Part shown: in pieces, positions 1-64,000 of the stretch
Layout: each line of letters starts with the position of its first letter
Position numbering within the stretch: the first letter of the stretch is position 1
Assembly: GCA_949283235.1 (NCBI GenBank)
Contig: CASDRY010000038.1
Location: 1-64,000, forward strand
Length of the DNA stretch: 64,000 nt
Direction of reading: 5' to 3'
Origin: an uncultured Spirochaetales bacterium
GTDB lineage: Bacteria > Spirochaetota > Spirochaetia > Sphaerochaetales > Sphaerochaetaceae
Translations under genes and position numbers: made by a program
The notes under the pieces: model-generated
What the model was told of the DNA's origin: nothing
Seen by the model: only the letters and a program-made list of their open reading frames with translations
Databases searched by the model: none

Positions 1-1409
1 TCGATAGTGAATATATGCTTGATTATCTTAAATTCAACGCCATCCTCAGAGTATGAGAGGAAGTAGTTATGATCCTTCCTGAGCTCGAGACGAAGATAAA
101 TCTTATCTGTATTGATTTTCTCTGAGAAAATAAGAGACTCTTCAGCCTTTCCTTCATATGTTATTTCACTGACAGTACCAGAGTATGCGCGAATATAATA
201 TTCTCCATCTTCGTAATATATTCCTATATACCCATACCTATGTCCAAGCATTCCGATTCCTGAAAAATCACCATTCTGGGTGGCGTTGAGAGAAACAGAA
301 GATTCAGCCACGAAGGAATCATACTGAGGAATCTCTGTAAGAAGAGATGGTGAATACCATGCATAGTTCTCTCTCTTCTCATTCTTCCTGCAGTAAAGAC
401 GGAGATAGCCTTTCCTAGCCTTCAATGAATAGTTTTCCTCATCAGGATTTGCCTGCCATTGCCACTGCAGCGAGAGTTTATCTGAATCAAACTCATCTGA
501 CATCGGGATAGTGTACTGAGGTGCATTCTCGACAGGCTCCTTCCATGAAGAAACTGGTTCCCCTATTCCATCACCATCCCTGTCCATTCCGATCACTGGC
601 CAACCATCATCTCCAATTCGCATAGGCTGCAGATGGATTATCCTTCCCAATGCTCCTACATCCTGGAAATGCAGGAACCAGTCACTGCCATCTGGTGCTG
701 TAATCCAGCCTCCCTGATGAGCTCCTACAATAGAGGTATTCCCCTGATGCATGACACTCTTGTATTCATAAGGCCCCTTGATATCACGGCTTCTTATACA
801 TCCCTGCCAGCCTTTCTTCACACCCCCTGTTGGAAAAAGTATGTAGTAGTATCCATTTCTTTTGTAGATTTTAGGTCCCTCGCAAGTGTCTGCAATAAGC
901 GTACCATTGAAAAGAAGCACAGGTTCTCCTATCGTCTCTGTGCATTCTGTGTTGATTTCAATAAGCATCAGACGATTCTTTATTCCAGCTCTTGAACCAG
1001 CATAGGCAAATACCATATAAGCCTTGGCATCATCATCCCATAGAGGACATGGATCAATCCATCCTTTTGTATGGGTAAGCATATTGAGCTTGAACTCCCC
1101 TCTTATATCCTTTGACCTTGCAACCATTATTCCTTCATCAACAAGAGGAATGAAGATGAAGAACTCATCATTATGATATCTTATCGCAGGAGCCCAGGTT
1201 CCAGACCCATGTGAAGGGACTTTGTATTTCTCATAATCAAGGCTCTGCACTGCATAGTTTATTAGCTCCCAATGAACAAGATCTTTAGAATGAAGAATTG
1301 GAACTCCGGGAAAGTATGTGAAAGATGAAGCTACCATATAGAAATCATCACCGACTCTTACAGGATCGGGATCGGAATAATCACCATAGATTACAGGGTT
1401 TGTATACAC
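1..1409 (-). CDS. Glycoside hydrolase family 43 (beta-xylosidase / alpha-L-arabinofuranosidase type), 3' end outside window
   Basis: Partial gene; the first 469 codons are present and the C-terminus runs off the left edge. It starts with GTG at 1409 because AGGAGG lies 7 nt upstream, and no ATG fits better. The N-terminal five-bladed propeller shows the GH43 triad: SDPDP (Asp at residue 12-14 region, general base), WIDPCPLWDDD (pKa-modulating Asp) and CEGPKI (general acid Glu). The second half, from about residue 330, looks like the beta-sandwich that follows many GH43 xylosidases (concanavalin-like, DUF1349 type). No signal peptide is visible, so it probably acts in the cytoplasm on imported oligosaccharides. 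Substrate (xylan or arabinan oligomers) cannot be decided from sequence alone. Family call is firm. Confidence 0.9.
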   Translation of the reverse strand, partial: MYTNPVIYGDYSDPDPVRVGDDFYMVASSFTYFPGVPILHSKDLVHWELINYAVQSLDYEKYKVPSHGSGTWAPAIRYHNDEFFIFIPLVDEGIMVARSKDIRGEFKLNMLTHTKGWIDPCPLWDDDAKAYMVFAYAGSRAGIKNRLMLIEINTECTETIGEPVLLFNGTLIADTCEGPKIYKRNGYYYILFPTGGVKKGWQGCIRSRDIKGPYEYKSVMHQGNTSIVGAHQGGWITAPDGSDWFLHFQDVGALGRIIHLQPMRIGDDGWPVIGMDRDGDGIGEPVSSWKEPVENAPQYTIPMSDEFDSDKLSLQWQWQANPDEENYSLKARKGYLRLYCRKNEKRENYAWYSPSLLTEIPQYDSFVAESSVSLNATQNGDFSGIGMLGHRYGYIGIYYEDGEYYIRAYSGTVSEITYEGKAEESLIFSEKINTDKIYLRLELRKDHNYFLSYSEDGVEFKIIKHIFTI

Positions 1410-1564
1410 AATAAACCTCCTCTGGAATCTTATTAGATATGAGGAATACGGACAATAAGAAAGATAAGCTATATTCCATGAACTATATCCTGGGTAATCC
1501 CTCCTAACATCCTATTGAATACAGAAATCCCAAAGTTTGGATATTTAAACATATATAATTTTAC

Positions 1565-1593
1565 TTGATTTTCTCCAGCAAGTTGCATAAACT
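1565..1593 (+). promoter_or_regulatory. Promoter of the AbiE pair
   Basis: TTGATT, a 17-nt spacer and TAAACT. The predicted transcription start is at about 1600-1601, just before ATG 1602 and 13 nt before ATG 1614. Confidence 0.5.
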
Positions 1594-1613
1594 AAAACTT
1601 AATGGAGAGAATA

Positions 1614-2201
1614 ATGGTATTTTCTACAGCTGAACTCATGCTGAAATACAATGATTATTCCGATGTAAAAGGAAAGATAAGAAGGCTTGTAAAGAATGGG
1701 AATCTTATTCCTATCATAAAGGGCTTATACGAGGATGACAGGAATGTTAACCCCGCATACCTAGCTTCTTGGATATATGGACCTTCCTATCTTTCCTTTG
1801 ATTACGCTCTAGCTCTGTATGATCTCATTCCAGAAGCTGTATATGTCTATACCTCAGCCTCATTCGGTAAAAGAAAGCGGAAAGAATATAAAAATGAATT
1901 TGGGGTGTATACATATCAGGATGTACCAAGGGCAGTCTTTCCATATGGGGTTAGTGCGAAGATAGAAAGTACTTATTCCTATCAGGTGGCAAGCTGTGAG
2001 AAAGCGCTTTGCGATAAACTCTACACACTACCACCTGTAAAGAATATGAAGGAATTCAGATACCTATTATTTGAAGATCTGAGAATCGATGAGTATGATT
2101 TCTGGAATCTGAATTTTGAGGATATAGAATTTCTTGCACCACTCTATCATTCCACAAATCTCAATTTCCTTCTTCATATAATTCAGAGAGGTAATAAATG
2201 A
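1614..2201 (+). CDS. AbiEi-type antitoxin, type IV toxin-antitoxin system
   Basis: A 195-residue protein with an N-terminal winged-helix part (about residues 1-60, with STAELMLKYN and VKNGNLIPIIKGLYED) followed by the AbiEi C-terminal domain (ASWIYGPSYLSFDYALALY). AbiEi proteins repress their own promoter and counteract the AbiEii nucleotidyltransferase. The start is chosen at 1614 because GGAGAG lies 4-6 nt upstream. An in-frame ATG at 1602 has no ribosome site but sits 8 nt after a -10 box, so a nearly leaderless 199-residue form is possible. The stop overlaps the next start by 4 bp (ATGA), which implies translational coupling with the toxin. Confidence 0.85.
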   Translation: MVFSTAELMLKYNDYSDVKGKIRRLVKNGNLIPIIKGLYEDDRNVNPAYLASWIYGPSYLSFDYALALYDLIPEAVYVYTSASFGKRKRKEYKNEFGVYTYQDVPRAVFPYGVSAKIESTYSYQVASCEKALCDKLYTLPPVKNMKEFRYLLFEDLRIDEYDFWNLNFEDIEFLAPLYHSTNLNFLLHIIQRGNK

Positions 2202-3061
2202 CAAATTTAGTTGAACAAATGCTGTCTCGCTATAATGTTACCAATATAGAAAAGGAAAGACATGCCTTGAAGGAAGTAATACAGGAAATAGTACTTGCAG
2301 GTTTGGCAAAAGCTGGGTTCTTTGAAGAGGCAGCATTTTATGGAGGTACGGCACTTCGGATATTTTACGGGCTTGATAGATTTTCCGAGGATCTGGATTT
2401 TTCCCTGCTGAAACCAACTATGGACTATGAATTATCAAAATATTTTTCTGTTTTATCAGAGGAAATGCATTCACTTGGATTGAATTTCACTGTTGAAGAA
2501 AAGAAAAAGAGTATTGAAACATTTGAACAATCAGCATTCGTTAAAGGAAACACTCGTGAGCATCTTCTTAAGTTCTATCCAGCTAGTGCAAACCGTGTTC
2601 CTTATAATGAATTGATTAAAATCAAATTCGAGGTCGATACCAACCCTCCCGGTGGATTCAACTATGAATTGAAAACACTCCTTTTACCATATCCATGTAA
2701 GATACGTTTGTATGATCTCAATTCATTATTCGCAGGAAAAATACATGCATTATTATGTCGAGGTTGGTCAAGGGTAAAAGGAAGAGATCTTTATGACTAT
2801 CTTTTCTATCTTTCAAGAAAGGCTAAAATCAATATGCCCCATCTGAAAGCTAAACTTGTCGATTCTGGTTTTATCGAGGAAGATACAGTATTAACAAATG
2901 AACTTCTTGAGACTTTTCTTGATAGAAAATTCTCAAGTATTGATTACACGCTTGCAAAGAACGATGTGAAGCCATTCATAAATGATACTAGTGTTCTTGA
3001 CTTGTGGGATTCAGATTTATTCATCACTGCAACACATCAATATCTGCTAAATGTAAGATGA
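2198..3061 (+). CDS. AbiEii/AbiGii-type nucleotidyltransferase toxin
   Basis: 287 residues. The DNA polymerase beta-like nucleotidyltransferase signature is intact: YGGTALRIFYG at 48-58 followed by SEDLDFS at 63-69, with Asp65 and Asp67 as metal ligands. Further on, AGKIHALLCR and KGRDLYDYLFY match the conserved lysine and RD(L)YD motifs of the family. Family members modify tRNA or other targets and arrest growth, giving abortive phage defence or plasmid/island stability. The gene overlaps the antitoxin by 4 bp and appears intact, so the pair is likely functional. What it modifies here is unknown. Confidence 0.88.
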   Translation: MTNLVEQMLSRYNVTNIEKERHALKEVIQEIVLAGLAKAGFFEEAAFYGGTALRIFYGLDRFSEDLDFSLLKPTMDYELSKYFSVLSEEMHSLGLNFTVEEKKKSIETFEQSAFVKGNTREHLLKFYPASANRVPYNELIKIKFEVDTNPPGGFNYELKTLLLPYPCKIRLYDLNSLFAGKIHALLCRGWSRVKGRDLYDYLFYLSRKAKINMPHLKAKLVDSGFIEEDTVLTNELLETFLDRKFSSIDYTLAKNDVKPFINDTSVLDLWDSDLFITATHQYLLNVR

Positions 3062-3120
3062 ACTACTCCGAGAAAACTCCAGAGTAAATTCATCTACATA
3101 ATATATGTATAAATTAATTC

Positions 3121-4254
3121 CTATTTAGCTTTATTATTTCTGAATAGCATCATGCCAATCAAAGCAGTTAGAGGTGTTACAAGAACTATTCCGAAAGAGC
3201 CTGCAAGAGTCTGTAAGATCTCTGCTGCAATGGATTTGGATGTGAATATATTCGGTATAGGAGTAGCCTGTGCCATGTAAACCATCATCAGAGTAAGATA
3301 GCTACCCATATATGCAAGGAGGAGTGTTGTTATCTGGGTGCCTACCCCTGCTCTACCAACTTCCATTGCAGATTTGAATAGTTCTCGCTTTGAGATATCG
3401 GGGGCATGCTCGCCTACTTCCCACATTGCTGCAGATACATCAATTGAGAGATCCATTATTGCGCCACCTGCAGAAAGACAGACAACACCTGCAAAAAGCG
3501 ATGTGAGATCAAGGTCCATGAAACCGCAATAGAGAAGAGATTCACTCATCTCAAGCACAGAGCCATGTATCTTAAGATATGATGTCATGAAGACAGAGAT
3601 AAGCACTGTGATAGCCATCGCGCTAATGGAACCGAGAATAGCTGCAAGACTGCGTCGTGTTACTCCCGCAACTATCGGAAGAGTTACTACTGTCAGAAGA
3701 GCAAGTGTCAGCGTACACATCAGAAGAGGATTCATACCATGGAGAACAGAAGGAATAAGAAGCTTCCATATCGAAAGGAACGCAAAGATAAATGACAAAA
3801 CCATCCTTACCCCTCTCAATCCGCTGAAGAGTATCAAAACGACAACAAATACTGCAACAAGCAGAACTTCCTTGCCCATCCTGTAATAGTCAATCATGTT
3901 GATGAAAATCGGGGTATTGTTCTGGTCTCTTTCAATAAGTACCCATGCTATATCTCCAGGGACAAAGACCTTGTCATCCTTGAGGCTTCCAGAGAGCATG
4001 TTCACGCCATCCATCTCAAGCCCTTTATGCTCTCCAGAGAGAACACGCACGCGGCATCTCTGATCACCTGTTCTGAAAAGACCAGTCTGGATTATGGTAC
4101 TGTCATCAGTTGCAATGACTTCAGCTCTTGCACCTGTTGCGTTTACATAGATGCTCTTCTCAAATCCCGTAGGTATCAAAAGAAGCACAATCGAAGCGAT
4201 GAGGAACGCTATGATGAAAGCTATGTCCTTTCTTTTATCTCTTACTTTAATCAT
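3121..4254 (-). CDS. YibE/F family multi-pass membrane protein
   Basis: 377 residues. One N-terminal membrane segment (about residues 11-30) is followed by an extracytoplasmic soluble part to about residue 125, then about seven further hydrophobic segments. This matches the YibE/F family found in Firmicutes and spirochaetes. Conserved features include the LSAGGAIMDLSIDVSAAMWE stretch and GRAGVGTQITTLLLAYMG. The molecular function of the family is not established. No ribosome site precedes the ATG. The gene begins 20 nt downstream of the hairpin that ends the alkaline phosphatase transcript, so it depends on read-through or on a start very close to the ATG. Confidence 0.85.
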   Translation of the reverse strand: MIKVRDKRKDIAFIIAFLIASIVLLLIPTGFEKSIYVNATGARAEVIATDDSTIIQTGLFRTGDQRCRVRVLSGEHKGLEMDGVNMLSGSLKDDKVFVPGDIAWVLIERDQNNTPIFINMIDYYRMGKEVLLVAVFVVVLILFSGLRGVRMVLSFIFAFLSIWKLLIPSVLHGMNPLLMCTLTLALLTVVTLPIVAGVTRRSLAAILGSISAMAITVLISVFMTSYLKIHGSVLEMSESLLYCGFMDLDLTSLFAGVVCLSAGGAIMDLSIDVSAAMWEVGEHAPDISKRELFKSAMEVGRAGVGTQITTLLLAYMGSYLTLMMVYMAQATPIPNIFTSKSIAAEILQTLAGSFGIVLVTPLTALIGMMLFRNNKAK

Positions 4255-4273
4255 TGATATCTAAACACAGAAA

Positions 4274-4291
4274 GGGAGGCCGAAGCCTCCC
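4274..4291 (-). terminator. Hairpin after alkaline phosphatase
   Basis: On the minus strand GGGAGGC-TTCG-GCCTCCC forms a 7-bp stem with a UUCG tetraloop, followed by TTTCTGTGTTT. The T-tract is interrupted, so read-through into the YibE/F gene 20 nt downstream is plausible. Confidence 0.7.
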
Positions 4292-4308
4292 AGATTATTC
4301 ATTACGGC

Positions 4309-5772
4309 TTACCTTGCGTTTGTAAGATACATGAGCTTATGAGCAACTTCTGTATTGTCATATGCTCCTACAAAGAGCTCAGCACCCTCTCCAAGTGCGT
4401 ATACAGGAACTGGAAGACCTGTATGAGCGTAGCTTGTCCAGCCGATACCAGCCTTGTTATTGATGATGTGTGTAAGTGTGACGCTTATCGGGCTGTATCC
4501 ACCATAAAGGAGGGACTCCTCATATCCATCGACATTGCCGCTCTGATCATCAGCGTATGCTTTCTGAAGCTTTGCATACTCATATTCATTCATGACAAGA
4601 GCTGGATTCTCTGCACTCTCACCAGGTGCGACAAGACCGAAGTACTCTGTTACCATAGCCATCATATCATCGAAAGTGAAGGAACCATCAGCCTTTGCCT
4701 CTGCAACATACTCATCAAACTGTATATATGAGCACTTCTGAGCGCGGAGGATATCGAAAGCTGTATTGTAACCAGTTGCAGCATATCCGATTGTCATACC
4801 GCCAGTCTCATGGTCTCCTGTCACTATGATAAGAGTCTCATCTGGATGAGCCTTAGCAAACTCGACAGCAACCTCTACAGCCTCATCAAGAGCAAGAGTA
4901 TCGCTCATGTTAGCGACAGCATCGTTAGCGTGTCCTGCCCAGTCGATCTTTCCTCCCTCAACCATCATAAAGAAGCCTGTCTCGTTATAAAGGACATCAA
5001 TGCCCTTCTTCACGAAGTCCTTAAGCTTGAGAGAATCAGCTGGAGCATCTATTGCATATGGCATAGCACCATCATCCTGAAGGACAGGGCTGTATGCATA
5101 AACCTTTCCGCTATCAGAATTGAGGCTGAGGATGGTATCCTTGTTATTTGTAACGAGATATCCATTATCTTCAAGTACTTCATAGATGGACTTATCTCCA
5201 TCTTCTGCCTTGTTTACAGAACCGCCAGCAAAATACTCGAATCCTGATTCTGCCATCTGAAGCCCGATTTCATAGTAGTCATTCCTGTTAGCGATATGAG
5301 CATAGAAAGCAGCAGGGGTTGCATGGTTGATTGTAACACTAGATACGATACCAATCTTCCATCCCTTATCATGGAGCATCTCAGCAATCGTTGTACCCTT
5401 TGTTACCTTATCGACACCCATTCCGATTACCCCGCTATGTGTCTTATAACCAGAAGAAAGGGATGTTGCTGTAGAAGCTGAGTCAGGGCAGAAAGATGTA
5501 GAATCCTGTGTATACTGCAGGCCTACTACAGGGAACTGTGTGAATGTAAGCTTCTCAAGCTCGATAAGCCCTGATTCATTGCATCCATTATATACCTGTG
5601 CGGCATTTGTCTGCGGAGAGCTCATTCCATCTCCAATGAACATGAATACATATTTAGGAGCTGCATCCCCTGTGTACTCACTGATTGCTTTCTCCGTCTC
5701 CATTCCACCATTTGCGAAGACCATGGAAGCTGTAAGAAGAAGTGAAACGAGCACTGCTGCAAGTCTTTTCAT
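4309..5772 (-). CDS. phoA: Alkaline phosphatase, exported
   Basis: 487 residues from the chosen ATG at 5772, which has GGAGG 5-6 nt upstream. A start 12 nt earlier has no site. The N-terminus is a signal peptide (MKRLAAVLVSLLLTASMVFA). All alkaline phosphatase motifs are visible: FIGDGMSSPQ (metal Asp), CPDSASTATS (nucleophilic Ser), GGKIDWAGHAND (Asp/His metal ligands), VTGDHETGG (Asp-His) and a final YAHTG histidine. It releases phosphate from monoesters in the periplasm, or outside the cell. It stands alone, with its own terminator, immediately upstream of the YibE/F gene. No pho-box could be identified with confidence. Confidence 0.95.
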   Translation of the reverse strand: MKRLAAVLVSLLLTASMVFANGGMETEKAISEYTGDAAPKYVFMFIGDGMSSPQTNAAQVYNGCNESGLIELEKLTFTQFPVVGLQYTQDSTSFCPDSASTATSLSSGYKTHSGVIGMGVDKVTKGTTIAEMLHDKGWKIGIVSSVTINHATPAAFYAHIANRNDYYEIGLQMAESGFEYFAGGSVNKAEDGDKSIYEVLEDNGYLVTNNKDTILSLNSDSGKVYAYSPVLQDDGAMPYAIDAPADSLKLKDFVKKGIDVLYNETGFFMMVEGGKIDWAGHANDAVANMSDTLALDEAVEVAVEFAKAHPDETLIIVTGDHETGGMTIGYAATGYNTAFDILRAQKCSYIQFDEYVAEAKADGSFTFDDMMAMVTEYFGLVAPGESAENPALVMNEYEYAKLQKAYADDQSGNVDGYEESLLYGGYSPISVTLTHIINNKAGIGWTSYAHTGLPVPVYALGEGAELFVGAYDNTEVAHKLMYLTNAR

Positions 5773-5889
5773 GTTTTCCTCCATAAAGAAAAGATGATTA
5801 CGCTGAAAAGATAGCAGAATGGATATCTCACATCCCTCACAGGGAAGTTAGCTTTCAGTTAAATGGAAAGAAAGAAAAAGCGATGAATG

Positions 5890-6252
5890 TTAAATCTTCT
5901 CTACATTCCTTGTGGCAATGACATCAGCACCAAGGGAAAGGATATCTTTTATGATCACATCCCCTATATGCACCGGAGCCTTTGCTTTTGCGCTATGTAT
6001 GATTTCCAAAGCTTTGAAGATCTTGTCTTTTGGTATAGGGGAAGAAAGCCTCACACTCACTGTCTCCATATCTCCGCCTTCTACAGATACAGTTGTTGCG
6101 AAATTGCGCTTCGGTGCTGAAATCTCCTCCTCAAGCCAGGTTTTTCCCCTGTCACATAGATTTCCACTGATGCTTATTACTATGCCTCCATCTATTTCCG
6201 CCTGCAGAGAGCATCCATTGGGGCATACTATGCATGTATATTCCTTCCTCAT
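5890..6252 (-). CDS. DUF1667 protein, GlpA/GlpB-associated
   Basis: 120 residues with conserved Cys7, Cys10, Cys14 (CIVCPNGC) and Cys33, the layout of a metal or iron-sulfur site at the N-terminus of DUF1667 proteins. The family is found almost only downstream of paired FAD oxidoreductases of the anaerobic glycerol-3-phosphate dehydrogenase type, where it is thought to be a third subunit for electron transfer; that role is inferred. The start overlaps the preceding gene by 4 bp, so it is the last gene of the four-gene operon. Confidence 0.9.
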   Translation of the reverse strand: MRKEYTCIVCPNGCSLQAEIDGGIVISISGNLCDRGKTWLEEEISAPKRNFATTVSVEGGDMETVSVRLSSPIPKDKIFKALEIIHSAKAKAPVHIGDVIIKDILSLGADVIATRNVEKI

Positions 6253-7481
6253 GATATCCTGACCTCCAGATTTCCTTCCTTGAATGATGAAGACGGAAGA
6301 GTTATTGAAATCATCTCCTGTGGCTGAACTCTCCTGAATTTCTTTGTCATTATCGTACTGTCACCTTCCAGCACGGAAAGAACAGCATCTTTCTTCTCTC
6401 TGGATGGGCGCAGTGTGAATGTGACATCCTTCTTTCCTGAAACACGTTCCGGAACTATGCTGCCAACACCATCTCCAGCTATTACCTCAATATTCTCATC
6501 AGGAATTACCTCTCCTTTTATGTAAGAAGCTACAGAAGTGGCAAGACGCTCCGATTCAAGGACTGCGTAATCAGCAAGATCATGAACATGAAGGGCATTT
6601 CCAGCTACAAAGATGCCAGGAATCGATGTCATAAGATTCTCATCAACAGATGCTCCCCTTGTCCTTGGATCAAGCTCTGCATCAAGCGGAACGAGAAGGG
6701 AGTTATCAGGAAGAAGACCGACAGACAGAATCAGGGTATCACAGGAGTATTCTTTCTCTGTTCCTGGAATAGGAGTAAGATTCTCATCAACTTCAGATAC
6801 AGTCACACATGTGAGCCTTGAACCACCATGTATATCTGTAACGGTATGATTGAGGTAGAGAGGGATATCATAATCATCAAGACATTGGATTATATTCCTT
6901 TCAAGCCCGTTAGGATGGTCCTGTATTTCAAATACTGCATGTACCTTAACACCCTCAAGAGTTAGGCGGCGAGCCATGATAAGCCCTATGTCACCGCTAC
7001 CGAGAATCACAGCTTCATGCCCCGGAAGCCTATTGTAAATATTGATATAAGACTGAGCAGTCCCTGCAGTGAAGACACCAGCTGGCCTCTCTCCAGGAAT
7101 CGCGATAGCACCCCTATCCCTTTCCTTGCAGCCAACTGTAAGGATTACAGCATTGGCTTCGAAACTTCGCATACCTTCTGAAGTTGCAAAAGTGACCACC
7201 TTATCTGGGGAAATTGACAGTACAGGGGATGAAAGAATGCATTCAATGCCCTTGCTTTCCACATCCTGAATCAATCTGTCAGCATACTCAGGCCCTGTCA
7301 GGCTTTCACCGAATCTCTCAAGACCGAAACCATCATGTATGCACTGCTTGAGAATACCTCCAAGCCTATCCTCACGCTCTATTATCACAATGTTCTTGAT
7401 ACCTTCAGCATAAAGAGCAGAGGCTGCAGCAAGACCAGAGGGACCACCTCCTATGATTACAGCGTCGCGTTTATCCATCAT
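6249..7481 (-). CDS. FAD-dependent pyridine-nucleotide oxidoreductase, partner of the GlpA-like dehydrogenase
   Basis: About 410 residues from ATG 7481, which has GGAAGG 6 nt upstream; a TTG 21 nt earlier has no advantage. The N-terminus binds FAD (IIGGGPSGLAAASAL), a second Rossmann fold follows (ILGSGDIGLIMARRL), and VGLLPDN and IFVAGNALHVHDLADY complete the two-dinucleotide-binding oxidoreductase pattern. It overlaps the upstream GlpA-like gene by 11 bp and DUF1667 by 4 bp. In the GlpA/oxidoreductase/DUF1667 module it is the likely electron-transferring partner. It resembles the flavoprotein subunit found with anaerobic glycerol-3-phosphate dehydrogenases rather than enterobacterial GlpB. 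Confidence 0.85.
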   Translation of the reverse strand: MMDKRDAVIIGGGPSGLAAASALYAEGIKNIVIIEREDRLGGILKQCIHDGFGLERFGESLTGPEYADRLIQDVESKGIECILSSPVLSISPDKVVTFATSEGMRSFEANAVILTVGCKERDRGAIAIPGERPAGVFTAGTAQSYINIYNRLPGHEAVILGSGDIGLIMARRLTLEGVKVHAVFEIQDHPNGLERNIIQCLDDYDIPLYLNHTVTDIHGGSRLTCVTVSEVDENLTPIPGTEKEYSCDTLILSVGLLPDNSLLVPLDAELDPRTRGASVDENLMTSIPGIFVAGNALHVHDLADYAVLESERLATSVASYIKGEVIPDENIEVIAGDGVGSIVPERVSGKKDVTFTLRPSREKKDAVLSVLEGDSTIMTKKFRRVQPQEMISITLPSSSFKEGNLEVRIS

Positions 7482-8916
7482 TTCGAACCTTCCCATCAAC
7501 AACCCAGGAGCCCGGATACATGTATGTGATATCCTTGCACCCTTCCTCTTCCATGATTCTCTCGATCTTCATCTGACAGAATCCGGACTGACAGCCACCC
7601 ATCATGGCTCTTGTCCTGTATTTGATTCCTGTCATTGTCCTGACTCCAAGAGGGTTATGAAGTGCGTTTCTTATCTCCATCTCAGAGACTTTCTCACAGG
7701 AACAGATAATCCTTCCATAACGCGGGTCCTTGCGGATCAGCCCATTTCTCTCCTCATCGGAAAGCTCTGAGAAGCGAACAGGATATGGATGCTGAGGACA
7801 GAAGGAACTCTTTTTATCAAGTCCCTCCCTTTCTGCTATCAGCGATATAACATACCTTGCGATTGGAACAGAGGCGGTAAGCCCTGGGGATTCAATACCA
7901 ATGAGATTGACAGCTTTAGGGTCTATGCTGTCCACAATCTCGATTCTGAAATCCTGAATCACTCCATTCTCATCAACAAGCTTCGGAAGAATTCCCGAGA
8001 ATGTCCTTATGAGATTCTTCCTCCTGATATGCGGCCAGAGATTTCCAGCACTGTTATCAAGAAGGGCAATTTTATCTGAAGGAACACCATAGTAGGAGAA
8101 ATCCAAAGTATTTGAGGCATCTGGACCGACTGTTACATTCCCATCCACTGTAGGTGTTACATGGATACCCATATATGTGTTACTAGGAACAGGATAGACA
8201 GGCATTGGCAATAGTTTCCCCATTGTTTTATCGAGGACAAGATAATTTCCCTTACTTCCAATTACCTTGTATCCAGTTATACCAAGCATCTCGGAAATCT
8301 TAAGTGCTCCAAGACCTGCACTGTTTATAATCCATCTAGAACGGAAAGAACCATTCGCTGTATGGATAAGATGAATTCCATCCTTTTTCTCAATTGACTT
8401 CACCTCGTATCCAAGGAAGTACTCAGCACCATTTAAAACAGCATTCTCTGCAAGATGTATGGTAAGAATGAAAGGATCTATGATTCCCGAAGTGGACGAA
8501 AGGAGCGCAAAGTTTCCAAGAACAGCAGGAACAAGCTCATGAAGCTTCTTTCCATCAATCATCTCAAGTCCCCTAGCCCCATTCCGCTTTCCCTGCTCCA
8601 TTGTCCTTTCAAGGCTTTTCATATCCTCATCGGTATTTCCAACAAGAACCTTTCCTGTACGCTTAAAGGGAACTCCAAGCTCCGAGGAAAGCTCATCCAT
8701 CATCCTGTTGCCTTCTACGCACAACTTCGCTTTAAGGCTTCCTGTATCGTATGCAAATCCACCATGGATAACCCCGGAGTTCCTTCCGCTAGTCTCATCT
8801 ACTACATCAAGATTCTTCTCCAGCACTGCAATGCTGACATCATATCTGGAAAGTTCTCTGGCTATTGCACTGCCAACTACCCCGCCTCCGATGATTATGA
8901 AATCAAAATCCTTCAT
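7471..8916 (-). CDS. GlpA-like FAD-dependent glycerol-3-phosphate dehydrogenase with BFD-type [2Fe-2S] domain
   Basis: 481 residues. The N-terminal DAO-type FAD domain has IIIGGGVVGSAIARELSRY and ETSGRNSGVIHGG. The C-terminal 70-80 residues carry a Fer2_BFD domain with the four-cysteine pattern CSCEKV ... GGCQSGFC. This architecture matches anaerobic GlpA-type dehydrogenases, which oxidise glycerol 3-phosphate to dihydroxyacetone phosphate. A related 2-hydroxyacid substrate (LhgO-like) cannot be excluded. It overlaps the butyrate kinase gene by 4 bp and the next oxidoreductase by 11 bp. No glycerol kinase or facilitator gene lies in the window, so the substrate is not settled by context. Confidence 0.87.
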   Translation of the reverse strand: MKDFDFIIIGGGVVGSAIARELSRYDVSIAVLEKNLDVVDETSGRNSGVIHGGFAYDTGSLKAKLCVEGNRMMDELSSELGVPFKRTGKVLVGNTDEDMKSLERTMEQGKRNGARGLEMIDGKKLHELVPAVLGNFALLSSTSGIIDPFILTIHLAENAVLNGAEYFLGYEVKSIEKKDGIHLIHTANGSFRSRWIINSAGLGALKISEMLGITGYKVIGSKGNYLVLDKTMGKLLPMPVYPVPSNTYMGIHVTPTVDGNVTVGPDASNTLDFSYYGVPSDKIALLDNSAGNLWPHIRRKNLIRTFSGILPKLVDENGVIQDFRIEIVDSIDPKAVNLIGIESPGLTASVPIARYVISLIAEREGLDKKSSFCPQHPYPVRFSELSDEERNGLIRKDPRYGRIICSCEKVSEMEIRNALHNPLGVRTMTGIKYRTRAMMGGCQSGFCQMKIERIMEEEGCKDITYMYPGSWVVDGKVRNDG

Positions 8917-10025
8917 TTCAGCTCCTGATTCTCATCCCAGGGAAATCCAGAAAAGACAGGCTTACCTGTATAAGCATTAGCCTTTATCTCACCTCTCATG
9001 ACCTTCAGAACTTCGCCAGCCATCTCCTCCTGTTCAACCTCTCCTGGATAGAGAACTACAGGAGCTATCCACCCTGTGCGCCTTCTTACTTCTTCCGCGA
9101 TATCATCAAAACGGAGAAGCCCTCCAGTGAGGATAATTGCATCCACATTTCCTGAAAGCACAGCAGCCATCGCTCCTATCGACTTGCATAGCTGGTACCC
9201 CATTGTCTTCCAGACAAGAGATGCATGCACATCTCCATCCTCTACCATTTTGTGGACTTTATCTGAATCAGAGGTACCGAAGTGGCTGACAAACCCACCA
9301 GAACGTGAACACATAGCTTCCAGTTCTTGAGGAGTATGTGTCTCTAGATACTTAGCTATTTCCATTATAGGGATACTTCCAAGTCTTGTCGGTGTGAAGG
9401 GCCCATCACCTCCTGCCCCTTCAGTGCCGTCTATCATCCTTCCATTCTTATGTGCAGCAACTGTTATTCCTCCATCTATGTGACAGACAATGAAGGAGCA
9501 TTCTTCATAGCTTTTACCAAGCTTAGCAGCATAAAGCCTTGCAACGCCCTTCTGATTCAGGACATGGGACTGGGCTCTTCGATAAACACCTTTCAATCCT
9601 GTAATACGAGCAATATCATCGAATTCATCTACGTTTGTAGGATTGAGAGTGAACATAGGCTTTGAATACTGTGTTCCGAATTCATAGGCCATCATCACGC
9701 CAAGCTTAGCAGGATGATCGCTTCCCCCTTTATCATCTCTCGTATCCTCATAGAGTTTTCTGTCGATAATCATCACTCCTTCTTTCTGGGAGTAAGCACA
9801 CCCTCCTCTACCGACAAAAACATCTATGCTTGCAATATCTATAGAATGCTTTTCAAGAATGCTGAGAACTACCTGCTTCCTGTATGGAAGCTGATCATTT
9901 GTTGTCGGGAAGCTAAGGAGAAGAGGAGCATCGTGGAAGATACTCTCTGTAAAGATATTCGTATCATCATCAAAGACACTTATCTTCGTTGAAGTTGAAC
10001 CAGGGTTAATTACAAGAATCCTCAT
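8913..10025 (-). CDS. buk: Butyrate kinase
   Basis: 370 residues, normal length for the acetate/butyrate kinase (ASKHA) fold. The N-terminal phosphate loop is VINPGSTSTKISVF, followed by VGRGGCAYSQKEG, SHVLNQKGVARLYA, CHIDGGITVAAHKNGR and the butyrate-kinase-specific EGAGGDGPFTPTRLGSIP. It interconverts butyryl phosphate and butyrate with ATP. No phosphotransbutyrylase (ptb) is adjacent; it heads an operon with the GlpA-like module instead. The ribosome site is poor (AAGG lies one base from ATG), while TACTAT and TATACA lie 8 and 5 nt before ATG, so a very short leader is possible. Confidence 0.93.
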   Translation of the reverse strand: MRILVINPGSTSTKISVFDDDTNIFTESIFHDAPLLLSFPTTNDQLPYRKQVVLSILEKHSIDIASIDVFVGRGGCAYSQKEGVMIIDRKLYEDTRDDKGGSDHPAKLGVMMAYEFGTQYSKPMFTLNPTNVDEFDDIARITGLKGVYRRAQSHVLNQKGVARLYAAKLGKSYEECSFIVCHIDGGITVAAHKNGRMIDGTEGAGGDGPFTPTRLGSIPIMEIAKYLETHTPQELEAMCSRSGGFVSHFGTSDSDKVHKMVEDGDVHASLVWKTMGYQLCKSIGAMAAVLSGNVDAIILTGGLLRFDDIAEEVRRRTGWIAPVVLYPGEVEQEEMAGEVLKVMRGEIKANAYTGKPVFSGFPWDENQELK

Positions 10026-10103
10026 ACCTTTGTATAGTAGCAGGATTATGGAAACTTTTCAGACAAATCCTTATAATCCTCAGGGTTTTAGGATAGGTAA
10101 AGA

Positions 10104-10397
10104 ATGCTATATATCATCTGCATGGTTATTGGAATCATACTTTCTCGTTTACTTCGGCTTCAGCGAATAGCCCGACAGATCGGGTGGGCACAGACAACTG
10201 TAACTCTCATTCTCATAGCCTGCATGGGATATAAACTTGGAAGCAGACCAGGCTTTCTCAAGGAGATATCATCAATGGGGATGATGTCATTGCTTTACTG
10301 CATAATTCCCTCAGTGTTCTCCATCATCCTTGTCTTTGTCGTGACAAGATACGTACTGAAAGAGAAGAAGAACGGGAGGAATAAGGACTCATGGTAA
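10104..10397 (+). CDS. LysO family exporter, N-terminal part as a separate gene
   Basis: 97 residues with three hydrophobic segments. It corresponds to the first third of the approximately 300-residue lysine exporter LysO (YbjE, DUF340). The next gene supplies the remaining 199 residues, and together they equal one full-length LysO. A TATAAT at 10072-10077 provides a promoter, and a weak AGG site precedes the ATG. The two genes overlap by 7 bp. The split is a clean two-gene arrangement, because the second gene has its own purine-rich ribosome site. Confidence 0.8.
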   Translation: MLYIICMVIGIILSRLLRLQRIARQIGWAQTTVTLILIACMGYKLGSRPGFLKEISSMGMMSLLYCIIPSVFSIILVFVVTRYVLKEKKNGRNKDSW

Positions 10398-10990
10398 TTC
10401 TCGCTCTCATAGCGCTGGCGCTTGGAACACTTCTTGGCTATTTCCTTCCAGACAACTCCACATTAATATCTCTCACAGGTGCTACCGATACCTACCTCAT
10501 AATCCTCATGATACTTGTAGGGGTATCGATTGGTTTCAATGATGGAATACTGGAGAAGCTGAAAAAACATACGCTTCATATAATAGTCATACCTACATGC
10601 ATCATTATCGCAACCATTCTCGGTGGTGTTGTCTGCTCATTTATCTCAGGCTATCCGATGAATATCTCGACAGCTATTGCCGCAGGTCTTGGATGGTATA
10701 GCTTATCCGGAGTCACAATGACGGATTTCGTAGGAGCGCAAATCGGAACAATCACATTCATGAGCTCCCTTATGAGGGAGATATTCAGCTTCCTGACAAT
10801 ACCTTTCATCAGTTACTACATGAACTATTCTACAGCTATAGCTCCAGCAGCAGCCACCAGCGAGGATACGACCCTTGGCATGATGATAAAATACACAGAT
10901 GCGGAGCATGTTGTTATCAGCCTTCTAAATGGGGCAATAATATCAGCAGCGGTTCCATTCCTCATTCCATTCTGTCTTGCTGTATTCTGA
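10391..10990 (+). CDS. lysO: LysO family lysine exporter, C-terminal part
   Basis: 199 residues, strongly hydrophobic, with DUF340/LysO motifs SIGFNDGILEKLKKH, ISTAIAAGLGWYSLSGV, GAQIGTITFMSSLMREIFSF and LLNGAIISAAVPFLIP. In E. coli, LysO exports L-lysine and thialysine; here the transporter is probably a complex of this protein and the upstream 97-residue protein. ATG 10391 lies inside the end of the upstream gene (ATGGTAA), with GGGAGG and AAGGA upstream. No leader element for lysine sensing (L-box) was found in the short upstream gap. Confidence 0.85.
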   Translation: MVILALIALALGTLLGYFLPDNSTLISLTGATDTYLIILMILVGVSIGFNDGILEKLKKHTLHIIVIPTCIIIATILGGVVCSFISGYPMNISTAIAAGLGWYSLSGVTMTDFVGAQIGTITFMSSLMREIFSFLTIPFISYYMNYSTAIAPAAATSEDTTLGMMIKYTDAEHVVISLLNGAIISAAVPFLIPFCLAVF

Positions 10991-11137
10991 GCCTGTTCGA
11001 TAGCAGCTAATACACTGTCAATCTTTCTCTTTTAAGGTTCTATCGTTTTTAATTTCTATCAAAACAGGTGTAAAAACTATTGTTTTGCTGTATTTCAAAA
11101 ACGAGCCCGATCAACATTTAAAGTCTGAAAGAAAAAG

Positions 11138-11160
11138 CCTGCCGTTTCATTTGCGACAGG
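11138..11160 (-). terminator. Terminator of the histone-tailed protein gene
   Basis: Minus strand CCTGTCG, a 9-nt loop and CGGCAGG (one G-U pair), followed by CTTTTTCTTTC. Confidence 0.75.
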
Positions 11161-11190
11161 TTTCTCATCCCCAATACATTAAATAATTCC

Positions 11191-11763
11191 TTATTTAGTT
11201 TTCTGAGCTGTTTTCTTCTTTTGCGGAGCTTTCTTTGCATCTCCAGCTTTCTTCTTCGGAGCTTTAGGGGCTTCCTCTGCTTTCTTCGCTTTTGGAGCAG
11301 TTGGCGCTTCCTCAGTTTTCTTCGTTTTTGGAGTAGCTGGTGCTTCTTCAGCTTCGCTCTTCTCTTCCTCTGGAGCTTTTACCTCTGCTGATTCTGCAGG
11401 AACATCCTCTACAGTCTCAGAAGCTGTTGGTTGTTCCGCTTCTTCAGAGAAGAGGTCCATCTCTTCTGCTTTCTCCTCTGAAGTCTTCTCTGCAGGTTTC
11501 TCAGCCTTTTTAGGATCATCCCATGCAAGATTTCCTTCCTTGTCAGTGTAGGTATAGGCAATTGCATAGTAGATTATAGGATCCTTCTCCTTCCATCTTC
11601 TGTAAGCTGCAGATACAGCTGAGGCCATACCTCGGTTATTCACATAGTCCTTGCCTTTATCGAGCATGATAGCTCTCAAAGCACCAAGTGAAATCTGAAC
11701 CTTTTTCGAATACAGAGCAATCGCAAGCTCTCCAATGAAGTCATAGATTTCCTCGTTCGTCAT
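11191..11763 (-). CDS. Unknown protein with histone H1-like lysine/alanine/proline tail
   Basis: 190 residues of three parts. Residues 1-80 form a compact domain (EEIYDFIGELAIALYSKK, YRRWKEKDPIIYYAIAYTY) that I do not recognise. Residues about 85-140 are very acidic. Residues about 140-190 are basic and repetitive, built on a roughly 12-residue unit (EEAPATPKTKKT, EEAPTAPKAKKA, EEAPKAPKKKAG) and ending in KKKTAQKTK. Such tails resemble bacterial H1-like proteins and would bind DNA or RNA non-specifically. Expression should be strong: AGGAGG sits 5-6 nt before ATG and a good terminator follows. It is monocistronic between lysO and valS. Function is not known; nucleoid or RNA association is inferred from the tail only. 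Confidence 0.75.
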   Translation of the reverse strand: MTNEEIYDFIGELAIALYSKKVQISLGALRAIMLDKGKDYVNNRGMASAVSAAYRRWKEKDPIIYYAIAYTYTDKEGNLAWDDPKKAEKPAEKTSEEKAEEMDLFSEEAEQPTASETVEDVPAESAEVKAPEEEKSEAEEAPATPKTKKTEEAPTAPKAKKAEEAPKAPKKKAGDAKKAPQKKKTAQKTK

Positions 11764-11852
11764 ATTTTCCTCCTGAGAATGATGGTAATCTCGGATAAAA
11801 GGAAAATGTATCTGATATTTCTATATATTATCTCCACATTTCAGATGAAAAC

Positions 11853-11880
11853 AGGCTACCTGCCATTTGACAGATAGCCT
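11853..11880 (-). terminator. Terminator of valS
   Basis: Minus strand 12-bp stem AGGCTATCTGTC / GGCAGGTAGCCT with an AAAT loop and two G-U pairs, followed by GTTTTC. Confidence 0.8.
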
Positions 11881-11903
11881 CAATTCTCAATGAAAAACAG
11901 AAC

Positions 11904-14555
11904 TCAGAAGGATTTCAGCAGTTCGATATGCTCTTTGCTCTTCTGAATCTTATCCTCGAATTCAGCTTTCTTAGACTTCTCCTTCTCCACTGCTTCTGGT
12001 TTTGCATGTGAGATGAAGTTTTCATTGGAAAGCTTCTTCACTGAACCCTCGAGAAGCTTTTCATTCTTCTCGATTTCGTTCTGCAGTCTCTTGATCTCTG
12101 CATCGATATCTATAGCTTCACGAACAAAGATAAAAGCTTCGAAACCAATACCAGTTGCAGGAAGGGCACCTTTTACGTCTTCCTTTCCTTCTGTATCAAT
12201 TGTAACACTGGAAGCTGACATGAAAGTTGCAAGAAGCGAAGCTTCCTCCTTCATGAAAGCTGATGCCGCGTTGTCAGCAACAATCCTGATTACTACACGG
12301 AGCTTCTTCTCAGGAGCAATCTGGAGATTTGCACGAGCTGCACGAACAAGACGAGCAGCTTCCTGAAGAATAGAAACAAGGGAATCTGCTTCCTTATCCT
12401 CAAGCTCCGCACTGAACTGAGGATACTCTGCGCATATTACATCACCCTTATGATTAGGCAGCTTCTGATAAATCTCCTCGGTGATGAATGAGAGGAATGG
12501 ATGCATGAGGCGCATGCTCTTCTCTAGGATATCCATAAGAATCGATACCTGAAGATCCTTCTCCTCATCGCTTCCATGAAGCAAGCGGCCTTTTGATGCT
12601 TCGATATACCAGTCACAGAAGTCATTCCAGAAGAATGAGTAGATAGTCTGGGCAGCTTCATTGAAGCGGTAGTTCTCCATAGCGGAGGCTATCTCCCCTG
12701 CAGCTGCATTGAATCTGGAATAGATCCATCTGTCCATGATGGAGAGTTTATCACGCTGGATATCAACAAGATTCCTACCCTCGATATTCATCAGAAGATA
12801 TCTTGTAGCGTTCCAGATCTTGTTAGCGAATCTGGATCCAAGACGGAATGAATCCATATCAATCATGACATCCTGGCCCTGTGCGGCAAGGTAGCAGAGA
12901 GTGAACTTCATAGCGTCTGCGCCATACTTGTCGATGACTTCAATCGGATCAATACCGTTTCCAAGCGACTTGGACATCTTTCTTCCCTGGATATCCCTTA
13001 CAAGACCTGTAATAACAATATCCCTGAAAGGAGCCTTTCCAAGGAACTCCTCGGATGCCATGATCATCCTTGAGATCCAGAAGAAGATGATATCATAAGC
13101 AGATACAAGAGTATTTGTAGGGAAGAACTTCTCAAGATCCGGTGTCTTGTCAGGCCATCCAAGTGTGGAGAATGGCCATAGCCATGAAGAGAACCATGTA
13201 TCAAGCACATCCTCATCCTGCTTGAGGTTATGGCTGTGGCAATCAGGACACTCATCAGGATTCTCTCTGGAAACAATCATCTTACCGCAATCCTGGCAAT
13301 ACCAGACAGGAATACGATGACCCCACCAAAGCTGACGGGAAATACACCAGTCACGTATTGTCTCCATCCAGTGAACATATGTGTTCTCCCATCTTCTCGG
13401 GTAGAATACGATATCACCATTTCTCCATGCTGCAAGAGCTTTATCCGCCAATGTCTTCATGCTTACGAACCACTGCTCAGAAAGATATGGTTCAACTGTG
13501 GTATGACAGCGGTAGCAATGGCCCACATCATGAGCGTGGTCTGTAGTCTTAACAAGATAACCACCCTTCTCAAGATCCTCAACAACAAGCTTCCTCGCCT
13601 CTTCAGCTTTCATTCCTCTGTATTTCTCAGGGACATTCTCATTCAGAGTTCCATCAGGATTCAGCAGGTTTATAGCCTCGAGGTTATGTCTTCTTCCACA
13701 CTCCCAGTCATTTGGATCATGAGCTGGAGTAATCTTGACCATACCTGTGCCGAATTCCTTATCGACAAAGCTATCTGTAATGATCTTTATCTTTCTGTCA
13801 GTAAGCGGCAGTAACAGTTCCTTGCCTACAACAGAGGTATAACGCTCATCCTCTGGATTCACTGCAACAGCAACATCTCCGAACATCGTTTCAGGACGTG
13901 TTGTAGCAACCGTAATGAACCCAGAACCATCTGCATATGGGTATCTTACATCATAAAGCTTTCCAGGAACGTTCTCATACTCAACCTCATCATCTGCGAG
14001 AGCTGTACCACACTTAGGACAGTAATTTACAAGATATTTGCCCTTATAGATGAGTCCTCTTTCATACAGTGTAACGAAAGCCTCACGTACAGCACGTGAA
14101 AGCCCCTCATCCATTGTGAATCTCTCATGATCCCAATCACAGGAACAGCCCATCTTTTCAAGCTGCTTCTTTATGATATCGTGATGCTTCTCCTTAACCT
14201 GCCATGTGCGCTCAACAAACTTCTCGCGTCCAAGGTCCTGTCTTCTCAGACCTTCCTTCTGAAGCTGCCTCTCAACAACATTCTGTGTTGCGATACCAGC
14301 ATGGTCAGTACCAGGAACCCAGAGAGTCGGACGACCTAGCATTCTATGATACCTTACAATGATATCCTGCAAGCTGTTATTCAGGGCATGGCCCATATGA
14401 AGGATGCCTGTTACGTTTGGAGGCGGCATTACAACTGAAAAATGTTCTTTATCAGAGGAAGATGGACCAAATTCCTTCTTTCTCTTCCACTCTGCGTATA
14501 TTCTCTCTTCAAAATCCTTAGGATCGTAGTTGCGTGCAAGTTCTACTGCTTTCAT
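11904..14555 (-). CDS. valS: Valyl-tRNA synthetase
   Basis: 883 residues from ATG 14555, which follows GGAGG by 4 nt; an upstream in-frame start adds 11 residues without a site. Class Ia motifs: PPPNVTGILHMGHALNN (HIGH equivalent), GTDHAGIATQ (valine-specific), the CP1 editing domain with TTRPETMFGDVAVAV, zinc-type cysteines CPKCG and CQDCG...CPDCH, and GRKMSKSLGNGIDP (KMSKS). The C-terminus ends in the usual ValS coiled-coil arm (about residues 820-883). It charges tRNA-Val. No T-box or other leader element is visible upstream. Confidence 0.98.
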   Translation of the reverse strand: MKAVELARNYDPKDFEERIYAEWKRKKEFGPSSSDKEHFSVVMPPPNVTGILHMGHALNNSLQDIIVRYHRMLGRPTLWVPGTDHAGIATQNVVERQLQKEGLRRQDLGREKFVERTWQVKEKHHDIIKKQLEKMGCSCDWDHERFTMDEGLSRAVREAFVTLYERGLIYKGKYLVNYCPKCGTALADDEVEYENVPGKLYDVRYPYADGSGFITVATTRPETMFGDVAVAVNPEDERYTSVVGKELLLPLTDRKIKIITDSFVDKEFGTGMVKITPAHDPNDWECGRRHNLEAINLLNPDGTLNENVPEKYRGMKAEEARKLVVEDLEKGGYLVKTTDHAHDVGHCYRCHTTVEPYLSEQWFVSMKTLADKALAAWRNGDIVFYPRRWENTYVHWMETIRDWCISRQLWWGHRIPVWYCQDCGKMIVSRENPDECPDCHSHNLKQDEDVLDTWFSSWLWPFSTLGWPDKTPDLEKFFPTNTLVSAYDIIFFWISRMIMASEEFLGKAPFRDIVITGLVRDIQGRKMSKSLGNGIDPIEVIDKYGADAMKFTLCYLAAQGQDVMIDMDSFRLGSRFANKIWNATRYLLMNIEGRNLVDIQRDKLSIMDRWIYSRFNAAAGEIASAMENYRFNEAAQTIYSFFWNDFCDWYIEASKGRLLHGSDEEKDLQVSILMDILEKSMRLMHPFLSFITEEIYQKLPNHKGDVICAEYPQFSAELEDKEADSLVSILQEAARLVRAARANLQIAPEKKLRVVIRIVADNAASAFMKEEASLLATFMSASSVTIDTEGKEDVKGALPATGIGFEAFIFVREAIDIDAEIKRLQNEIEKNEKLLEGSVKKLSNENFISHAKPEAVEKEKSKKAEFEDKIQKSKEHIELLKSF

Positions 14556-14676
14556 AACGCCTCCATTCCGACTACAGGAGTTTATCAAATATCATGAAAT
14601 CCAACAACAGAGTGGCTTTTCTCTGTGATTGCTTCGATTCCTGGTTTATAATCATGAAAAGATATGGAGGATCAGA

Positions 14677-16134
14677 ATGAAGAAGATACTCTTCGCCGCT
14701 TCGGAATGCGTTCCGTTTGTTAAGACAGGAGGGCTTGCAGACGTTGTCGGAAGTCTGCCTCAGGCTTTCGATAAGAATGAATATGATATCCGCGTTATAA
14801 TACCTAACTACCATGCTATCAAACCAGAATGGAGGGAAAAGATGGAATGCATCTACTACTTCCAGATGGATAACAGAATTTATGTCGGAGTACATCGCCT
14901 TGAGCATGATGGAATCACATACTACTTCATAGATAATGAGCAGTATTTCGGGGGATTGGTTCCTTATTATGATCTTTATCAGGATCTTGAAAGATTTGCT
15001 TATTTCTCAAAAGCAGTGCTATCAGCACTACCTCTTATCGGGTTCCGCCCAGATATCATTCATTGCCATGACTGGCAGACATCACTAATTCCTGTTTATC
15101 TCAATACAGTATTCCAGGGCGACCCGTTCTTCCGTGGAATCAGGACTGTGTTCACAATTCATAATATCCGCTTCAAAGGAGAGTGGGATGTGGGCCATAT
15201 AAGATGGGTATCAGCGCTTCCTGATGAAGTCTTCGAGCCAGGACTTCTTGTTAGTCCTTATCAGGACAGGTCCATACCGAAGAATGACTGGAACTGCACA
15301 ATGATGAGAGGAGGTCTCGTCTACTCCGACTACATAACAACTGTCAGCAACAGCTATGCATGGGAAATCCAGACACCTGAATTCGGAGAAGGTCTTGAAG
15401 ATATTCTTAAGTGGAGACATGAACGACTCTGGGGAATCATAAATGGTATAGACTACAAAGTATGGGACCCGAAGACAGATAAGAACATCGAGAACAACTA
15501 TTCAATCAAGGACAGGAAGTCCAAGAGAAAGAAGAACAAGACTGCACTGCAGAAGGAGATGGGACTTCCTGAGAATCCTGATGTGCTGACCCTTGCTATT
15601 GTCTCCCGTCTCACCGATCAGAAAGGTCTTGATATCATCGACCAGGTAATGGACCAGATTCTGTCGCTGAATGTAAACCTCATTGTCCTCGGTACAGGTG
15701 ACCAGTATTACGAGAATATGTTCAGATATTATCAGGGAAAGTATCCTGACAAAGTCAGAGCTGCGATAACCTACTCCGATCCTCTTGCCCACAGAATCTA
15801 TGCAGGCGCTGATGCAATCCTTGTTCCATCTGCATTTGAACCATGTGGACTGACTCAGCTCATATCTCTGCGCTATGGAATGATTCCTATTGTCCATGAA
15901 ATCGGAGGACTTAAGGATACAGTCAAGCCTTTCAATGAATATGAGGACAAGGGAACTGGATTCTCATTCCACAATTACACAGGAGGAGATCTTCTTGACC
16001 GCATAAAGCATGCAGAATGGATCTGGTACAACAGACATGAACTCTGGGACCACATGCAGAAGAGAGGCATGGAAGAAGATTGGTCATGGAAGAAATCCGC
16101 AGAGATTTATAAAGATCTCTACTCGAGAATGTAA
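14677..16134 (+). CDS. glgA: Glycogen (starch) synthase, ADP-glucose type
   Basis: 485 residues from ATG 14677, which has GGAGG 6-7 nt upstream; an upstream in-frame start would add 16 implausible residues. The GT5 N-terminal KTGGLADVVGSLPQAF motif binds ADP-glucose, IIHCHDWQTSLIPVYL follows, and the GT-B C-terminal half has SRLTDQKGLDII and PSAFEPCGLTQLISLRYG. It extends alpha-1,4-glucan for storage polysaccharide. It is divergent from valS and overlaps the DUF6506 gene by one base (TAATG). TATAAT at about 14646 is the likely -10 box. No other glg gene lies nearby. Confidence 0.96.
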   Translation: MKKILFAASECVPFVKTGGLADVVGSLPQAFDKNEYDIRVIIPNYHAIKPEWREKMECIYYFQMDNRIYVGVHRLEHDGITYYFIDNEQYFGGLVPYYDLYQDLERFAYFSKAVLSALPLIGFRPDIIHCHDWQTSLIPVYLNTVFQGDPFFRGIRTVFTIHNIRFKGEWDVGHIRWVSALPDEVFEPGLLVSPYQDRSIPKNDWNCTMMRGGLVYSDYITTVSNSYAWEIQTPEFGEGLEDILKWRHERLWGIINGIDYKVWDPKTDKNIENNYSIKDRKSKRKKNKTALQKEMGLPENPDVLTLAIVSRLTDQKGLDIIDQVMDQILSLNVNLIVLGTGDQYYENMFRYYQGKYPDKVRAAITYSDPLAHRIYAGADAILVPSAFEPCGLTQLISLRYGMIPIVHEIGGLKDTVKPFNEYEDKGTGFSFHNYTGGDLLDRIKHAEWIWYNRHELWDHMQKRGMEEDWSWKKSAEIYKDLYSRM

Positions 16135-16415
16135 TGAAGTATGCATTTCTAATAATGGGACCGTACAACTCTGAGAAAGATGATGTACGGTTTCCATCTT
16201 CTACAACAAGAATGATTGGAGTCAGCAATCTAGATGAGGCATGTTCAATAGCAGCTACCCTCCTCTCCGAAGGATATGCTGCTATTGAGTTATGCGGGGC
16301 TTTCGGAGAAGAGGGCGCGAGAAGAATCATAGAAGCAACCCACCATGAAATTGCTGTAGGCTTTGTGACACATTTTCCAGAGGATGATAGCTTATTTGAG
16401 AAAGCCTTTGGATAA
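16134..16415 (+). CDS. DUF6506 family protein
   Basis: 93 residues starting KYAFLIMGPYNSEKDDV. The compact alpha/beta fold, with AIELCGAFGEEGARRIIEA and VGFVTHFPED, matches DUF6506, whose function is unknown. The start codon overlaps the glgA stop (TAATG), so it is translated by coupling to glgA. Its 3' end overlaps the convergent XRE regulator gene by 24 bp. Confidence 0.75.
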   Translation: MKYAFLIMGPYNSEKDDVRFPSSTTRMIGVSNLDEACSIAATLLSEGYAAIELCGAFGEEGARRIIEATHHEIAVGFVTHFPEDDSLFEKAFG

Positions 16416-16997
16416 CCTGAAAGAAAACAAGCCATCCTTCGTGCAATAAATATACAGCGTTCCGCCCCTTCTGAATTTCGGCATCCTGAAACTAGGGTTC
16501 TGCTCTGGATACAATTTCTGGAAGAAATAGGCATCATCTCGGACATATGCTGCAAATGAGATGTAATGCTCCTTATTCATCTCATGATCTGCTGAGATGA
16601 AAAGCTCTTCATCTGTGTCCTCTACTCTGATAGCGTGTTTTGCATCCCCTGATATCGCATTGAGTGCTGATAGTTTTCTACCGCAGCATGTCACATTCAT
16701 TGCCCCTGTGCTTGTAATGATATTTCCACAATCAGGACAGACAAAGAATGAAAGCCTGCTTATCTTCCCTGTATTTTTTATATTCTTTGATAGCGTACCC
16801 TCGAGAAGCTGCATTAAATCAGCTCCAAGTGTATCTGCAAGTGGTTTCCATAGTGATACATCTGGAGAACCATTTCCCCGCTCCCATTTTGATACAGCCT
16901 TATTGCTGACATTCAGCTTGTATGCAAGATCCTGTTGTGTCATACCCTTTTCTTTTCTCAATTTTCTAATAAGCTTTCCAACTTTAAGTGAGTCCAT
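16392..16997 (-). CDS. XRE-family transcriptional regulator with C-terminal cysteine-rich domain
   Basis: 201 residues. Residues 1-62 form an HTH of the XRE/Cro type (KGMTQQDLAYKLNVSN, KAVSKWERGNGSPD). From about residue 85, FVCPDCGNIITSTG...CCGRKLSAL provides four cysteines in a rubredoxin/desulfoferrodoxin-like or zinc-ribbon pattern, and the remaining part resembles the desulfoferrodoxin-type beta domain seen in related clostridial regulators. The metal may sense redox or stress, which is inference. No ribosome site precedes ATG. The gene is convergent with DUF6506 and overlaps it by 24 bp. Confidence 0.8.
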   Translation of the reverse strand: MDSLKVGKLIRKLRKEKGMTQQDLAYKLNVSNKAVSKWERGNGSPDVSLWKPLADTLGADLMQLLEGTLSKNIKNTGKISRLSFFVCPDCGNIITSTGAMNVTCCGRKLSALNAISGDAKHAIRVEDTDEELFISADHEMNKEHYISFAAYVRDDAYFFQKLYPEQNPSFRMPKFRRGGTLYIYCTKDGLFSFRLSKGFLK

Positions 16998-17153
16998 AAC
17001 TGAAGTCTGAAGAAAAAGAGAGTAATAAACAACCGACGGTCCGTAGATTTAAACTGGAAGCGGTTCACAAGATTTACTGCCTATCCCAAATCTCCTTTTC
17101 TATAAGGAAACGCTATCAGAGCATGGAAGAGAAGAAAAAGGAATTTATTACCT

Positions 17154-17378
17154 TCAAGATACCTTATACTCAACCACAAAGAACTCGCTATTCAGTTCCT
17201 TTGCTTTCATCAAAATTCTTTCTATATTCTGCATGACCTCATCGGTATAATACTTCTCCCCACACTGGACGCACTCAAGACAAGGAACATTCTTGATTAT
17301 GATTGCATAATCACCAAAGACAGCAACATATGTTGTTACAGCCTCTTTAAGCTCTTTTCCACGGCAATATGAGCACAT
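17154..17378 (-). CDS. YgiT-type zinc-finger protein (MqsA-like antitoxin N-domain)
   Basis: 74 residues. CSYCRGKEL and CLECVQCGEKYY give the two-CxxC zinc site of YgiT/MqsA N-terminal domains, and FYVVEY-like residues close the protein. Stand-alone proteins of this size usually follow a DUF4258 toxin gene. GAGG sits 8 nt before the ATG. Only a short reading-frame remnant precedes it, ending 1 nt before this start, so it may be an orphan antitoxin. Confidence 0.8.
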   Translation of the reverse strand: MCSYCRGKELKEAVTTYVAVFGDYAIIIKNVPCLECVQCGEKYYTDEVMQNIERILMKAKELNSEFFVVEYKVS

Positions 17379-17379
17379 A

Positions 17380-17463
17380 TCATTTCCTCATTGTCCTGAA
17401 ATCCTGCTCAGACTTATTCCTGTTTTCAGTGATAAGAATTCTCTTAAAGTACTCTGCATTCAA
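17380..17463 (-). pseudogene. Possible remnant of a DUF4258-type toxin
   Basis: The frame directly upstream of the YgiT gene ends in a 27-codon piece with SEQDFRTMRK, resembling the DF(K/R)TR(R/K) ending of DUF4258 toxins that precede YgiT antitoxins. There is no room for the rest of such a toxin, because the anti-sigma terminator begins about 40 nt further upstream. The identification rests on a short motif and on gene order. Confidence 0.35.
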
Positions 17464-17500
17464 GACAGATAATCCTGTCAGCTGTTTTATTAAAATTAAA

Positions 17501-17518
17501 GCAGGTCCTAAGACCTGC
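17501..17518 (-). terminator. Terminator of the cysS-sigma-anti-sigma operon
   Basis: Minus strand GCAGGTC-TTAG-GACCTGC, 7-bp perfect stem, followed by TTTAATTTTAATAAAA. Confidence 0.8.
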
Positions 17519-17550
17519 TGCCTATCTCCAATCCCCAATGGCTAGGCTAT

Positions 17551-18093
17551 TTATTCAGCATCCTCTGTTGTTTCCAGAGGCTGAAGTCCTTTTATTGAGA
17601 TATCGACATTATATCCCTTGCTGTCCAGATACTGAAGAATTTCCTCAAGGGTATAGTTCTCCAGACCGACAGTGTCAGATACATAATGAACATTTGAGCT
17701 ATCTGCCTGAAGCGCAAAAGATGGAAGAATATCCTCTGTCTGCTCTGCAGATGTACCGAAGAACATGAAACCGCCAATGAAGATGAAGACAACCGCTGCC
17801 GCCGCAGTAATCAGAGACGGCAACGATATCTCCAGGCGTCTTCGGATAAAGCTGACCTTTTTTCCGCTCTGGAAATACTTCTTATCAAGAAGGGAGTAGA
17901 TTCTATCTTTATTACGCAGTAAAAGCTCCTCCGAAAAAGCCGCGTTCTGAATCCTCCTATCCAGAGCCCTCATATCCTCAAGATGCTTCTGACAAGCCGC
18001 ACAATGCTCAAGGTGTTCCTCCACCTGTGATCTGTATGGCTCTGAAAGCTCCCCATCGAGATAAGCTGACAGCATCTGCGAATCAATACACAT
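17551..18093 (-). CDS. Anti-sigma factor with zinc-finger (zf-HC2) domain and one membrane segment
   Basis: 180 residues from ATG 18093, preceded by GGAGG at 6 nt; a longer in-frame start lies deeper inside the sigma gene. Residues 1-45 form the anti-sigma zinc domain with HLEHCAACQKHL. A single membrane segment lies at about residues 95-115 (SLITAAAAVVFIFIGGFMFF), followed by a short extracytoplasmic tail (DSKGYNVDISIKGLQP). It overlaps the ECF sigma gene by 11 bp and most likely holds that sigma factor at the membrane until an envelope signal releases it. Confidence 0.88.
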   Translation of the reverse strand: MCIDSQMLSAYLDGELSEPYRSQVEEHLEHCAACQKHLEDMRALDRRIQNAAFSEELLLRNKDRIYSLLDKKYFQSGKKVSFIRRRLEISLPSLITAAAAVVFIFIGGFMFFGTSAEQTEDILPSFALQADSSNVHYVSDTVGLENYTLEEILQYLDSKGYNVDISIKGLQPLETTEDAE

Positions 18094-18616
18094 CCCTATC
18101 CTCCGTCGAAAGGGCCTCCTCAAGCTTCTTCCTGGCCCTGTAAACCCTCACCTTCACATTCGTCTCGGAAATGCCAAGCACTTTAGCTATCGCTTTATAA
18201 TCAAGCCCTGAATACTCCTTCAGCTGTATAACCAGCCTGAGATTCTCAGGAAGACTTTCAATAGCCGTCCTCACTACCCTCTTCTCGTCTGCTTCAACAG
18301 CTACCTGAGCCGCATCGCGTGACTCAACAGAGAGAGAAGGATTATGCCTGGCCTTCTCTACCAGTTCAATCTCACGCTTATTCCGTCTTACATGATTGAG
18401 CGCAAGGTTCTTGGCTACTCTTATCAGCCAGTACTTGGCATCATCCTCGCTCGGGAAGGTCATGTTCTTAACATAAAACCTCTCGAAAGCTTCCTGCGTG
18501 AGATCCTCTGCGATTTCAATGTTATATACGATGTGCATAATCACCTGGATTATCAGATGATAATTCTCATCGTAGATGCGCCTGAAATCATCTCGGTCAG
18601 TGCTCTTTATCTCCAT
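18083..18616 (-). CDS. RNA polymerase sigma factor, ECF (sigma-70 family)
   Basis: About 177 residues from ATG 18616; a TTG 15 nt earlier is adjacent to GGAG and cannot be excluded. Region 2 contains AEDLTQEAFERFY and KYWLIRVAKNLALNHVRR. Region 4 contains SLPENLRLVIQLKEYSGLDY and AKVLGISETNVKVRVYRARK, a complete ECF layout. It lies downstream of cysS in the same direction and overlaps its anti-sigma gene. The regulon is unknown. Neither of the usual autoregulatory promoter motifs could be located with confidence. Confidence 0.92.
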   Translation of the reverse strand: MEIKSTDRDDFRRIYDENYHLIIQVIMHIVYNIEIAEDLTQEAFERFYVKNMTFPSEDDAKYWLIRVAKNLALNHVRRNKREIELVEKARHNPSLSVESRDAAQVAVEADEKRVVRTAIESLPENLRLVIQLKEYSGLDYKAIAKVLGISETNVKVRVYRARKKLEEALSTEDRDVY

Positions 18617-18643
18617 ATTATTAACACTCAACTCCGGAAAAGG

Positions 18644-20047
18644 TTACTCAATCCGTTCAAGAATCGGACCAGAAGGCGTATCTTTTACGTTGAAACCTCT
18701 TCTCTTAAGCTCATCCCTGATCTCATCAGCCCTCTTGAAATCCTTGGCCTTCTTCGCTGCAGTCCTCTCCTCAAGAAGCTTCAGATCGTCTTCAGTACCT
18801 ACTGCCTCCTTCTTTGGAGCTTCTGCCTTCGCAAGATCAAGGCCCAGTATCTCATCCATATGATAGATAGCAGCAAGCTTATCTGCACTGGATACTTCTC
18901 CGTCCTTCACAAGCTTCCAGAGCATGGAAAGCGCCTGAGGAGCACTGAGATCATTCTCCATCGCATCATCAAAAGCTTTCATATACTCAGCAGCCTTTTC
19001 AGAAGGAGCTGAAGAAGGAGCCGCCTCAGCTTTAAGCTGGCAAACTCTCTCTACAAGACCTTCGCGTGCACTCTTCGCGGCATCCAGAGCCTCATATGAG
19101 AATCTAAGCTGACTTCTATAATGTCCTGTCAGACAGAAATAGCGGTAATCAAGGGCATTGTAGCCTTTATCCAGAAGAGTCTGCAGCGTCACAAAACCAC
19201 CAGAAGACTTAGACATCTTAGCATTTCCCATAAGAAGGAACTCACCATGACACCAGTAATTGACCCAGGTCTTCCCTGTTGCGGCCTCAGACTGCGCTAT
19301 CTCATTAGTATGATGCACTGGAATTGCATCGATGCCACCACAGTGGATATCAAAATGCTCTCCAAGATACTTCATCGACATCGCGGAGCATTCAATATGC
19401 CATCCAGGGTATCCTCTTCCCCAAGGCGAATCCCAGGTCATAGCCTGTCCCGCGAACTTGGAATTAGTGAACCAGAGTACAAAATCCTTTGGATTCTTCT
19501 TATTTGAATCGACCTCGATCCTAGCTCCGCTTTTGAGCTCATCGATATTGAGACGGGCAAGCTTTCCATAATCATCTATCGAATCGATGGAGAAGTAGAC
19601 ATTTCCACCTGCTGTATAGGTATGCCCACCCTCTTCGAGCCTCTTTATAAGCGCTATCATATCATTGATATGGTCTGTTGCCCTGCAGACTATATCAGGT
19701 CTGATGATATCAAGCTCCTCCTCGTCCCTGAAGAAGGCTTTCGTATAGAACTCAGCAATATCCCAGACAGTTTTGCCGCTTTCCCTAGCACTCTTCTCCA
19801 TCTTATCTTCGCCATCATCGCCATCACCTGTAAGATGTCCCACATCCGTGATATTCATGACATGCTTGACGCTGTACCCAGCACGGCGAAGAGTACGTTT
19901 CAGGATATCCTCAAAGATATATGTTCTAAGATTTCCGATATGCGCATAGTTATATACTGTAGGGCCACAACAGTACATCGAGACATGCCCCGGAACAATC
20001 GGTACAAAATCCTCAATACGTCTCGACATTGTGTTATAAAGCTTCAT
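18644..20047 (-). CDS. cysS: Cysteinyl-tRNA synthetase
   Basis: 467 residues from ATG 20047, which has AAGGAGGG 4 nt upstream. Motifs: MYCCGPTVYNYAHIGNLRTY (zinc cysteine and HIGH equivalent), WHIECSAMSMKYLG and FDIHCGGIDAIPVHHTNEI (zinc ligands), and NAKMSKSSGGFVTL (KMSKS). It charges tRNA-Cys. The ECF sigma factor gene follows within about 30 nt, so housekeeping cysS probably drives basal sigma/anti-sigma expression. Upstream TTGAGA, 18 nt, TATTAT is a credible promoter, back to back with that of murB. Confidence 0.97.
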   Translation of the reverse strand: MKLYNTMSRRIEDFVPIVPGHVSMYCCGPTVYNYAHIGNLRTYIFEDILKRTLRRAGYSVKHVMNITDVGHLTGDGDDGEDKMEKSARESGKTVWDIAEFYTKAFFRDEEELDIIRPDIVCRATDHINDMIALIKRLEEGGHTYTAGGNVYFSIDSIDDYGKLARLNIDELKSGARIEVDSNKKNPKDFVLWFTNSKFAGQAMTWDSPWGRGYPGWHIECSAMSMKYLGEHFDIHCGGIDAIPVHHTNEIAQSEAATGKTWVNYWCHGEFLLMGNAKMSKSSGGFVTLQTLLDKGYNALDYRYFCLTGHYRSQLRFSYEALDAAKSAREGLVERVCQLKAEAAPSSAPSEKAAEYMKAFDDAMENDLSAPQALSMLWKLVKDGEVSSADKLAAIYHMDEILGLDLAKAEAPKKEAVGTEDDLKLLEERTAAKKAKDFKRADEIRDELKRRGFNVKDTPSGPILERIE

Positions 20048-20106
20048 AAGCCCTCCTTGACAAGACATAATATTCCGAATTGCCTCTCAATCTCAACTGG
20101 AAATGA

Positions 20107-20135
20107 CTGACCGAAGGGCATCCATCTGCTATAAT
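20107..20135 (+). promoter_or_regulatory. Leaderless-type promoter of murB
   Basis: CTGACC, 17-nt spacer, TATAAT, then 6 nt (TCCAGC) to ATG 20142. Transcription should begin on or next to the start codon; no ribosome site is present. Confidence 0.6.
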
Positions 20136-20141
20136 TCCAGC

Positions 20142-21026
20142 ATGATATCTCTAAGCTGCTTCTCTATCACAGAAGGCATGGATATGAAAAAGCACTCCTC
20201 TTTCTCAACAGGAGGTAAGGCGGAATTCTATGCAGAACCAAGAAATGTATATGATGCGCTAAGTGCTCTTGAGATGGCATATGCAAAAGGCCTTGAAGTA
20301 ACTGTGATAGGAGCAGGAACCCATCTTCTTGTATCGGAAGAGGGAATACCAGGACTTGTCATATCTGCATCCAGCATGAAGGGAATGTCGATAAAAGGAG
20401 ATCTTCTCATAGCATCTCCCGGAGAGACCCTAGACAATGTGATAAACCAGGCTATCGACCACAACCTCATAGGACTGGAAGAGATTGCTGGAATACCGGG
20501 AACAATAGCGGGGGCTGTAGCTGTGAACGCGGAAGCTAATAATCGCTCGATTTCCGATCTTTTCTTTTATGCGGATTACCTCACCCTCAACGGAGAAATC
20601 CATAGGCGTCCATTCTTCTATGACTTCTTCAGCAAAAAAGGTTCATTCTCAACTGATTGCCTGATAATCTCCGTCGCTCTTCGCCTCAAACCCTCAAGAG
20701 CTTCAGCAGAGGCACGGGAAAGGAAAGAGAAATATGTCGAGAAGATGTACATCCCCCCTTGCAGAAGATTCTCAGGAAAGATATTCATGGATAGTCCTGA
20801 AATGAGCGCGTCCGATGCGATAAAGCTCTCAGGTCTTACCGGTTATAATGGAAGCCGTGCTGAATTCTCGGAATACCAGCCCAATTCGATACTGACCTAC
20901 CCTGGCTGCACTTCAGATGAGATATATGCGCTGATACAGCGAGGAAAGAGGACGATAAAGGATAAGCTTGGCATAGAACTCGATACTTCGATAACAATCC
21001 TTGGCTCTTTCAGAAATTCACTCTGA
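20142..21026 (+). CDS. murB: MurB-like UDP-N-acetylenolpyruvoylglucosamine reductase, divergent active site
   Basis: 294 residues from ATG 20142; a longer frame from 20103 would start inside the promoter. The FAD domain is recognisable (VIGAGTHLLVSEEGIPGLVI and EIAGIPGTIAGAVAVNAEA). MurB reduces UDP-GlcNAc-enolpyruvate to UDP-MurNAc in peptidoglycan synthesis. The catalytic landmarks look altered. Where MurB has YR, this protein has FFYDFF. Where GS(V/F)FKNP carries the proton-donor Ser, it has SGKIFMDSP. Where LExEV carries the catalytic Glu, it has LDTSITILG. It may be a divergent enzyme or an inactive homologue. It overlaps the convergent beta-barrel gene by 17 bp. Confidence 0.8.
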   Translation: MISLSCFSITEGMDMKKHSSFSTGGKAEFYAEPRNVYDALSALEMAYAKGLEVTVIGAGTHLLVSEEGIPGLVISASSMKGMSIKGDLLIASPGETLDNVINQAIDHNLIGLEEIAGIPGTIAGAVAVNAEANNRSISDLFFYADYLTLNGEIHRRPFFYDFFSKKGSFSTDCLIISVALRLKPSRASAEARERKEKYVEKMYIPPCRRFSGKIFMDSPEMSASDAIKLSGLTGYNGSRAEFSEYQPNSILTYPGCTSDEIYALIQRGKRTIKDKLGIELDTSITILGSFRNSL

Positions 21027-22041
21027 TAGCAAGATCTAAGCCATCATCAGTCGAGTATTCAGCAATAAAGCTGAAAATATCTCCCTCACCTTCATAAAGC
21101 ATCGCAAGATAAGGAAGCCCATCCTTGTAGCCAAAGGAGAAGTGACCGAAATCAAAGGAAAGGATAAGCCCCTCCTCTGTGTCGTACCCGATATCAAGAA
21201 AAGACCAGCTTAAAGTGAAACATTCTCGATGCCTTCTCTTACCGTTCTTCGTGAAAACACTTTCGGATTCCGCAGCTAGACTAACAGCTCCTAAATTAAG
21301 TTCAGAGCTTACATAAGCTTCCTTCCTAAGATAATCTTCGCTGAAGACAGGAGGAGTGCCATAGAGAACGGAGAATTCGAAATGGAAACCATTCTGCCCG
21401 AAACTTCCACTAAGGCCAAACGTTCCCTCTTCACTGTCTTCAGAAAGAGCAATAAGAGAGCCGTATGATGCATAGAGCGAATAATCATCCTTATTGAATC
21501 CACCTTTCAAAACACCTCTGAATCCAATCTCATCCGCATAGGAGATCAAGCCAATCACATTAAGATATCCCCAGGAAAGATCGAGGCCTCCATAAACAGT
21601 GTCGTATGCTGTACTCATTCCAGGATCTTCGTGAAAACCTTTAGCTTCCCCATTACCGCTTGCAGCTAATAGCGCGGCCTCTATGATACCGCCATCGATG
21701 AATATACCTGAAAGTGCCCTTTCATCAGTTGAATAGATAAAGGAAAAGTCCTCAAAAGAAAGAACAAAACCATCCCTTCCTTCTTTGTTGCTTCCAGGCT
21801 TTATCGCTCTAGGGGAGAGTCCTGAGAATGATGAATGGGGGTTATCAAAGGCATCAAGCAGCCCTGTTCTTCCTATATCCCCGAATGTAAGGAATCCCAG
21901 ATTGATATAAGCTCTCCCAGATGAGAGATTCAACGAACTATTTTCAGCTGAGATAACACCACCCCCTGATGATGAGACAAGTGAAGCGCCCAAAGAGAGG
22001 GAGGAGAGCAGCATAATGGCTATTGACAGCAATTTCCTCAT
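21010..22041 (-). CDS. Exported protein, probable outer-membrane beta-barrel, unknown
   Basis: About 343 residues. The N-terminus is a signal peptide (MRKLLSIAIMLLSSLSLGA). The rest alternates polar and hydrophobic residues with many aromatic and glycine residues and ends in AIRVNF, a terminal phenylalanine typical of outer-membrane barrels. I do not recognise a family. Start is uncertain: in-frame ATG 22056 and GTG 22065 precede ATG 22041, and none has a convincing ribosome site. The 3' end overlaps murB by 17 bp. Confidence 0.7.
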   Translation of the reverse strand: MRKLLSIAIMLLSSLSLGASLVSSSGGGVISAENSSLNLSSGRAYINLGFLTFGDIGRTGLLDAFDNPHSSFSGLSPRAIKPGSNKEGRDGFVLSFEDFSFIYSTDERALSGIFIDGGIIEAALLAASGNGEAKGFHEDPGMSTAYDTVYGGLDLSWGYLNVIGLISYADEIGFRGVLKGGFNKDDYSLYASYGSLIALSEDSEEGTFGLSGSFGQNGFHFEFSVLYGTPPVFSEDYLRKEAYVSSELNLGAVSLAAESESVFTKNGKRRHRECFTLSWSFLDIGYDTEEGLILSFDFGHFSFGYKDGLPYLAMLYEGEGDIFSFIAEYSTDDGLDLAIRVNF

Positions 22042-22172
22042 ACTATTAATACCCATTAAGTGCACTCTTTGGTTAAGGATTCAGGAAAAAGGAATGGAAT
22101 TCGTTTCCTGATAGTGACTTTCCTCCTTTTTTCTGATACCTTTCCCTTCCGTAAATCAGGAGAATTTGAAGT

Positions 22173-23537
22173 ATGGTTATACTTACATTGAACTGCGGCA
22201 GTTCATCTGCAAAGTACCAGGTATATGACTGGGATCAGAAGGATGTGCTCTGTGTTGGTATTGTAGAGCGCATTGGTCTTGAATATTCAACAATCGAGCA
22301 GAAGTCGATTGGCAAAGAGACATATGAGGAACGCTTTTCATCCCCTACACACAAAGAAGCTATTGAGCTCATTCTCAAGATGCTTATTGATGAGAAGTAT
22401 GGCTGTATCAAATCACTTTCAGAAATCGGTGCTGTAGGCCATCGTGTTCTCCATGGAGGAGAGCTTTTCAAGAAATCCACATTGGTTACAGATGAGGTTG
22501 TAAAAGAGCTCAAGGAGCTTATTCCACTTGGACCACTTCACATGCCTGCAAACATCATGGGCATCGAAGCTGCAAGAAAGCTTATGCCGAATGTTCCACA
22601 TGCAATCGTAATGGACACAGCTTTCCACCAGACAATGCCAGAAGAAGCATTCATGTATGCTGTTCCTTATGAGTGGTACACAAAGTACAATGTACGCCGC
22701 TATGGATTCCACGGAACAAGCCATCTCTACTGCGCAAAGCGTGCTGCTCTTCTTCTCGGAAAGAAGAATGAGGATACAAATGTAATCATCATGCATATCG
22801 GTAATGGCGCTTCCGCATGTGCTGTAAAGAATGGTGTATGTATCGAGACATCAATGGGTCTTACCCCGCTTGAGGGCCTTGTAATGGGAACAAGATCTGG
22901 AGACATCGATCCTGCAATCATCCCTTATATCTGCAACAACACAGGTCTTACCGCACAGGATATGGACACATACCTCAATAAGAAGTCAGGTCTTGTAGGT
23001 ATCTGCGGAATGTCAGACAGACGTGATGTTCATCAGGCTGCACTCAATGGAGACGAGAAAGCACAGCTTGGCGTGAATATGGAAATCCACAGAATCAAGA
23101 AGTATATCGGTGCATATGCAGCACTTCTTGGAAGAGTAGATGCAGTTGTATTCACAGCAGGTGTCGGAGAGATGGGTGAACACATCAGATATGGAGCATG
23201 TGAAGGTCTTGAGAATCTTGGAATCATGATTGACAAAGAGAAGAATGATCTTTCCCACTGCCGCAATGCAGAGACATGCATCTCAAAGGATGAGAGCCCT
23301 GTAAAGATCTTCGTCATCCCTACAGATGAGGAGCTTGTAATGACAGAGGATGCATATGCTCTTATGAATGGAACCTATGACATCCATACAAACTTCCACT
23401 ATACATTCGAGAGCCCTGATTATGTAAACAAGGCTCGTGCCCGCGCACTCAAGGAGCAGCTTAAGAAAAAGCCAGAGCTGGAGAGAATCATTGCTCTGCC
23501 TCCTCAGAAGGCTTCCTGCTCAGTAAAGGGTTGCTGA
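22173..23537 (+). CDS. ackA: Acetate kinase
   Basis: 454 residues with all family motifs: [75 protein letters not shown] and [13 protein letters not shown]. It makes ATP from acetyl phosphate in fermentation, or the reverse. AGGAGA lies about 9 nt upstream of ATG. Compared with the usual 400 residues there is a C-terminal extension of about 50 residues, rich in charged residues and ending with two cysteines ([10 protein letters not shown]). Codon use is noticeably uniform, as expected for a highly expressed gene. Confidence 0.97.
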
Positions 23538-23542
23538 ACGCA

Positions 23543-23577
23543 AGCAGTATGTGGGAAACCATGTACTGCTTTATTTT
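23543..23577 (+). terminator. Terminator of ackA
   Basis: AGCAGTATGTG, GGAAAC loop, CATGTACTGCT (11-bp stem, two G-U pairs), then TTATTTTTG. Confidence 0.85.
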
Positions 23578-23674
23578 TGGCTTTATTGAATTATTATATG
23601 CAATTTAATATACCGAAATCAGACTATTATTTTTATTTTTGTCAAAAACTGCATACTATCGAGTATATGCATAT

Positions 23675-25063
23675 ATGATAGATAAAGACTTTGCAAAAGA
23701 AAGATTCGGTATCTCATATCTCAGGCCATATCAGGAACTGACTATCACCCATATTCTAGAAAGCTCGGAGAATAAAGAAGGTGGAAGAATCCTATGCTGT
23801 CTACCAACAGGAAGCGGCAAATCGCTTTGTTTCATGTATCCGATAGCTTTTCTCAGGAAACGAAGCATCCTGATTTATCCCCTACTATCGCTTATGAATG
23901 ATCAATGCGGAAGATTTCAGAAAGCGGGAATACCATTTGTCCTTATAAGAGGAGGACTTTCTGAGGAAGAGCGACGCAAAAGACTCGATAAGATAAGAGA
24001 ACATGATGACATCGCGGTGATTACAAATCCAGAGACACTCATACAGCTGAAAAAGAGAAATGAGCTTAGAGTTCTGAAGAATGCAGAACTTGCAGTTATA
24101 GATGAAGCACATACCGCTGTTACCTGGGGAGAAAGTTTTCGGACTTCTTATCTTGAGCTTCCTGGGCTTCTGAATGAAATAAGACCACATTCCATTCTTG
24201 CATTCACCGCGACAATGGATAGAAGAATCGAAGATGGAATCATCTCAGGGCTTTTCCTAGGAAGAAAGCCTTATATCGTCAGAAGCAGCATTGACAGGGA
24301 AAACATCTTCTACCATGCAGTTGAAAGTCTTTCGAAGATACAAGATGCAAAGAAAATCCTAAGAGAAGCTTCTTCTCGTCCTGCCGTAATATTCTGCAGA
24401 TCGAGGCTTCTTGCAGAAGAGACAGCCAAGCGTCTCTCCCCTTTCTTTGATTCAAAATACTATCATGCAAGGTTGGAGAAGGAAGAGAAAGAGAAGATCG
24501 AGAAATGGTTTCTTGCATCAAACGATGGAGTGCTTTCATCTACATCAGCTTATGGAATGGGAGTTGACAAGAGGAATATACGAACAGTGATACATCTTTC
24601 CTTGCCGACCTCTCCTGCTGACTTCCTGCAGGAATCAGGAAGGGGCGGAAGAGATGGGGATAGGATGGATTCATATGTTCTTTTTTACAAGGATGAGGAA
24701 ACTCCCCTTTCCGAAATATTCAAAGGAAAATCCTGTATAAGGAAATCTCTCCTGGAAGCTATGGGTGAAGAGCGGGAGGAAAGAGGATGCTTCAGCTGTT
24801 CCAATTGTATAAATGACAATTATAGAAGAGCAGGAGAAGATGAAATCCTTCGATGGATAAGATTCCATCCTGCTTCGAAAATAAATAACGCAGTTCTTGC
24901 CCTTACAGAGAAAAGGCTATTTTCAAGAACAAGACTTGAAGGCTGGAATGAAAAGGAAGCTGAGAAAGCCATAAGGATACTTGGAGAAGAGAAAAAACTC
25001 CGCATTATGTTTCAAAGGATCTTTCCAAGACTGAAAACTGTTGTTCCATTCAGCCATACTTAA
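23675..25063 (+). CDS. RecQ-like ATP-dependent DNA helicase
   Basis: About 462 residues from ATG 23675; an in-frame TTG at 23639 would add 12 residues. SF2 motifs: FGISYLRPYQELTI (motif 0), CLPTGSGKSLCF (Walker A), LAVIDEAHTAVTWG (DEAH), AFTATMDRRIED (motif III), VIFCRSRLLAEETA, and QESGRGGRDGDRMDSYVLFY (motif VI). A short zinc-binding cluster, RGCFSCSNC, follows. The C-terminus is shorter than in E. coli RecQ, with no HRDC domain, so this is a compact RecQ-type helicase. No clear ribosome site precedes either start. Confidence 0.88.
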   Translation: MIDKDFAKERFGISYLRPYQELTITHILESSENKEGGRILCCLPTGSGKSLCFMYPIAFLRKRSILIYPLLSLMNDQCGRFQKAGIPFVLIRGGLSEEERRKRLDKIREHDDIAVITNPETLIQLKKRNELRVLKNAELAVIDEAHTAVTWGESFRTSYLELPGLLNEIRPHSILAFTATMDRRIEDGIISGLFLGRKPYIVRSSIDRENIFYHAVESLSKIQDAKKILREASSRPAVIFCRSRLLAEETAKRLSPFFDSKYYHARLEKEEKEKIEKWFLASNDGVLSSTSAYGMGVDKRNIRTVIHLSLPTSPADFLQESGRGGRDGDRMDSYVLFYKDEETPLSEIFKGKSCIRKSLLEAMGEEREERGCFSCSNCINDNYRRAGEDEILRWIRFHPASKINNAVLALTEKRLFSRTRLEGWNEKEAEKAIRILGEEKKLRIMFQRIFPRLKTVVPFSHT

Positions 25064-25093
25064 ATGTTAGAATCATAGAGAAAGGAGAGAGCG

Positions 25094-26344
25094 ATGTTAG
25101 ATCAGCTTCATGCACTCTACCCGGATCTCTACGGGAAGGAATATGACGAAAAGGAGATGGATCAGCGTTTCATCCATCTTGTTGAAAAGCACAAAGAGCT
25201 TTTCGGAAAGGAGAATCCTGCGATTTTCTCTGCGGCGGGAAGGACTGAAATCGGGGGCAATCATACAGACCATAATCTTGGCAAGGTTATCGGGGGATCT
25301 GTTAATCTCGATACAATCGGGGCTGTATCAAAGCGTTCAGATAGCAGAGTAATAATAGCAAGTGAAGGTTTTCCCGTCGTCGATGTTGATATCTCTGACC
25401 TTTCAGTCAGGACAGATGAAAAGAACGGAACAGACAGCTTGGTAAGGGGTATTGCCGCAGCATTCAAGGAAAGAGGAATAGAAATCGGAGGATGGGAAGC
25501 AAATACGACTACAAAGGTTCTTGGCGGTTCTGGTCTCTCCTCCTCTGCTGCAATTGAAGTGCTTATCGCGGAAATCTTCAACAGCTTCTTCAATGATGAT
25601 AAGCTCTCCCCTATTGAACTTGCGAAGATCGGAAAGTATGCGGAAAATGTCTATTTCGGAAAGCCATCCGGACTTCTTGATCAGGCATGCTGCGCGCATG
25701 GCGGTGTCGTCGGAATAGATTTCAAGGATAATGACAATCCTGTAATCACTCCGATTGATATCTCATTCGAGGATTACGGGTACACAATGATAATCACCGA
25801 TACAAGGGGCTCTCACGCGGATCTCACGGGAGAGTATGCAGCAGTACCTCCTGAGATGAGAGAAGTTGCGGCATATTATGGGAAGAAGAATCTAAGAGAA
25901 GTCGAGTTCTCAGATTTCCTCCGTGATATAAAAGACATAAGGGAGAAAGTCGGAAACGACAGAGCGCTTTTAAGGGCTTACCACTTCTTCACGGAGAACA
26001 AGAGAGTAGATTTCATGCTGCAGACGCTTAGAGAAGGAGATATCGATGGCTTCCTGTCATTCGTAAGCGAGTCTGGAAACAGCTCTTTCAGATTCCTTCA
26101 GAATGTATATCCGGCCTCTTCTCCTGCAAATCAGGGGCTTGCTCTTGCTATAGCTCTTTCTGAAGAGGTCCTTCAGGGAGAAGGCGCTGTCAGAGTACAT
26201 GGAGGAGGCTTTGCTGGAACTATACAGGCATATGTTCCAGAGAGCATGATCGAGAAGTACATCAAGGCCATGGAGAATCTTTTCGGGGCCGGTTGCTCGA
26301 TAAAGATCGCTATAAGAAGAAGACCTGTATCAAGATTGGTGTAA
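25094..26344 (+). CDS. Galactokinase-family GHMP sugar kinase
   Basis: 416 residues; AAAGGAGAG precedes ATG by 4-6 nt. GHMP motifs: GGSGLSSSAAIEV (phosphate loop) and VHGGGFAGTIQAYVP (motif 3). The galactokinase signature is altered: GRTEIGGNHTDHNLGK here, against GR(V)NLIGEHTDYN in GalK, so the sugar-contacting Glu is Asn. Many spirochaetes and clostridia carry this variant. Phosphorylation of galactose at C1 is the default call, but a related sugar such as GalNAc is possible. A GH36 alpha-galactosidase elsewhere in the window could supply galactose. Confidence 0.85.
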   Translation: MLDQLHALYPDLYGKEYDEKEMDQRFIHLVEKHKELFGKENPAIFSAAGRTEIGGNHTDHNLGKVIGGSVNLDTIGAVSKRSDSRVIIASEGFPVVDVDISDLSVRTDEKNGTDSLVRGIAAAFKERGIEIGGWEANTTTKVLGGSGLSSSAAIEVLIAEIFNSFFNDDKLSPIELAKIGKYAENVYFGKPSGLLDQACCAHGGVVGIDFKDNDNPVITPIDISFEDYGYTMIITDTRGSHADLTGEYAAVPPEMREVAAYYGKKNLREVEFSDFLRDIKDIREKVGNDRALLRAYHFFTENKRVDFMLQTLREGDIDGFLSFVSESGNSSFRFLQNVYPASSPANQGLALAIALSEEVLQGEGAVRVHGGGFAGTIQAYVPESMIEKYIKAMENLFGAGCSIKIAIRRRPVSRLV

Positions 26345-26352
26345 AATCCATC

Positions 26353-26381
26353 TTCTCATAAGCTGATTGTCAAGTTATACT
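26353..26381 (+). promoter_or_regulatory. Leaderless-type promoter of a MATE gene
   Basis: TTCTCA, 17-nt spacer, TATACT, then 7 nt (CCCTCTC) to GTG 26389; no ribosome site. Confidence 0.55.
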
Positions 26382-26388
26382 CCCTCTC

Positions 26389-27747
26389 GTGAAAGCGCTT
26401 AATCTCAATAGCAACGGTATCACAGAGGGAGTTATCTGGAAGCAGATACTTGCATTCTTCTTCCCGATTCTCTTCGGAACATTCTTCCAGCAGCTGTATA
26501 ACACAGCTGACGCAATCATTGTAGGGCAGTTCCTTGGAAAAGAGGCACTTGCAGCTGTTGGAGGAGGGACTGGAACAGCAATAAACCTCCTCATAGGCTT
26601 CTTCACAGGTCTTGCATCAGGAGCGACTGTTGTAATCTCACAGCACTTCGGAGCAAAGAACGAAGAAAGAGTCTCTGCGGCAATACACACAGCAATAGCC
26701 TTAGCTCTTGTCGGAGGTCTTATAATCTCCGTCCTAGGATATGCGTTCACACGCCCTATCCTGGTTGCTATAGGAACTCCAGATGATGTTCTTCCTCTAG
26801 CTGTCAGCTACATGCAGATTTACTTCCTTGGCGGTATTCCAGTAGTTATGTACAACATGGGCGCAGGTATCTTCCGCGCTATGGGAGATAGCCGCAGTCC
26901 TTTCTACTTCCTTCTCGCAAGCTGTCTGACGAATATCGTTCTAGACCTCCTCTTTGTCGGTGTCTTCGGAATGAATGTTGAGGGAGCCGCAATTGCGACA
27001 GTCATCTCGCAGGTGCTTTCAATGGTTCTCATCTTCGTCACGCTCATGAGAAGAAATGACGGCGCAAAGCTGAGGATAAGGAAAATAAAGTTTGACCGAA
27101 GTCTCCTTTCACAGATGCTTATGATTGGCTTCCCTGCAGGAATCCAGTCAATCATGTACACGATCTCCAATCTCATCATTCAGGCGGCTATCAATCAGTA
27201 TGGTACGGATACAGCAGCTGCATGGGCTGGATGGTCCAAGCTCGATCAGATATTCTGGATGTTCATAAACGCTTTCAGTATTGCTATTACGACATTCGTT
27301 GGCCAGAACTATGGCGCAGGAAAGATCGACAGGGCAAAGAAAGGCGTCCGTACTGTTACAATGATGGCTGCAGTATCCACACTTGTTATTGAGGCAGGAT
27401 ACTTCCTCATCGGCAGATATGGTCTTATGCTCTTCATCACCGACAGTGCCGTACTTGAAATCGGTGTTGCGATAATGAAGTACATCGTACCTTGGTACAT
27501 CACATACATAGCTATCGAGCTGCTATCTGGAGCGATAAGAGGAGCTGGAAAGTCCCTCATTCCTACCCTTATTTCGGTATTCGGTATCTGCGTTCTGAGA
27601 ATAGTCTGGATATATGTAGTACCTCTCTTCGATAACACGATCTTCGGAGTGCTTTTCTCCTATCCATTCTCATGGGTTGTGACATCGCTCTTGTTCATAA
27701 TCTATTACTTCAAGGGGAATATCTACCAAATGAAGAAGAAAGTATAA
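26389..27747 (+). CDS. MATE family efflux transporter
   Basis: 452 residues, about 12 hydrophobic segments. Motifs: LFGTFFQQLYNTADAIIVGQFLG, IPVVMYNMGAGIFRAMGDSR and GAIRGAGKSL are typical of the NorM/DinF-type MatE superfamily. These pumps export cationic drugs or metabolites using a Na+ or H+ gradient. The start is GTG with only pyrimidines (CCCTCTC) in front of it, so translation is probably leaderless. This is one of three related MATE genes in the window, next to galactokinase here. Substrate unknown. Confidence 0.92.
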   Translation: MKALNLNSNGITEGVIWKQILAFFFPILFGTFFQQLYNTADAIIVGQFLGKEALAAVGGGTGTAINLLIGFFTGLASGATVVISQHFGAKNEERVSAAIHTAIALALVGGLIISVLGYAFTRPILVAIGTPDDVLPLAVSYMQIYFLGGIPVVMYNMGAGIFRAMGDSRSPFYFLLASCLTNIVLDLLFVGVFGMNVEGAAIATVISQVLSMVLIFVTLMRRNDGAKLRIRKIKFDRSLLSQMLMIGFPAGIQSIMYTISNLIIQAAINQYGTDTAAAWAGWSKLDQIFWMFINAFSIAITTFVGQNYGAGKIDRAKKGVRTVTMMAAVSTLVIEAGYFLIGRYGLMLFITDSAVLEIGVAIMKYIVPWYITYIAIELLSGAIRGAGKSLIPTLISVFGICVLRIVWIYVVPLFDNTIFGVLFSYPFSWVVTSLLFIIYYFKGNIYQMKKKV

Positions 27748-27750
27748 GCT

Positions 27751-27775
27751 ATGGGGCTGAAAATGCCCCATTCTT
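27751..27775 (+). terminator. Terminator of the MATE gene
   Basis: ATGGGGC, TGAAAAT loop, GCCCCAT, then TCTTT. Confidence 0.75.
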
Positions 27776-27892
27776 TATCAACTGATAAAAAGAGCTAGTT
27801 TTCAAACAGAATATTCTTCTCAGTAAAATCCAAAGCTTTAAAGTTCCGAAAGACTACATCTGATAATCTGAGAAATCATGGTATATGAAGTG

Positions 27893-27927
27893 AAAAAAAT
27901 ATAGCGAAATACCGAAATATTCCGCTA
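27893..27927 (-). terminator. Terminator of rpsU
   Basis: Minus strand 10-bp stem TAGCGGAATA / TATTTCGCTA with a TTTCGG loop, followed by TATTTTTTTC. Confidence 0.85.
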
Positions 27928-27957
27928 CAGTAAATAGATTACATTTCGCGTATTAAA

Positions 27958-28167
27958 TTAATACGACTTTGAGGCGTGCATCTTCCTGACCTTCTTCATC
28001 TGCTTACGTGCAAGAGCCTTGTTCTTGCGGTTCTGGATGGTAGAGGGCTTCTCGTAGTACTCACGCTTCTTCCACTCACGGATGATACCTTCTTTCTCGA
28101 CCATTCTCTTAAAACGCTTGATCGATTTCTCGAGTGGTTCGTTCTCATCTACTTTTACGTATGCCAT
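27958..28167 (-). CDS. rpsU: 30S ribosomal protein S21
   Basis: 69 residues starting [19 protein letters not shown], basic to the end ([20 protein letters not shown]), normal S21 length. ATG 28167 is preceded by GGAGGTGATT, a near-complete anti-SD match; a TTG two codons earlier is not needed. S21 helps 30S initiation on Shine-Dalgarno leaders. TTGACA inside the end of recJ (28234-28239, minus strand) with TAGTTT 17 nt on may be its own promoter, and a strong terminator follows. Confidence 0.97.
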
Positions 28168-28216
28168 ATTCAATCACCTCCTCTCCCATCATGGGTCAGA
28201 ATCCTCACGAAAACTA

Positions 28217-30349
28217 TCATTTTGTCCCGTCTCTGTCAATTACCTGCATATCAGCAATAAGAAGCTGTTCCTTCTCAACTCCCTTCCAGTAGTTTATCTC
28301 AGGAGAGAAGACAACACTGACATGAGAGCCTTTCTTAAAGCTTTCCCTGTCATGGGGCTCCCACCAGAGCGCTGGCCAGGAATACGTTCCATAACGAAGG
28401 GAGAAACGCATCAGACGCTGGTCCTGCTTTGAAGGGGTAATATCTGTAATAACCGCCTCTTTTATATAAAGCTTCAGCATCTCATTCTCCTGGCCATATG
28501 GCTCAAGCATTGAAGACAATCTCCAGAGCCCTGTTGTCATATACTCTGGAGGAATCTGAGCATCTACCGTTATCTCGGGAGAAGCTGCTGCAACCTCATC
28601 CATTGTCAAGATAACGCTCTCCATCATCTGTATGAACTGATCTTTGTTTTCATATGGCAGAGAGAAACCAGCTGCACAGCGGTGTCCTCCATAATCATCG
28701 AAGAAAGCAGAGAATGTAGAGAGAAAAGCTTTAGCATCGTATTTATCAGAGCATCTCACGGATCCTGAAATTCTTTCATTCTCAACTGTAGCCATTACAA
28801 TGGAAGGAACACCATACTCCTTCGAGAGCTTTGACGCGATAGCTCCTGTCAGGCCCCTCGGAACTGCCTCATCTTCGACTATGACGAACTTTCCCTCAAG
28901 CTTCTCATAGCTTTCCCGAGCCTTATCCCTTACAAGGGAAAGGGTGTTCTCCTCATTCGCCTGACGCTGCTTATTCATAGAGAGAAGATTCTCGGTAAGC
29001 CCATCTGCTTCAGCAGGGTCTTCTGAGATCAGAAGGGAAAAAGCATCCATTGGATGGCCAAGCCTGCCCGCTGCGTTGAGAACCGGAGAGATATAGAATG
29101 AGATATCACGTGTATTGATTCTCTTTCCGCTTAAGTTCTGTCTTCCAAGCATTGACTGCAAACACATCACAGGTTTTTCCGAAAGAAGACGAAGACCTCG
29201 TTTCACAATAAGCCTGTTCTCATCCTTCATAGGCATCAAATCTGCAATCGTGCCTATAGCTGCAAGCTGCATAAGGGTATCATAATCCTTTGAAAGGGAT
29301 GGATAGGTGTAAATCGATACAGATCTGAAAAGAGAGACAAGCGTCTCGATTTCCTTATCTCCATCACTGTATTTTGCAGCCCTGGAAAGCACCGAGAGAT
29401 CAAAGAGCGAATGAGAACGCGTGCGTGGCATCATAGCTTCAAGCTTTGGCCTTATATCCACGAGTGAGATATCCACACCATCACCGAAAGCACGGCGAAG
29501 CATCTTCTTCTCAGTGTCCTCATCAAGGACTATTATCGGTAGATTGACAGCAAGGAAATCCATCAACCTGTCCTTTGATGAGGAAAGGCCATCGCCTTCG
29601 ACAATCTCCTCTGTAATCCTGTCTATCTCGATAAGATTCTCAAGCCTTACAGCATTTATCCTTATAGAACCATTTCTAGGCTCCGCATGAAGGACTATGC
29701 ACTCACTTCCATACAAAGGCGTTCTGGAAAAAGAGAGCGCCCAGATCATCTTTGCAGCTACAGCACAGCCAGCGAGCTCTGAAAAGCCATACCCAGATCC
29801 AGGGATTTTAGGATCGAAAATCGCGACTGCACCAGGAAGCTCCTCCGAAGGGATATGATGATCAAGAACAATGACATCTACCCCGCTCTTCTGAAGCGTC
29901 TTTATCTCATCGAGTGCTGAGATACCATTGTCTACAGTTATAAGGAGGGTGTACTCCTTCTCCAGTATTTCATTGACGATATCGTCGGTAAGGCCATATG
30001 GCTCATCACCCTCTGGAAGCCTTACCGCAAGATTCTTAGCTCCAAGGCTCTTAAGCCCACGATAGAGAATCGCGGAACCTGTAACACCATCCACATCCCT
30101 ATCTCCGAAGACAAGGATCTTCTCGTTCTCCTCAATCGCCTCGTTAATTCGCTCTATAGCTGTATGGACATCATCGCATTCAAGCGGGGAATGCTGGTAA
30201 ACAGTATCTGTTTCAAGGTAATAGACAGCATCCTCTGCTTTCTCAAGTCCACGTCTCTCAAGAATTGTCGCAGAAAGCAGGTCAAGAGAGAAACGTTCCT
30301 TCAATGCCCTGACCTTTCCAGGATCGGACACCGGTATCCTTATATCCAT
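28217..30349 (-). CDS. recJ: Single-stranded-DNA exonuclease RecJ
   Basis: 710 residues. DHH-superfamily motifs are present: FGDRDVDGVTGSAIL (motif I, Asp-rich; GDRDVDG in place of GDYDVDG), LLITVDNGISALDEI, VIVLDHHIP (DHH) and YISPVLNAAGRLG. The DHHA1 part has VPRGLTGAIASKLSKEYG and DDYGGHRCAAGFSL. It degrades single-stranded DNA 5' to 3' in RecF-pathway recombination and mismatch repair. Longer than E. coli RecJ, with an extra segment between motifs (about residues 230-330). The start has AGGGGAT just upstream, 8 nt after the recO stop, so the two genes form an operon. Confidence 0.95.
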   Translation of the reverse strand: MDIRIPVSDPGKVRALKERFSLDLLSATILERRGLEKAEDAVYYLETDTVYQHSPLECDDVHTAIERINEAIEENEKILVFGDRDVDGVTGSAILYRGLKSLGAKNLAVRLPEGDEPYGLTDDIVNEILEKEYTLLITVDNGISALDEIKTLQKSGVDVIVLDHHIPSEELPGAVAIFDPKIPGSGYGFSELAGCAVAAKMIWALSFSRTPLYGSECIVLHAEPRNGSIRINAVRLENLIEIDRITEEIVEGDGLSSSKDRLMDFLAVNLPIIVLDEDTEKKMLRRAFGDGVDISLVDIRPKLEAMMPRTRSHSLFDLSVLSRAAKYSDGDKEIETLVSLFRSVSIYTYPSLSKDYDTLMQLAAIGTIADLMPMKDENRLIVKRGLRLLSEKPVMCLQSMLGRQNLSGKRINTRDISFYISPVLNAAGRLGHPMDAFSLLISEDPAEADGLTENLLSMNKQRQANEENTLSLVRDKARESYEKLEGKFVIVEDEAVPRGLTGAIASKLSKEYGVPSIVMATVENERISGSVRCSDKYDAKAFLSTFSAFFDDYGGHRCAAGFSLPYENKDQFIQMMESVILTMDEVAAASPEITVDAQIPPEYMTTGLWRLSSMLEPYGQENEMLKLYIKEAVITDITPSKQDQRLMRFSLRYGTYSWPALWWEPHDRESFKKGSHVSVVFSPEINYWKGVEKEQLLIADMQVIDRDGTK

Positions 30350-30357
30350 ATCATCCC

Positions 30358-31086
30358 CTAAATCTTCCAGATACCATATTCAAGGCTTCTAAGCTTTCCC
30401 GGAAAGGAAAAAGGAAGAGTTCTCAGAAGGTATCGGAATATCCTGTGCTCCTGATTCTCTGATACAACAAGGGAAAGAGATGATGAGAAACTAAGCTCAA
30501 GAGATCTCTTAAGATAAGCCCTGGCATTCGGAGGCAGAAGCAGCGTACCGCCCATAGTATCACAGTCAGGGCAGACAGGAACACCCTCGGAGGAAGAAAA
30601 GCCAAGAACATCATCATCTCCATAAACTCTTCCGCAGACTGGACAGGTAATATAATCAGCACTGAGTCCTTCCAAAGAAAGGAAGTGTATGATGAATTCG
30701 ACTGTAACCTTCTCGAAATTCTCATCTTCAAGTGCATCGAGCGCGGATGCGAAAAGAGCATAAAGCTCAGGCTCTGCGCTTTTTCCGGTAAGGATAAGAT
30801 CTGAAAAAAGCATAGCAGCTTGCATCTTGTCGAGATCTTCAGATATTTCATCATGGGTTGAGATAACATCTATATCCTTCAGTGTCATTCCGCTTCTTCC
30901 CTTCTCGAGCGAGAATGTTCCTTCTGTATATAGTGGGGCTTTCACGCATCTGATGCTTTTCCTGGCGCCATAGGAAACAACATTGACAATTCCCATCGAG
31001 GGGGAAAAGAGAGTCAGAAGCCTATCACGCTCCCTTATCTTTGTGCTCCTTATTACAATGGCAAGCCCTTTGCTTTCCCTTTCCAT
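30358..31086 (-). CDS. recO: DNA repair protein RecO
   Basis: 242 residues from ATG 31086. The N-terminal OB fold (AIVIRSTKIRERDRLLTLFS, GIVNVVSYGARKS) and the C-terminal zinc cysteines CPVCGRVYG...CPDC match RecO. RecO anneals DNA and loads RecA on SSB-coated strands. The longer frame to 31131 would start within the promoter. ATG 31086 has no ribosome site; TTGACT and TATCCT place the transcription start at the ATG. It forms an operon with recJ. Confidence 0.93.
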   Translation of the reverse strand: MERESKGLAIVIRSTKIRERDRLLTLFSPSMGIVNVVSYGARKSIRCVKAPLYTEGTFSLEKGRSGMTLKDIDVISTHDEISEDLDKMQAAMLFSDLILTGKSAEPELYALFASALDALEDENFEKVTVEFIIHFLSLEGLSADYITCPVCGRVYGDDDVLGFSSSEGVPVCPDCDTMGGTLLLPPNARAYLKRSLELSFSSSLSLVVSENQEHRIFRYLLRTLPFSFPGKLRSLEYGIWKI

Positions 31087-31093
31087 ACCAATG

Positions 31094-31122
31094 AGGATAG
31101 AAAGAGTGATGAGTGAAGTCAA
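31094..31122 (-). promoter_or_regulatory. Leaderless-type promoter of recO
   Basis: Minus strand TTGACT, 17-nt spacer, TATCCT, then 7 nt to ATG 31086. Confidence 0.65.
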
Positions 31123-31130
31123 CAATTGCA

Positions 31131-31159
31131 TTGGCTATCATATTCGATGGTGCTATCAT
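31131..31159 (+). promoter_or_regulatory. Leaderless-type promoter of the DUF4105 gene
   Basis: TTGGCT, 17-nt spacer, TATCAT, then 6 nt to ATG 31166. Its -35 box is separated by 8 bp from that of recO on the other strand. Confidence 0.6.
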
Positions 31160-31165
31160 CGACAT

Positions 31166-32470
31166 ATGCGTTCCCTTGTTTCGATTCTTCTGTTTCTATT
31201 CTCTATCCAGATAGCCTCTGCAGCATCTTTTACTGGAGGAATTCCAATCAGGGAAGATCTCTTCTGGAGCGAAGAGGAGCTTTCCAAGGTAGATTTCACC
31301 TCACCTCTTACAGATGAGGAAAGAGACTACTATGAGAATACCCACATATATGTAGTAACCGCCTCCCCCTCTGAACCTGTATATGTCTTCTTCGGTCATG
31401 CGGGAATCGTTGTTGCTACTCCTGACACACCAGAGGTCATGTTTGATTACGGCACATTCAGATTCAATGATAGTTTCTACACGAACTTCATATTCGGACG
31501 TCTTTATTACAGCGTAATCGAAAGCTATGCTTCTTTCAGATATAATGACTTTATCGCAACAGACAGGACTATAAAGAAGATCGAATTGATGCTGACTCCA
31601 GAAGCGAAAAAAGCTGTAATAGGATTCCTTGCCTACAATGTGCTCCCTGAGAATGAGACATATCTTTATCACTACTATAAGGATAACTGCGCAACAAGGC
31701 TCAGGGATATCTATAATGCGGCAACTGATGGGGAATTCAGGGAATGGGCGGAAAGCATTGATACAGGAAAGAGCTTCAGAGCCTGGTCAACCCCTTATAT
31801 GTCGAGATCTCTGTTCTTCGCATTCATCCTGAATTATCTGCAAGGGCCTTCAATAGATGAACCTATCTCACTATATGAAGCCTGCTTCCTGCCAGATGTC
31901 CTTCTTAAAGCTATAGAGGAGTATGAGGGTATCACGGCAGATACCATATACCAGACAAAGACAAGGGAGGACACACCGGAGCGTTATAGCCTTGCCATTC
32001 ATTCCCTTCCTATCTCAATTGCATTCGGTATCATCATCATGCTGTCAGCCTCGAAAAGGAAAGGAATAAGAATACTCTCTGATATCATCGCGGGCTTTGC
32101 ATGGCTTTTCATGGGAGTGTTAGCCTTGGTGCTCCTCTTTATGATGGCTTTTACAAATCATGATGTCACATACGGAAACTGGAATATTCTTATAATATCT
32201 CCATTTGTTCTGGCCCTTTCCATTCTGCACTTCTCATCATGCGGAAGAAGAGAAAAAAGAAAGAGCATCGGAAGGCTATCCCGTCTGATGCTCATAACAG
32301 CAGTTTCAATGCTCATCCTCAAAGGATGCTTACTGGACATCATGATAGAGAACAATATTGCATTCTATATCTTCGCAATCATTGCTTACTCAGCTGAATA
32401 TGCCGTCAGCGCACTATCCTCGTACCATTCAACCCGTTCATTGCGTCCGAGATATGTTCAGGGTCAGTAA
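31166..32470 (+). CDS. DUF4105 protein: exported lipase/acyl-hydrolase-like domain plus membrane domain
   Basis: 434 residues from ATG 31166. A signal peptide (MRSLVSILLFLFSIQIASA) is followed by the DUF4105 domain (about residues 40-260), with conserved FFGHAGI, YGTFRFND and YYKDNCATRLRD. GHxxI plus DNC is the His/Cys arrangement of NlpC/P60-like folds. From about residue 280 there are four or five hydrophobic segments. DUF4105 proteins of Bacteroidetes and spirochaetes are thought to act in the envelope; the reaction is unknown. The 3' end overlaps the convergent carbamate kinase gene by 65 bp. Confidence 0.85.
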   Translation: MRSLVSILLFLFSIQIASAASFTGGIPIREDLFWSEEELSKVDFTSPLTDEERDYYENTHIYVVTASPSEPVYVFFGHAGIVVATPDTPEVMFDYGTFRFNDSFYTNFIFGRLYYSVIESYASFRYNDFIATDRTIKKIELMLTPEAKKAVIGFLAYNVLPENETYLYHYYKDNCATRLRDIYNAATDGEFREWAESIDTGKSFRAWSTPYMSRSLFFAFILNYLQGPSIDEPISLYEACFLPDVLLKAIEEYEGITADTIYQTKTREDTPERYSLAIHSLPISIAFGIIIMLSASKRKGIRILSDIIAGFAWLFMGVLALVLLFMMAFTNHDVTYGNWNILIISPFVLALSILHFSSCGRREKRKSIGRLSRLMLITAVSMLILKGCLLDIMIENNIAFYIFAIIAYSAEYAVSALSSYHSTRSLRPRYVQGQ

Positions 32471-33350
32471 TCATTCCAAGTTTTCCTGTGCTTTCCACAT
32501 AGTCGATAATTGCCTGGATCTTCGGAAGCATTGACCCTGGAGCGAACTGACCTTCATCTGAGTATTTCCTTGCCTCAGCTACAGTCATTTCATCTATCGC
32601 TCTCTGGGTTGGCTTGTTGTAATCGAGGCATACTTTCTCGACAGCAGTAGAGATGATGAAAGCATCGGCATCCAGAGCTTTTGCGAGAATTGCTGCAGCA
32701 AGGTCCTTGTCTATTACAGCCTCCTTTCCCCAGAGCGCTCCTTCCTCATCCCTGACTACAGGAATTCCACCACCACCAGCAGCTATAACAGTTGCGCCAC
32801 TATCTGCAAGGAAACGGATTGTATCAAGTTCCACAATTGATTTTGGCTTCGGGGAAGGAACAACTCTCCTCCACCCTCTTCCAGCATCTTCCTTTACATC
32901 CCATCCGAATGAAGCTCTATGCTCTGCAGCATCTTCTGCGGTCATGAAAGAACCAATCGGCTTTGTAGGATTATTGAAAGATGGATCATCAGGGCTAACC
33001 TCCACCTGAGTAACAACAGTGAGAGCCCTGTTCTTCATACCACGCTTGATGAATTCATTATCCAAGGCTTTCTGCAACTGATAACCAATCGCTCCCTGGG
33101 TATCTGCAACACAGGAATCAAGAGGAACTGCATGAAGAATCTTTCTTGCATACTCTGAGCGAAGAAGGATATACCCAACCTGCGGTCCATTTCCATGGAC
33201 AATAACAACACGATGGCCGCTTTCAATGATATCAGCGATATGATGAGCTGTCTTCTCAGCAGCACGATACTGTGCATCCACAGTTACTTTCTTAGGGTCC
33301 TCTATAAGTGAATTACCTCCGATGGCAATTACTATCAGCTTTCCTGTCAT
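32406..33350 (-). CDS. arcC: Carbamate kinase
   Basis: 314 residues, normal length. Amino acid kinase motifs: VIAIGGNSLIEDP, VIVHGNGPQVGYIL, VIAAGGGGIPVV and AVIDKDLAAAILAKAL, with STAVEKVCLDYNKP. It makes ATP and carbamate from carbamoyl phosphate (the last step of arginine deiminase or purine/allantoin fermentation). GGAGG lies 5 nt upstream of ATG. No arcA, arcB or other carbamoyl-phosphate-forming gene is adjacent, so the pathway it serves is open. It overlaps the DUF4105 gene tail to tail. Confidence 0.96.
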   Translation of the reverse strand: MTGKLIVIAIGGNSLIEDPKKVTVDAQYRAAEKTAHHIADIIESGHRVVIVHGNGPQVGYILLRSEYARKILHAVPLDSCVADTQGAIGYQLQKALDNEFIKRGMKNRALTVVTQVEVSPDDPSFNNPTKPIGSFMTAEDAAEHRASFGWDVKEDAGRGWRRVVPSPKPKSIVELDTIRFLADSGATVIAAGGGGIPVVRDEEGALWGKEAVIDKDLAAAILAKALDADAFIISTAVEKVCLDYNKPTQRAIDEMTVAEARKYSDEGQFAPGSMLPKIQAIIDYVESTGKLGMITDPEHISDAMNGLNGTRIVR

Positions 33351-33378
33351 TTAGGCCTCCGATTAGAGATTATCACAG

Positions 33379-33395
33379 ATGCAACAAAATGCAAC
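33379..33395 (-). promoter_or_regulatory. Direct repeat in the arcC promoter region
   Basis: Two copies of GTTGCAT on the minus strand, spaced one helical turn apart (10 nt), just upstream of an extended -10 box TGTGATAAT. The placement suggests an operator for arcC. Confidence 0.4.
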
Positions 33396-33506
33396 GAAAA
33401 AAGGCGTTTAAAGCCTATTGCATTCTATATGAAGTACCAGCCGATTCCCGCCTTCTGTTATTTCAGTTCGGATGTATTCATAGGGTTGAAGGCTATAATT
33501 TGTTCA

Positions 33507-33572
33507 AAGAGCATGTGTTCGTTCCTATGTTTTTTTGTTGTGGTAAACAAACTTCAGAACTCACATGCTCTT
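33507..33572. repeat. 11-bp inverted repeat with nested hairpin
   Basis: AAGAGCATGTG at 33507-33517 pairs perfectly with CACATGCTCTT at 33562-33572. Inside, TTTGTT-GTGGTA-AACAAA forms a second stem. TATAAT at 33494-33499 places a plausible transcription start at the foot of the outer stem (about 33506). It could be a small structured RNA, the end of a decayed mobile element, or a regulatory site. Confidence 0.5.
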
Positions 33573-33796
33573 CTTTTCAATCTCTATTCCTCATCCCTCA
33601 ACTTTCCGTGAAGAACCTGCATCAGTCATCACTTCATCTGTATCTAAAGACAAATCTCTTTTAATGATAGATTGAATCAGTACATAACCTCAGACCAGAA
33701 GCATACCGACATTCTAGCCAAATCGAGCATCGTTATCGCATTATTTAATGGAACCTTTGGGGAATGAATATTTTCCCTCATTCTGGACGGATGTTC

Positions 33797-34996
33797 TCAT
33801 CCGAGATAGCTAAGTGGATTTCCGAGAAGGAACTCCTCCAGAGGAATTGCCAGCGAACCAGCATCAGCCTTTGCGGATACGGAAAATACCTTGCTTTCAG
33901 GGTATCTCTTCAGAAAAGCATCCATGCCTTTCCCATATGTCCTGCCTCCGCTTTTCACCTCAAATGCGACTGCAGAATACTCATTGTACAGGACGAAATC
34001 CACCTCATTCTGCTTCTCCCTCCAGTAGCCAAGACTGACATCTTCCCCTACAACCGAGTTCAGAAGCTGCGTTCCCACTGCAGATTCCACAAGGCGACCC
34101 CAAAACGTGTCATCAACCTTTGCCCTTGCAAAATCCATCGGGTGTCTCGATGACATCAATGCATTGTTGAAGACCTGCAGCTTCGGGCTTGAGGCACGCT
34201 TTCGAACCTCACTTCCAGAATACTTCTGCAGACCTGCAAGGAGACCGCTCTGCCTGAGCAAGTCGAGGTAATATGCCAGCGTCGTCGTGTTCCCAGCATC
34301 GGACAGCTGCCCCAGCATGTGTTCGAATGGCATGATCTGACCGGAATAATATGAACCGAGTTCCATGAGCTGTCTCAGCAGTGCCGGTTTCTGAATTGGT
34401 GTGAGCATGAGGATATCCTTTGTCAGGCTCGGTTCCATGATTGAATCGCGTATGTATGCCTTCCAGCGCTTCTCGTCTCCTATAAGGTCGGCAGGACCAG
34501 GATACGATCCAAAGTATATGAACTCATCAAGCGAGAAACCGAAGACCTCCTTCATCTCAGAGTAAGACCAGTGGGGAACGTGAATCAGTTCAAACCGCCC
34601 TTGGAGGGATTCTGAGAGACCCTTCATAAGAAGAAGCCGGGATGAGCCAGACAGGACCGCCTTTACATTCACTCCTGTTTTCTTGTCCTCATCCCACAGC
34701 TTCTTCACGGCTTCGCTCCAGTTGGCGATCTTCTGTATTTCGTCAACCACGATCAGCGCTTCACCATGCTGCTTTGCAAGGATTCTGGCCCTGTCCCATA
34801 TGCCTTTCAGCCATGCATCTCCTGAAACAGTGATATCATCAGCGCTTTCAGAGACATATGGAATCTCCAGCGTCGATAATACGTCAGCGATAATCGTGCT
34901 TTTTCCAACCTGCCTCGGGCCTGCGAGGACCTCTATGAATCGTCTCTTCTCCCTGAGTCTGTTCCTGAGTATTTCCGTGTATCTGGTTCGCTCCAT
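33797..34996 (-). CDS. AAA_14 / DUF4143 ATP-binding protein
   Basis: 399 residues. The N-terminal AAA_14 domain has LAGPRQVGKSTIIADVL (Walker A), LIVVDEIQKIANWSE (Walker B plus the typical DEIQ) and VLSGSSRLLL (sensor). The C-terminal DUF4143 domain has NNALMSSRH, GRLVESAVGTQLL and WREKQNEVDFVL...AFEVKSG, a PD-(D/E)xK-like nuclease signature (EVDF, EVKSG). These genes are common in accessory DNA; function is unproven. GAGG lies 4 nt before ATG. Two adjacent palindromes sit immediately upstream. The surrounding genes are fragments, suggesting a mobile or eroding region. Confidence 0.9.
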   Translation of the reverse strand: MERTRYTEILRNRLREKRRFIEVLAGPRQVGKSTIIADVLSTLEIPYVSESADDITVSGDAWLKGIWDRARILAKQHGEALIVVDEIQKIANWSEAVKKLWDEDKKTGVNVKAVLSGSSRLLLMKGLSESLQGRFELIHVPHWSYSEMKEVFGFSLDEFIYFGSYPGPADLIGDEKRWKAYIRDSIMEPSLTKDILMLTPIQKPALLRQLMELGSYYSGQIMPFEHMLGQLSDAGNTTTLAYYLDLLRQSGLLAGLQKYSGSEVRKRASSPKLQVFNNALMSSRHPMDFARAKVDDTFWGRLVESAVGTQLLNSVVGEDVSLGYWREKQNEVDFVLYNEYSAVAFEVKSGGRTYGKGMDAFLKRYPESKVFSVSAKADAGSLAIPLEEFLLGNPLSYLG

Positions 34997-35011
34997 ATCG
35001 CCTCTTTTTAA

Positions 35012-35054
35012 TTATCTCAGTGCATTGAGATAATTATCTCAATACGTTGAGTAA
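35012..35054 (-). promoter_or_regulatory. Tandem palindromic operator upstream of the AAA_14 gene
   Basis: Half sites TTATCTCA and TGAGATAA alternate: TTATCTCA-GTGCAT-TGAGATAA at 35012-35033, then TTATCTCA-ATACGT-TGAG(-)TAA at 35034-35054. The middle is a perfect 18-bp palindrome, TTGAGATAATTATCTCAA (35025-35042). The array ends 16 bp before the ATG and covers GATAAT-like -10 sequences, as expected for a repressor site. Confidence 0.65.
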
Positions 35055-35214
35055 ATCATACAATAGTGAACCAGTTTCTTCAATGATATTCTTCCAGCAT
35101 AGCACATCCGCATTGAGAAGTTTTCAATTACATTAGATACTAATTTAGTATCAGCCAAGTAATTATTTCATTGTCACAATAATAGGAATGATACATATAT
35201 CTGTTTTAAAGGTT

Positions 35215-35391
35215 TTACACTGATAGGAAAAATCTCAAATAAATCCCAGCTTCCTTTGCTGTCTTTGTCATACCTTTTGCTCTTGCTACTGTATCTATCG
35301 CTTTGATAAGCGCAGCAGGATCATTTACTTTTATGGCCTCATCAAGGCAAAGAGTCTGAAGCTTATCAGTATCAAGGTATTTCCTATCCAT
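35215..35391 (-). pseudogene. Truncated addiction-module antidote protein (HI1420/HigA-like)
   Basis: 58 codons. The N-terminal part (DEAIKVNDPAALIKAIDTVA, RAKGMTKTAKEAGI) matches antidote proteins of the HI1420 type, which continue with GLSREALYKALS and about 30 more residues. Here the frame ends in YLRFFLSV and stops, so the recognition helix and tail are missing. No toxin gene is adjacent. Probably non-functional, although a shortened protein could still be made. Confidence 0.6.
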
Positions 35392-35449
35392 AATCTATAA
35401 TAGTTCCATCTAAAAATCCATACCATGATTTCGGTATAACAGAAAATAA

Positions 35450-35779
35450 AGAATAAAAAATTATGGCCTTAAAGAACCTTTATTCGAGGACCTCGATGGC
35501 AGATTCAGGGTTACAATTTATAGGAGAAAAGCCACTTTTGACGATTATGGTGTTGTTTATCCAACCTTGAATGAAAAAAGCCCGAGCTATAATTCTCATG
35601 CTACAGAAAACAAAATACTTTCACTCCTGAAAGAACACCCTGATATCACACAGCAAAAACTATCTGATTATACACATATGAGCATCATCACCATTAAACG
35701 CATAATGAAAAAGCTTCAGGAAGAAAGCAAAATAAAACGTGTAGGCAATAACCGCAAAGGGCACTGGATGGTACTGTGA
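35450..35779 (+). pseudogene. C-terminal remnant of an AlbA_2/AAA_4-type protein with winged helix
   Basis: The frame is open from 35450 and has no proper start. It begins RIKNYGLKEPLFEDLDGRF RVTIYRR, which resembles the GLPEPEFEE..G.F.VTIYR segment near the end of AlbA_2 (schlafen-like, divergent AAA_4) proteins. It ends with a complete winged-helix (NKILSLLKEHPDITQQKLSD, MSIITIKRIMKKLQEESKI, RVGNNRKGHWMVL). The N-terminal 350 or more residues are absent. A shorter 70-residue form could start at TTG 35567 but has no ribosome site. Confidence 0.6.
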
Positions 35780-35873
35780 AAGTACATGTATCCCCTATCC
35801 GCAATTCTAAATGAGCTTATAAGCAGCTTTTAAAAGCCATAGCCTTCTCTCATTTAAAGCTATGGCTATTGAA

Positions 35874-37694
35874 TCAGGACTTATAATCCAGAGGAAGACT
35901 AAGCCATCTCTTTCGCAAGAGGAAAGCTGCATCCTTTGGTTGTCTCTGTCTGGTAAAGATACCTTTCTTATTACCATTAACCCTCATCAGGCCCTCAGTT
36001 GTCTGGAAATCAGCAAAGGCCCAGACCTGCTCACCTTTGACGAAGCTATAGGAATCGAAAACCCTATGAAGCATCTCCAGAACCTCCACCTGATACTCCT
36101 GCGACCACATTACAGACGGGAGCTTATGTTCTGAAGAAACTGTATCTGCACCATATTCGGAGAATATGAAAGGTTTATTCAGATTGAGAGATTTCCATTC
36201 ATCCATCTCTTTTCTGAACTTAGCCTCTGCCTCATCAATTTCATTACCACCAAGGATATACCAACCATAATATCTGTTGAGAGCTATGAAATCACAAAGC
36301 TGGAAGCATTTGCACTTTGTCGGGCTTGAATTGACCTCCATAGCAAATGTCCTGGGCCTCTTCTGCACATCCAGTTCAGCGGCTTTATCAAAGAGAGTCT
36401 TAAAATATGGATAGCTATTAGGATCTGTTGATTCCGGTTCGTTAAGAAGGCTCCATGCGATTACGCTCGGATGGTTCTTGTCCCTTACTATCATTTCCTC
36501 CAAAGCTCTCAGATGAGCTTTCAGAAGCTGAGATATGGTTGGCTTTGAGAAAAATGATTTTGCCCCCTTTCCAGTTCCTGCATCGAAGAAGTTTGCAAGA
36601 CTCTCAAAAAGCCCTACAGCTGGGACTTCATCTATTATCAGGATGCCTTCTCTGTCAGCCATCCTATAGATTTCCTCATCATATGGATAATGGGATGTCC
36701 TGAAGGAATTTGCTCCAATCCATTTCATCAGCTCAAAGTCCCTCTTCATCACCCCTATATTGAAACCGCGGCCTACAATGTCGCTGTCTTCATGCTTCCC
36801 GAATCCTTTGAGATAGATAGGAGAACCATTTAACAGGATATTTTCTCCGCTTATCCTGACTTCCCTGATACCAATCGGCATCTCATATACATCCAGAAGT
36901 TCTTCTCCAGAAAAGAGCGAGATTCTCAGCGTATAAAGATAGCCATCACCAACCTGCCATAAATGAGGATCAGATACATCTATCTTCCCATCTTTTCCGC
37001 AAGCAGAAGCTACTTCTACACCTTCCTCATCCTTCAGAGAAATCCTTACATCCCCTATCCCTTTCGTTTTCACGCTATAGCTTATTACAGCCTTCTCAAA
37101 TGAAACAGAATACGAAAGATCGACATCCTCAATACTGTTATGCGGTATAGAGAGCAGATATACAGAACGCTGCAGCCCTGAATAATTATAGAAATCAAAA
37201 TATGGCTTAACCATCTTACGGCCATCTGAGAGTGTAATCGTCAACCCACATGGTATATTCGTCTCATTAAGCTCATTGTTGATTTTCACAACAATTCTAT
37301 TTGCTTCTCCATATCTGGCCTTTTCCGTTATGTCCGCAAGAAAAGGAAGAAATCCTCCCTCATGACTTGCCGCTTCCTCTCCATTTATATAGACAGTTGC
37401 ACGATGTGTTGCAGCACCAAAGCGCAGGAAAACAGAAGTGCCTTTCATATAGGAAGGAACGACAACATCGGTTTCGTACCACATATCACCGGTAAATTCC
37501 CTTATTTTCTTATCTGTGTAGAAATCCTGGAAACTAGCAGGTACAGGAATAACTTCCCTCCCTGGAATATGATTATTCCAGCCTTTCTCGTCTCCCTCGC
37601 TTTTCCAATCCAATGTAAAGCGCCACATTCCATCTAGCTTCAAAGCTGTCCTTGTCTCTGTATTCAGAGGATAAAGCAAAGAATGCTCCAGCAT
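35874..37694 (-). CDS. uidA: Beta-glucuronidase, GH2
   Basis: 606 residues from ATG 37694, with GGAG 6 nt upstream; another ATG two codons earlier directly abuts the site. Three GH2 domains: jelly-roll sugar-binding (1-180), immunoglobulin-like (180-280) and TIM barrel (280-606). Catalytic residues: WSLLNEPES (acid/base Glu) and FIFSEYGADT (nucleophile Glu). NGNKKGIFTR carries the Asn-x-Lys motif that binds the glucuronate carboxylate, which separates it from beta-galactosidases. No signal peptide, so it is cytoplasmic. It likely releases glucuronate from host or plant glucuronides. No transporter is adjacent. Confidence 0.95.
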   Translation of the reverse strand: MLEHSLLYPLNTETRTALKLDGMWRFTLDWKSEGDEKGWNNHIPGREVIPVPASFQDFYTDKKIREFTGDMWYETDVVVPSYMKGTSVFLRFGAATHRATVYINGEEAASHEGGFLPFLADITEKARYGEANRIVVKINNELNETNIPCGLTITLSDGRKMVKPYFDFYNYSGLQRSVYLLSIPHNSIEDVDLSYSVSFEKAVISYSVKTKGIGDVRISLKDEEGVEVASACGKDGKIDVSDPHLWQVGDGYLYTLRISLFSGEELLDVYEMPIGIREVRISGENILLNGSPIYLKGFGKHEDSDIVGRGFNIGVMKRDFELMKWIGANSFRTSHYPYDEEIYRMADREGILIIDEVPAVGLFESLANFFDAGTGKGAKSFFSKPTISQLLKAHLRALEEMIVRDKNHPSVIAWSLLNEPESTDPNSYPYFKTLFDKAAELDVQKRPRTFAMEVNSSPTKCKCFQLCDFIALNRYYGWYILGGNEIDEAEAKFRKEMDEWKSLNLNKPFIFSEYGADTVSSEHKLPSVMWSQEYQVEVLEMLHRVFDSYSFVKGEQVWAFADFQTTEGLMRVNGNKKGIFTRQRQPKDAAFLLRKRWLSLPLDYKS

Positions 37695-37759
37695 CTTCAT
37701 CTCCTTTCTGCCTGTATTCTACCATATCCTGCTTCTTCAATAGCTTTTCATTTCAAACA

Positions 37760-38042
37760 TCAATGATGTCTGTATGATCCTTTCCCTATTTTCCTCACAA
37801 CACCATCTTCCTCATATTGATTGAGAATCCTCTGAAACTGGTCTGGAACTTCAGTTCAGGTAAAAGGCAGCCTGCTTGCCTCTAAGCTCATTGTCAGAGC
37901 AGCTGTATTTCATATAGGTCAGCACACGTTCCTTCAGGCTTACAGGAGTTGCATCAAAGGTAGTCATCGTCTGTATTTTCCTTGCCAGCGAATTGCTGAC
38001 AAACTTAAATAAATTCAAACTCTTTCTTCTGTCACAAGCACA
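37760..38042 (-). pseudogene. Decayed Crp/Fnr-family regulator, C-terminal part only
   Basis: The minus strand reads LFKFVSNSLARKIQTMTTF and LKERVLTYMKYSCSDNELRG, then hits TGA. The sequence continues in another frame as FQRILNQYEEDGVVRKIGKG SYR. This is the hinge and helix-turn-helix end of a Crp/Fnr regulator (R.L.RVLNQ...EG...K.GK.Y). The effector domain is missing and a frameshift separates the two pieces. It fills most of the gap between beta-glucuronidase and the LysE gene. Confidence 0.65.
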
Positions 38043-38069
38043 GAAAGCTGCTCATATCCGGAAGCTGTA

Positions 38070-38651
38070 TCATATGAAAAGCGCAACCGCACAATATACA
38101 AGGAGTAATGCCATTATGGTATTCACAGCTTTCTCATGCTTCGACACAAAACTGCATAGGAGATTTCCAAAGAATGCCCAGACAAAAGAGCCTGATGCTC
38201 CGATCAAAGTTAGAATCAGCACAAAAAGTATGAGCATCCAGAGCGAATCATATACAGGCATGATATACAATGACATCGCTGTAATCGCATAGATGTAAAT
38301 CTTGAAGTTGACGAACTGCAGCAGCATCCCAGAAACAAATGTCGGACGATGCGAGTTATCAAGAGCATGTTCTGAAGAGCTTCTACAAATCCTCCAGGCG
38401 AGAAAGAGCATATATGCTGCACCTAGAATCTGCAGGAGGATTCTGGCCTTGGGAATCAAAGCGTTGATTGCTGATGTGAATGCCGTGCATAGTGCCATGA
38501 TAACCAGAAAGCCAACAGTAATACCAAGATTGAAGACGAAGCTATTACGGAACCCATATTTCGCCGCATAGTTCATCGACAAGAGATTATTCGCCCCTGG
38601 AGTATAAGCTGTGATGAAGCAGTATATAAGGAAATCAGCAAGCTGAAACAC
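38070..38651 (-). CDS. LysE/RhtB family amino-acid exporter
   Basis: 193 residues from GTG 38651, preceded by GAGGAGG at 5 nt; ATG 38675 has no site. About six membrane segments. The start FLIYCFITAYTPGANNLLSM carries the TPGPN-like motif (TPGAN) of LysE/RhtB, followed by YGFRNSFVFNLGITVGFLV. It would export an amino acid. It is divergent from an XRE-cupin regulator with a palindrome between them, the usual regulator-exporter pairing. Confidence 0.9.
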   Translation of the reverse strand: MFQLADFLIYCFITAYTPGANNLLSMNYAAKYGFRNSFVFNLGITVGFLVIMALCTAFTSAINALIPKARILLQILGAAYMLFLAWRICRSSSEHALDNSHRPTFVSGMLLQFVNFKIYIYAITAMSLYIMPVYDSLWMLILFVLILTLIGASGSFVWAFFGNLLCSFVSKHEKAVNTIMALLLVYCAVALFI

Positions 38652-38703
38652 ATTATCCTCCTCTTTACAATCCATTTAGTGTGCTACATGATGATACATA
38701 TGG

Positions 38704-38717
38704 TGCAATATATTGCA
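38704..38717. promoter_or_regulatory. Palindromic operator between lysE-like and XRE-cupin genes
   Basis: Perfect 14-bp palindrome TGCAATATATTGCA. A related imperfect copy, TGCATTATATTGTC, occurs about 28 nt further right. Both lie in the shared divergent promoter region, consistent with binding by the XRE-cupin protein. Confidence 0.55.
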
Positions 38718-38768
38718 TGTACAATAAAACACTACAAATTGTGCATTATATTGTCAAGGAGATTAAAT

Positions 38769-39320
38769 ATGGAATCAATGAACGCAATTGTCGCGGCGAA
38801 TATAAAACGTATAAGGCAGGAGAAGGGGCTGAGTCTTGATGACCTCTCCCGCATCAGCGGTGTGAGCAAGAGCATGCTCGCGCAAATTGAAAGAGGCGAA
38901 GGAAATCCCACGATATCCACGCTATGGAAAATATCGAACGGAATGAGCATCCCCTTCGACGCGATGACAGTTCGCCCGGAATCAGAGTACGATATCGTCA
39001 GGATGGATGATATAGAGCCGATTCTTGAAGATAACGGCCGCGTCCATAACAGACCAATATTCCCAGATGATGGGAAACGCCATTTCGCAGTATATTTCCT
39101 TACTCTAGACAAGGGCAGCTACTGGGAATCCGAGTCCCATCTCAAAGGAGCGGAGGAATTCATAACTGTCATTGAAGGGACTATTGAAATAACAGCAGAT
39201 GAGAAAACTTTCTCCATAAGCAGCACAGACAGCATACGTTTCAAGGCTGACACGAAGCATTCATATCGGAATGCTGGCGGAAACCAAGCCAGAATGCATA
39301 TGATCATATACAATCCATGA
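38769..39320 (+). CDS. XRE-family regulator with cupin sensor domain
   Basis: 183 residues from ATG 38769, which has AAGGAG 7 nt upstream; the frame extends further upstream without a site. Residues 5-65 are an HTH (KGLSLDDLSRISGVSKSMLA, QIERGEGNPTISTLWKI). Residues about 105-183 are a cupin (GAEEFITVIEGTIEITADEK, ADTKHSYRNAG). Such proteins sense a small molecule in the cupin and control the adjacent exporter, here the divergent LysE-type gene. Confidence 0.92.
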   Translation: MESMNAIVAANIKRIRQEKGLSLDDLSRISGVSKSMLAQIERGEGNPTISTLWKISNGMSIPFDAMTVRPESEYDIVRMDDIEPILEDNGRVHNRPIFPDDGKRHFAVYFLTLDKGSYWESESHLKGAEEFITVIEGTIEITADEKTFSISSTDSIRFKADTKHSYRNAGGNQARMHMIIYNP

Positions 39321-39335
39321 ATCACTGATGGCATC

Positions 39336-40718
39336 TCAGAGTTGCTTCCCTCCAAGCTTCCCTCTGTATTCTTTCTTTGACAGCACCATGTATGTGATAG
39401 CGACTGCAATTCCTGTAATAGTCCATGAGATTGGATAGACAATGTAGAGAGCACCAAGGGCTGGATTCATAGCAGGAACGATGTATACCCAGAGAAGACG
39501 GAACACACATGTACCGAAAACTGTTATAAGCGCAGGTGCAAGAGAATGTCCCATTCCCCTTAAAGCGGCTCCAGGGATTTCATATGTGGAAATCAGCAAA
39601 TAGAGAATGAAAAGATACTGCATCCTCACATATGCATACTCAGCAACAGCTGGGTCAGATGTGAAGACAGGAATGAATATCTCATGGAAAAGACGGAAAG
39701 TATTGCTCAGGAAGCCTGCGACAAGAAGACTGAGAACCAGGCTTATCCTGAATGCTTTCCTGCATCTTTCATAGCGCCCTGCCCCATAGTTCTGGCTTGT
39801 ATATGTAATGGTCGCCTGAGCAAAAGCAGATATGGTGTAGTAAGTGCAATTCTCATAATTCAGAGTTACAGCAGAACCTGCTACAACTGCCGTTCCGAAA
39901 CGATTGAGTACAGACTGTATGAATACGTTACTGATAGAGAAAACCACTGATTGCACACCTGCTGGAATTCCTATTGTCAATAGTCTTTTCAGATCCTCCT
40001 TGTTTATACCGAGGCGTTTCAGCTCAAGCTTCACATCGCTTTTCTCTTTCATGAGGAAGCTGAATACAAGAATGGAACTGACAGCATTCGAGATAACCGT
40101 AGCGATAGCAACACCCTCTACATCAAGGTGGAATACAATAACGAAGAATAGATTAAGAAGCGCATTCATCACACCGGAGACTATGAGGCAGAACAGAGGA
40201 CGTTTTGTATCACCTATGCATCTCAGGATCGCGGATCCGAAGTTATATACCATTATGAATGGAAGCCCAAGCGAATAGATCCTGAGATAATCCACAGCAT
40301 AATCAAGAACATCATCTGGCGTATTCATCAGCTCCAATATGGGCTTAGCTATCAAAAGACCAAGAAAGAGAAGAAAGACCCCGCTTATAAGAGCGACAGT
40401 CATAGCAGTATGCACAGCACTTGAAGTCTTATTCCTGTTCCCCTGCCCTATATGGTTTGCTATAACGACATTGGCCCCTACAGAGATACCAACAAACAAG
40501 TTGATGATCATATTGATGATAGGTCCATTGCATCCAACTGCAGCTGTAGCCGCGGCCGCATTCGAGGCGAAGTGCCCGACAACGGCGACATCAACAGAGT
40601 TGAATAGCTGCTGCAGAATACTGCTGAGGGCTATCGGGAGCGCGAACATTATGATACCGCTTAGCATCGGTCCGTTAAGAATATCCCTATGACGGGAAGC
40701 AAGCTGTGAAGTTTTCAT
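39336..40718 (-). CDS. MATE family efflux transporter
   Basis: 460 residues with 12 predicted membrane segments. ALSSILQQLFNSVDVAVVGHF, YNFGSAILRCIGDTKRPLFC and GAALRGMGHSLAPAL are MatE motifs. No ribosome site is visible; TATAAT at 40736-40741 (minus strand) would give a leader of about 10 nt. Convergent with the XRE-cupin gene, 15 bp apart. Substrate unknown; it is similar to the other two MATE proteins in the window but not a recent duplicate by eye. Confidence 0.92.
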   Translation of the reverse strand: MKTSQLASRHRDILNGPMLSGIIMFALPIALSSILQQLFNSVDVAVVGHFASNAAAATAAVGCNGPIINMIINLFVGISVGANVVIANHIGQGNRNKTSSAVHTAMTVALISGVFLLFLGLLIAKPILELMNTPDDVLDYAVDYLRIYSLGLPFIMVYNFGSAILRCIGDTKRPLFCLIVSGVMNALLNLFFVIVFHLDVEGVAIATVISNAVSSILVFSFLMKEKSDVKLELKRLGINKEDLKRLLTIGIPAGVQSVVFSISNVFIQSVLNRFGTAVVAGSAVTLNYENCTYYTISAFAQATITYTSQNYGAGRYERCRKAFRISLVLSLLVAGFLSNTFRLFHEIFIPVFTSDPAVAEYAYVRMQYLFILYLLISTYEIPGAALRGMGHSLAPALITVFGTCVFRLLWVYIVPAMNPALGALYIVYPISWTITGIAVAITYMVLSKKEYRGKLGGKQL

Positions 40719-40824
40719 GGCTGGAATCCATCGTGATTATATTCCCCTGAATCAACAAAAGGAAGAGAATGTATCTTGAAGATCCGTCTTTTACGACAGA
40801 ATATACATCCTTGGAGGAGCAGAA

Positions 40825-41442
40825 ATGAAAGTGATTCTCGTTAATGGAAGCGCAAAGAAGAATGGCTGCACGGCACGTCTTCTTCAGGAAGTCGAAGATA
40901 CACTTAAAGCAGAAGGCATAGAGACTGTGGACTGGTTTATAGGGAACTCTCCACTATCAGACTGCATGGGATGCGGGAAATGCAGGGAGCTTGGAAGATG
41001 TGTGATAGATGATCAGGTGAACAAGTTCGTAGAAGAGGCAAAGACAGCAGATGGATTTGTTTTCGGTTCACCTGTGTATTATGCGCATCCATCAGGAAGG
41101 CTCCTGTCTTTCATGGACAGGGTATTCTATTCGGGAGGAAAATTCCTTGCACATAAACCAGCTGCGGCAGTGCTCAGTGCAAGAAGGGCTGGTTCCGTTG
41201 CATCTTTTGATGTCATAAACAAGTATTTCACAATATCTCAGATGCCAGTTGTGTCATCAACATACTGGAACCAGGGTTTCGGGAATACAGCGGATGAGAC
41301 AGAAAAGGATGAAGAAGGCCTTTCGACAATGAGGAATATCGGGAAGAACATGGCATGGCTTTTAAAATGCATCGAGTGCGGAAAGAGCAATGGCATAGCT
41401 GTTCCGGAAAACAAAAAAGTCAGCATGAACTTCATCAGGTGA
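40825..41442 (+). CDS. Flavodoxin-like NAD(P)H-dependent FMN oxidoreductase
   Basis: 205 residues. The flavodoxin-fold start ILVNGSAKKNGCTARLLQ binds FMN phosphate, followed by CMGCGKCRELGRC and GFVFGSPVYYAHPSG, and the family-typical SARRAGSVASFDVINKYF. The cysteine cluster CMGCGKC...C is common in iron-sulfur flavoprotein relatives. Probably reduces quinones, azo dyes or other acceptors. TTGGAGGAG precedes ATG at about 6 nt. Monocistronic. Confidence 0.9.
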   Translation: MKVILVNGSAKKNGCTARLLQEVEDTLKAEGIETVDWFIGNSPLSDCMGCGKCRELGRCVIDDQVNKFVEEAKTADGFVFGSPVYYAHPSGRLLSFMDRVFYSGGKFLAHKPAAAVLSARRAGSVASFDVINKYFTISQMPVVSSTYWNQGFGNTADETEKDEEGLSTMRNIGKNMAWLLKCIECGKSNGIAVPENKKVSMNFIR

Positions 41443-41507
41443 AGGGCCTTTTCATTGTTTCTTAAATTATCTATACTACCAGCCCACTTTAAGCAAAGGA
41501 AATAAAT

Positions 41508-41927
41508 ATGAAAGCTAATGGTTTTTTTGCTGAATTTAAGAAATTCATCTCACGTGGCAATGTCTTCGATATGGCTGTAGGCATTGCGATAGGTGCTGCA
41601 TTCACAGCAATTGTCAATTCATTTGTCAATGATATCATCAATCCGATCATAGGTGTTCTCGTAGGTGGCGTTGATTTCTCCCAGCTTCAGATTGTTATCA
41701 AGCATGCAACAGAAACAAGCCCTGAGGTAGCTATCCGCTATGGTGCATTCATAAATGCGATCATCTCATTTATTATCATCGCATTTGCGCTCTTTATCAT
41801 GATCAAGGCATTCAACAAGCTTGCAGAGACAACAAGGAAAAAGAAAGAAGCTGAAAAGACAGCAGCGGCTCCGCCTGCAGATATCCAGCTTCTGACAGAA
41901 ATCAGAGATCTTCTTAAGAAGAACTAA
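41508..41927 (+). CDS. mscL: Large-conductance mechanosensitive channel
   Basis: 139 residues, normal length. [20 protein letters not shown] (N-terminal helix and TM1), [15 protein letters not shown], a periplasmic loop, TM2 ([22 protein letters not shown]), and the C-terminal helix [10 protein letters not shown]-like end. It opens on membrane tension to release solutes after osmotic downshock. AAAGGAAA precedes ATG. A rho-independent terminator follows. Confidence 0.96.
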
Positions 41928-41930
41928 GGT

Positions 41931-41955
41931 AATCCGGCTACGCGCCGGATTTTTT
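41931..41955 (+). terminator. Terminator of mscL
   Basis: AATCCGGC, TACGC loop, GCCGGATT, then TTTT. Confidence 0.9.
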
Positions 41956-43679
41956 CATGCCTGTACCTTCCCTCTCTTTATCTTTCTTGTAGTAGTCTCC
42001 TCCATAGGCGCATCCAGAATCGTTATCTTCTCGATTTTCTGGAAGCTTTCAAGATTCTTGTTCACAGACGAGACAATACCTTCAATCTTCTTCTTTACTT
42101 CATCCTTGTCCATACCTTTGGAAACATCTGGGTCTGGATAGATGACAGCTTCCACAGCCTCACCTGGAACTTCTGAATTCTTCTGATAACCCCTGATAAG
42201 AATCTGAGCCACGATGCTTTCAAGCTGGAACATATCCTCAATCTCCTCAGGGAATACATTCTTACCGCCCTCTGTGACTATGATGTTCTTAGCTCTACCC
42301 TTCAGGAATACATAGCCATCCTTATCCATATAACCAAGATCCCCTGTCTTCATGTAGCCAGCATCATCAAAGAGCGCAGCTGTATTAGCTTCATCCTTAT
42401 AATAACCTTTGCAGATATTGGGTCCTTTTATGCGGATTTCTCCTATTCCATTCGAATCTTTGTCACAGATTTCAAGATCGATGAATGCAAGAGGATGGCC
42501 AATAGAAGCTGTCTTGAAATGCTCAGGAGGATTCAGGGTGACTATAGGGGCAGCTTCTGTGAGCCCATATCCCTGGATGAACTCAAGTCCAAGCCCATGA
42601 TAAGCCCATACGACCTTTGCAGAGAGGGGCCCCGCTCCAGATATCAGAAGCCTGATCTTATCGAGGCCAGCCTTGGATGTAACCGTGCGTTTGAAAAATC
42701 CTCCCAGTGGTGATTTCCCTGTGAGTTTATGAAGGATACTGTTAATTTCCATCATGAATCTTATGAAGCAGTAAGCAGCCTTCCCCTTCTCCTTGATCTT
42801 CCCCATTATTCCAGCAAGAAGTTTATTGTAAAGAAGAGGAATACCCATAAAGACAGTAACTCCACCCCGCTTAAGATCGTCAAGCATCCTGGAAACAGCA
42901 AAACCATGACCGAAAAGGCATTCAGCTCCGATTCTTATCGCCTCCAGCAAAACAGCTGTGCAGCAATAGCTATGATGAAGAGGAAGAAGCGCATAGGTCA
43001 CATCCTTCTCGCTGAGCATCCTGACTTCATTAACTGTCATATAGACATCTGATGTGATATTCCTATGAGTCAGCACAACTCCCTTTTCATTGCCAGTCGT
43101 TCCGGAAGTGAAGAGAATAGCAGCTGTATCATCTTCCTTAACTGTCGGGATATCCCCAAAAGTGTCCTTCACTTCAGAGAATCTTATCCACTCCCCTTTA
43201 TCATCGAGGGAGGCTGCTCCGAGAAGCGATGAGAACCACTCTCCATCTTCAGCTTTCAATGAAGAGAGTATCTGGGAATCCGCAATTACAAATCTAACAT
43301 CCGCGAACTTGGCAAGACGAACGCATTTGTCAGCTCTCATCTGGCTGTCCATAGGAACGGAGATGCAATCAGCTTCAGGAATCGCGAAATAAGAGAGAGC
43401 CCAGTCAGGACTGTTCCTGCCCATCAGCATTACCTTGTCTCCTTTCTTCATTCCTTTTGCTTTCAGATAAGCGGCCTCATGCCTGGCTATCTCAAGTATC
43501 TGAGAAAATGTATATGTGATCTTATCCTTTCCCTGGAATACCGAGAAAGCAACTTTATTTCCGAACTTTACCTCTGAAAGCCTCAGAAGTTCTGGCAGAG
43601 TCGGCCATTCGCCACTGACTATCGTTCCCCTGAACTTTTTAAGCTCATCCCATGGGTGGTTAACAACTTCTCTTCGCAT
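41955..43679 (-). CDS. AMP-dependent acyl-CoA/acyl-ACP synthetase (long-chain type)
   Basis: 574 residues from ATG 43679 (a GTG 42 nt earlier also opens the frame). Adenylation motifs: AILFTSGTTGNEKGVVLTHRN (P-loop), FIQGYGLTEAAPIV, GYMKTGDLGYMDKDGYVFLKGRAKN and a C-terminal catalytic lysine region (TTRKIKRG). It activates a fatty acid through acyl-AMP. Chain length and the acceptor (CoA or ACP) cannot be told. Single gene, divergent from lon. Ribosome site weak (GAGA at 11 nt). Confidence 0.9.
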   Translation of the reverse strand: MRREVVNHPWDELKKFRGTIVSGEWPTLPELLRLSEVKFGNKVAFSVFQGKDKITYTFSQILEIARHEAAYLKAKGMKKGDKVMLMGRNSPDWALSYFAIPEADCISVPMDSQMRADKCVRLAKFADVRFVIADSQILSSLKAEDGEWFSSLLGAASLDDKGEWIRFSEVKDTFGDIPTVKEDDTAAILFTSGTTGNEKGVVLTHRNITSDVYMTVNEVRMLSEKDVTYALLPLHHSYCCTAVLLEAIRIGAECLFGHGFAVSRMLDDLKRGGVTVFMGIPLLYNKLLAGIMGKIKEKGKAAYCFIRFMMEINSILHKLTGKSPLGGFFKRTVTSKAGLDKIRLLISGAGPLSAKVVWAYHGLGLEFIQGYGLTEAAPIVTLNPPEHFKTASIGHPLAFIDLEICDKDSNGIGEIRIKGPNICKGYYKDEANTAALFDDAGYMKTGDLGYMDKDGYVFLKGRAKNIIVTEGGKNVFPEEIEDMFQLESIVAQILIRGYQKNSEVPGEAVEAVIYPDPDVSKGMDKDEVKKKIEGIVSSVNKNLESFQKIEKITILDAPMEETTTRKIKRGKVQA

Positions 43680-43773
43680 ATAATACGATTTCTCATAAGA
43701 ATGAAGTATAGTCAATATCACTTCTTGCCGGTTTGGGATTATCCAATTAAATTAAACATGCGAGGGATATTCA

Positions 43774-46260
43774 ATGGACAATACTGAATTTGTTGAAACA
43801 GCAGATGAAGAGGAGAAACTTCCACCAAGAGCGATAGTTCTGCCTCTTCTTGAAAGGCCACTCTTCCCTGAAACCTTCACAACGCTACTTATAGGGCGGC
43901 CTCTGGATGTCCAGATTATAACGAAGGTCATTGAGGGTGATGGAACATTCATTGCCCTTTTACAGGATCAGACGGGTGGATATAAGGATATCGGAACGCT
44001 TGCGAGAGTCTCCAGATACATCAAGCTTCCGAATAATTGCATACATGTTTTCGTATCGACTCTTCAGAGAGTGAGAATCGAAAAGATGGATATTGATGGG
44101 CAGATAGCCTATGGAGAATACTCTCCGGATCCAGACATAGCAGAGGACAGAAAAGAAACTGCCTCCTATGTCCGTGTTCTCCGTGATACCATCACAGCTC
44201 TCAGCCAGACAACGAATCTGTTCTCATTCGCAACAGATGTGAACGTAACGAATATCGATGATCCATCACTGCTCTCTTTCTACGCGGCAAGTGCTATCAA
44301 TGCACCGGGAACATTCCTTCAGGATATTCTCGAGACAAAGAGCGCAAAGGAGAGAATAGAGAAGCTTCTTTCATATATTGCAGCTGAGAAGGATATCATA
44401 GACAAGGAGAATGCTATCAAGCAGGAGATCTATGACAAAATCCGCAACCGCAATCGGGAACAGCTTCTGAGAGAACAGATCAAAGCTCTCAATAAAGAGC
44501 TTTCAGAACTGACTGGACGAGCACCTAAGAACGGAGTAAGCAGTGATGATGATCTCTGGACCAGAGCAAAGAATAAGAAGCTTCCAGATGTTTACCGCAC
44601 CCAGATAAACAAGGAGCTCGACAAGCTTTCAGGTCTCGAGACGATGAATCCTGAATATGCGATGACAAAGCTCTACATAGAGACAATCCTTTCGCTTCCG
44701 TTCTCCTTTGAGGACAAAGCTCCAGACTACTCAATACAGAAAGTCAAAAGCGTCCTTGAACATGACCACTATGGCATGAAGGAAGTGAAGGAGAGAATCG
44801 AGGAATTCCTTGCCTCCCGGCTCAAAGCAGGAAATGGCAAGGGAGCTATAATCTGTCTTGCAGGTCCTCCGGGAGTTGGAAAGACCTCCATCGGTTATTC
44901 TATCGCTAGAGCTCTCGGAAAGAAGATTTTCCGCTTCAGTGTAGGAGGAATGAGGGACGAGGCAGAGATCAAGGGACATAGAAGAACCTATGTTGGAGCT
45001 ATGCCTGGAAAGATCATTCAGGCAATGAAGACTGTAGGTGTTCCGGATCCAGTCATTCTCATCGATGAGATAGACAAGATGGGAGAATCCTATCAGGGAG
45101 ACCCCGCCTCTGCCCTTCTCGAGGTACTCGATCCTGAGCAGAATACAAGTTTCCAGGACTTCTATGTGGATCTTCCCTATGACCTGTCGAATGTTCTCTT
45201 CATCGTCACGGCAAATGATCCGTCAAGGATTCCTGAGCCTCTTCTCGATAGAATGGAGATTATCGAGCTATCTGGCTATACACCGAATGAGAAGATACAT
45301 ATCGGGCAGGAATATCTTGTACCAAGACTACTGAAGAAGAATGGTCTTTCAAAGAAGGAGATCAGATTCGATTCGAAAGCCCTTTCCATGATAGCTGAGG
45401 AGTATGCAAGGGAAGCTGGTGTAAGAAACTTCGAGAAGCTCATCGACAAGATAATGAGAAAGGTTGCTCTTGAGATCCTTGAGAAAGGTGATGAGATGAA
45501 GACACCTGTCTATGTCAGAGGAAAGAATGTCGAGAAGTATCTCGGAAAGCCTATCTTCCCTTCTGATGATATAATAAAGGCTGACAAACCGGGAACGGCT
45601 ATCGGTCTTGCATGGACCAGCATGGGAGGAGATGTGCTTCTCATCGAGGCTGAATCCCTGCCTATGAAGGGAGAGCTGAAGGTAACAGGTCAGCTTGGAT
45701 CGGTCATGCAGGAATCGGTCTCCATCGCATGGTCTTCGCTGAAAAAGGAAGCTTATCTGAGAGGACTGGATCTTTCATTCTTCGATGATGACACTGTTCA
45801 TATCCACATTCCTGAAGGGGCAACTCCGAAGGATGGCCCATCTGCTGGTATTACTCTATTCACAGCACTCTGGTCGATGTTCCGTGATGAAACGATAAAG
45901 CCAGGGCTTGCAATGACAGGAGAGCTTACGCTTACTGGCAAGGTAATGCCTATAGGAGGATTGAAGGAGAAGGTTCTAGCCGCTAGAAGAAATGGCATAA
46001 AAGAGATTATCATTCCTGAACGCAACAAGATCGACCTGGAAAAACTGGATGCAGAGGTAAAGGGAGATGTTATCTTCCACCCTGTTTCTGATATCTCCGA
46101 AGTTATCCAGATAGCCTTCCCGAATGAGAGCTCAAAGAGACTTGAGAAATCACTTCTGAAGGCGCTTCAGGAAGAGCGAAGAAAGAAGGAAGAAGAGGAT
46201 AAGGAGAAGGAAGCTATCAAGCAGGTGGCAGCCTTCGAAAAGGTGATGAGATGGCAATAG
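43774..46260 (+). CDS. lon: ATP-dependent protease Lon
   Basis: 828 residues. LON substrate-binding N-domain (about 20-230), AAA+ module with CLAGPPGVGKTSIGYSIA (Walker A) and ILIDEIDKMGESYQGDPASA (Walker B), and the serine-lysine protease domain with PKDGPSAGITLFTALWS (catalytic Ser) and GKVMPIGGLKEKVLAARRNG (catalytic Lys). Degrades damaged and regulatory proteins in the cytoplasm. GAGGGAT precedes ATG. A short charged C-terminal extension (EERRKKEEEDKEKEAIKQ) ends over the U32 gene start, overlapping it by 10 bp. Confidence 0.97.
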   Translation: MDNTEFVETADEEEKLPPRAIVLPLLERPLFPETFTTLLIGRPLDVQIITKVIEGDGTFIALLQDQTGGYKDIGTLARVSRYIKLPNNCIHVFVSTLQRVRIEKMDIDGQIAYGEYSPDPDIAEDRKETASYVRVLRDTITALSQTTNLFSFATDVNVTNIDDPSLLSFYAASAINAPGTFLQDILETKSAKERIEKLLSYIAAEKDIIDKENAIKQEIYDKIRNRNREQLLREQIKALNKELSELTGRAPKNGVSSDDDLWTRAKNKKLPDVYRTQINKELDKLSGLETMNPEYAMTKLYIETILSLPFSFEDKAPDYSIQKVKSVLEHDHYGMKEVKERIEEFLASRLKAGNGKGAIICLAGPPGVGKTSIGYSIARALGKKIFRFSVGGMRDEAEIKGHRRTYVGAMPGKIIQAMKTVGVPDPVILIDEIDKMGESYQGDPASALLEVLDPEQNTSFQDFYVDLPYDLSNVLFIVTANDPSRIPEPLLDRMEIIELSGYTPNEKIHIGQEYLVPRLLKKNGLSKKEIRFDSKALSMIAEEYAREAGVRNFEKLIDKIMRKVALEILEKGDEMKTPVYVRGKNVEKYLGKPIFPSDDIIKADKPGTAIGLAWTSMGGDVLLIEAESLPMKGELKVTGQLGSVMQESVSIAWSSLKKEAYLRGLDLSFFDDDTVHIHIPEGATPKDGPSAGITLFTALWSMFRDETIKPGLAMTGELTLTGKVMPIGGLKEKVLAARRNGIKEIIIPERNKIDLEKLDAEVKGDVIFHPVSDISEVIQIAFPNESSKRLEKSLLKALQEERRKKEEEDKEKEAIKQVAAFEKVMRWQ

Positions 46261-47477
46261 AGCTACTGTCCCCAGCGGGCAATTATGACAAGCTGCAGAC
46301 AGCTTTCAGCTATGGAGCGGATGCGGCGTACATGGGAATGACCGAGTTCTCCCTGCGCCGCAACGCAGGGAATTTCTCCACAGAAGAGATAGAAAAGGTA
46401 AAGGCGCTGAAGGAAAAGACCGGAAAGCGCCTGTACTGCACGATGAATATCCTTTTTCATCAGAGGGATATCGAGAAAGTGGAGACAATGGCTGATGAGA
46501 TCAGAGAATGGCCTTTTGATGCCTTCATCATCTCTGATATAGGGCTTGTGCCTTTCCTGCAGAAGAACTTCCCAGATAAGGAGCTGCATCTCTCAACCCA
46601 GGCTTCCTCAATCAACTCCGAGAGCGTGAAGATGTACAGGAATATGGGATTCAAGCGCGTAATTCTCGGTCGTGAAGCCAGCCTTGATGATATCAAGAGA
46701 ATACGCGACAGGGTTCCTGATATAGAACTTGAGGCTTTTGTTCATGGAGCTATGTGCATGGCTTATTCAGGACGATGTCTTCTCTCTGCCCATCTCGCAG
46801 GAAGAAGCGGTAATTATGGGGACTGCTCCCACACATGCCGCTGGAACTATAAGCTGCATTATGCACTTGAAGAAGAAGAGAGACCTGGCATCTACTACCC
46901 TATCAGCGAAGAAGATGGATACACGACAATACTTTCCTCGAAGGATCTCTGCATGATAGACCATGTCAGGGACCTTGAGGATGCGGGGCTTTCATCACTT
47001 AAGATCGAAGGAAGGATGAAGTCTATCTACTATGTTGCCGTAGTCACAAGAGCTTACAGGAAAGCAATAGACAATGATCCAGATCTAGACAGATACAAGA
47101 GAGATCTCTTTGATGTATCGCACAGGGAATACACAACCGGATTCTTCTTCTCGAAGGGACCGGTAGAAGGCACCTCAGATGTCTCTAGACCTACAAGCTA
47201 TGGCTATGAAAGGAATTACATGTTCCTTGGGATAATCGGGAAGGAAATCGAAAAGGGAATCTTTGCTGTTGATATCCGCAACCAGATAAAACCTGAAGGA
47301 CTGGAATTCATCGGTCCCGATGTTCCTCTCCTCTCTCCGCAGGTAACTCTCCTTGATGAGAACATGAACGAGACAGAAAAACTGGACCATGGACACATTG
47401 GTTATATAAAGACTGATGCTCCTCTGAAAGAAGGATACATCATCAGACAGCTCTCTTCATCGCCTATCGTGAAATAG
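46251..47477 (+). CDS. U32 family peptidase (RlhA/TrhP-type)
   Basis: 408 residues. U32 signature: EAFVHGAMCMAYSGRC, LSAHLAGRSGNYGDCSHTCR, and LCMIDHVRDLEDAGLSSLKIEGRMKS in pieces. Proteins of this family with four conserved cysteines are now linked to tRNA or rRNA hydroxylation (TrhP, RlhA) in E. coli, so 'peptidase' may be a historical name. The start lies in the end of lon (ATGGCAATAG), with AAGGTGATGAG as ribosome site, so it is coupled to lon. Confidence 0.9.
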   Translation: MAIELLSPAGNYDKLQTAFSYGADAAYMGMTEFSLRRNAGNFSTEEIEKVKALKEKTGKRLYCTMNILFHQRDIEKVETMADEIREWPFDAFIISDIGLVPFLQKNFPDKELHLSTQASSINSESVKMYRNMGFKRVILGREASLDDIKRIRDRVPDIELEAFVHGAMCMAYSGRCLLSAHLAGRSGNYGDCSHTCRWNYKLHYALEEEERPGIYYPISEEDGYTTILSSKDLCMIDHVRDLEDAGLSSLKIEGRMKSIYYVAVVTRAYRKAIDNDPDLDRYKRDLFDVSHREYTTGFFFSKGPVEGTSDVSRPTSYGYERNYMFLGIIGKEIEKGIFAVDIRNQIKPEGLEFIGPDVPLLSPQVTLLDENMNETEKLDHGHIGYIKTDAPLKEGYIIRQLSSSPIVK

Positions 47478-47516
47478 TCAAGAGAACTGTTTGTAACCTG
47501 CTAACTGTAAATTCAT

Positions 47517-47555
47517 GGCTGGAAAAGCGCAAAAAGCAAATCCAGCCTATCTTTT
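47517..47555 (+). terminator. Terminator of the lon-U32 operon
   Basis: GGCTGGA, 17-nt loop, TCCAGCC, then TATCTTTTT. Confidence 0.7.
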
Positions 47556-47652
47556 TATCAGTTGCCTCAAATAATGCTATCAGAATGAAACCGTCATGCG
47601 AAATATTCACGAAAAGTTGGCTCCATACTATTACTTTCTTGGAAGAAAACTT

Positions 47653-47796
47653 ATGGCGTCAATATCGTATAACAGACCTGTTACCATCAATCCCGACTGG
47701 GGTGTAAAGAATCTCCTCGAAGCGATGAAGCAGAAGAGGGATAGACTCAAGCTAACGCCAGAGCAGAGAAAGGCTCTTAGAGAAAAACTTTCATGA
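47653..47796 (+). CDS. Small basic protein, unknown
   Basis: 47 residues from ATG 47653 (GGAAG 7 nt upstream); an ATG at 47596 would give 66 residues. It reads [20 protein letters not shown] and ends with an amphipathic charged helix ([15 protein letters not shown]). TTCACG, 17 nt, TATTAC is a possible promoter just upstream that favours the shorter form. I do not recognise it; the ending is of a common helical type and may be coincidental. Confidence 0.45.
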
Positions 47797-47861
47797 AAGA
47801 TTTCTTCTTGTTGATGAGCTGTGCGAAAGTACAGTTCTCCCTTTTCTAAATCAAGGAAGGC

Positions 47862-49028
47862 TTAATCATCCTTCCCATATAACTCAGCTGCTTCTGGAAC
47901 AGGACGGGAGCAGCGGCTTATTTCATCAGCAAACATATCGAGCATCTTATCAACACACTTATCGAGGGCATATTCCTTTGCCTCCTCAGCATAAAGATGC
48001 TCCATGCGCTTTCTCTCCTCCTCATGCTCAATCCAGTAGTCAATCTTAGAAGCAAGATCCGCGCTATCTCCAGCTTTGAAAAGAGATCTCTCATCCAGAG
48101 CGAACTGCGGAGTCGCAGAGCGTGGACTATTCGCGATTATAGGTACAAGACCTGATGCGAATGCCTCCATGCAGCTTATTGCCTCGATATCAGCATCGGA
48201 TGCGTGCACATAAAGATCAGTCTCTCCGAAAAGCTGGATAAGCTCATCACATGAAAGGAACTTCATCATTACAGGATTAGGGAGTGTAGAACCAAGTTTC
48301 TCATACTCTTCCTTGACAGGTCCCTGTCCCGCAAGATAAAGCTGTATTTTATCTGCATACTTGGACTTTCTTACAGCCTCAATAAGCACATCTTGCCTCT
48401 TCTCATGGGAGTATCTGCCACTCATTACAATGACAAACTTGCCCTTGAATTCAGGCCTTTTCTCGCTTTTATGATACTTGAAAACAGGAGAGATTCCATT
48501 TGAGATAACCCGGAGCTCTGCTTTGTATCCATGCTTCTTAAGCTGGTTAGCAATCATATTGCTTGGACAATGCACATAGTGAAGGTATCTGAAGATATAA
48601 ACCTTACCAAGCCAGTATGTGAAATTGATGATCGGCATGAAATTGCCAAGTCCGACAGAGAACCATATATTCTCAGGCTGCACATGGAAAGCACCTGTAC
48701 ATGGAACATTCATCTCACGAGCAAGCTTTATAGCAAGTTTACTTAAAGGAAATGGCATCATGATATGCACAAGATCTGCCCATGCGACAGCTTCCCTCAT
48801 CTTCTCTCTATCAGGGTGACCGAATACAAAGCCCTGTGCTGTTATAAGTTTATCGAAAATAGGAAGATGGAACTCTCCAAAGCCCCATTTTCCATCACCA
48901 TCCTTGCCTGAAGCTGCTATCCTAACCTCATGCCCCCTGTTTCTAAGGTTTTCTGCAAGCCTTCTAGCAGATATTGTATTGCCATTATTGGCACCATCAA
49001 ACTGTTCAAGAACAAGAAGAATCTTCAT
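47862..49028 (-). CDS. Glycosyltransferase family 4
   Basis: 388 residues of GT-B fold. N-terminal NNGNTISARRLAENLRNRGH, then CTGAFHVQPENIWFSVGLG, VISNGISPVFKYH and MSGRYSHEKRQDVLIEAV (start of the nucleotide-sugar domain), and the GT4 EX7E-like HASDADIEAISCMEAFASGL. Similar proteins attach glucose or other sugars to diacylglycerol or envelope glycans. It is the last gene after the Wzi-like and TPR genes, 26 nt downstream of the latter, so an envelope glycolipid role is likely. Its stop overlaps a GGAAGG/CCTTCC hairpin. Confidence 0.9.
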   Translation of the reverse strand: MKILLVLEQFDGANNGNTISARRLAENLRNRGHEVRIAASGKDGDGKWGFGEFHLPIFDKLITAQGFVFGHPDREKMREAVAWADLVHIMMPFPLSKLAIKLAREMNVPCTGAFHVQPENIWFSVGLGNFMPIINFTYWLGKVYIFRYLHYVHCPSNMIANQLKKHGYKAELRVISNGISPVFKYHKSEKRPEFKGKFVIVMSGRYSHEKRQDVLIEAVRKSKYADKIQLYLAGQGPVKEEYEKLGSTLPNPVMMKFLSCDELIQLFGETDLYVHASDADIEAISCMEAFASGLVPIIANSPRSATPQFALDERSLFKAGDSADLASKIDYWIEHEEERKRMEHLYAEEAKEYALDKCVDKMLDMFADEISRCSRPVPEAAELYGKDD

Positions 49029-49054
49029 AAATCAATCCAAACCAAGCATCGGAC

Positions 49055-49825
49055 TCAGGAGTATTTCTCTACAAGCTCATTCACTGTCTCATCAGCTGTA
49101 TATATCGAATAAGCTTTCAGAGCGTAATCTGCCGCCTTCTCCTTATCCTTCGCCTTGTCATAACCATAAGCAAGACCGCTGTAGATTGAGAACCTATCCC
49201 ATATTGCAGCGCCATCTCTATCCATAATCATCTCAGCTTCCTGGAAAAGCGCAAGCCCTTTCTTTTTATTTCCACCTACTATTCCAGGAGAGTGAAGGTA
49301 ACGATCAGCTTCAAGAAGAAGCACATGAAAATCCTCAGGATGAGCCTTGTAGAGTTTATCAACCATACCAGGGAACTTCATTCCCTTGGAAAGAGAACCA
49401 TCTATAAGATACCAGAAAGAGAGCGAGAGCGCTTCAAGTACGCCTGTTGCAGACTCAGGAGCTCCAAGTTCCTTTGCCGCAGCTATATGACCATCAGCCA
49501 TCTCCATGTAATCAATAGCTGTACCTTCATCTCCACACTGCTGAGCGTACCGACCGCAGATCAATGCAGCTCTTCCAAGTGAGGCTGCTTTCATCCATTC
49601 ATCATAATCTGCTAACACAAGATGATTCTCAAGCGCAAAATACAGATCTGGAACACCCTCCAACGCCCCGCCATTGAAGACATACTCGAGAAGAGAGGCA
49701 TAATACTCATCTTCCATCATCGGAGCGAAGTAATTCACAGATCCATCTTCAGAAGCTGAAAAGATAGGCGCTGTCAGAAGAAGCATGAAAACAGATAAAA
49801 CAATGAGCGCGATTCGGTTTCTCAT
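49055..49825 (-). CDS. Exported TPR-like protein, unknown
   Basis: 256 residues with signal peptide (MRNRIALIVLSVFMLLLTAPIFSA). The mature part is helical with repeat-like units (GRAALICGRYAQQCGDEGTA, GLAYGYDKAKDKEKAADYAL), resembling tetratricopeptide repeats. Function unknown; periplasmic by its signal. AAGG lies 7 nt upstream of ATG. It sits 42 nt after the Wzi-like gene and 26 nt before the glycosyltransferase, so the three genes are probably co-transcribed. Confidence 0.8.
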   Translation of the reverse strand: MRNRIALIVLSVFMLLLTAPIFSASEDGSVNYFAPMMEDEYYASLLEYVFNGGALEGVPDLYFALENHLVLADYDEWMKAASLGRAALICGRYAQQCGDEGTAIDYMEMADGHIAAAKELGAPESATGVLEALSLSFWYLIDGSLSKGMKFPGMVDKLYKAHPEDFHVLLLEADRYLHSPGIVGGNKKKGLALFQEAEMIMDRDGAAIWDRFSIYSGLAYGYDKAKDKEKAADYALKAYSIYTADETVNELVEKYS

Positions 49826-49867
49826 AAGCTTACCTTAGCACACAACAAACTAAAATGTGTATCTCCC

Positions 49868-51715
49868 CTATTTTCCCCACCAGGAGTTATCGAGACCAGT
49901 CCATTTGACACCAATCATTGCCTGAGGCTTAAACACACCATCTGCTTCAGGATTTCCATCATAATTATAGTAAAGATGGAAAGCAGCACCTGCATATACC
50001 TCGATGTTAGGAACGGGGAATGTATATGAAGCAAATACTGCTGCTTTGATCATATGCTCGACTTTGTTCCAGTCTCCAGATGGAACTCTAGCACTATCCC
50101 CTTCATTGAAAACTGCATGAGACATATCTATATATGTATGATTATGGTCTCCATCCGCCATCTTCGCAGAGGCAACTCTATAGCCATTTTCACCACGAAG
50201 CCTGTATGAAAGGCTTCCTCCAACTTTGTAGCCAGCATCTGCAATGAACTCAGTACCAAGGGAAAGGACAATACTATCTGGGCCAGAGATGTAGCCGGAG
50301 TATCCTACATCAGAGAGATTCATCGAGTAATAGCCTACGATGTAATCGAGGTTATATTCATAGACAGGATTCTCTCCATCATAGTACTTGCCATTGAGGT
50401 AGAGATACGGATTTGTAAGGACAAACTCGAGATATGAATTGAAACGTCCTGAAGGGATTCTAGCTGTATGCTTTATATTTGCGAGCATTCCATATGCAGA
50501 TGGAACTGTATTCTGTTTTTCAGTATATGTGGAAGCCTGATCCAGAACAAACGAAAAAGATGCGGAGAGCCCGAAAGGAAGCGCACCTTCTATCGAGAAG
50601 CCCATGATATTATTTGCCTCGTCGTAATAGGACATTCCAGGCTCATTTGTGTAATTGCTCAGATTGTGATGAATGAAGAATGGGTAGAAGAATCTCAGAT
50701 CTAATCCGTTATCCGTGTTATAAAGTGTTGACAGATCGAATGTGAATCTGACTCTATTCAGCACATTTACATCAAAACGATGGACTATCCTGTATTGCTG
50801 ATCACCAGAGAATTCTCTCTGAGAGAAGCTTGTATCTGTGGCAAGGGCATTGCTAAGTCCTTCCATCGAAGCCGGTATCTGCTGATCGAAATTCGTTACA
50901 GAAAGCCCATACATGAAGTAATTATTCATGAATGTCAGCTGAGCAATCTCCTGATAGGTGAAATTATCTCCAATGATGAGATTCCCAGTGACACCGGAAC
51001 CATAGGAATGAGGATAACGACCTATAATGAAATTGAAATATTCATTTCCTGCTGAAATACCTGCGCGCCATGGGAAATCAAACTGGAGCGATGCAGGAAA
51101 CTGATCAGGCATCCCAAGTGTAAGAAGCTCTCCATTGTATTTGTTTATGACCCAGCCAAGACTGCTTTCATAGAGATGATGATTATTATTGCTGACAGCT
51201 ATTCCACCCTCAAGCTGGAACCAGGACCCGAAATAGACTCTCATGAGAACTGACAGGAATGGAGTCTGGTATCTGAAAGGAACAATTGTCTCATTATGCC
51301 TGTCCTGAACGTACTCTCCCCTTCCGTCTGTCCACTGATTACTCCAATCAAACTGGCTGTAATCAGCGATATCCGCTCTGAAATTTACTGCGGCATCGGC
51401 TTCGACAGCCATCGAGCCAGATTCAAAGACAACAGCTTCATTATCTCCAGAAAGAACAGCTTTGAGAGCTTCTAGATCCTCACGGCTTTCTGAAGATAAG
51501 GAAAGAGGATCTATTCTTTCCAACACAATAAGAAGACCGCTTGCAGGAAATGGAGAAATACCAGGTGTTCCTACAACTCCAGCTTCACGGGCAAGCATAT
51601 CTGTAAGCTGGTACTCCCAATCTCTGGAGGTATATGTACGTTGCAGATTCACTGCTCCTAGTGTAGAAACCAAGAAAAGAACGCATAACACGACACAAAT
51701 AATTCTTTTTACCAT
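49868..51715 (-). CDS. Outer-membrane beta-barrel, Wzi-like capsule-assembly type
   Basis: 615 residues with signal peptide (MVKRIICVVLCVLFLVSTLG). The N-terminal 100 residues are helical (DWEYQLTDMLAREAG), followed by a long run of aromatic-rich amphipathic strands ending in YNYDGNPEADG...GVKWTG. The arrangement, with RYPHSYGSGVTGNLIIGD and a porin-like body, resembles the capsule assembly Wzi/TolC-independent porin family. GGGGAT lies before ATG. First gene of the envelope operon. Confidence 0.75.
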   Translation of the reverse strand: MVKRIICVVLCVLFLVSTLGAVNLQRTYTSRDWEYQLTDMLAREAGVVGTPGISPFPASGLLIVLERIDPLSLSSESREDLEALKAVLSGDNEAVVFESGSMAVEADAAVNFRADIADYSQFDWSNQWTDGRGEYVQDRHNETIVPFRYQTPFLSVLMRVYFGSWFQLEGGIAVSNNNHHLYESSLGWVINKYNGELLTLGMPDQFPASLQFDFPWRAGISAGNEYFNFIIGRYPHSYGSGVTGNLIIGDNFTYQEIAQLTFMNNYFMYGLSVTNFDQQIPASMEGLSNALATDTSFSQREFSGDQQYRIVHRFDVNVLNRVRFTFDLSTLYNTDNGLDLRFFYPFFIHHNLSNYTNEPGMSYYDEANNIMGFSIEGALPFGLSASFSFVLDQASTYTEKQNTVPSAYGMLANIKHTARIPSGRFNSYLEFVLTNPYLYLNGKYYDGENPVYEYNLDYIVGYYSMNLSDVGYSGYISGPDSIVLSLGTEFIADAGYKVGGSLSYRLRGENGYRVASAKMADGDHNHTYIDMSHAVFNEGDSARVPSGDWNKVEHMIKAAVFASYTFPVPNIEVYAGAAFHLYYNYDGNPEADGVFKPQAMIGVKWTGLDNSWWGK

Positions 51716-51826
51716 TTTTTCATCCCCAGAAAAACTTTATCGTAACTCATGCTGTTTTCCAAGCTTAAATCTGTCAAGCCATGATTCATAGGACGTAAAA
51801 TTTCAGCTATTTTTCTGCCATTTTTG

Positions 51827-51854
51827 TTGAAATTTCAACTTATTATGTTATGAT
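51827..51854 (+). promoter_or_regulatory. Promoter of the Hc1-like gene, with a palindrome over the -35 box
   Basis: TTGAAA, 16-nt spacer, TATGAT. The -35 box is the left half of TTGAAATTTCAA (51827-51838), a perfect 12-bp palindrome that could be an operator. Confidence 0.55.
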
Positions 51855-51888
51855 TCAGTTAATTAAGCCATTCGGGAGGTGGTAAAAG

Positions 51889-52071
51889 ATGTCAATTCAT
51901 GAAGAGCTCGTTGCACAGTTTGAAACATATGTTGCTGAAAGTACAAGATTCGAACAGAAGGGAATAAAGGCATCTGCAGCAAGAGCACGCAAGGCTCTCA
52001 CAGAAATTTCCAAGCTATGCAAAGAAAGAAGGAAGGAGATCCAGGATTCCAAAACAGCTGAAAATGCCTGA
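51889..52071 (+). CDS. Histone H1-like Hc1 family protein
   Basis: 60 residues. EELVAQFETYVAESTRFEQK, GIKASAARARKALTEISKLC, KERRKEI match the Hc1/histone H1-like family of Chlamydia, Bacteroidetes and some spirochaetes (pattern GNKAA..RARK....LEK..K..RK). Chlamydial Hc1 condenses the nucleoid; short versions without the lysine-rich tail probably help DNA architecture. GGGAGGTGG precedes ATG and a strong terminator follows, so expression is likely high. The lysine-rich tail is lacking here, whereas the 190-residue protein encoded at 11191-11763 has such a tail. Confidence 0.85.
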   Translation: MSIHEELVAQFETYVAESTRFEQKGIKASAARARKALTEISKLCKERRKEIQDSKTAENA

Positions 52072-52085
52072 AATTCAGATGCTTG

Positions 52086-52110
52086 AGACGACCTGAAAGG
52101 TCGTCTTTTC
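52086..52110 (+). terminator. Terminator of the Hc1-like gene
   Basis: AGACGACCT-GAA-AGGTCGTCT, 9-bp perfect stem, then TTTCTTTTC. Confidence 0.9.
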
Positions 52111-52248
52111 TTTTCTAGGAAAAATGTCTAGCCAAGCCCCATATCCCCTGCTATTATTCCCTTGGCCCTGAGAAAACTCAGGAGACTTAATGAAAAAGGG
52201 CTGGTATTACCAGACAGATTATTTTTATGGAATAAAGGGTCGAAGAAA

Positions 52249-53601
52249 GTGAACGAGAAAAACCTGACAAACGAGTGGTTCATCAATCGTCAGAATGACT
52301 TTGAGTCATCTGCTAGAAGCTATCCAAGGAAATTTCCATTTGCACTGAAAAGCGCTAAGGGATCATGGATTGAGGATGTTGAGGGAAACAGATATCTGGA
52401 TTTCCTCTGTGGAGCGGGAACTCTTGCTCTTGGTCATAACGATGACGAGGTAAACAAGGCTATGATAGACCTCATCGCCTCGGGTGCTCCTCTTCATACC
52501 CTTGATCTCACAACACCTGTGAAAGACAAGTATGTAGAGACAATATTCTCCATACTTCCAGAGGAAATGCAGGGAAATGTCAAAATACAGTTCTGCTCTC
52601 CTTCCGGAACAGACGCAGTTGATGCTGCTATAAAGCTCTGCAAGACAGCTACAGGAAGAGGAACTGTGATTGCTTTCAGTGGTGGTTACCATGGAATGGG
52701 TCATGGAGCGATGGCTCTTACAGGCAACCTCAATGCAAAGTCAAAGGTACAGAACCTGATGCCAGGTGTTCAGTTCATGCCATACCCCAATTCATATAGA
52801 TGCCCGTTCGGTCTTGGCGGAGATGATGGTACAAAAGCAGCTTGCGCATATTTTGAACGCGCTCTTAAAGATCCAGAGAGCGGGATATCAAAACCAGCTG
52901 CGGTTATAATCGAACCGATTCAGGGTGAAGGCGGTGTTGTTCCAGCCCCTGCTCTCTTCCTGCAGACTGTACGCCGCGTTACAAAGGAACTCGATATCCC
53001 GATGATAGTCGATGAAATCCAGTGCGGAATCGGAAGAAGCGGCAATGTCTTTGCATTCGAGGAAAGCGGAATAATCCCTGATGTAATTCTCATGAGCAAG
53101 GCTATCGGAGGCTCTCAGCCTATGTCAGTGGTTGTATACAATAAAGCTCTCGACAAATGGACAGCTGGAGCTCATGCAGGTACTTTCAGGGGTAATCAGC
53201 TAGCGATGGCTGCGGGAACTGTCGTTCTTGAAAGAATCTCCAAGCCTGAATTCCTTGCTGAAGTCAGGAGAAAGGGAGAGAGAATACGCAAAGCTCTCGA
53301 CAAGCTCAAGACAGAAGTCTCTATAATCGGTGATGTAAGAGGCCGTGGCCTTATGCAGGGCATCGAGTTCATAGATCCTAATGGAGAGAAAGATCTGATG
53401 GGACACCCAGAGCCTTCCGGAACAATCGCTGCAGATGTTCAGAGAAGATGCTTTGAGCATAAGCTTGTGATGGAGAAAGGCGGCAGGAATGGAAGTGTTA
53501 TGAGATGTCTTTGTGCTCTTACCGTTACAGACGAAGAGATAGACACAATGCTTTCAATCTTCTCTGCAGTTGTTAAGGAAATAGATAGTGAACTTAAATA
53601 A
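52249..53601 (+). CDS. dat: L-2,4-diaminobutyrate 4-aminotransferase
   Basis: 450 residues from GTG 52249; the frame is open to TTG 52162, which would add 29 unlikely residues. Class III aminotransferase close to Acinetobacter Dat: ESSARSYPRKFPFAL, FLCGAGTLALGHN, LHTLDLTTP, FCSPSGTDAVDAAIKLCKTA, VIIEPIQGEGGVVPAP, IVDEIQCGIGRSGN and the PLP lysine in VILMSKAIGG. It makes 2,4-diaminobutyrate from aspartate semialdehyde and glutamate. The downstream decarboxylase overlaps it by 14 bp, indicating a route to 1,3-diaminopropane. Confidence 0.92.
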   Translation: MNEKNLTNEWFINRQNDFESSARSYPRKFPFALKSAKGSWIEDVEGNRYLDFLCGAGTLALGHNDDEVNKAMIDLIASGAPLHTLDLTTPVKDKYVETIFSILPEEMQGNVKIQFCSPSGTDAVDAAIKLCKTATGRGTVIAFSGGYHGMGHGAMALTGNLNAKSKVQNLMPGVQFMPYPNSYRCPFGLGGDDGTKAACAYFERALKDPESGISKPAAVIIEPIQGEGGVVPAPALFLQTVRRVTKELDIPMIVDEIQCGIGRSGNVFAFEESGIIPDVILMSKAIGGSQPMSVVVYNKALDKWTAGAHAGTFRGNQLAMAAGTVVLERISKPEFLAEVRRKGERIRKALDKLKTEVSIIGDVRGRGLMQGIEFIDPNGEKDLMGHPEPSGTIAADVQRRCFEHKLVMEKGGRNGSVMRCLCALTVTDEEIDTMLSIFSAVVKEIDSELK

Positions 53602-55009
53602 CACAGTTCTTTCAGCGCACGATGAGGATAAGGCGGCTTATAGGGCCGCCATAATCTCCACAGCAGAGGCGATTCTCGATTCAATCACATCGGATGAAGC
53701 TTTTTCAGGAATCAATCCATATGAATTGAGAGAACGAATAGAGAAGCTTTCCCTATTACCGGAACATGGAGATGGCTGGGAGGTGGTCCTTCAGTCAGTA
53801 AAGAAAGAGATACTCCCCCACATGCTTAGAACCTGGTCTCCTCTATACATGCCACACCTTCACTCCCCTGCTCTTATTGAGGCAATAGCCGCGGAGCTTA
53901 TCATCTCGACATTCAACTCATCGATGGATAGCTGGGACCAGGGACCTGCGGCAACTGAGATAGAGGTTAAGGTAATCAAGGAGCTATGCTCTCTCTTTGG
54001 CTATACCGAAAACGGCGATGGAGTCTTCACATCAGGGGGAAGCCAGTCGAATATCTCGGCACTTGTTGCTGAAAGGGATAGATTCATCGAGAAGAAGCTT
54101 GGATGGGATGTGAAGAAGAAAGGTCTTCCTGATGATTTCAGGAAACTCAGGATCTATACATCTGAAATCTCCCACTTCTCCTTTGACAAGGGCTCTCATC
54201 TTATGGGACTTGGCTACGATGCTGTTGTAAAGCTTCCTGTGGATGAGTATGAGAGAATAGATACAGAAAAGACTAGAAAGATAATAAAGGAAGACTATGA
54301 GAATGGTCTCTACCCATTCCTTATAGTTGCTACAATAGGCACTACGGATTTCGGTTCCATCGATGATATCCAGAGTCTCAGAACTATAGCAGATGAGTTC
54401 GGAATGTTCCTTCACGCAGATGCAGCCTATGGCTCTGGCGCTATTCTCTCTTCCTATAAGGAAAGGATCGGAAACCTAGCGCTTGCAGATTCCATCACAG
54501 TGGATTTCCACAAGATGTTCCTTCTCCCTATAAGCGCATCAGCTCTTCTTGTTAAGGATGGCACGATTCTGGATGCATTCCAGCTCCATGCAGATTACCT
54601 CAACAGAGAGGAAGATGAAGAAGATGGGTACATCAATCTTGTAGGAAAATCGATGCAGACAACCAGACGCTTCGATGCCTTAAAGGTCTATATCTCATTC
54701 AGGATGAGAGGACAGGATGGTTACAGGAAGATAATGGACACCGCGATAGGCAATGCTGATTATTTCTACAGAAGAATAAACGAAGATGAGAATTTCATTG
54801 CTCCTATCAAGCCTGAACTCAGTTCCGTTGTCTTTGCACTCAAAGGCGGGGATGAGAGAAACAAGAAGACAAGAAGGAGATTGCTATCTGAAGGAGTAGT
54901 AATCGGACAGACTGTCTTCAATGGACAGACAATGCTTAAATTCACTCTTCTCAATCCAGTGCTTACTCATAAGCATATAGATGAGCTCATAGAGCGAATT
55001 AAGGCATGA
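53588..55009 (+). CDS. ddc: L-2,4-diaminobutyrate decarboxylase
   Basis: 473 residues, start GTG with AAGGA 9 nt upstream. PLP-dependent group II decarboxylase: WSPLYMPHLHSPALIEAIAA, GDGVFTSGGSQSNISALVAE, ATIGTTDFGSIDDI, HADAAYGSGAIL and the PLP lysine in ADSITVDFHKMFLLP. It decarboxylates 2,4-diaminobutyrate to 1,3-diaminopropane, precursor of norspermidine-type polyamines. The start codon lies inside the aminotransferase gene, so the two are translationally coupled. No norspermidine synthase is nearby. Confidence 0.92.
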   Translation: MNLNNTVLSAHDEDKAAYRAAIISTAEAILDSITSDEAFSGINPYELRERIEKLSLLPEHGDGWEVVLQSVKKEILPHMLRTWSPLYMPHLHSPALIEAIAAELIISTFNSSMDSWDQGPAATEIEVKVIKELCSLFGYTENGDGVFTSGGSQSNISALVAERDRFIEKKLGWDVKKKGLPDDFRKLRIYTSEISHFSFDKGSHLMGLGYDAVVKLPVDEYERIDTEKTRKIIKEDYENGLYPFLIVATIGTTDFGSIDDIQSLRTIADEFGMFLHADAAYGSGAILSSYKERIGNLALADSITVDFHKMFLLPISASALLVKDGTILDAFQLHADYLNREEDEEDGYINLVGKSMQTTRRFDALKVYISFRMRGQDGYRKIMDTAIGNADYFYRRINEDENFIAPIKPELSSVVFALKGGDERNKKTRRRLLSEGVVIGQTVFNGQTMLKFTLLNPVLTHKHIDELIERIKA

Positions 55010-55049
55010 AAAACATCCAATAGTATCCTATACTCTTTCTGGAGGAATC

Positions 55050-57320
55050 ATGATCCAGGAAGAGAAAGGATATTTCGTATTATCCACAGACAATAGCTCA
55101 TATATTTTCCGTGTTCTGGGAACAGGACATCTAGACAATGTCTATTATGGTAAAAGACTTGATGATCTTACAGGGATAGAGAGGTTATCAACATCGGGGA
55201 ATCTCTTCCTCGCGACAATTCCATATTACGACGAAGAGCATCAGAATCTCTTTCCGGAAATCATCCGCTCAGAGTACCCCACCCCGCTCAAAGGAGATGC
55301 AAGGGAAAGCGCTCTAGAGATAGAGGGAAAGAGAGGGATAGAGTCACTTACCCTTCTTTATGATTCATACAGGATTTTCAAAGGAAAGGATTTCTCCTTC
55401 CCTGCTTTCGCCAATGCTGATGAGAAAACAGAGACGCTGGAAATTAAACTCAAGGATGAGCTTCTTCCGATAGAGGTGCTTCTCAGATATACAGTATATG
55501 AAGAGGAAGATGTAATCCTTCGCTCTGCCACCATCATCAATAGTACTGATAGTGCGATCAAACTTAGAAACGCAGCCTCGCTTTCTCTGGACCTGCCTTA
55601 TGATGATTTCAATCTCCTAACCTATTCTGGTGCATGGGGAAGGGAAAGGCAGGAGGAAAGAAGGAAGCTTCTTTCAGGTATCGTTGTGAATGACAGCAAA
55701 CTCGGTGTCACATCCAATGAGCATTCTCCTCTAGTCTTCCTTGAAAGGGAACTCACCGGGGAGGTCTATGGTTTTAACCTGATTTATTCTGGTAATCACA
55801 GGGAGACAGTGGAGGTATCACCATTTGGCAAGACAAGGGTAATTACAGGAATTAATCCCTGGCTTTTCGAGTGGAAGATGCAGAGCGGAGAGAGCTTCAA
55901 TACCCCTGAGGCTATAATGACATATGGGGAGAAAATAGAGGATGCATCCCTTTCCTTCCATCATTTCACAAACAAATACATCATCAGAGGGGAATGGCAA
56001 TACAGGGAAAGACCAGTTCTGATAAACAGCTGGGAAGCTGTCTATTTCAATCTTGAAGAAGAGAAGCTTCTTGCACTTGCAGAGAAAGCATCAGAACTTG
56101 GATTTGAGCTTTTCGTGCTTGATGATGGCTGGTTCGGGTCAAGACGTAATGACAGAAGAGGTCTTGGAGATTGGTATGTTTCTCCTGAAGTATTCCCAGA
56201 TGGTCTTGGCAGTTTTTCAGAGAAAATCCATAGCATGGGACTTATGTTCGGTCTCTGGATGGAACCGGAGATGGTCAACCCAGACTCAGAACTTTACAGG
56301 AAGCATCCAGACTGGGTTATAGAAATTCCAGGGAGGAAAGCTGCCCTGACAAGGCATCAGGCAGTACTTGATATAACAAGGGAAGATGTCAGGGATTATC
56401 TCTACTCCTCCCTTGAAGCTGTCATATCATCAGCCAATGTCGATTACATCAAATGGGACATGAACAGGACGATTACAGACCTCTTCTCTTCAAATCCATC
56501 ATGCCATTCAAATGGAGAGCTTCAGCATCGCTATGTGCTGGGGCTTTATGAACTTGCGGGAAGATTCACAGAACGATTTCCTGAAATACTCTTTGAAGGC
56601 TGCGCTTCGGGAGGAAACAGATACGACCTGGGAATGCTTTCGTTTATGCCACAGATATGGACCAGTGATAACACTGACCTCTATCAGAGGATGACAATAG
56701 AAGCTGGTACACTCAGGGGTTTTCCTCAGTCAGCAATGGGAGCGCATGTCTCCGCCTCCCCAGGGCATCAGAGCCTTAGAACAAGTCTTATTGAAAACAG
56801 ATTCGATGTTGCTGCATTCGGTTCACTTGGCTATGAACTGGATCTGACAAAACTCTCAGAACTCGATCAGGAAGCTATCAGGAATGAGATTGCATTCTAC
56901 AAAAAGTATAGAAAGATTTTCCAGTTCGGAGATTTCAGACCACTTTCCTCTTCGGATCCTGAACTAGTCTTCTGGTCAGTCACAGATGGGAAGACAACAA
57001 TTGTAATGGAGTTCATCAAGCGTATGCTTCCTAATACAGGAAAGTGCGACAGACTCATCATTCCTTTCCTCTCGAGCGATAAGCATTACAGGATAACAAA
57101 CAGAAGAATAATAATCCCGAAAGAATTCTTCGGTGATTTATGGCCTCAGTGGAACAAGGAAGAGAATGAAGTTTTTGAATGTGTTGTCTCAGGAGATATC
57201 CTTTCTAAAGCTGGCATACTTCTCCCACCCCGCTTCATGGGCAATGGTCTGCAAAGTTCAATAAGCCCTGTCAGCGATAACGGGACAAGGATGTACATCA
57301 TAGAAGAAGCGCAGGATTAA
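55050..57320 (+). CDS. Alpha-galactosidase, GH36
   Basis: 756 residues, normal for bacterial GH36 (RafA/AgaR type). N-terminal beta-sandwich (1-320), (beta/alpha)8 barrel with FELFVLDDGWFGSRRNDRRG and LWMEPEMVNPDS, nucleophile Asp in YIKWDMNRTITD, ILFEGCASGGNRYD, acid/base Asp in WTSDNTDLYQRM, and C-terminal sandwich. Cytoplasmic, no signal peptide. It releases galactose from raffinose-type sugars or galactomannan fragments. GGAGG lies 5 nt before ATG. Upstream TATACT at about 55026 is a possible -10 box. Confidence 0.96.
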   Translation: MIQEEKGYFVLSTDNSSYIFRVLGTGHLDNVYYGKRLDDLTGIERLSTSGNLFLATIPYYDEEHQNLFPEIIRSEYPTPLKGDARESALEIEGKRGIESLTLLYDSYRIFKGKDFSFPAFANADEKTETLEIKLKDELLPIEVLLRYTVYEEEDVILRSATIINSTDSAIKLRNAASLSLDLPYDDFNLLTYSGAWGRERQEERRKLLSGIVVNDSKLGVTSNEHSPLVFLERELTGEVYGFNLIYSGNHRETVEVSPFGKTRVITGINPWLFEWKMQSGESFNTPEAIMTYGEKIEDASLSFHHFTNKYIIRGEWQYRERPVLINSWEAVYFNLEEEKLLALAEKASELGFELFVLDDGWFGSRRNDRRGLGDWYVSPEVFPDGLGSFSEKIHSMGLMFGLWMEPEMVNPDSELYRKHPDWVIEIPGRKAALTRHQAVLDITREDVRDYLYSSLEAVISSANVDYIKWDMNRTITDLFSSNPSCHSNGELQHRYVLGLYELAGRFTERFPEILFEGCASGGNRYDLGMLSFMPQIWTSDNTDLYQRMTIEAGTLRGFPQSAMGAHVSASPGHQSLRTSLIENRFDVAAFGSLGYELDLTKLSELDQEAIRNEIAFYKKYRKIFQFGDFRPLSSSDPELVFWSVTDGKTTIVMEFIKRMLPNTGKCDRLIIPFLSSDKHYRITNRRIIIPKEFFGDLWPQWNKEENEVFECVVSGDILSKAGILLPPRFMGNGLQSSISPVSDNGTRMYIIEEAQD

Positions 57321-57498
57321 GGGGGCAATGACTTTGATTATTTCTAAACAAATACCTCAACCTTCGTTCATGAAAAAAATGATAGGTACTATCTCAGGAA
57401 GGCATCACATTCGGAAAGCTTGAGCCAAATGAAGAGAGGATGCATACTGAAGGGATTAATTGCCTTTTACATATTTTATGAAATTGTATTTCAAAAAA

Positions 57499-57571
57499 TG
57501 AGAAAATTTCTCAAAATATTCGACATATTTTCAATTTTGCTATAATATAAGTATGTAATTTTGAGATAATT
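57499..57571 (+). promoter_or_regulatory. Promoter region of the RloA-RloB operon with palindrome
   Basis: TTCGAC (57519-57524), 16 nt, TATAAT (57541-57546) form the promoter. Just upstream lies a perfect palindrome TGAGAAAATTTCTCA (57499-57513). Between -10 and ATG lies TTGAGATAATT (57561-57571), the same 11 bases as the operator core upstream of the AAA_14 gene. Confidence 0.5.
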
Positions 57572-57588
57572 TCGAATATGAGGTAAGC

Positions 57589-58842
57589 ATGCTCTGTCAA
57601 TTCTCGTTCAAAAACTTCAAATCATTCAAAGATGAAGCTTTTCTTGACTTATATGCCGAATCGATTTCAGAAATGAAAAATACTCTGATTGTCGATTCTG
57701 ATAAGCAGAAATTTCTTCCTGTAATTTCCATTTATGGTCCAAATGGGGGTGGAAAATCTACAGTACTTGAAGCCATTGATCACATCAGGAGAAGAATATA
57801 TTTACCATTTATGATGCTACAACAACCTGCTTCCGACTCATATTTTCAAGAAAGCAGGAATGTATTCATGCATGATGCACAGAATATTCTGAGTAAAGAG
57901 ATTTATTTCAAATTCGATTCTAACAGCTTAGATTCTCCGACAGAATTTGAACTACTTTTCCGTAATAATGGAACAGAATACAAATATGAGCTTTCAACAC
58001 ACAAAGGGAATATTATTCATGAGAATCTATATTGCAAGAGCATTGGCAAACAGAATGCAAGGCTGCTTTTTGAACGATCTGATTCTAAAATAAACACAGG
58101 GAAAGAGCTGGAAAAACTACCTCTGGATAAAGTAAAGAGCACATTGCCTCTTCTTTCATACATAGCTGCGACATATGATATTCCAATAATTAATGACGCT
58201 ATTATGTGGTTTGGCTCAATAGTCGTATTCAATTATAACGACCCTGCACTTGATAGACTGATTCAGATTCCTGATGACAGAAATCTGCAGAATAAGATAC
58301 TTTCATTTCTCCAGGATATAGACATCAGCATCACTGGAATTCATTTGGAAAGAGATGATAACGGCAGAATAAGCAGGATATATACATCACATACTATAAA
58401 TGGAATTGATTACAGGCTTTCAATCGAGGATGAATCGAGTGGAACAAAAAAATTATTCAGCTGCATTTTATGGATTATTGAAAGCCTTACCGAAGGCCGT
58501 CTCCTTATTGCAGACGAGCTTGATGCAAAACTTCATCCGAAAATCATGAGATATATCATTGAGCTCTTCAAAAATAAAGAAAGCAATCCTAATGGAGCCC
58601 AGCTGATACTTACTTCCCATGATATGGTAAATATGAATCCAGATGTATTCAGAAGAGATGAAATCTGGTTCTGCTCTCAGGGTCTAGATCATTCTTCTGC
58701 TCTCTATTCCCTTGTTTCATTCAATATTGATGGACACAAAGTAAGAAAAGATGAAATTTACAGTAAAAGATATCTTGAGGGGAAGTATGGAGCCGACCCT
58801 TATATTGACAATGGATTAAAATGGTTGCAGGGGGAAATATGA
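57589..58842 (+). CDS. RloA/AbiLi-type AAA ATPase, defence-related
   Basis: 417 residues. N-terminal FKNFKSFKDEAFLDL and ISIYGPNGGGKSTVLEAID (Walker A), an insert with no clear motif, then EDESSGTKKLFSCILWI (signature), GRLLIADELDAKLHPKI (Walker B) and QLILTSHDMVNMN (switch His). This is the OLD/SMC-like AAA_15/AAA_21 type found with RloB proteins. GAGG lies 5 nt before ATG. It overlaps the RloB gene by 4 bp. The DNA is more AT-rich than its neighbours, suggesting acquisition. Confidence 0.9.
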   Translation: MLCQFSFKNFKSFKDEAFLDLYAESISEMKNTLIVDSDKQKFLPVISIYGPNGGGKSTVLEAIDHIRRRIYLPFMMLQQPASDSYFQESRNVFMHDAQNILSKEIYFKFDSNSLDSPTEFELLFRNNGTEYKYELSTHKGNIIHENLYCKSIGKQNARLLFERSDSKINTGKELEKLPLDKVKSTLPLLSYIAATYDIPIINDAIMWFGSIVVFNYNDPALDRLIQIPDDRNLQNKILSFLQDIDISITGIHLERDDNGRISRIYTSHTINGIDYRLSIEDESSGTKKLFSCILWIIESLTEGRLLIADELDAKLHPKIMRYIIELFKNKESNPNGAQLILTSHDMVNMNPDVFRRDEIWFCSQGLDHSSALYSLVSFNIDGHKVRKDEIYSKRYLEGKYGADPYIDNGLKWLQGEI

Positions 58843-59516
58843 AAAGAGGTGATTCAAATCAAAGACAAAATCTTCTGAATGCAAAGATGATGAAGAAGAA
58901 TAAAGAGATAATAGGAGCATTACCACCCTTCATGTTCATAGTCACAGAAGGAACTGCAACAGAAACGAACTATATAGAAGGCTTTGCAGCGAAAATAAAC
59001 AAACGATACGGCAAATATTCAAAACATAAAAGAATCGAAATAAAGGGATTAGGAAAAAGTTGTCTTCGTCTTCTGGAAGAAGCAGATAATACTGTAAAGA
59101 GAATATGTCCACAAGCAGAGGTTATATGGCTGGTCTATGACAAAGATGATTTTGCAGCTGACTCTTTTGACAACACGCAATATAGTGCAGAAAATCGAAA
59201 AAGCAAGAGGAAATATAAAGTAGCCTGGTCGAATGAATGCATAGAATTATGGTTTCTTCTCCACTTTTCAGACGTTATACCAAAAGGGGGAAGAAAAGAT
59301 TATATCCAGAAACTTGAATCATATTGCCATTATTCAAAGACTGACAAGAATATATTCAGCTTGCTGTACCCTATGACGCAAACAGCCATTACCAGAGCCA
59401 AAAGACTTTATGATTCGTATCCAAAGAATTATTCCCCATCGAAGATGTACCCAGCAACCAGAGTTCACGAAATGGTAGAAGAACTCATGAAATACTGTGG
59501 CACGACAAACTGCTAA
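58839..59516 (+). CDS. RloB/AbiLii-type TOPRIM-like protein, defence-related
   Basis: 225 residues from ATG 58839, in the ATGA overlap with RloA and preceded by GGGGG. Features of the RloB family: FIVTEGTATETNYIEGF (acidic TOPRIM-like residue), VIWLVYDKDDF (DxD), VAWSNECIELWFLLHF and a helical C-terminus. With the ATPase it forms the pair known as RloAB, or AbiL in lactococcal phage resistance; nuclease activity on phage or host nucleic acid is presumed. It converges with a MATE gene, overlapping it by 4 bp. Confidence 0.9.
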   Translation: MKRGDSNQRQNLLNAKMMKKNKEIIGALPPFMFIVTEGTATETNYIEGFAAKINKRYGKYSKHKRIEIKGLGKSCLRLLEEADNTVKRICPQAEVIWLVYDKDDFAADSFDNTQYSAENRKSKRKYKVAWSNECIELWFLLHFSDVIPKGGRKDYIQKLESYCHYSKTDKNIFSLLYPMTQTAITRAKRLYDSYPKNYSPSKMYPATRVHEMVEELMKYCGTTNC

Positions 59517-60856
59517 GCCTTTCTCAGCCATCTTCCTCGGATTATGAGAAAAAGGAAGATGGATGCTGATATAAGCCAAGTCAGTGGATAGGCTATGTAA
59601 ATGAGCATTATGTCATGAGAGAAGTGAAGAGCGATGCTGACGAATATCACTCTGATAATACACCATGCTCCAAGGAGTACGAACATTGGAATAAATGCCT
59701 TCCCTGCTCCTCTCAGAACGCCCGCGCTTGCATGCGATATTGCAGGAAGGAAATAGAAAAAAGCTTCAAGTCTTGCCTGTCTGACACCAAACTCTATTAC
59801 CTCCGGATCCGATGAAAAGAGTGAAACCAGCAATGGAGCTATGAGGAAAAGAAGTATACCTACAATCTCTCCTGAGACTATATCCATTACCATGCCTTCC
59901 ATTACACCTTTCCTGGTTCTCTGAAGATTCCCGCTACCCATAGTCTGAGCAACAAAAGTAGTCAAGGAGAGGGCAAATGTGGTTATCGGGAGAAGTACAA
60001 ACCCCTCAATTTTCCCATAAACACCAAATCCCGCGATAGCTGCAGCTGAGAATGTATTCACAGAGGCCTGCACTACTGTGTTTGCCAGTCCTATAATCGA
60101 ATTCTGAAGCCCTGCGGGGAGTCCATAGCTTATAATTCCCCTCAACTCCCTCTTATGAATCCTGATTCGCCTTAATCTTACCTCTATTCCCCCTTCTCCT
60201 CTAAAAAGGCGTATAAAGCACAATAAAGAGCTTACAGCCTGTGAAATGATAGTCGCAGCCGCAGCAGAACCAACTCCCATACCGAAGCCAGCGATGAAAA
60301 GAAGGTCAAGAAAGATATTTATCAGAGATGAAATGATAAGATAATAAAGCGGGTGACGGCTGTCTCCCAATGCATTCATTATACCCATCAGGATGTTATA
60401 CATGACTGAGAAAAAGATACCTGCAGAGTATATCCTGAAATAATCAGAACTCAGAGGCAGGATATCCTCCGGTGTGGATATCCATCTCAGTATTGAGGGT
60501 GTGAAAATTACGGCAAAGGCTGTGAGTACTATGCCTGCAATTATTCCGAATGCGATATCAGAATAGATAGCTCTTTCAAGCCTCTCCTTATCTTTCGCTC
60601 CGAAAGCATGGGAAATAACTACCCCCGCTCCTACAGCTAGACCATTGAAGAAGCCTACCATCATGAAAATCAGAGAGCTGGATGAAGAGACAGCAGCAAG
60701 AGCTTCCGAACCAAGAAAGTTGCCTACAATCAGTGTATCAGCTGCGTTATAGAGCTGCTGAAAGAGATTTCCTAAGAAAAGAGGAAGCGCAAACGCTACG
60801 ATCTTCTTTGAGATCGATCCTGTAGAGAAATCGACAAGCCCTCTTTCCTCACTCAT
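59513..60856 (-). CDS. MATE family efflux transporter
   Basis: 447 residues with about 12 membrane segments. KIVAFALPLFLGNLFQQLYN, AADTLIVGNFLG, YNILMGIMNALGDSRHPLYY and GVLRGAGKAFIPMF fit the MatE family. TATAAT ends 8 nt before ATG and TTGCAG lies 16 nt further up, with no proper ribosome site (AAGG one base from ATG), so the leader is one or two bases at most. Divergent from the beta-hydroxyacid dehydrogenase, 86 bp apart. Confidence 0.92.
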   Translation of the reverse strand: MSEERGLVDFSTGSISKKIVAFALPLFLGNLFQQLYNAADTLIVGNFLGSEALAAVSSSSSLIFMMVGFFNGLAVGAGVVISHAFGAKDKERLERAIYSDIAFGIIAGIVLTAFAVIFTPSILRWISTPEDILPLSSDYFRIYSAGIFFSVMYNILMGIMNALGDSRHPLYYLIISSLINIFLDLLFIAGFGMGVGSAAAATIISQAVSSLLCFIRLFRGEGGIEVRLRRIRIHKRELRGIISYGLPAGLQNSIIGLANTVVQASVNTFSAAAIAGFGVYGKIEGFVLLPITTFALSLTTFVAQTMGSGNLQRTRKGVMEGMVMDIVSGEIVGILLFLIAPLLVSLFSSDPEVIEFGVRQARLEAFFYFLPAISHASAGVLRGAGKAFIPMFVLLGAWCIIRVIFVSIALHFSHDIMLIYIAYPLTWLISASIFLFLIIRGRWLRKA

Positions 60857-60864
60857 GCCTTGGG

Positions 60865-60892
60865 ATTATATCAAAGGAGCGAATAACTGCAA
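60865..60892 (-). promoter_or_regulatory. Nearly leaderless promoter of the MATE gene
   Basis: Minus strand TTGCAG, 16 nt, TATAAT, then 8 nt to ATG 60856. Confidence 0.6.
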
Positions 60893-60907
60893 TACTTACC
60901 TGCCCTA

Positions 60908-60936
60908 TTCTGATAATCATCAATTGATGCTAGAAT
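60908..60936 (+). promoter_or_regulatory. Leaderless-type promoter of the dehydrogenase-citrate synthase operon
   Basis: TTCTGA (weak), 17 nt, TAGAAT, then 6 nt (CTCAGC) to ATG 60943; no ribosome site. Confidence 0.5.
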
Positions 60937-60942
60937 CTCAGC

Positions 60943-61830
60943 ATGGGAAAGAAAATAGGATTCATAGGACTTGGTGTTATGGGAGTCTCGATGGCGTCGA
61001 GGCTTATCGACTCGGGCTATGAGCTATATATCTACAACAGGACAAAAGCCAAGGGCGATCTGCTTGTTGCAAAAGGTGCTCACTGGTGTGATACCCCGCG
61101 CTCAGTTGCAGAGAATGCGGAGATAACATTCACAATTGTCGGTTTTCCAAAGGATGTCGAGGAAGTATATCTCGGAAAGAACGGAATCGTAGAGGGCGCA
61201 GGAAAAGAAAAGATCTTCTGCGACATGACAACAACAAAACCCTCTCTCGATATGCAGATAGCTGAAGAGCTTAAGAAAAAGGGTGCGGAAATGGCAGATG
61301 CTCCTGTATCTGGCGGAGACACCGGAGCAAAGAATGGAACGCTGTCAATAATGGTTGGAGCAAGTGAAAGCGTCTTCGAAAAACTCCTTCCTCTCTTCCA
61401 GGTAATGGGAAAGAACATAACGCTGATGGGAGAAGTCGGAGCTGGACAGAACACGAAGATGGCTAACCAGATCGTAATTGCAGGAACCATGTGCGGAGTA
61501 TCTGAAGCGCTTGTCTATGGAGCTAAAGCAGGACTCGATCTTGAGAGAATGGTTCAGACGATTTCAAAGGGAGCTGCCGGGTGCTGGACTCTCGATAATC
61601 TTGCTCCCCGTGTACTCAAAGGAGATTATGAACCAGGCTTTATGGTAGATCACTTCATAAAGGATATGGGAATAGCACTGGAAGAAGCGGAAAAGATGGA
61701 ACTGCCTCTTCCTTCCCTTGCACTGACAAAACAGCTATACCTTGCGATTAAAGCACAAGGCATGGGCAAGAAGGGAACACAGGTTCTTGTTAAGGCCATC
61801 GAAGCACTTGCGGGAAAGGAGATTCTATGA
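60943..61830 (+). CDS. Beta-hydroxyacid dehydrogenase (3-hydroxyisobutyrate / tartronate semialdehyde reductase family)
   Basis: 295 residues. IGFIGLGVMGVSMASRL (NAD(P) Rossmann, GxGxMG), APVSGGDTGAKNGTLSIMVG (substrate-binding SGG) and GAGQNTKMANQI with catalytic Lys. It reduces or oxidises a small beta-hydroxyacid; the exact substrate (3-hydroxyisobutyrate, tartronate semialdehyde, succinic semialdehyde) is not fixed by sequence. It overlaps citrate synthase by 4 bp (ATGA) and is first in that operon. Confidence 0.9.
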   Translation: MGKKIGFIGLGVMGVSMASRLIDSGYELYIYNRTKAKGDLLVAKGAHWCDTPRSVAENAEITFTIVGFPKDVEEVYLGKNGIVEGAGKEKIFCDMTTTKPSLDMQIAEELKKKGAEMADAPVSGGDTGAKNGTLSIMVGASESVFEKLLPLFQVMGKNITLMGEVGAGQNTKMANQIVIAGTMCGVSEALVYGAKAGLDLERMVQTISKGAAGCWTLDNLAPRVLKGDYEPGFMVDHFIKDMGIALEEAEKMELPLPSLALTKQLYLAIKAQGMGKKGTQVLVKAIEALAGKEIL

Positions 61831-63125
61831 TCATCGAAAAGGAGGCCGCTTCTATCAAGCTTTCGGGGGGAAAGGAATTCAAGGCTGATATCATCACCGA
61901 TAACATGGGTGAGAAGTCTATTGATATCACATCGCTAAGGAAGGAAACAGGGTATATAACCTACGATCCAGGATATGTGAATACAGGTTCCTGCACCTCC
62001 TCGATATGTTACATAAATGGAGAGAAGGGAATCCTCAGGTATCGTGGCTATGATATCGCGGACCTTGTCGCTAAATGTGATTTCATCGAAGTTGCATATC
62101 TTCTTATAAAAGGAGTGCTACCGACAGCAGAAGAAAGAATCGGTTATCAGAAGCTGCTGAATGAGAACTCACTGCTGCATGTAAACATGCGCGATTTCTT
62201 CCGTGCATACCCTCATGATGGGCATCCGATGGGAATACTTGCTGCAATGGTCGCCTCTCTTTCCGCATTCTATCCAGAGCTTGAGGATAAGGACCCTGAG
62301 GAGAATCTCGACTTAACTGTTACAAGACTTCTCTCAAAGATGAGAACAATAGCGGCATTCACATATAGGCAGATGAAGGGACTGGACTTTGTAGAGCCCC
62401 AGTATAACTACTCATACTGTGCAAACTTCCTGAACATGATGTTCAGAACCTCTGTAAACAACTATGTCCCCTCCCCTGTCCATGTCGCAGCTCTTAACAA
62501 GCTTCTCATAATACATGCAGACCATGAGCAGAACTGCTCTACAAGCGCTGTCCGTCTTGTCGGTTCATCAGATGCCAATCTCTATGCTTCTGTAACAGCA
62601 GGTGTCTGTGCTCTCTGGGGTTCCAAGCATGGAGGAGCGAATCAAGCTGTCATGGATATGCTTCAGAGAATCCAGACAGAAGGACTCTCAATCGACCAGG
62701 TAATCGAGAAAGCGAAATCAAAGGATGATCCATTCCGTCTCTTCGGATTCGGGCACAGGGTGTATAAGACATTCGATCCAAGAGCGAAGATAGCAAAGGA
62801 GCTTACAAAGGAAGTACTTGCAGCAACTGGTACTACAGATAACCTTCTGGATATAGCACTGGAACTTGAGGAAAGAGCAACGCATGATGATTACTTCATC
62901 GAGCGCAATCTCTACCCTAATGTGGATTTCTATACAGGAATAACATTCCATATGATGGGAATTCCTGTATCGATGTTCACTGTTCTTTTCGCTATGGGCC
63001 GTCTTCCAGGATGGATAGCACATTACCTTGAATGGAAGCATGATCCGTATCAGAAGATCGGAAGACCAAGACAGATATACTCAGGTCCGGAGGAACGTGA
63101 TGTCGTTCCAATTGCCGAACGCTGA
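61827..63125 (+). CDS. gltA: Citrate synthase
   Basis: 432 residues. ILRYRGYDIADL, LLIIHADHEQNCST (His), GSKHGGANQAVMDML (His), FGFGHRVYKTFDPRA (His/Arg) and NVDFYTGITF (catalytic Asp) are all present. Condenses oxaloacetate and acetyl-CoA. Coupled to the upstream dehydrogenase by a 4-bp overlap. The isocitrate dehydrogenase gene lies convergently downstream, so these two supply an oxidative branch to 2-oxoglutarate, likely for glutamate synthesis; aconitase is not in the window. Confidence 0.97.
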   Translation: MIIEKEAASIKLSGGKEFKADIITDNMGEKSIDITSLRKETGYITYDPGYVNTGSCTSSICYINGEKGILRYRGYDIADLVAKCDFIEVAYLLIKGVLPTAEERIGYQKLLNENSLLHVNMRDFFRAYPHDGHPMGILAAMVASLSAFYPELEDKDPEENLDLTVTRLLSKMRTIAAFTYRQMKGLDFVEPQYNYSYCANFLNMMFRTSVNNYVPSPVHVAALNKLLIIHADHEQNCSTSAVRLVGSSDANLYASVTAGVCALWGSKHGGANQAVMDMLQRIQTEGLSIDQVIEKAKSKDDPFRLFGFGHRVYKTFDPRAKIAKELTKEVLAATGTTDNLLDIALELEERATHDDYFIERNLYPNVDFYTGITFHMMGIPVSMFTVLFAMGRLPGWIAHYLEWKHDPYQKIGRPRQIYSGPEERDVVPIAER

Positions 63126-63765
63126 AGCTTATATCTTTGACTTCAACGGAACGCTTTTCTGGGATTCCAAGGAAAACAGAGAAGCGTGGACTGATACTTT
63201 CAGTAAATACAGGGGAAGAGCTCTTTCAGATGAAGAGTTTCTTCTCCTTAATGGAAGAACAGATAGAGAGACTGTTCTCTATCTTGATCCGAAAGCTGAT
63301 GAAGAGAAGATTTCTGAAATCTCAGTTTACAAGGAAAAGCTTTATAAAGAACTCTGCACGTCTCATAAACTTACTCTATCCCCGGGAGCTGAAGAACTCC
63401 TTGCTTATCTGAAAGCCAGAGGAAAGAAACTTGCAATAGCCTCCTCCGCTCCGAAGATGAATATGGACTGGTATATACCGGAGTATGAGCTTGAGAGATT
63501 CTTCAGGAGGGAGCATATCATTGCTGGACGAGATGATATCCCATCAAAACCAGATCCTGCCATTTTCCTCCTTGCCAGGGAAGCTCTAAAAGCTGAGAGG
63601 GAAAACACGATCATCTTCGAAGATTCCGCCTCAGGGGTGAAAGCCGCACTCGACTCTGGTGTGAAGCTTGTTATCAGGATAAAAGAAGAAGGACTGGAAA
63701 GTATCCAGAACCCAAGAGTCGTGGAAATCCAGTCCTTTTCAGAGCTTCTTATAGAAGAGCGATAA
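63100..63765 (+). CDS. HAD-superfamily hydrolase, beta-phosphoglucomutase-like
   Basis: 221 residues from ATG 63100, with GGAGG 6-7 nt upstream; it lies 26 bp inside citrate synthase. [13 protein letters not shown] is motif I, with Asn in place of the second Asp; [16 protein letters not shown] is motif [13 protein letters not shown] the motif III lysine and [13 protein letters not shown] motif IV. A helical cap lies between motifs I and II. It probably acts on a small phosphoester. The Asn change removes the usual acid/base residue, so phosphatase activity may be lowered or altered. Overlaps isocitrate dehydrogenase by 17 bp, tail to tail. Confidence 0.85.
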
Positions 63766-64000
63766 GGCTATCTGTAAAAGCGGAAGTGGAGAGGCACTCC
63801 CCTTTTCTTCCTTCTTTCTCAAGAAGACGATAGAAATCCGCAGTGACATGTCCAGAGGCAATTGCCTTCCTTACAGCACTTCTGATCATATCAGCAGCTT
63901 CATTCCAGCCGATGTACTCAAGCATCATTACGCCTGAAAGGATTATCGAGAGCGGATTGACTATATCCTTTCCCGCTATATCCGGTGCCGTTCCATGAGT
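63749..64000 (-). CDS. Isocitrate/isopropylmalate dehydrogenase family, C-terminal part; 5' end outside window
   Basis: The last 83 codons are present. [20 protein letters not shown], followed by [17 protein letters not shown] and [14 protein letters not shown], matches the end of NAD(P)-dependent isocitrate dehydrogenase; the [10 protein letters not shown] nucleotide loop is typical of Icd. Isopropylmalate dehydrogenase is less likely, because the loop wording and the citrate synthase neighbour favour Icd. The gene ends in the convergent HAD gene. Confidence 0.85.

Follow-up and report, generated by a model that had tools for sequence, protein, structure and literature searches.

MurB reduces enolpyruvyl-UDP-GlcNAc by means of FADH2, with a serine (or cysteine) as proton donor and with a glutamate and an arginine assisting. 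Among spirochaetes, loss of penicillin-binding proteins (PBPs) was reportedly set out in a 2012 Sphaerochaeta genome paper. Published accounts state that Bullifex porci and Sphaerochaeta are without PBPs 1a, 2 and C, that both keep murA-G, murJ and mraY, with muropeptides detected in Bullifex (PMC7738495), and that S. coccoides has one transpeptidase (PMC4423922). Further afield, murB is listed as lost from mollicutes along with the rest of peptidoglycan synthesis (PMC3313985), and MurB homologues are reported from haloarchaea (PMC12786226).

Set against those accounts, the genus considered here resembles Sphaerochaeta and Bullifex, its relatives within the same family, in its reduced peptidoglycan machinery; unlike them, it appears to have no precursor pathway and to have kept only a recast MurB. 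It resembles the mollicutes in having lost peptidoglycan synthesis, but there murB was lost too, whereas our genus kept the gene and changed it. A literature search turned up no description of an Ornithospirochaeta lacking peptidoglycan, and none of a recast MurB. The best explanation for what we describe below, to which we assign a probability of roughly 0.6, is that peptidoglycan synthesis was lost and that murB, still encoding an FAD-fold protein, was exapted for a different function.

The gene lies in a 64-kb stretch of DNA (64,000 nucleotides, analysed in full and referred to here as the window), in the following setting:

18644..20068, minus strand: cysS (Pfam tRNA-synt_1e), the divergent neighbour that marks the ancestral murB locus
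20142..21026, plus strand: murB orthologue without the MurB catalytic residues (open reading frame with translation, 294 aa, P0001; assigned on Pfam, NCBIfam and fold)
21010..22065, minus strand: unnamed 351-aa gene, convergent with the murB orthologue; no Pfam match, outer-membrane-protein-like by eye only
22173..23537, plus strand: ackA, acetate kinase (Pfam Acetate_kinase), a conserved downstream neighbour in the family

Positions 20142-21026 of the plus strand form a single reading frame of 294 aa, the product of which passes the Pfam gathering scores for both FAD_binding_4 (57.7 bits, against 26.4) and MurB_C (39.1 bits, against 27), and scores 102.9 bits with the NCBIfam murB model TIGR00179, below the curated equivalog cut-off of 144.5. 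By sequence, the solved structures nearest to it are those of MurBs. An AlphaFold2 model built from a 30-row alignment (pLDDT 84.9, pTM 0.79) has the MurB fold: on comparison with the PDB (Foldseek, VIA-align 2), MurB entries came out on top with Z scores of 26.6-31.1, and other FAD enzymes of the superfamily reached 15.4 and lower. The whole fold is like that of the MurBs of S. aureus (1hsk; TM 0.83 by query, Z 30.2) and Listeria (3tx1; Z 31.1), which have both Pfam domains in common with the window protein; the difference from these two enzymes is that the catalytic Ser, Arg and Glu, together with several substrate-site residues, have been replaced. Rfam gave no match at gathering score anywhere in the 64-kb window.

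The murB orthologue is flanked by cysS, with which it is arranged head to head, and by ackA downstream, an order shared with its relatives. cysS adjoins murB at 18 of 23 loci in other families of the class and at 38 of 40 loci in other genera of the family, the latter having ackA near murB in 32 of 40; several loci behind these counts are broken by contig ends. Of 16 named loci from the genus itself, 14 have cysS nearby and 14 have ackA nearby. Quick-method trees were computed for MurB and for rpoB. The genus form is monophyletic in the MurB tree (SH-aLRT 100), has a long stem and sits beside g26, a genus with canonical MurB. As long as long rows were included, the rpoB tree placed the genus elsewhere and not with g26; a second rpoB tree, from which eight long or redundant rows were excluded, paired it with g26 (SH-aLRT 90). 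Horizontal gain of an unrelated MurB was considered and rejected, as the synteny stands against it and so does the second rpoB tree, which agrees with that of MurB. The window gene, which occupies the orthologous locus, is a murB orthologue by vertical descent. The nearest sequences to the genus form are the MurBs of g26, g36 and g40, which share the cysS-murB-ackA order; unlike the genus form, they keep Tyr-Arg, Ser/Cys and Glu, and unlike our genus, their genomes mostly have MraY and one transpeptidase.

Homologues of the 351-aa gene occur near murB at 12 of the 16 genus loci, and are retained where murB has been deleted. After cysS and on the same strand, the window carries genes for a sigma factor and an anti-sigma-like zf-HC2 protein (17551-18631), a pair conserved next to cysS both within the genus and among several relatives.

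Active-site positions were compared between 30 aligned rows from the genus and a canonical set of 32 MurB rows from the class and family. They fall in the window as follows:

20310..20324, plus strand: FAD phosphate loop G57-A-G-T-H61, with the canonical Asn changed to His
20634..20639, plus strand: place of the Tyr-Arg/Lys catalytic motif, K165-K166 (by alignment)
20778..20780, plus strand: place of the catalytic Ser/Cys of G[S/C]xFKNP, Lys213 (by alignment to 1hsk and spirochaete MurBs)
20790..20792, plus strand: place of the Asn of FKNP, Asp217 (Asp in 26 of 30 genus rows)
20877..20879, plus strand: place of the His of the HxN motif, Gln246 (Gln in 26 of 30 genus rows)
20988..20990, plus strand: place of the catalytic Glu of LExE[VI], Ser283 (by alignment)

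At the Ser/Cys position, where every canonical row (32/32) retains Ser or Cys, the genus rows have Glu (14), Gln (8) or other residues (8, including one Cys) and never Ser. At the catalytic Glu position, Glu is present in 32/32 canonical rows and in 0/29 genus rows, which have Ser (26), Thr (2) or Gln (1), the thirtieth row being cut short and therefore gapped there. The Arg position holds Gln in 23 genus rows, Glu in three, Lys in two and other residues in two, with Arg in none; the preceding Tyr is present in one row of 30, and the genus form has neither a Tyr-Arg nor a Tyr-Lys motif. Because canonical spirochaete MurBs also sometimes carry Lys at the Arg position, the change to Lys is not telling by itself. 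Positions fixed in the canonical rows and switched in the genus are N61H, G123A, N217D, H246Q and E283S; Y165 has been lost, and the KGH/KGQ substrate-loop pattern is missing. Since the catalytic losses run through the whole genus, they amount to more than chance.

A preliminary description of this gene had reported the catalytic Ser and Glu as missing, and alignment to S. aureus 1hsk and spirochaete MurBs bears this out, with Lys213 and Ser283 in their places. It had allowed that the residues might be present but shifted; phmmer, MAFFT and profile alignment found no shifted residues and show replacement. Its reading of the Tyr-Arg motif as FFYDFF needs correction, as the motif aligns slightly farther on, at K165-K166 (in SKKGSF). 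Its account of the FAD-binding half as normal holds for most of that half, including the GIPGTI...NA region and the glycines of the GxG loop, and fails at the phosphate loop GxG[S/T/A]N, where the position of Asn (32/32 canonical rows) is occupied by His61 (His in 30/30 genus rows).

The change from Asn to His could weaken FAD binding. A covalent flavin attached through His61 is not claimed, because the covalent His of cytokinin-dehydrogenase-type enzymes presumably lies one residue before the place of His61. The main rival to exaptation as an FAD-fold protein is that the recast MurB is a catalytically dead, flavin-free protein confined to protein-protein or structural work. The disappearance of the catalytic residues and the invariant His in the phosphate loop are what such a protein might show, but the retained flavin region and loop glycines argue for a flavin site, and the genome context (murB loci and window neighbours) points to no partner, nor to a substrate that would suggest a specific function; we consider this rival unlikely.

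For the rest of the pathway, we searched an order sample of 139 genomes, comprising one family and 22 genera, in which our genus—including Candidatus Ornithospirochaeta (stercoripullorum, stercoravium)—is represented by 48 genomes, all of them drafts and the window's own genome 85% complete. MraY was found in 0/48 genomes of the genus, against 63/139 across the order, and a PBP transpeptidase in 0/48 against 59/139. Mur_ligase_M gave weak matches in the genus, usually one per genome, at most two, and zero in four genomes; most pathway-keeping genomes have three to six. Of the four genus matches checked, three (L303, L304 and L305) are FolC and one (L306) is PgsB-like, just below its cut-off. 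Among 36 genus genomes, EPSP synthase gave a single match in 32, none in G033 and two in three (some being fragments); both of the two that were checked are AroA and not MurA, so the MurB substrate is seemingly not made. As far as matches were checked, MurA and the Mur ligases (MurC-F) were thus not found in the genus.

With MraY and transpeptidase absent and the checked Mur matches otherwise assigned, MurB is left without a visible source of substrate or a downstream pathway. Drafts can lack genes and the genus is fast-evolving, but with the pathway missing from all 48 genomes, assembly gaps are an unlikely cause, and peptidoglycan synthesis appears to be gone from the genus. The preliminary description had proposed a changed cell-wall pathway and likened it to the loss of PBPs in Sphaerochaeta. 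MurB catalysis is indeed unlikely and the wall biology unusual, but the pathway appears gone rather than changed; the parallel is likewise inexact, in that MurB is canonical and one transpeptidase is present in the peptidoglycan-keeping genera of the family.

Seven other genera of the family (g45, g46, g27, g28, g32, g38 and g42; 25 genomes, mostly small) also have no MurB, MraY or transpeptidase. Their loss of peptidoglycan was probably independent of that in our genus. Constraining our genus to a single wall loss with g45, g27, g28, g32, g38 and g42 lowered the log-likelihood by 37 (AU p 0.063) in a test from which eight rows were excluded, including the long or redundant ones and the sole row for g46; a single loss common to our genus and the MurB-less genera is therefore not favoured, though not formally rejected.

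In family members that keep MraY, such as those of g26 and g40, most MraY scores fall short of the NCBIfam cut-off, a hint that peptidoglycan synthesis in the family may be relaxed or altered. MurBs from g31 (L298, L299) and g34 (L300) have the catalytic residues on very long branches, and these carriers lie close to the wall-less g45 group in the rpoB tree.

Within the genus, the low-scoring form of MurB is present in 40/48 genomes, none of which (0/40) has a match over the NCBIfam MurB cut-off; in other genera of the order, 65 genomes do. A profile built on the genus form recovers the same 40/48. A normal second MurB, which had been suggested as a way to explain the pathway, was looked for and discarded: the window's own genome has one MurB match in total, and in none of the genus genomes does any match exceed the cut-off. 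The remaining eight of 48 genomes have no murB orthologue by either the MurB or the genus-form profile. In four of these (G012, G026, G030 and G088; cysS loci L312, L311, L309 and L310, respectively), cysS is followed directly by the next conserved gene, murB having been cleanly deleted between them, so its role is dispensable in some lineages. Contig ends lie nearby in G005, G021 and G094, and cysS was not found in G010. Two of the murB-deleted genomes, G012 and G030, have very long rpoB branches. In G019 and G020, both small genomes, the orthologue has diverged strongly.

Such deletions and divergence, coupled with loss of the rest of the pathway, are what might be expected of a functionless murB relic, decaying and kept by chance, but three observations make that reading improbable. 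By the Nei-Gojobori method, dN/dS between genus murB pairs is 0.018-0.067 in seven of 12, with synonymous sites saturated and pN low in the other five, which include both pairs containing the window's own gene; these values are as low as those for canonical MurB (0.025-0.118 in 10 of 11 pairs from g26 and g40, the eleventh pair being identical). On this computation, the murB orthologue is under purifying selection and, where present, is not decaying. Matches to the MurB profile contain no internal stops in the 40/48 genomes that carry it, although longer matches to the genus profile cross a stop in 6/40, and the new residues are fixed through the genus.

Least probable of all is a MurB still at work in a cryptic or altered cell wall with other residues for protonation: the unchanged fold and locus, the strong purifying selection, the Ser at the old Glu position in 26/30 rows and the Cys at the Ser position in one of 30 are in its favour, but MraY and transpeptidase are missing from 48 genomes, the AroA identity of the checked EPSP synthases leaves the substrate seemingly unmade, and the Tyr and the KGH/KGQ pattern have gone as well.

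Given that no catalytic residue is kept as such and that MurA was not found, we infer strongly from sequence that the recast protein has left the MurB reaction, and less firmly that it most likely binds FAD and either acts on another substrate or serves in sensing. Under exaptation, a vertically inherited murB would have persisted in a genus that lost the rest of peptidoglycan precursor synthesis. During or after that loss, the protein would have retained the fold of MurB and most of its flavin half, with the catalytic and substrate-site positions passing to a new conserved set (His61, Pro205, Asp217, Glu241-Phe242, Gln246 and Ser283). The resulting protein would no longer reduce enolpyruvyl-UDP-GlcNAc, and may instead be a flavoenzyme for some other small substrate, or else a flavin-dependent sensor or partner protein. 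We give about even odds to the fuller proposition that, in a gut-spirochaete genus without peptidoglycan synthesis, murB has become the gene of a new flavoprotein without leaving its locus, and that this flavoprotein has a conserved active site of its own and either another reaction or a role in sensing.

If this is true, the presence of murB in its usual place would be compatible with a bacterium that makes no peptidoglycan, and surveys that use murB as a peptidoglycan marker or as a drug target would misread such genomes. A core cell-wall enzyme would have been kept under full selection for another job, outliving the loss of the wall. The family would then offer a test bed of neighbouring genera, some having the full pathway, some retaining only a recast MurB and some having none of it.

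Follow-up and report, generated by a model that had tools for sequence, protein, structure and literature searches.

Both leaderless genes and divergent pairs of such genes have been described elsewhere. In Spirochaetes, leaderless genes with a TANNNT-type signal some 12 bp ahead of the start codon were reported from 6 of 18 genomes, and the leaderless share averaged 3.9% of genes, with a range of 1.8–6.9% (Zheng et al. 2011, PMC3160421). In Leptospira interrogans, dRNA-seq revealed ~440 mRNAs with a 5' UTR of <10 nt, half of them with <2 nt (PMC5243855). The divergent neighbours prpD and Rv1129c of Mycobacterium tuberculosis both have mapped leaderless starts, in a study that calls closely juxtaposed divergent promoters common (PMC3898074). 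In Deinococcus-Thermus, a -10 box directly beside the ORF is a regular mode of leaderless expression (PMC12340547). In the literature that we searched, leaderless genes of Sphaerochaeta were not the subject of any paper.

Here we analyse the gap between recO and a divergent lnb-like gene in a window of 64,000 nucleotides from an uncultured Spirochaetales bacterium. With a high degree of confidence we read this gap as two divergent promoters of the primary-sigma type whose mRNAs are both leaderless, the transcription starts being predicted from sequence.

Genes flanking the gap

The lnb-like (DUF4105) protein matched Lnb_N and 5TMH_Lnb, both over the cut-off (Table 1), and its N terminus resembles a signal peptide. 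Its named relatives include MAGs of Candidatus Ornithospirochaeta, a genus that we take to belong to the family Sphaerochaetaceae, and on this basis we assign the genome to that group. DUF4105 has been recognised as Lnb, a lipoprotein N-acyltransferase of Bacteroides (PMC12994826). The translation here has FGHAG and DNC motifs, as would fit the superfamily's His/Cys core; N-acylation of lipoproteins is the predicted role of the protein. Among 48 congeneric genomes, Lnb_N was found in 47 and LNT_N (PF20154) in all; Lnb_N was also present in each of 12 other genera sampled from the family. The two types of lipoprotein N-acyltransferase, Lnb and Lnt, thus appear to coexist in the genus, in contrast to the displacement of DUF4105 by Lnt that has been described (PMC12994826).

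Table 1. Coordinates of genes and predicted promoter elements around the recO–lnb gap.
Feature	Coordinates	Strand	Start or sequence	Spacing	Remarks
recJ-like	28217..30349	-		8 nt downstream of recO	Pfam DHH, DHHA1, RecJ_OB
recO	30358..31086	-	ATG 31086		242 aa; Pfam RecO_N/RecO_C, PF11967 + PF02565
recO -10	31094..31099	-	TATCCT	7 nt to ATG	conserved TATYYT-like box
recO -35	31117..31122	-	TTGACT	spacer 17 bp to -10	
lnb -35-like	31131..31136	+	TTGGCT	spacer 17	weak, 4/6
lnb extended -10	31151..31159	+	TGC-TATCAT	6 nt to ATG	hexamer 31154-31159
lnb-like (DUF4105)	31166..32470	+	ATG 31166		434 aa; Pfam PF13387 + PF25221

Two predicted outward-pointing promoters

The gap (31087–31165, 79 bp) is filled almost entirely by two outward-pointing promoters, whose -35 boxes lie 8 bp apart (31123–31130), confirming the original prediction on this point. 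The recO promoter was given there as TTGACT-17-TATCCT with 7 nt to the ATG, which is exact to the base. So is the predicted position of the lnb promoter (TTGGCT-17-TATCAT, 6 nt to the ATG), but its -35 box is weak and, outside the nearest relatives, poorly conserved. Both genes were also said to be without a ribosome site, and indeed no SD-like tetramer was found upstream of either start in the window. The lnb promoter is a 9/12 consensus match. Promoters that match at 9/12 and lie 6–8 nt from the start arose in only 0.30% of dinucleotide shuffles on the recO side and 0.44% on the lnb side.

As we picture it, each transcript would begin with the A of its ATG, or no more than one base away. The canonical +1 of recO, at 7 nt, is the base before this A. 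RNA polymerase may pick a start 1–3 nt away, giving very short leaders, and the leaders here could possibly be either strictly absent or very short, at 0–2 nt. Translation would do without an SD motif, presumably through direct recognition of the 5'-terminal AUG. The recO promoter, of the -35/-10 kind, should also drive the recJ-like gene, which to judge from its spacing is probably co-transcribed with recO as an operon. The lnb promoter would rely mainly on its extended -10.

Conservation of box position

A search of 100 related genomes recovered RecO in 90. We aligned 30 congeneric loci (L002–L031, window included; Candidatus Ornithospirochaeta-like) by their recO and lnb starts; RecO identity to the window protein ranged from 45% to 88%. 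The two genes were divergent in 30/30 loci, a count that, like the other conservation counts given here, is not made up of independent cases because the loci are related.

The recO -10 box (TATCCT, TATTCT, TATCTT or TATTTT) ended 6 nt before the ATG in 14 loci, 7 nt in 14 and 8 nt in one, and only L030 was without a clear box. These 29 loci compare with 1.7 expected from shuffled upstream sequences. A TTGAC-type -35 at a spacer of 17–18 bp was present in nearly all 30, and a full promoter (-35 and -10 hexamers 16–18 bp apart) 6–8 nt before the ATG occurred in 29/30 loci vs 0.07 expected. For lnb, when the best nearby start was chosen, the -10 lay at 6 nt in 19 loci, at 7 nt in eight and at 9–10 nt in three. 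Under the fixed rule of taking the ATG nearest to the start of homology, it lay at 6–8 nt in 29/30 loci, vs 1.4 expected from shuffles. The box was preceded by the TGN extension in 23/30 loci. By contrast, the TTGG motif of the lnb -35 was found only in the nearest relatives. SD motifs were absent before recO in 29/30 loci and before lnb in all 30, leaving one among 60 starts.

All but two of the 30 gaps measured 57–91 bp; the exceptions were 52 and 170 bp long. While the gap thus varied from 52 to 170 bp, the distance from promoter to start stayed at 6–8 nt in nearly all loci, and the spacing between the predicted promoters and their starts is under evolutionary constraint. The idea that a constant spacing of the two promoters might betray coupling was rejected, since gap length varies; in the shorter gaps the -35 regions overlap. 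The putative leaderless arrangement of recO and lnb is common in the lineage, not exceptional.

Outside this close group the picture was mixed. Among more distant congeners (L084–L091), the recO -10 lay at 6–7 nt in several, with exceptions, and L089 shows an SD-like GGAGG before lnb. Beyond the genus, an SD-like site frequently precedes recO, for instance in G049 and G058; in G057, TATAAT lies 7 nt upstream of a GTG start of recO. RecO and Lnb_N matches were also adjacent and divergent in G061 (contig C30) and G087 (C54), from another family of the class; the gene order therefore seems older than the leaderless arrangement.

A genome-wide peak at the same distance

Genes were called on sampled genome stretches by coding potential, using no upstream signal. 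As a control of the caller, 79 of 83 annotated genes of E. coli K-12 were found, 62 with the same start (two of four stretches). In G000, the genome of the window (581 kb, 451 genes), TAnnnT ended 6, 7 and 8 nt before the start of 38, 16 and 10 genes, against a background of 9.2 genes per position elsewhere. The total of 64 at 6–8 nt, with its peak at 6 nt, compares with 27.7 expected (P=3e-9); E. coli had no excess at these positions (3 vs 7.7 expected). The excess amounts to ~8% of genes in G000, 8–11% across four congeners, 11.4% for G058 and ~4% for G049 and G066. An SD motif was found in only 2 of 36 boxed genes of G000 vs 52% of all its genes. Boxes were not enriched in operon-inner genes (1–9%, near the control level), and preference for ATG did not differ between leaderless-like and SD genes. 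The 16S rRNA, sought for its anti-SD sequence, was absent from the assembly.

The claim that both recO and lnb are leaderless is thus supported on two counts at the level of sequence comparison: congeners keep the spacing of box to start and are missing SD motifs, and G000, but not E. coli, has a -10 peak at the same 6–7 nt.

Alternative readings

The transcripts might instead carry leaders that have no SD motif, beginning further upstream within the neighbouring gene and being translated through an alternative non-SD mechanism, for example by way of an unstructured leader. Promoters inside the neighbouring gene are compatible with the sequence, and bacterial non-SD genes that possibly use other routes have been described (PMC5397173). 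Upstream starts would nevertheless leave unexplained the distance of 6–7 nt from box to ATG, both in these loci and in the genome-wide peak, and we consider this reading improbable.

We give still less weight to misplaced start codons, by which recO would begin at the ATG at 31131 (257 aa), or lnb upstream in an ORF that extends to 30983, so that the boxes would be coding sequence. Both upstream frames are indeed open in this genome, but many congeners have an in-frame stop before any other start of recO or lnb, and these stops led us to reject the longer starts. Homology in relatives moreover begins at residue 1 of RecO and at the signal peptide of Lnb, while the length of the upstream DNA varies.

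Least credible of all is a chance resemblance of AT-rich intergenic sequence to promoters, since box position is kept across 30 genomes, even though a consensus promoter scan of 30000–32500 returned 5 sites vs 4.6 in shuffles; with its site count at chance level we dropped the scan as sole evidence and built the case for leaderless promoters on box position and conservation.

Compact divergent gaps

In the four congeners, boxes were found at 31–36% of divergent starts vs 6–13% in the control. They were not concentrated at tandem starts that follow a gap of at least 50 bp (6–14% vs control 5–11%). Pooled over the same four congeners, divergent gaps of 30–99 bp had a box at 49 of their 88 starts, and those of at least 250 bp at 14 of 80; the comparison of 40–99 bp with at least 150 bp gave a Fisher P of 1.8e-6. 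These counts leave out the window's own recO/lnb gap, lnb having been missed by the caller. Since a leaderless promoter takes up ~35 bp from -35 to ATG, two of them fit in 70–90 bp, which would be about the smallest gap for such a pair and is a commonly seen size.

Boxes were present on both sides of 12 of the 44 divergent gaps of 30–99 bp. Under independence 6.9 such pairs were expected at 30–69 bp and 7.0 at 70–99 bp, and six were observed in each class, so nothing suggests that the two sides are coupled once the high rate per side is allowed for. For recO and lnb themselves we saw no indication of regulatory coupling.

A second candidate leaderless pair was noted in the window, at 60856(-)/60943(+), with a gap of 86 bp (60857–60942). 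TATAAT lies 8 nt before a MATE-family transporter gene (60856, minus strand), and TAGAAT lies 6 nt before a gene resembling 3-hydroxyisobutyrate dehydrogenase (60943–61830, plus strand). In five distant congeners the best match to this dehydrogenase-like protein contains one in-frame stop, TAG in G009, G036, G016 and G002 and TGA in G045, which may reflect decay, an error of assembly or recoding.

We take the recO/lnb pair to be one case of a family-wide class of gene starts concentrated in compact divergent gaps. We suggest, tentatively and with rather more doubt than conviction, that the family's compact divergent gaps are standard back-to-back leaderless units, and that leaderless initiation is largely tied to divergent pairs and not to operon-first genes generally, which would couple gene order to translation mode. 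Of greater interest than the recO/lnb pair itself is the enrichment in compact divergent gaps, which is worth following up. Should transcript mapping bear the leaderless reading out, ~1/10 of genes throughout a spirochaete family would have leaderless starts, mostly in tight divergent pairs. This would help to correct gene-start annotation in largely uncultured gut bacteria, and would offer a simple system for testing genome compaction as a driver of leaderless initiation.

Comparison with known systems

The -10 box adjoins the ORF here as it does in Deinococcus-Thermus, but that is another phylum, where the arrangement was tested experimentally. Leptospira interrogans is of the same phylum, though distant, and its leaderless mRNAs were measured whereas ours are predicted. 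The prpD/Rv1129c pair is that of a regulator and its target in an actinobacterium; recO and lnb are functionally unrelated, and neither is a regulator. The leaderless genes of Zheng et al. share with ours the distance of the -10 from the start and the absence of an SD motif. Our excess of ~8–11% of genes lies above their range, as values obtained by differing methods, and unlike theirs it is concentrated in divergent pairs.
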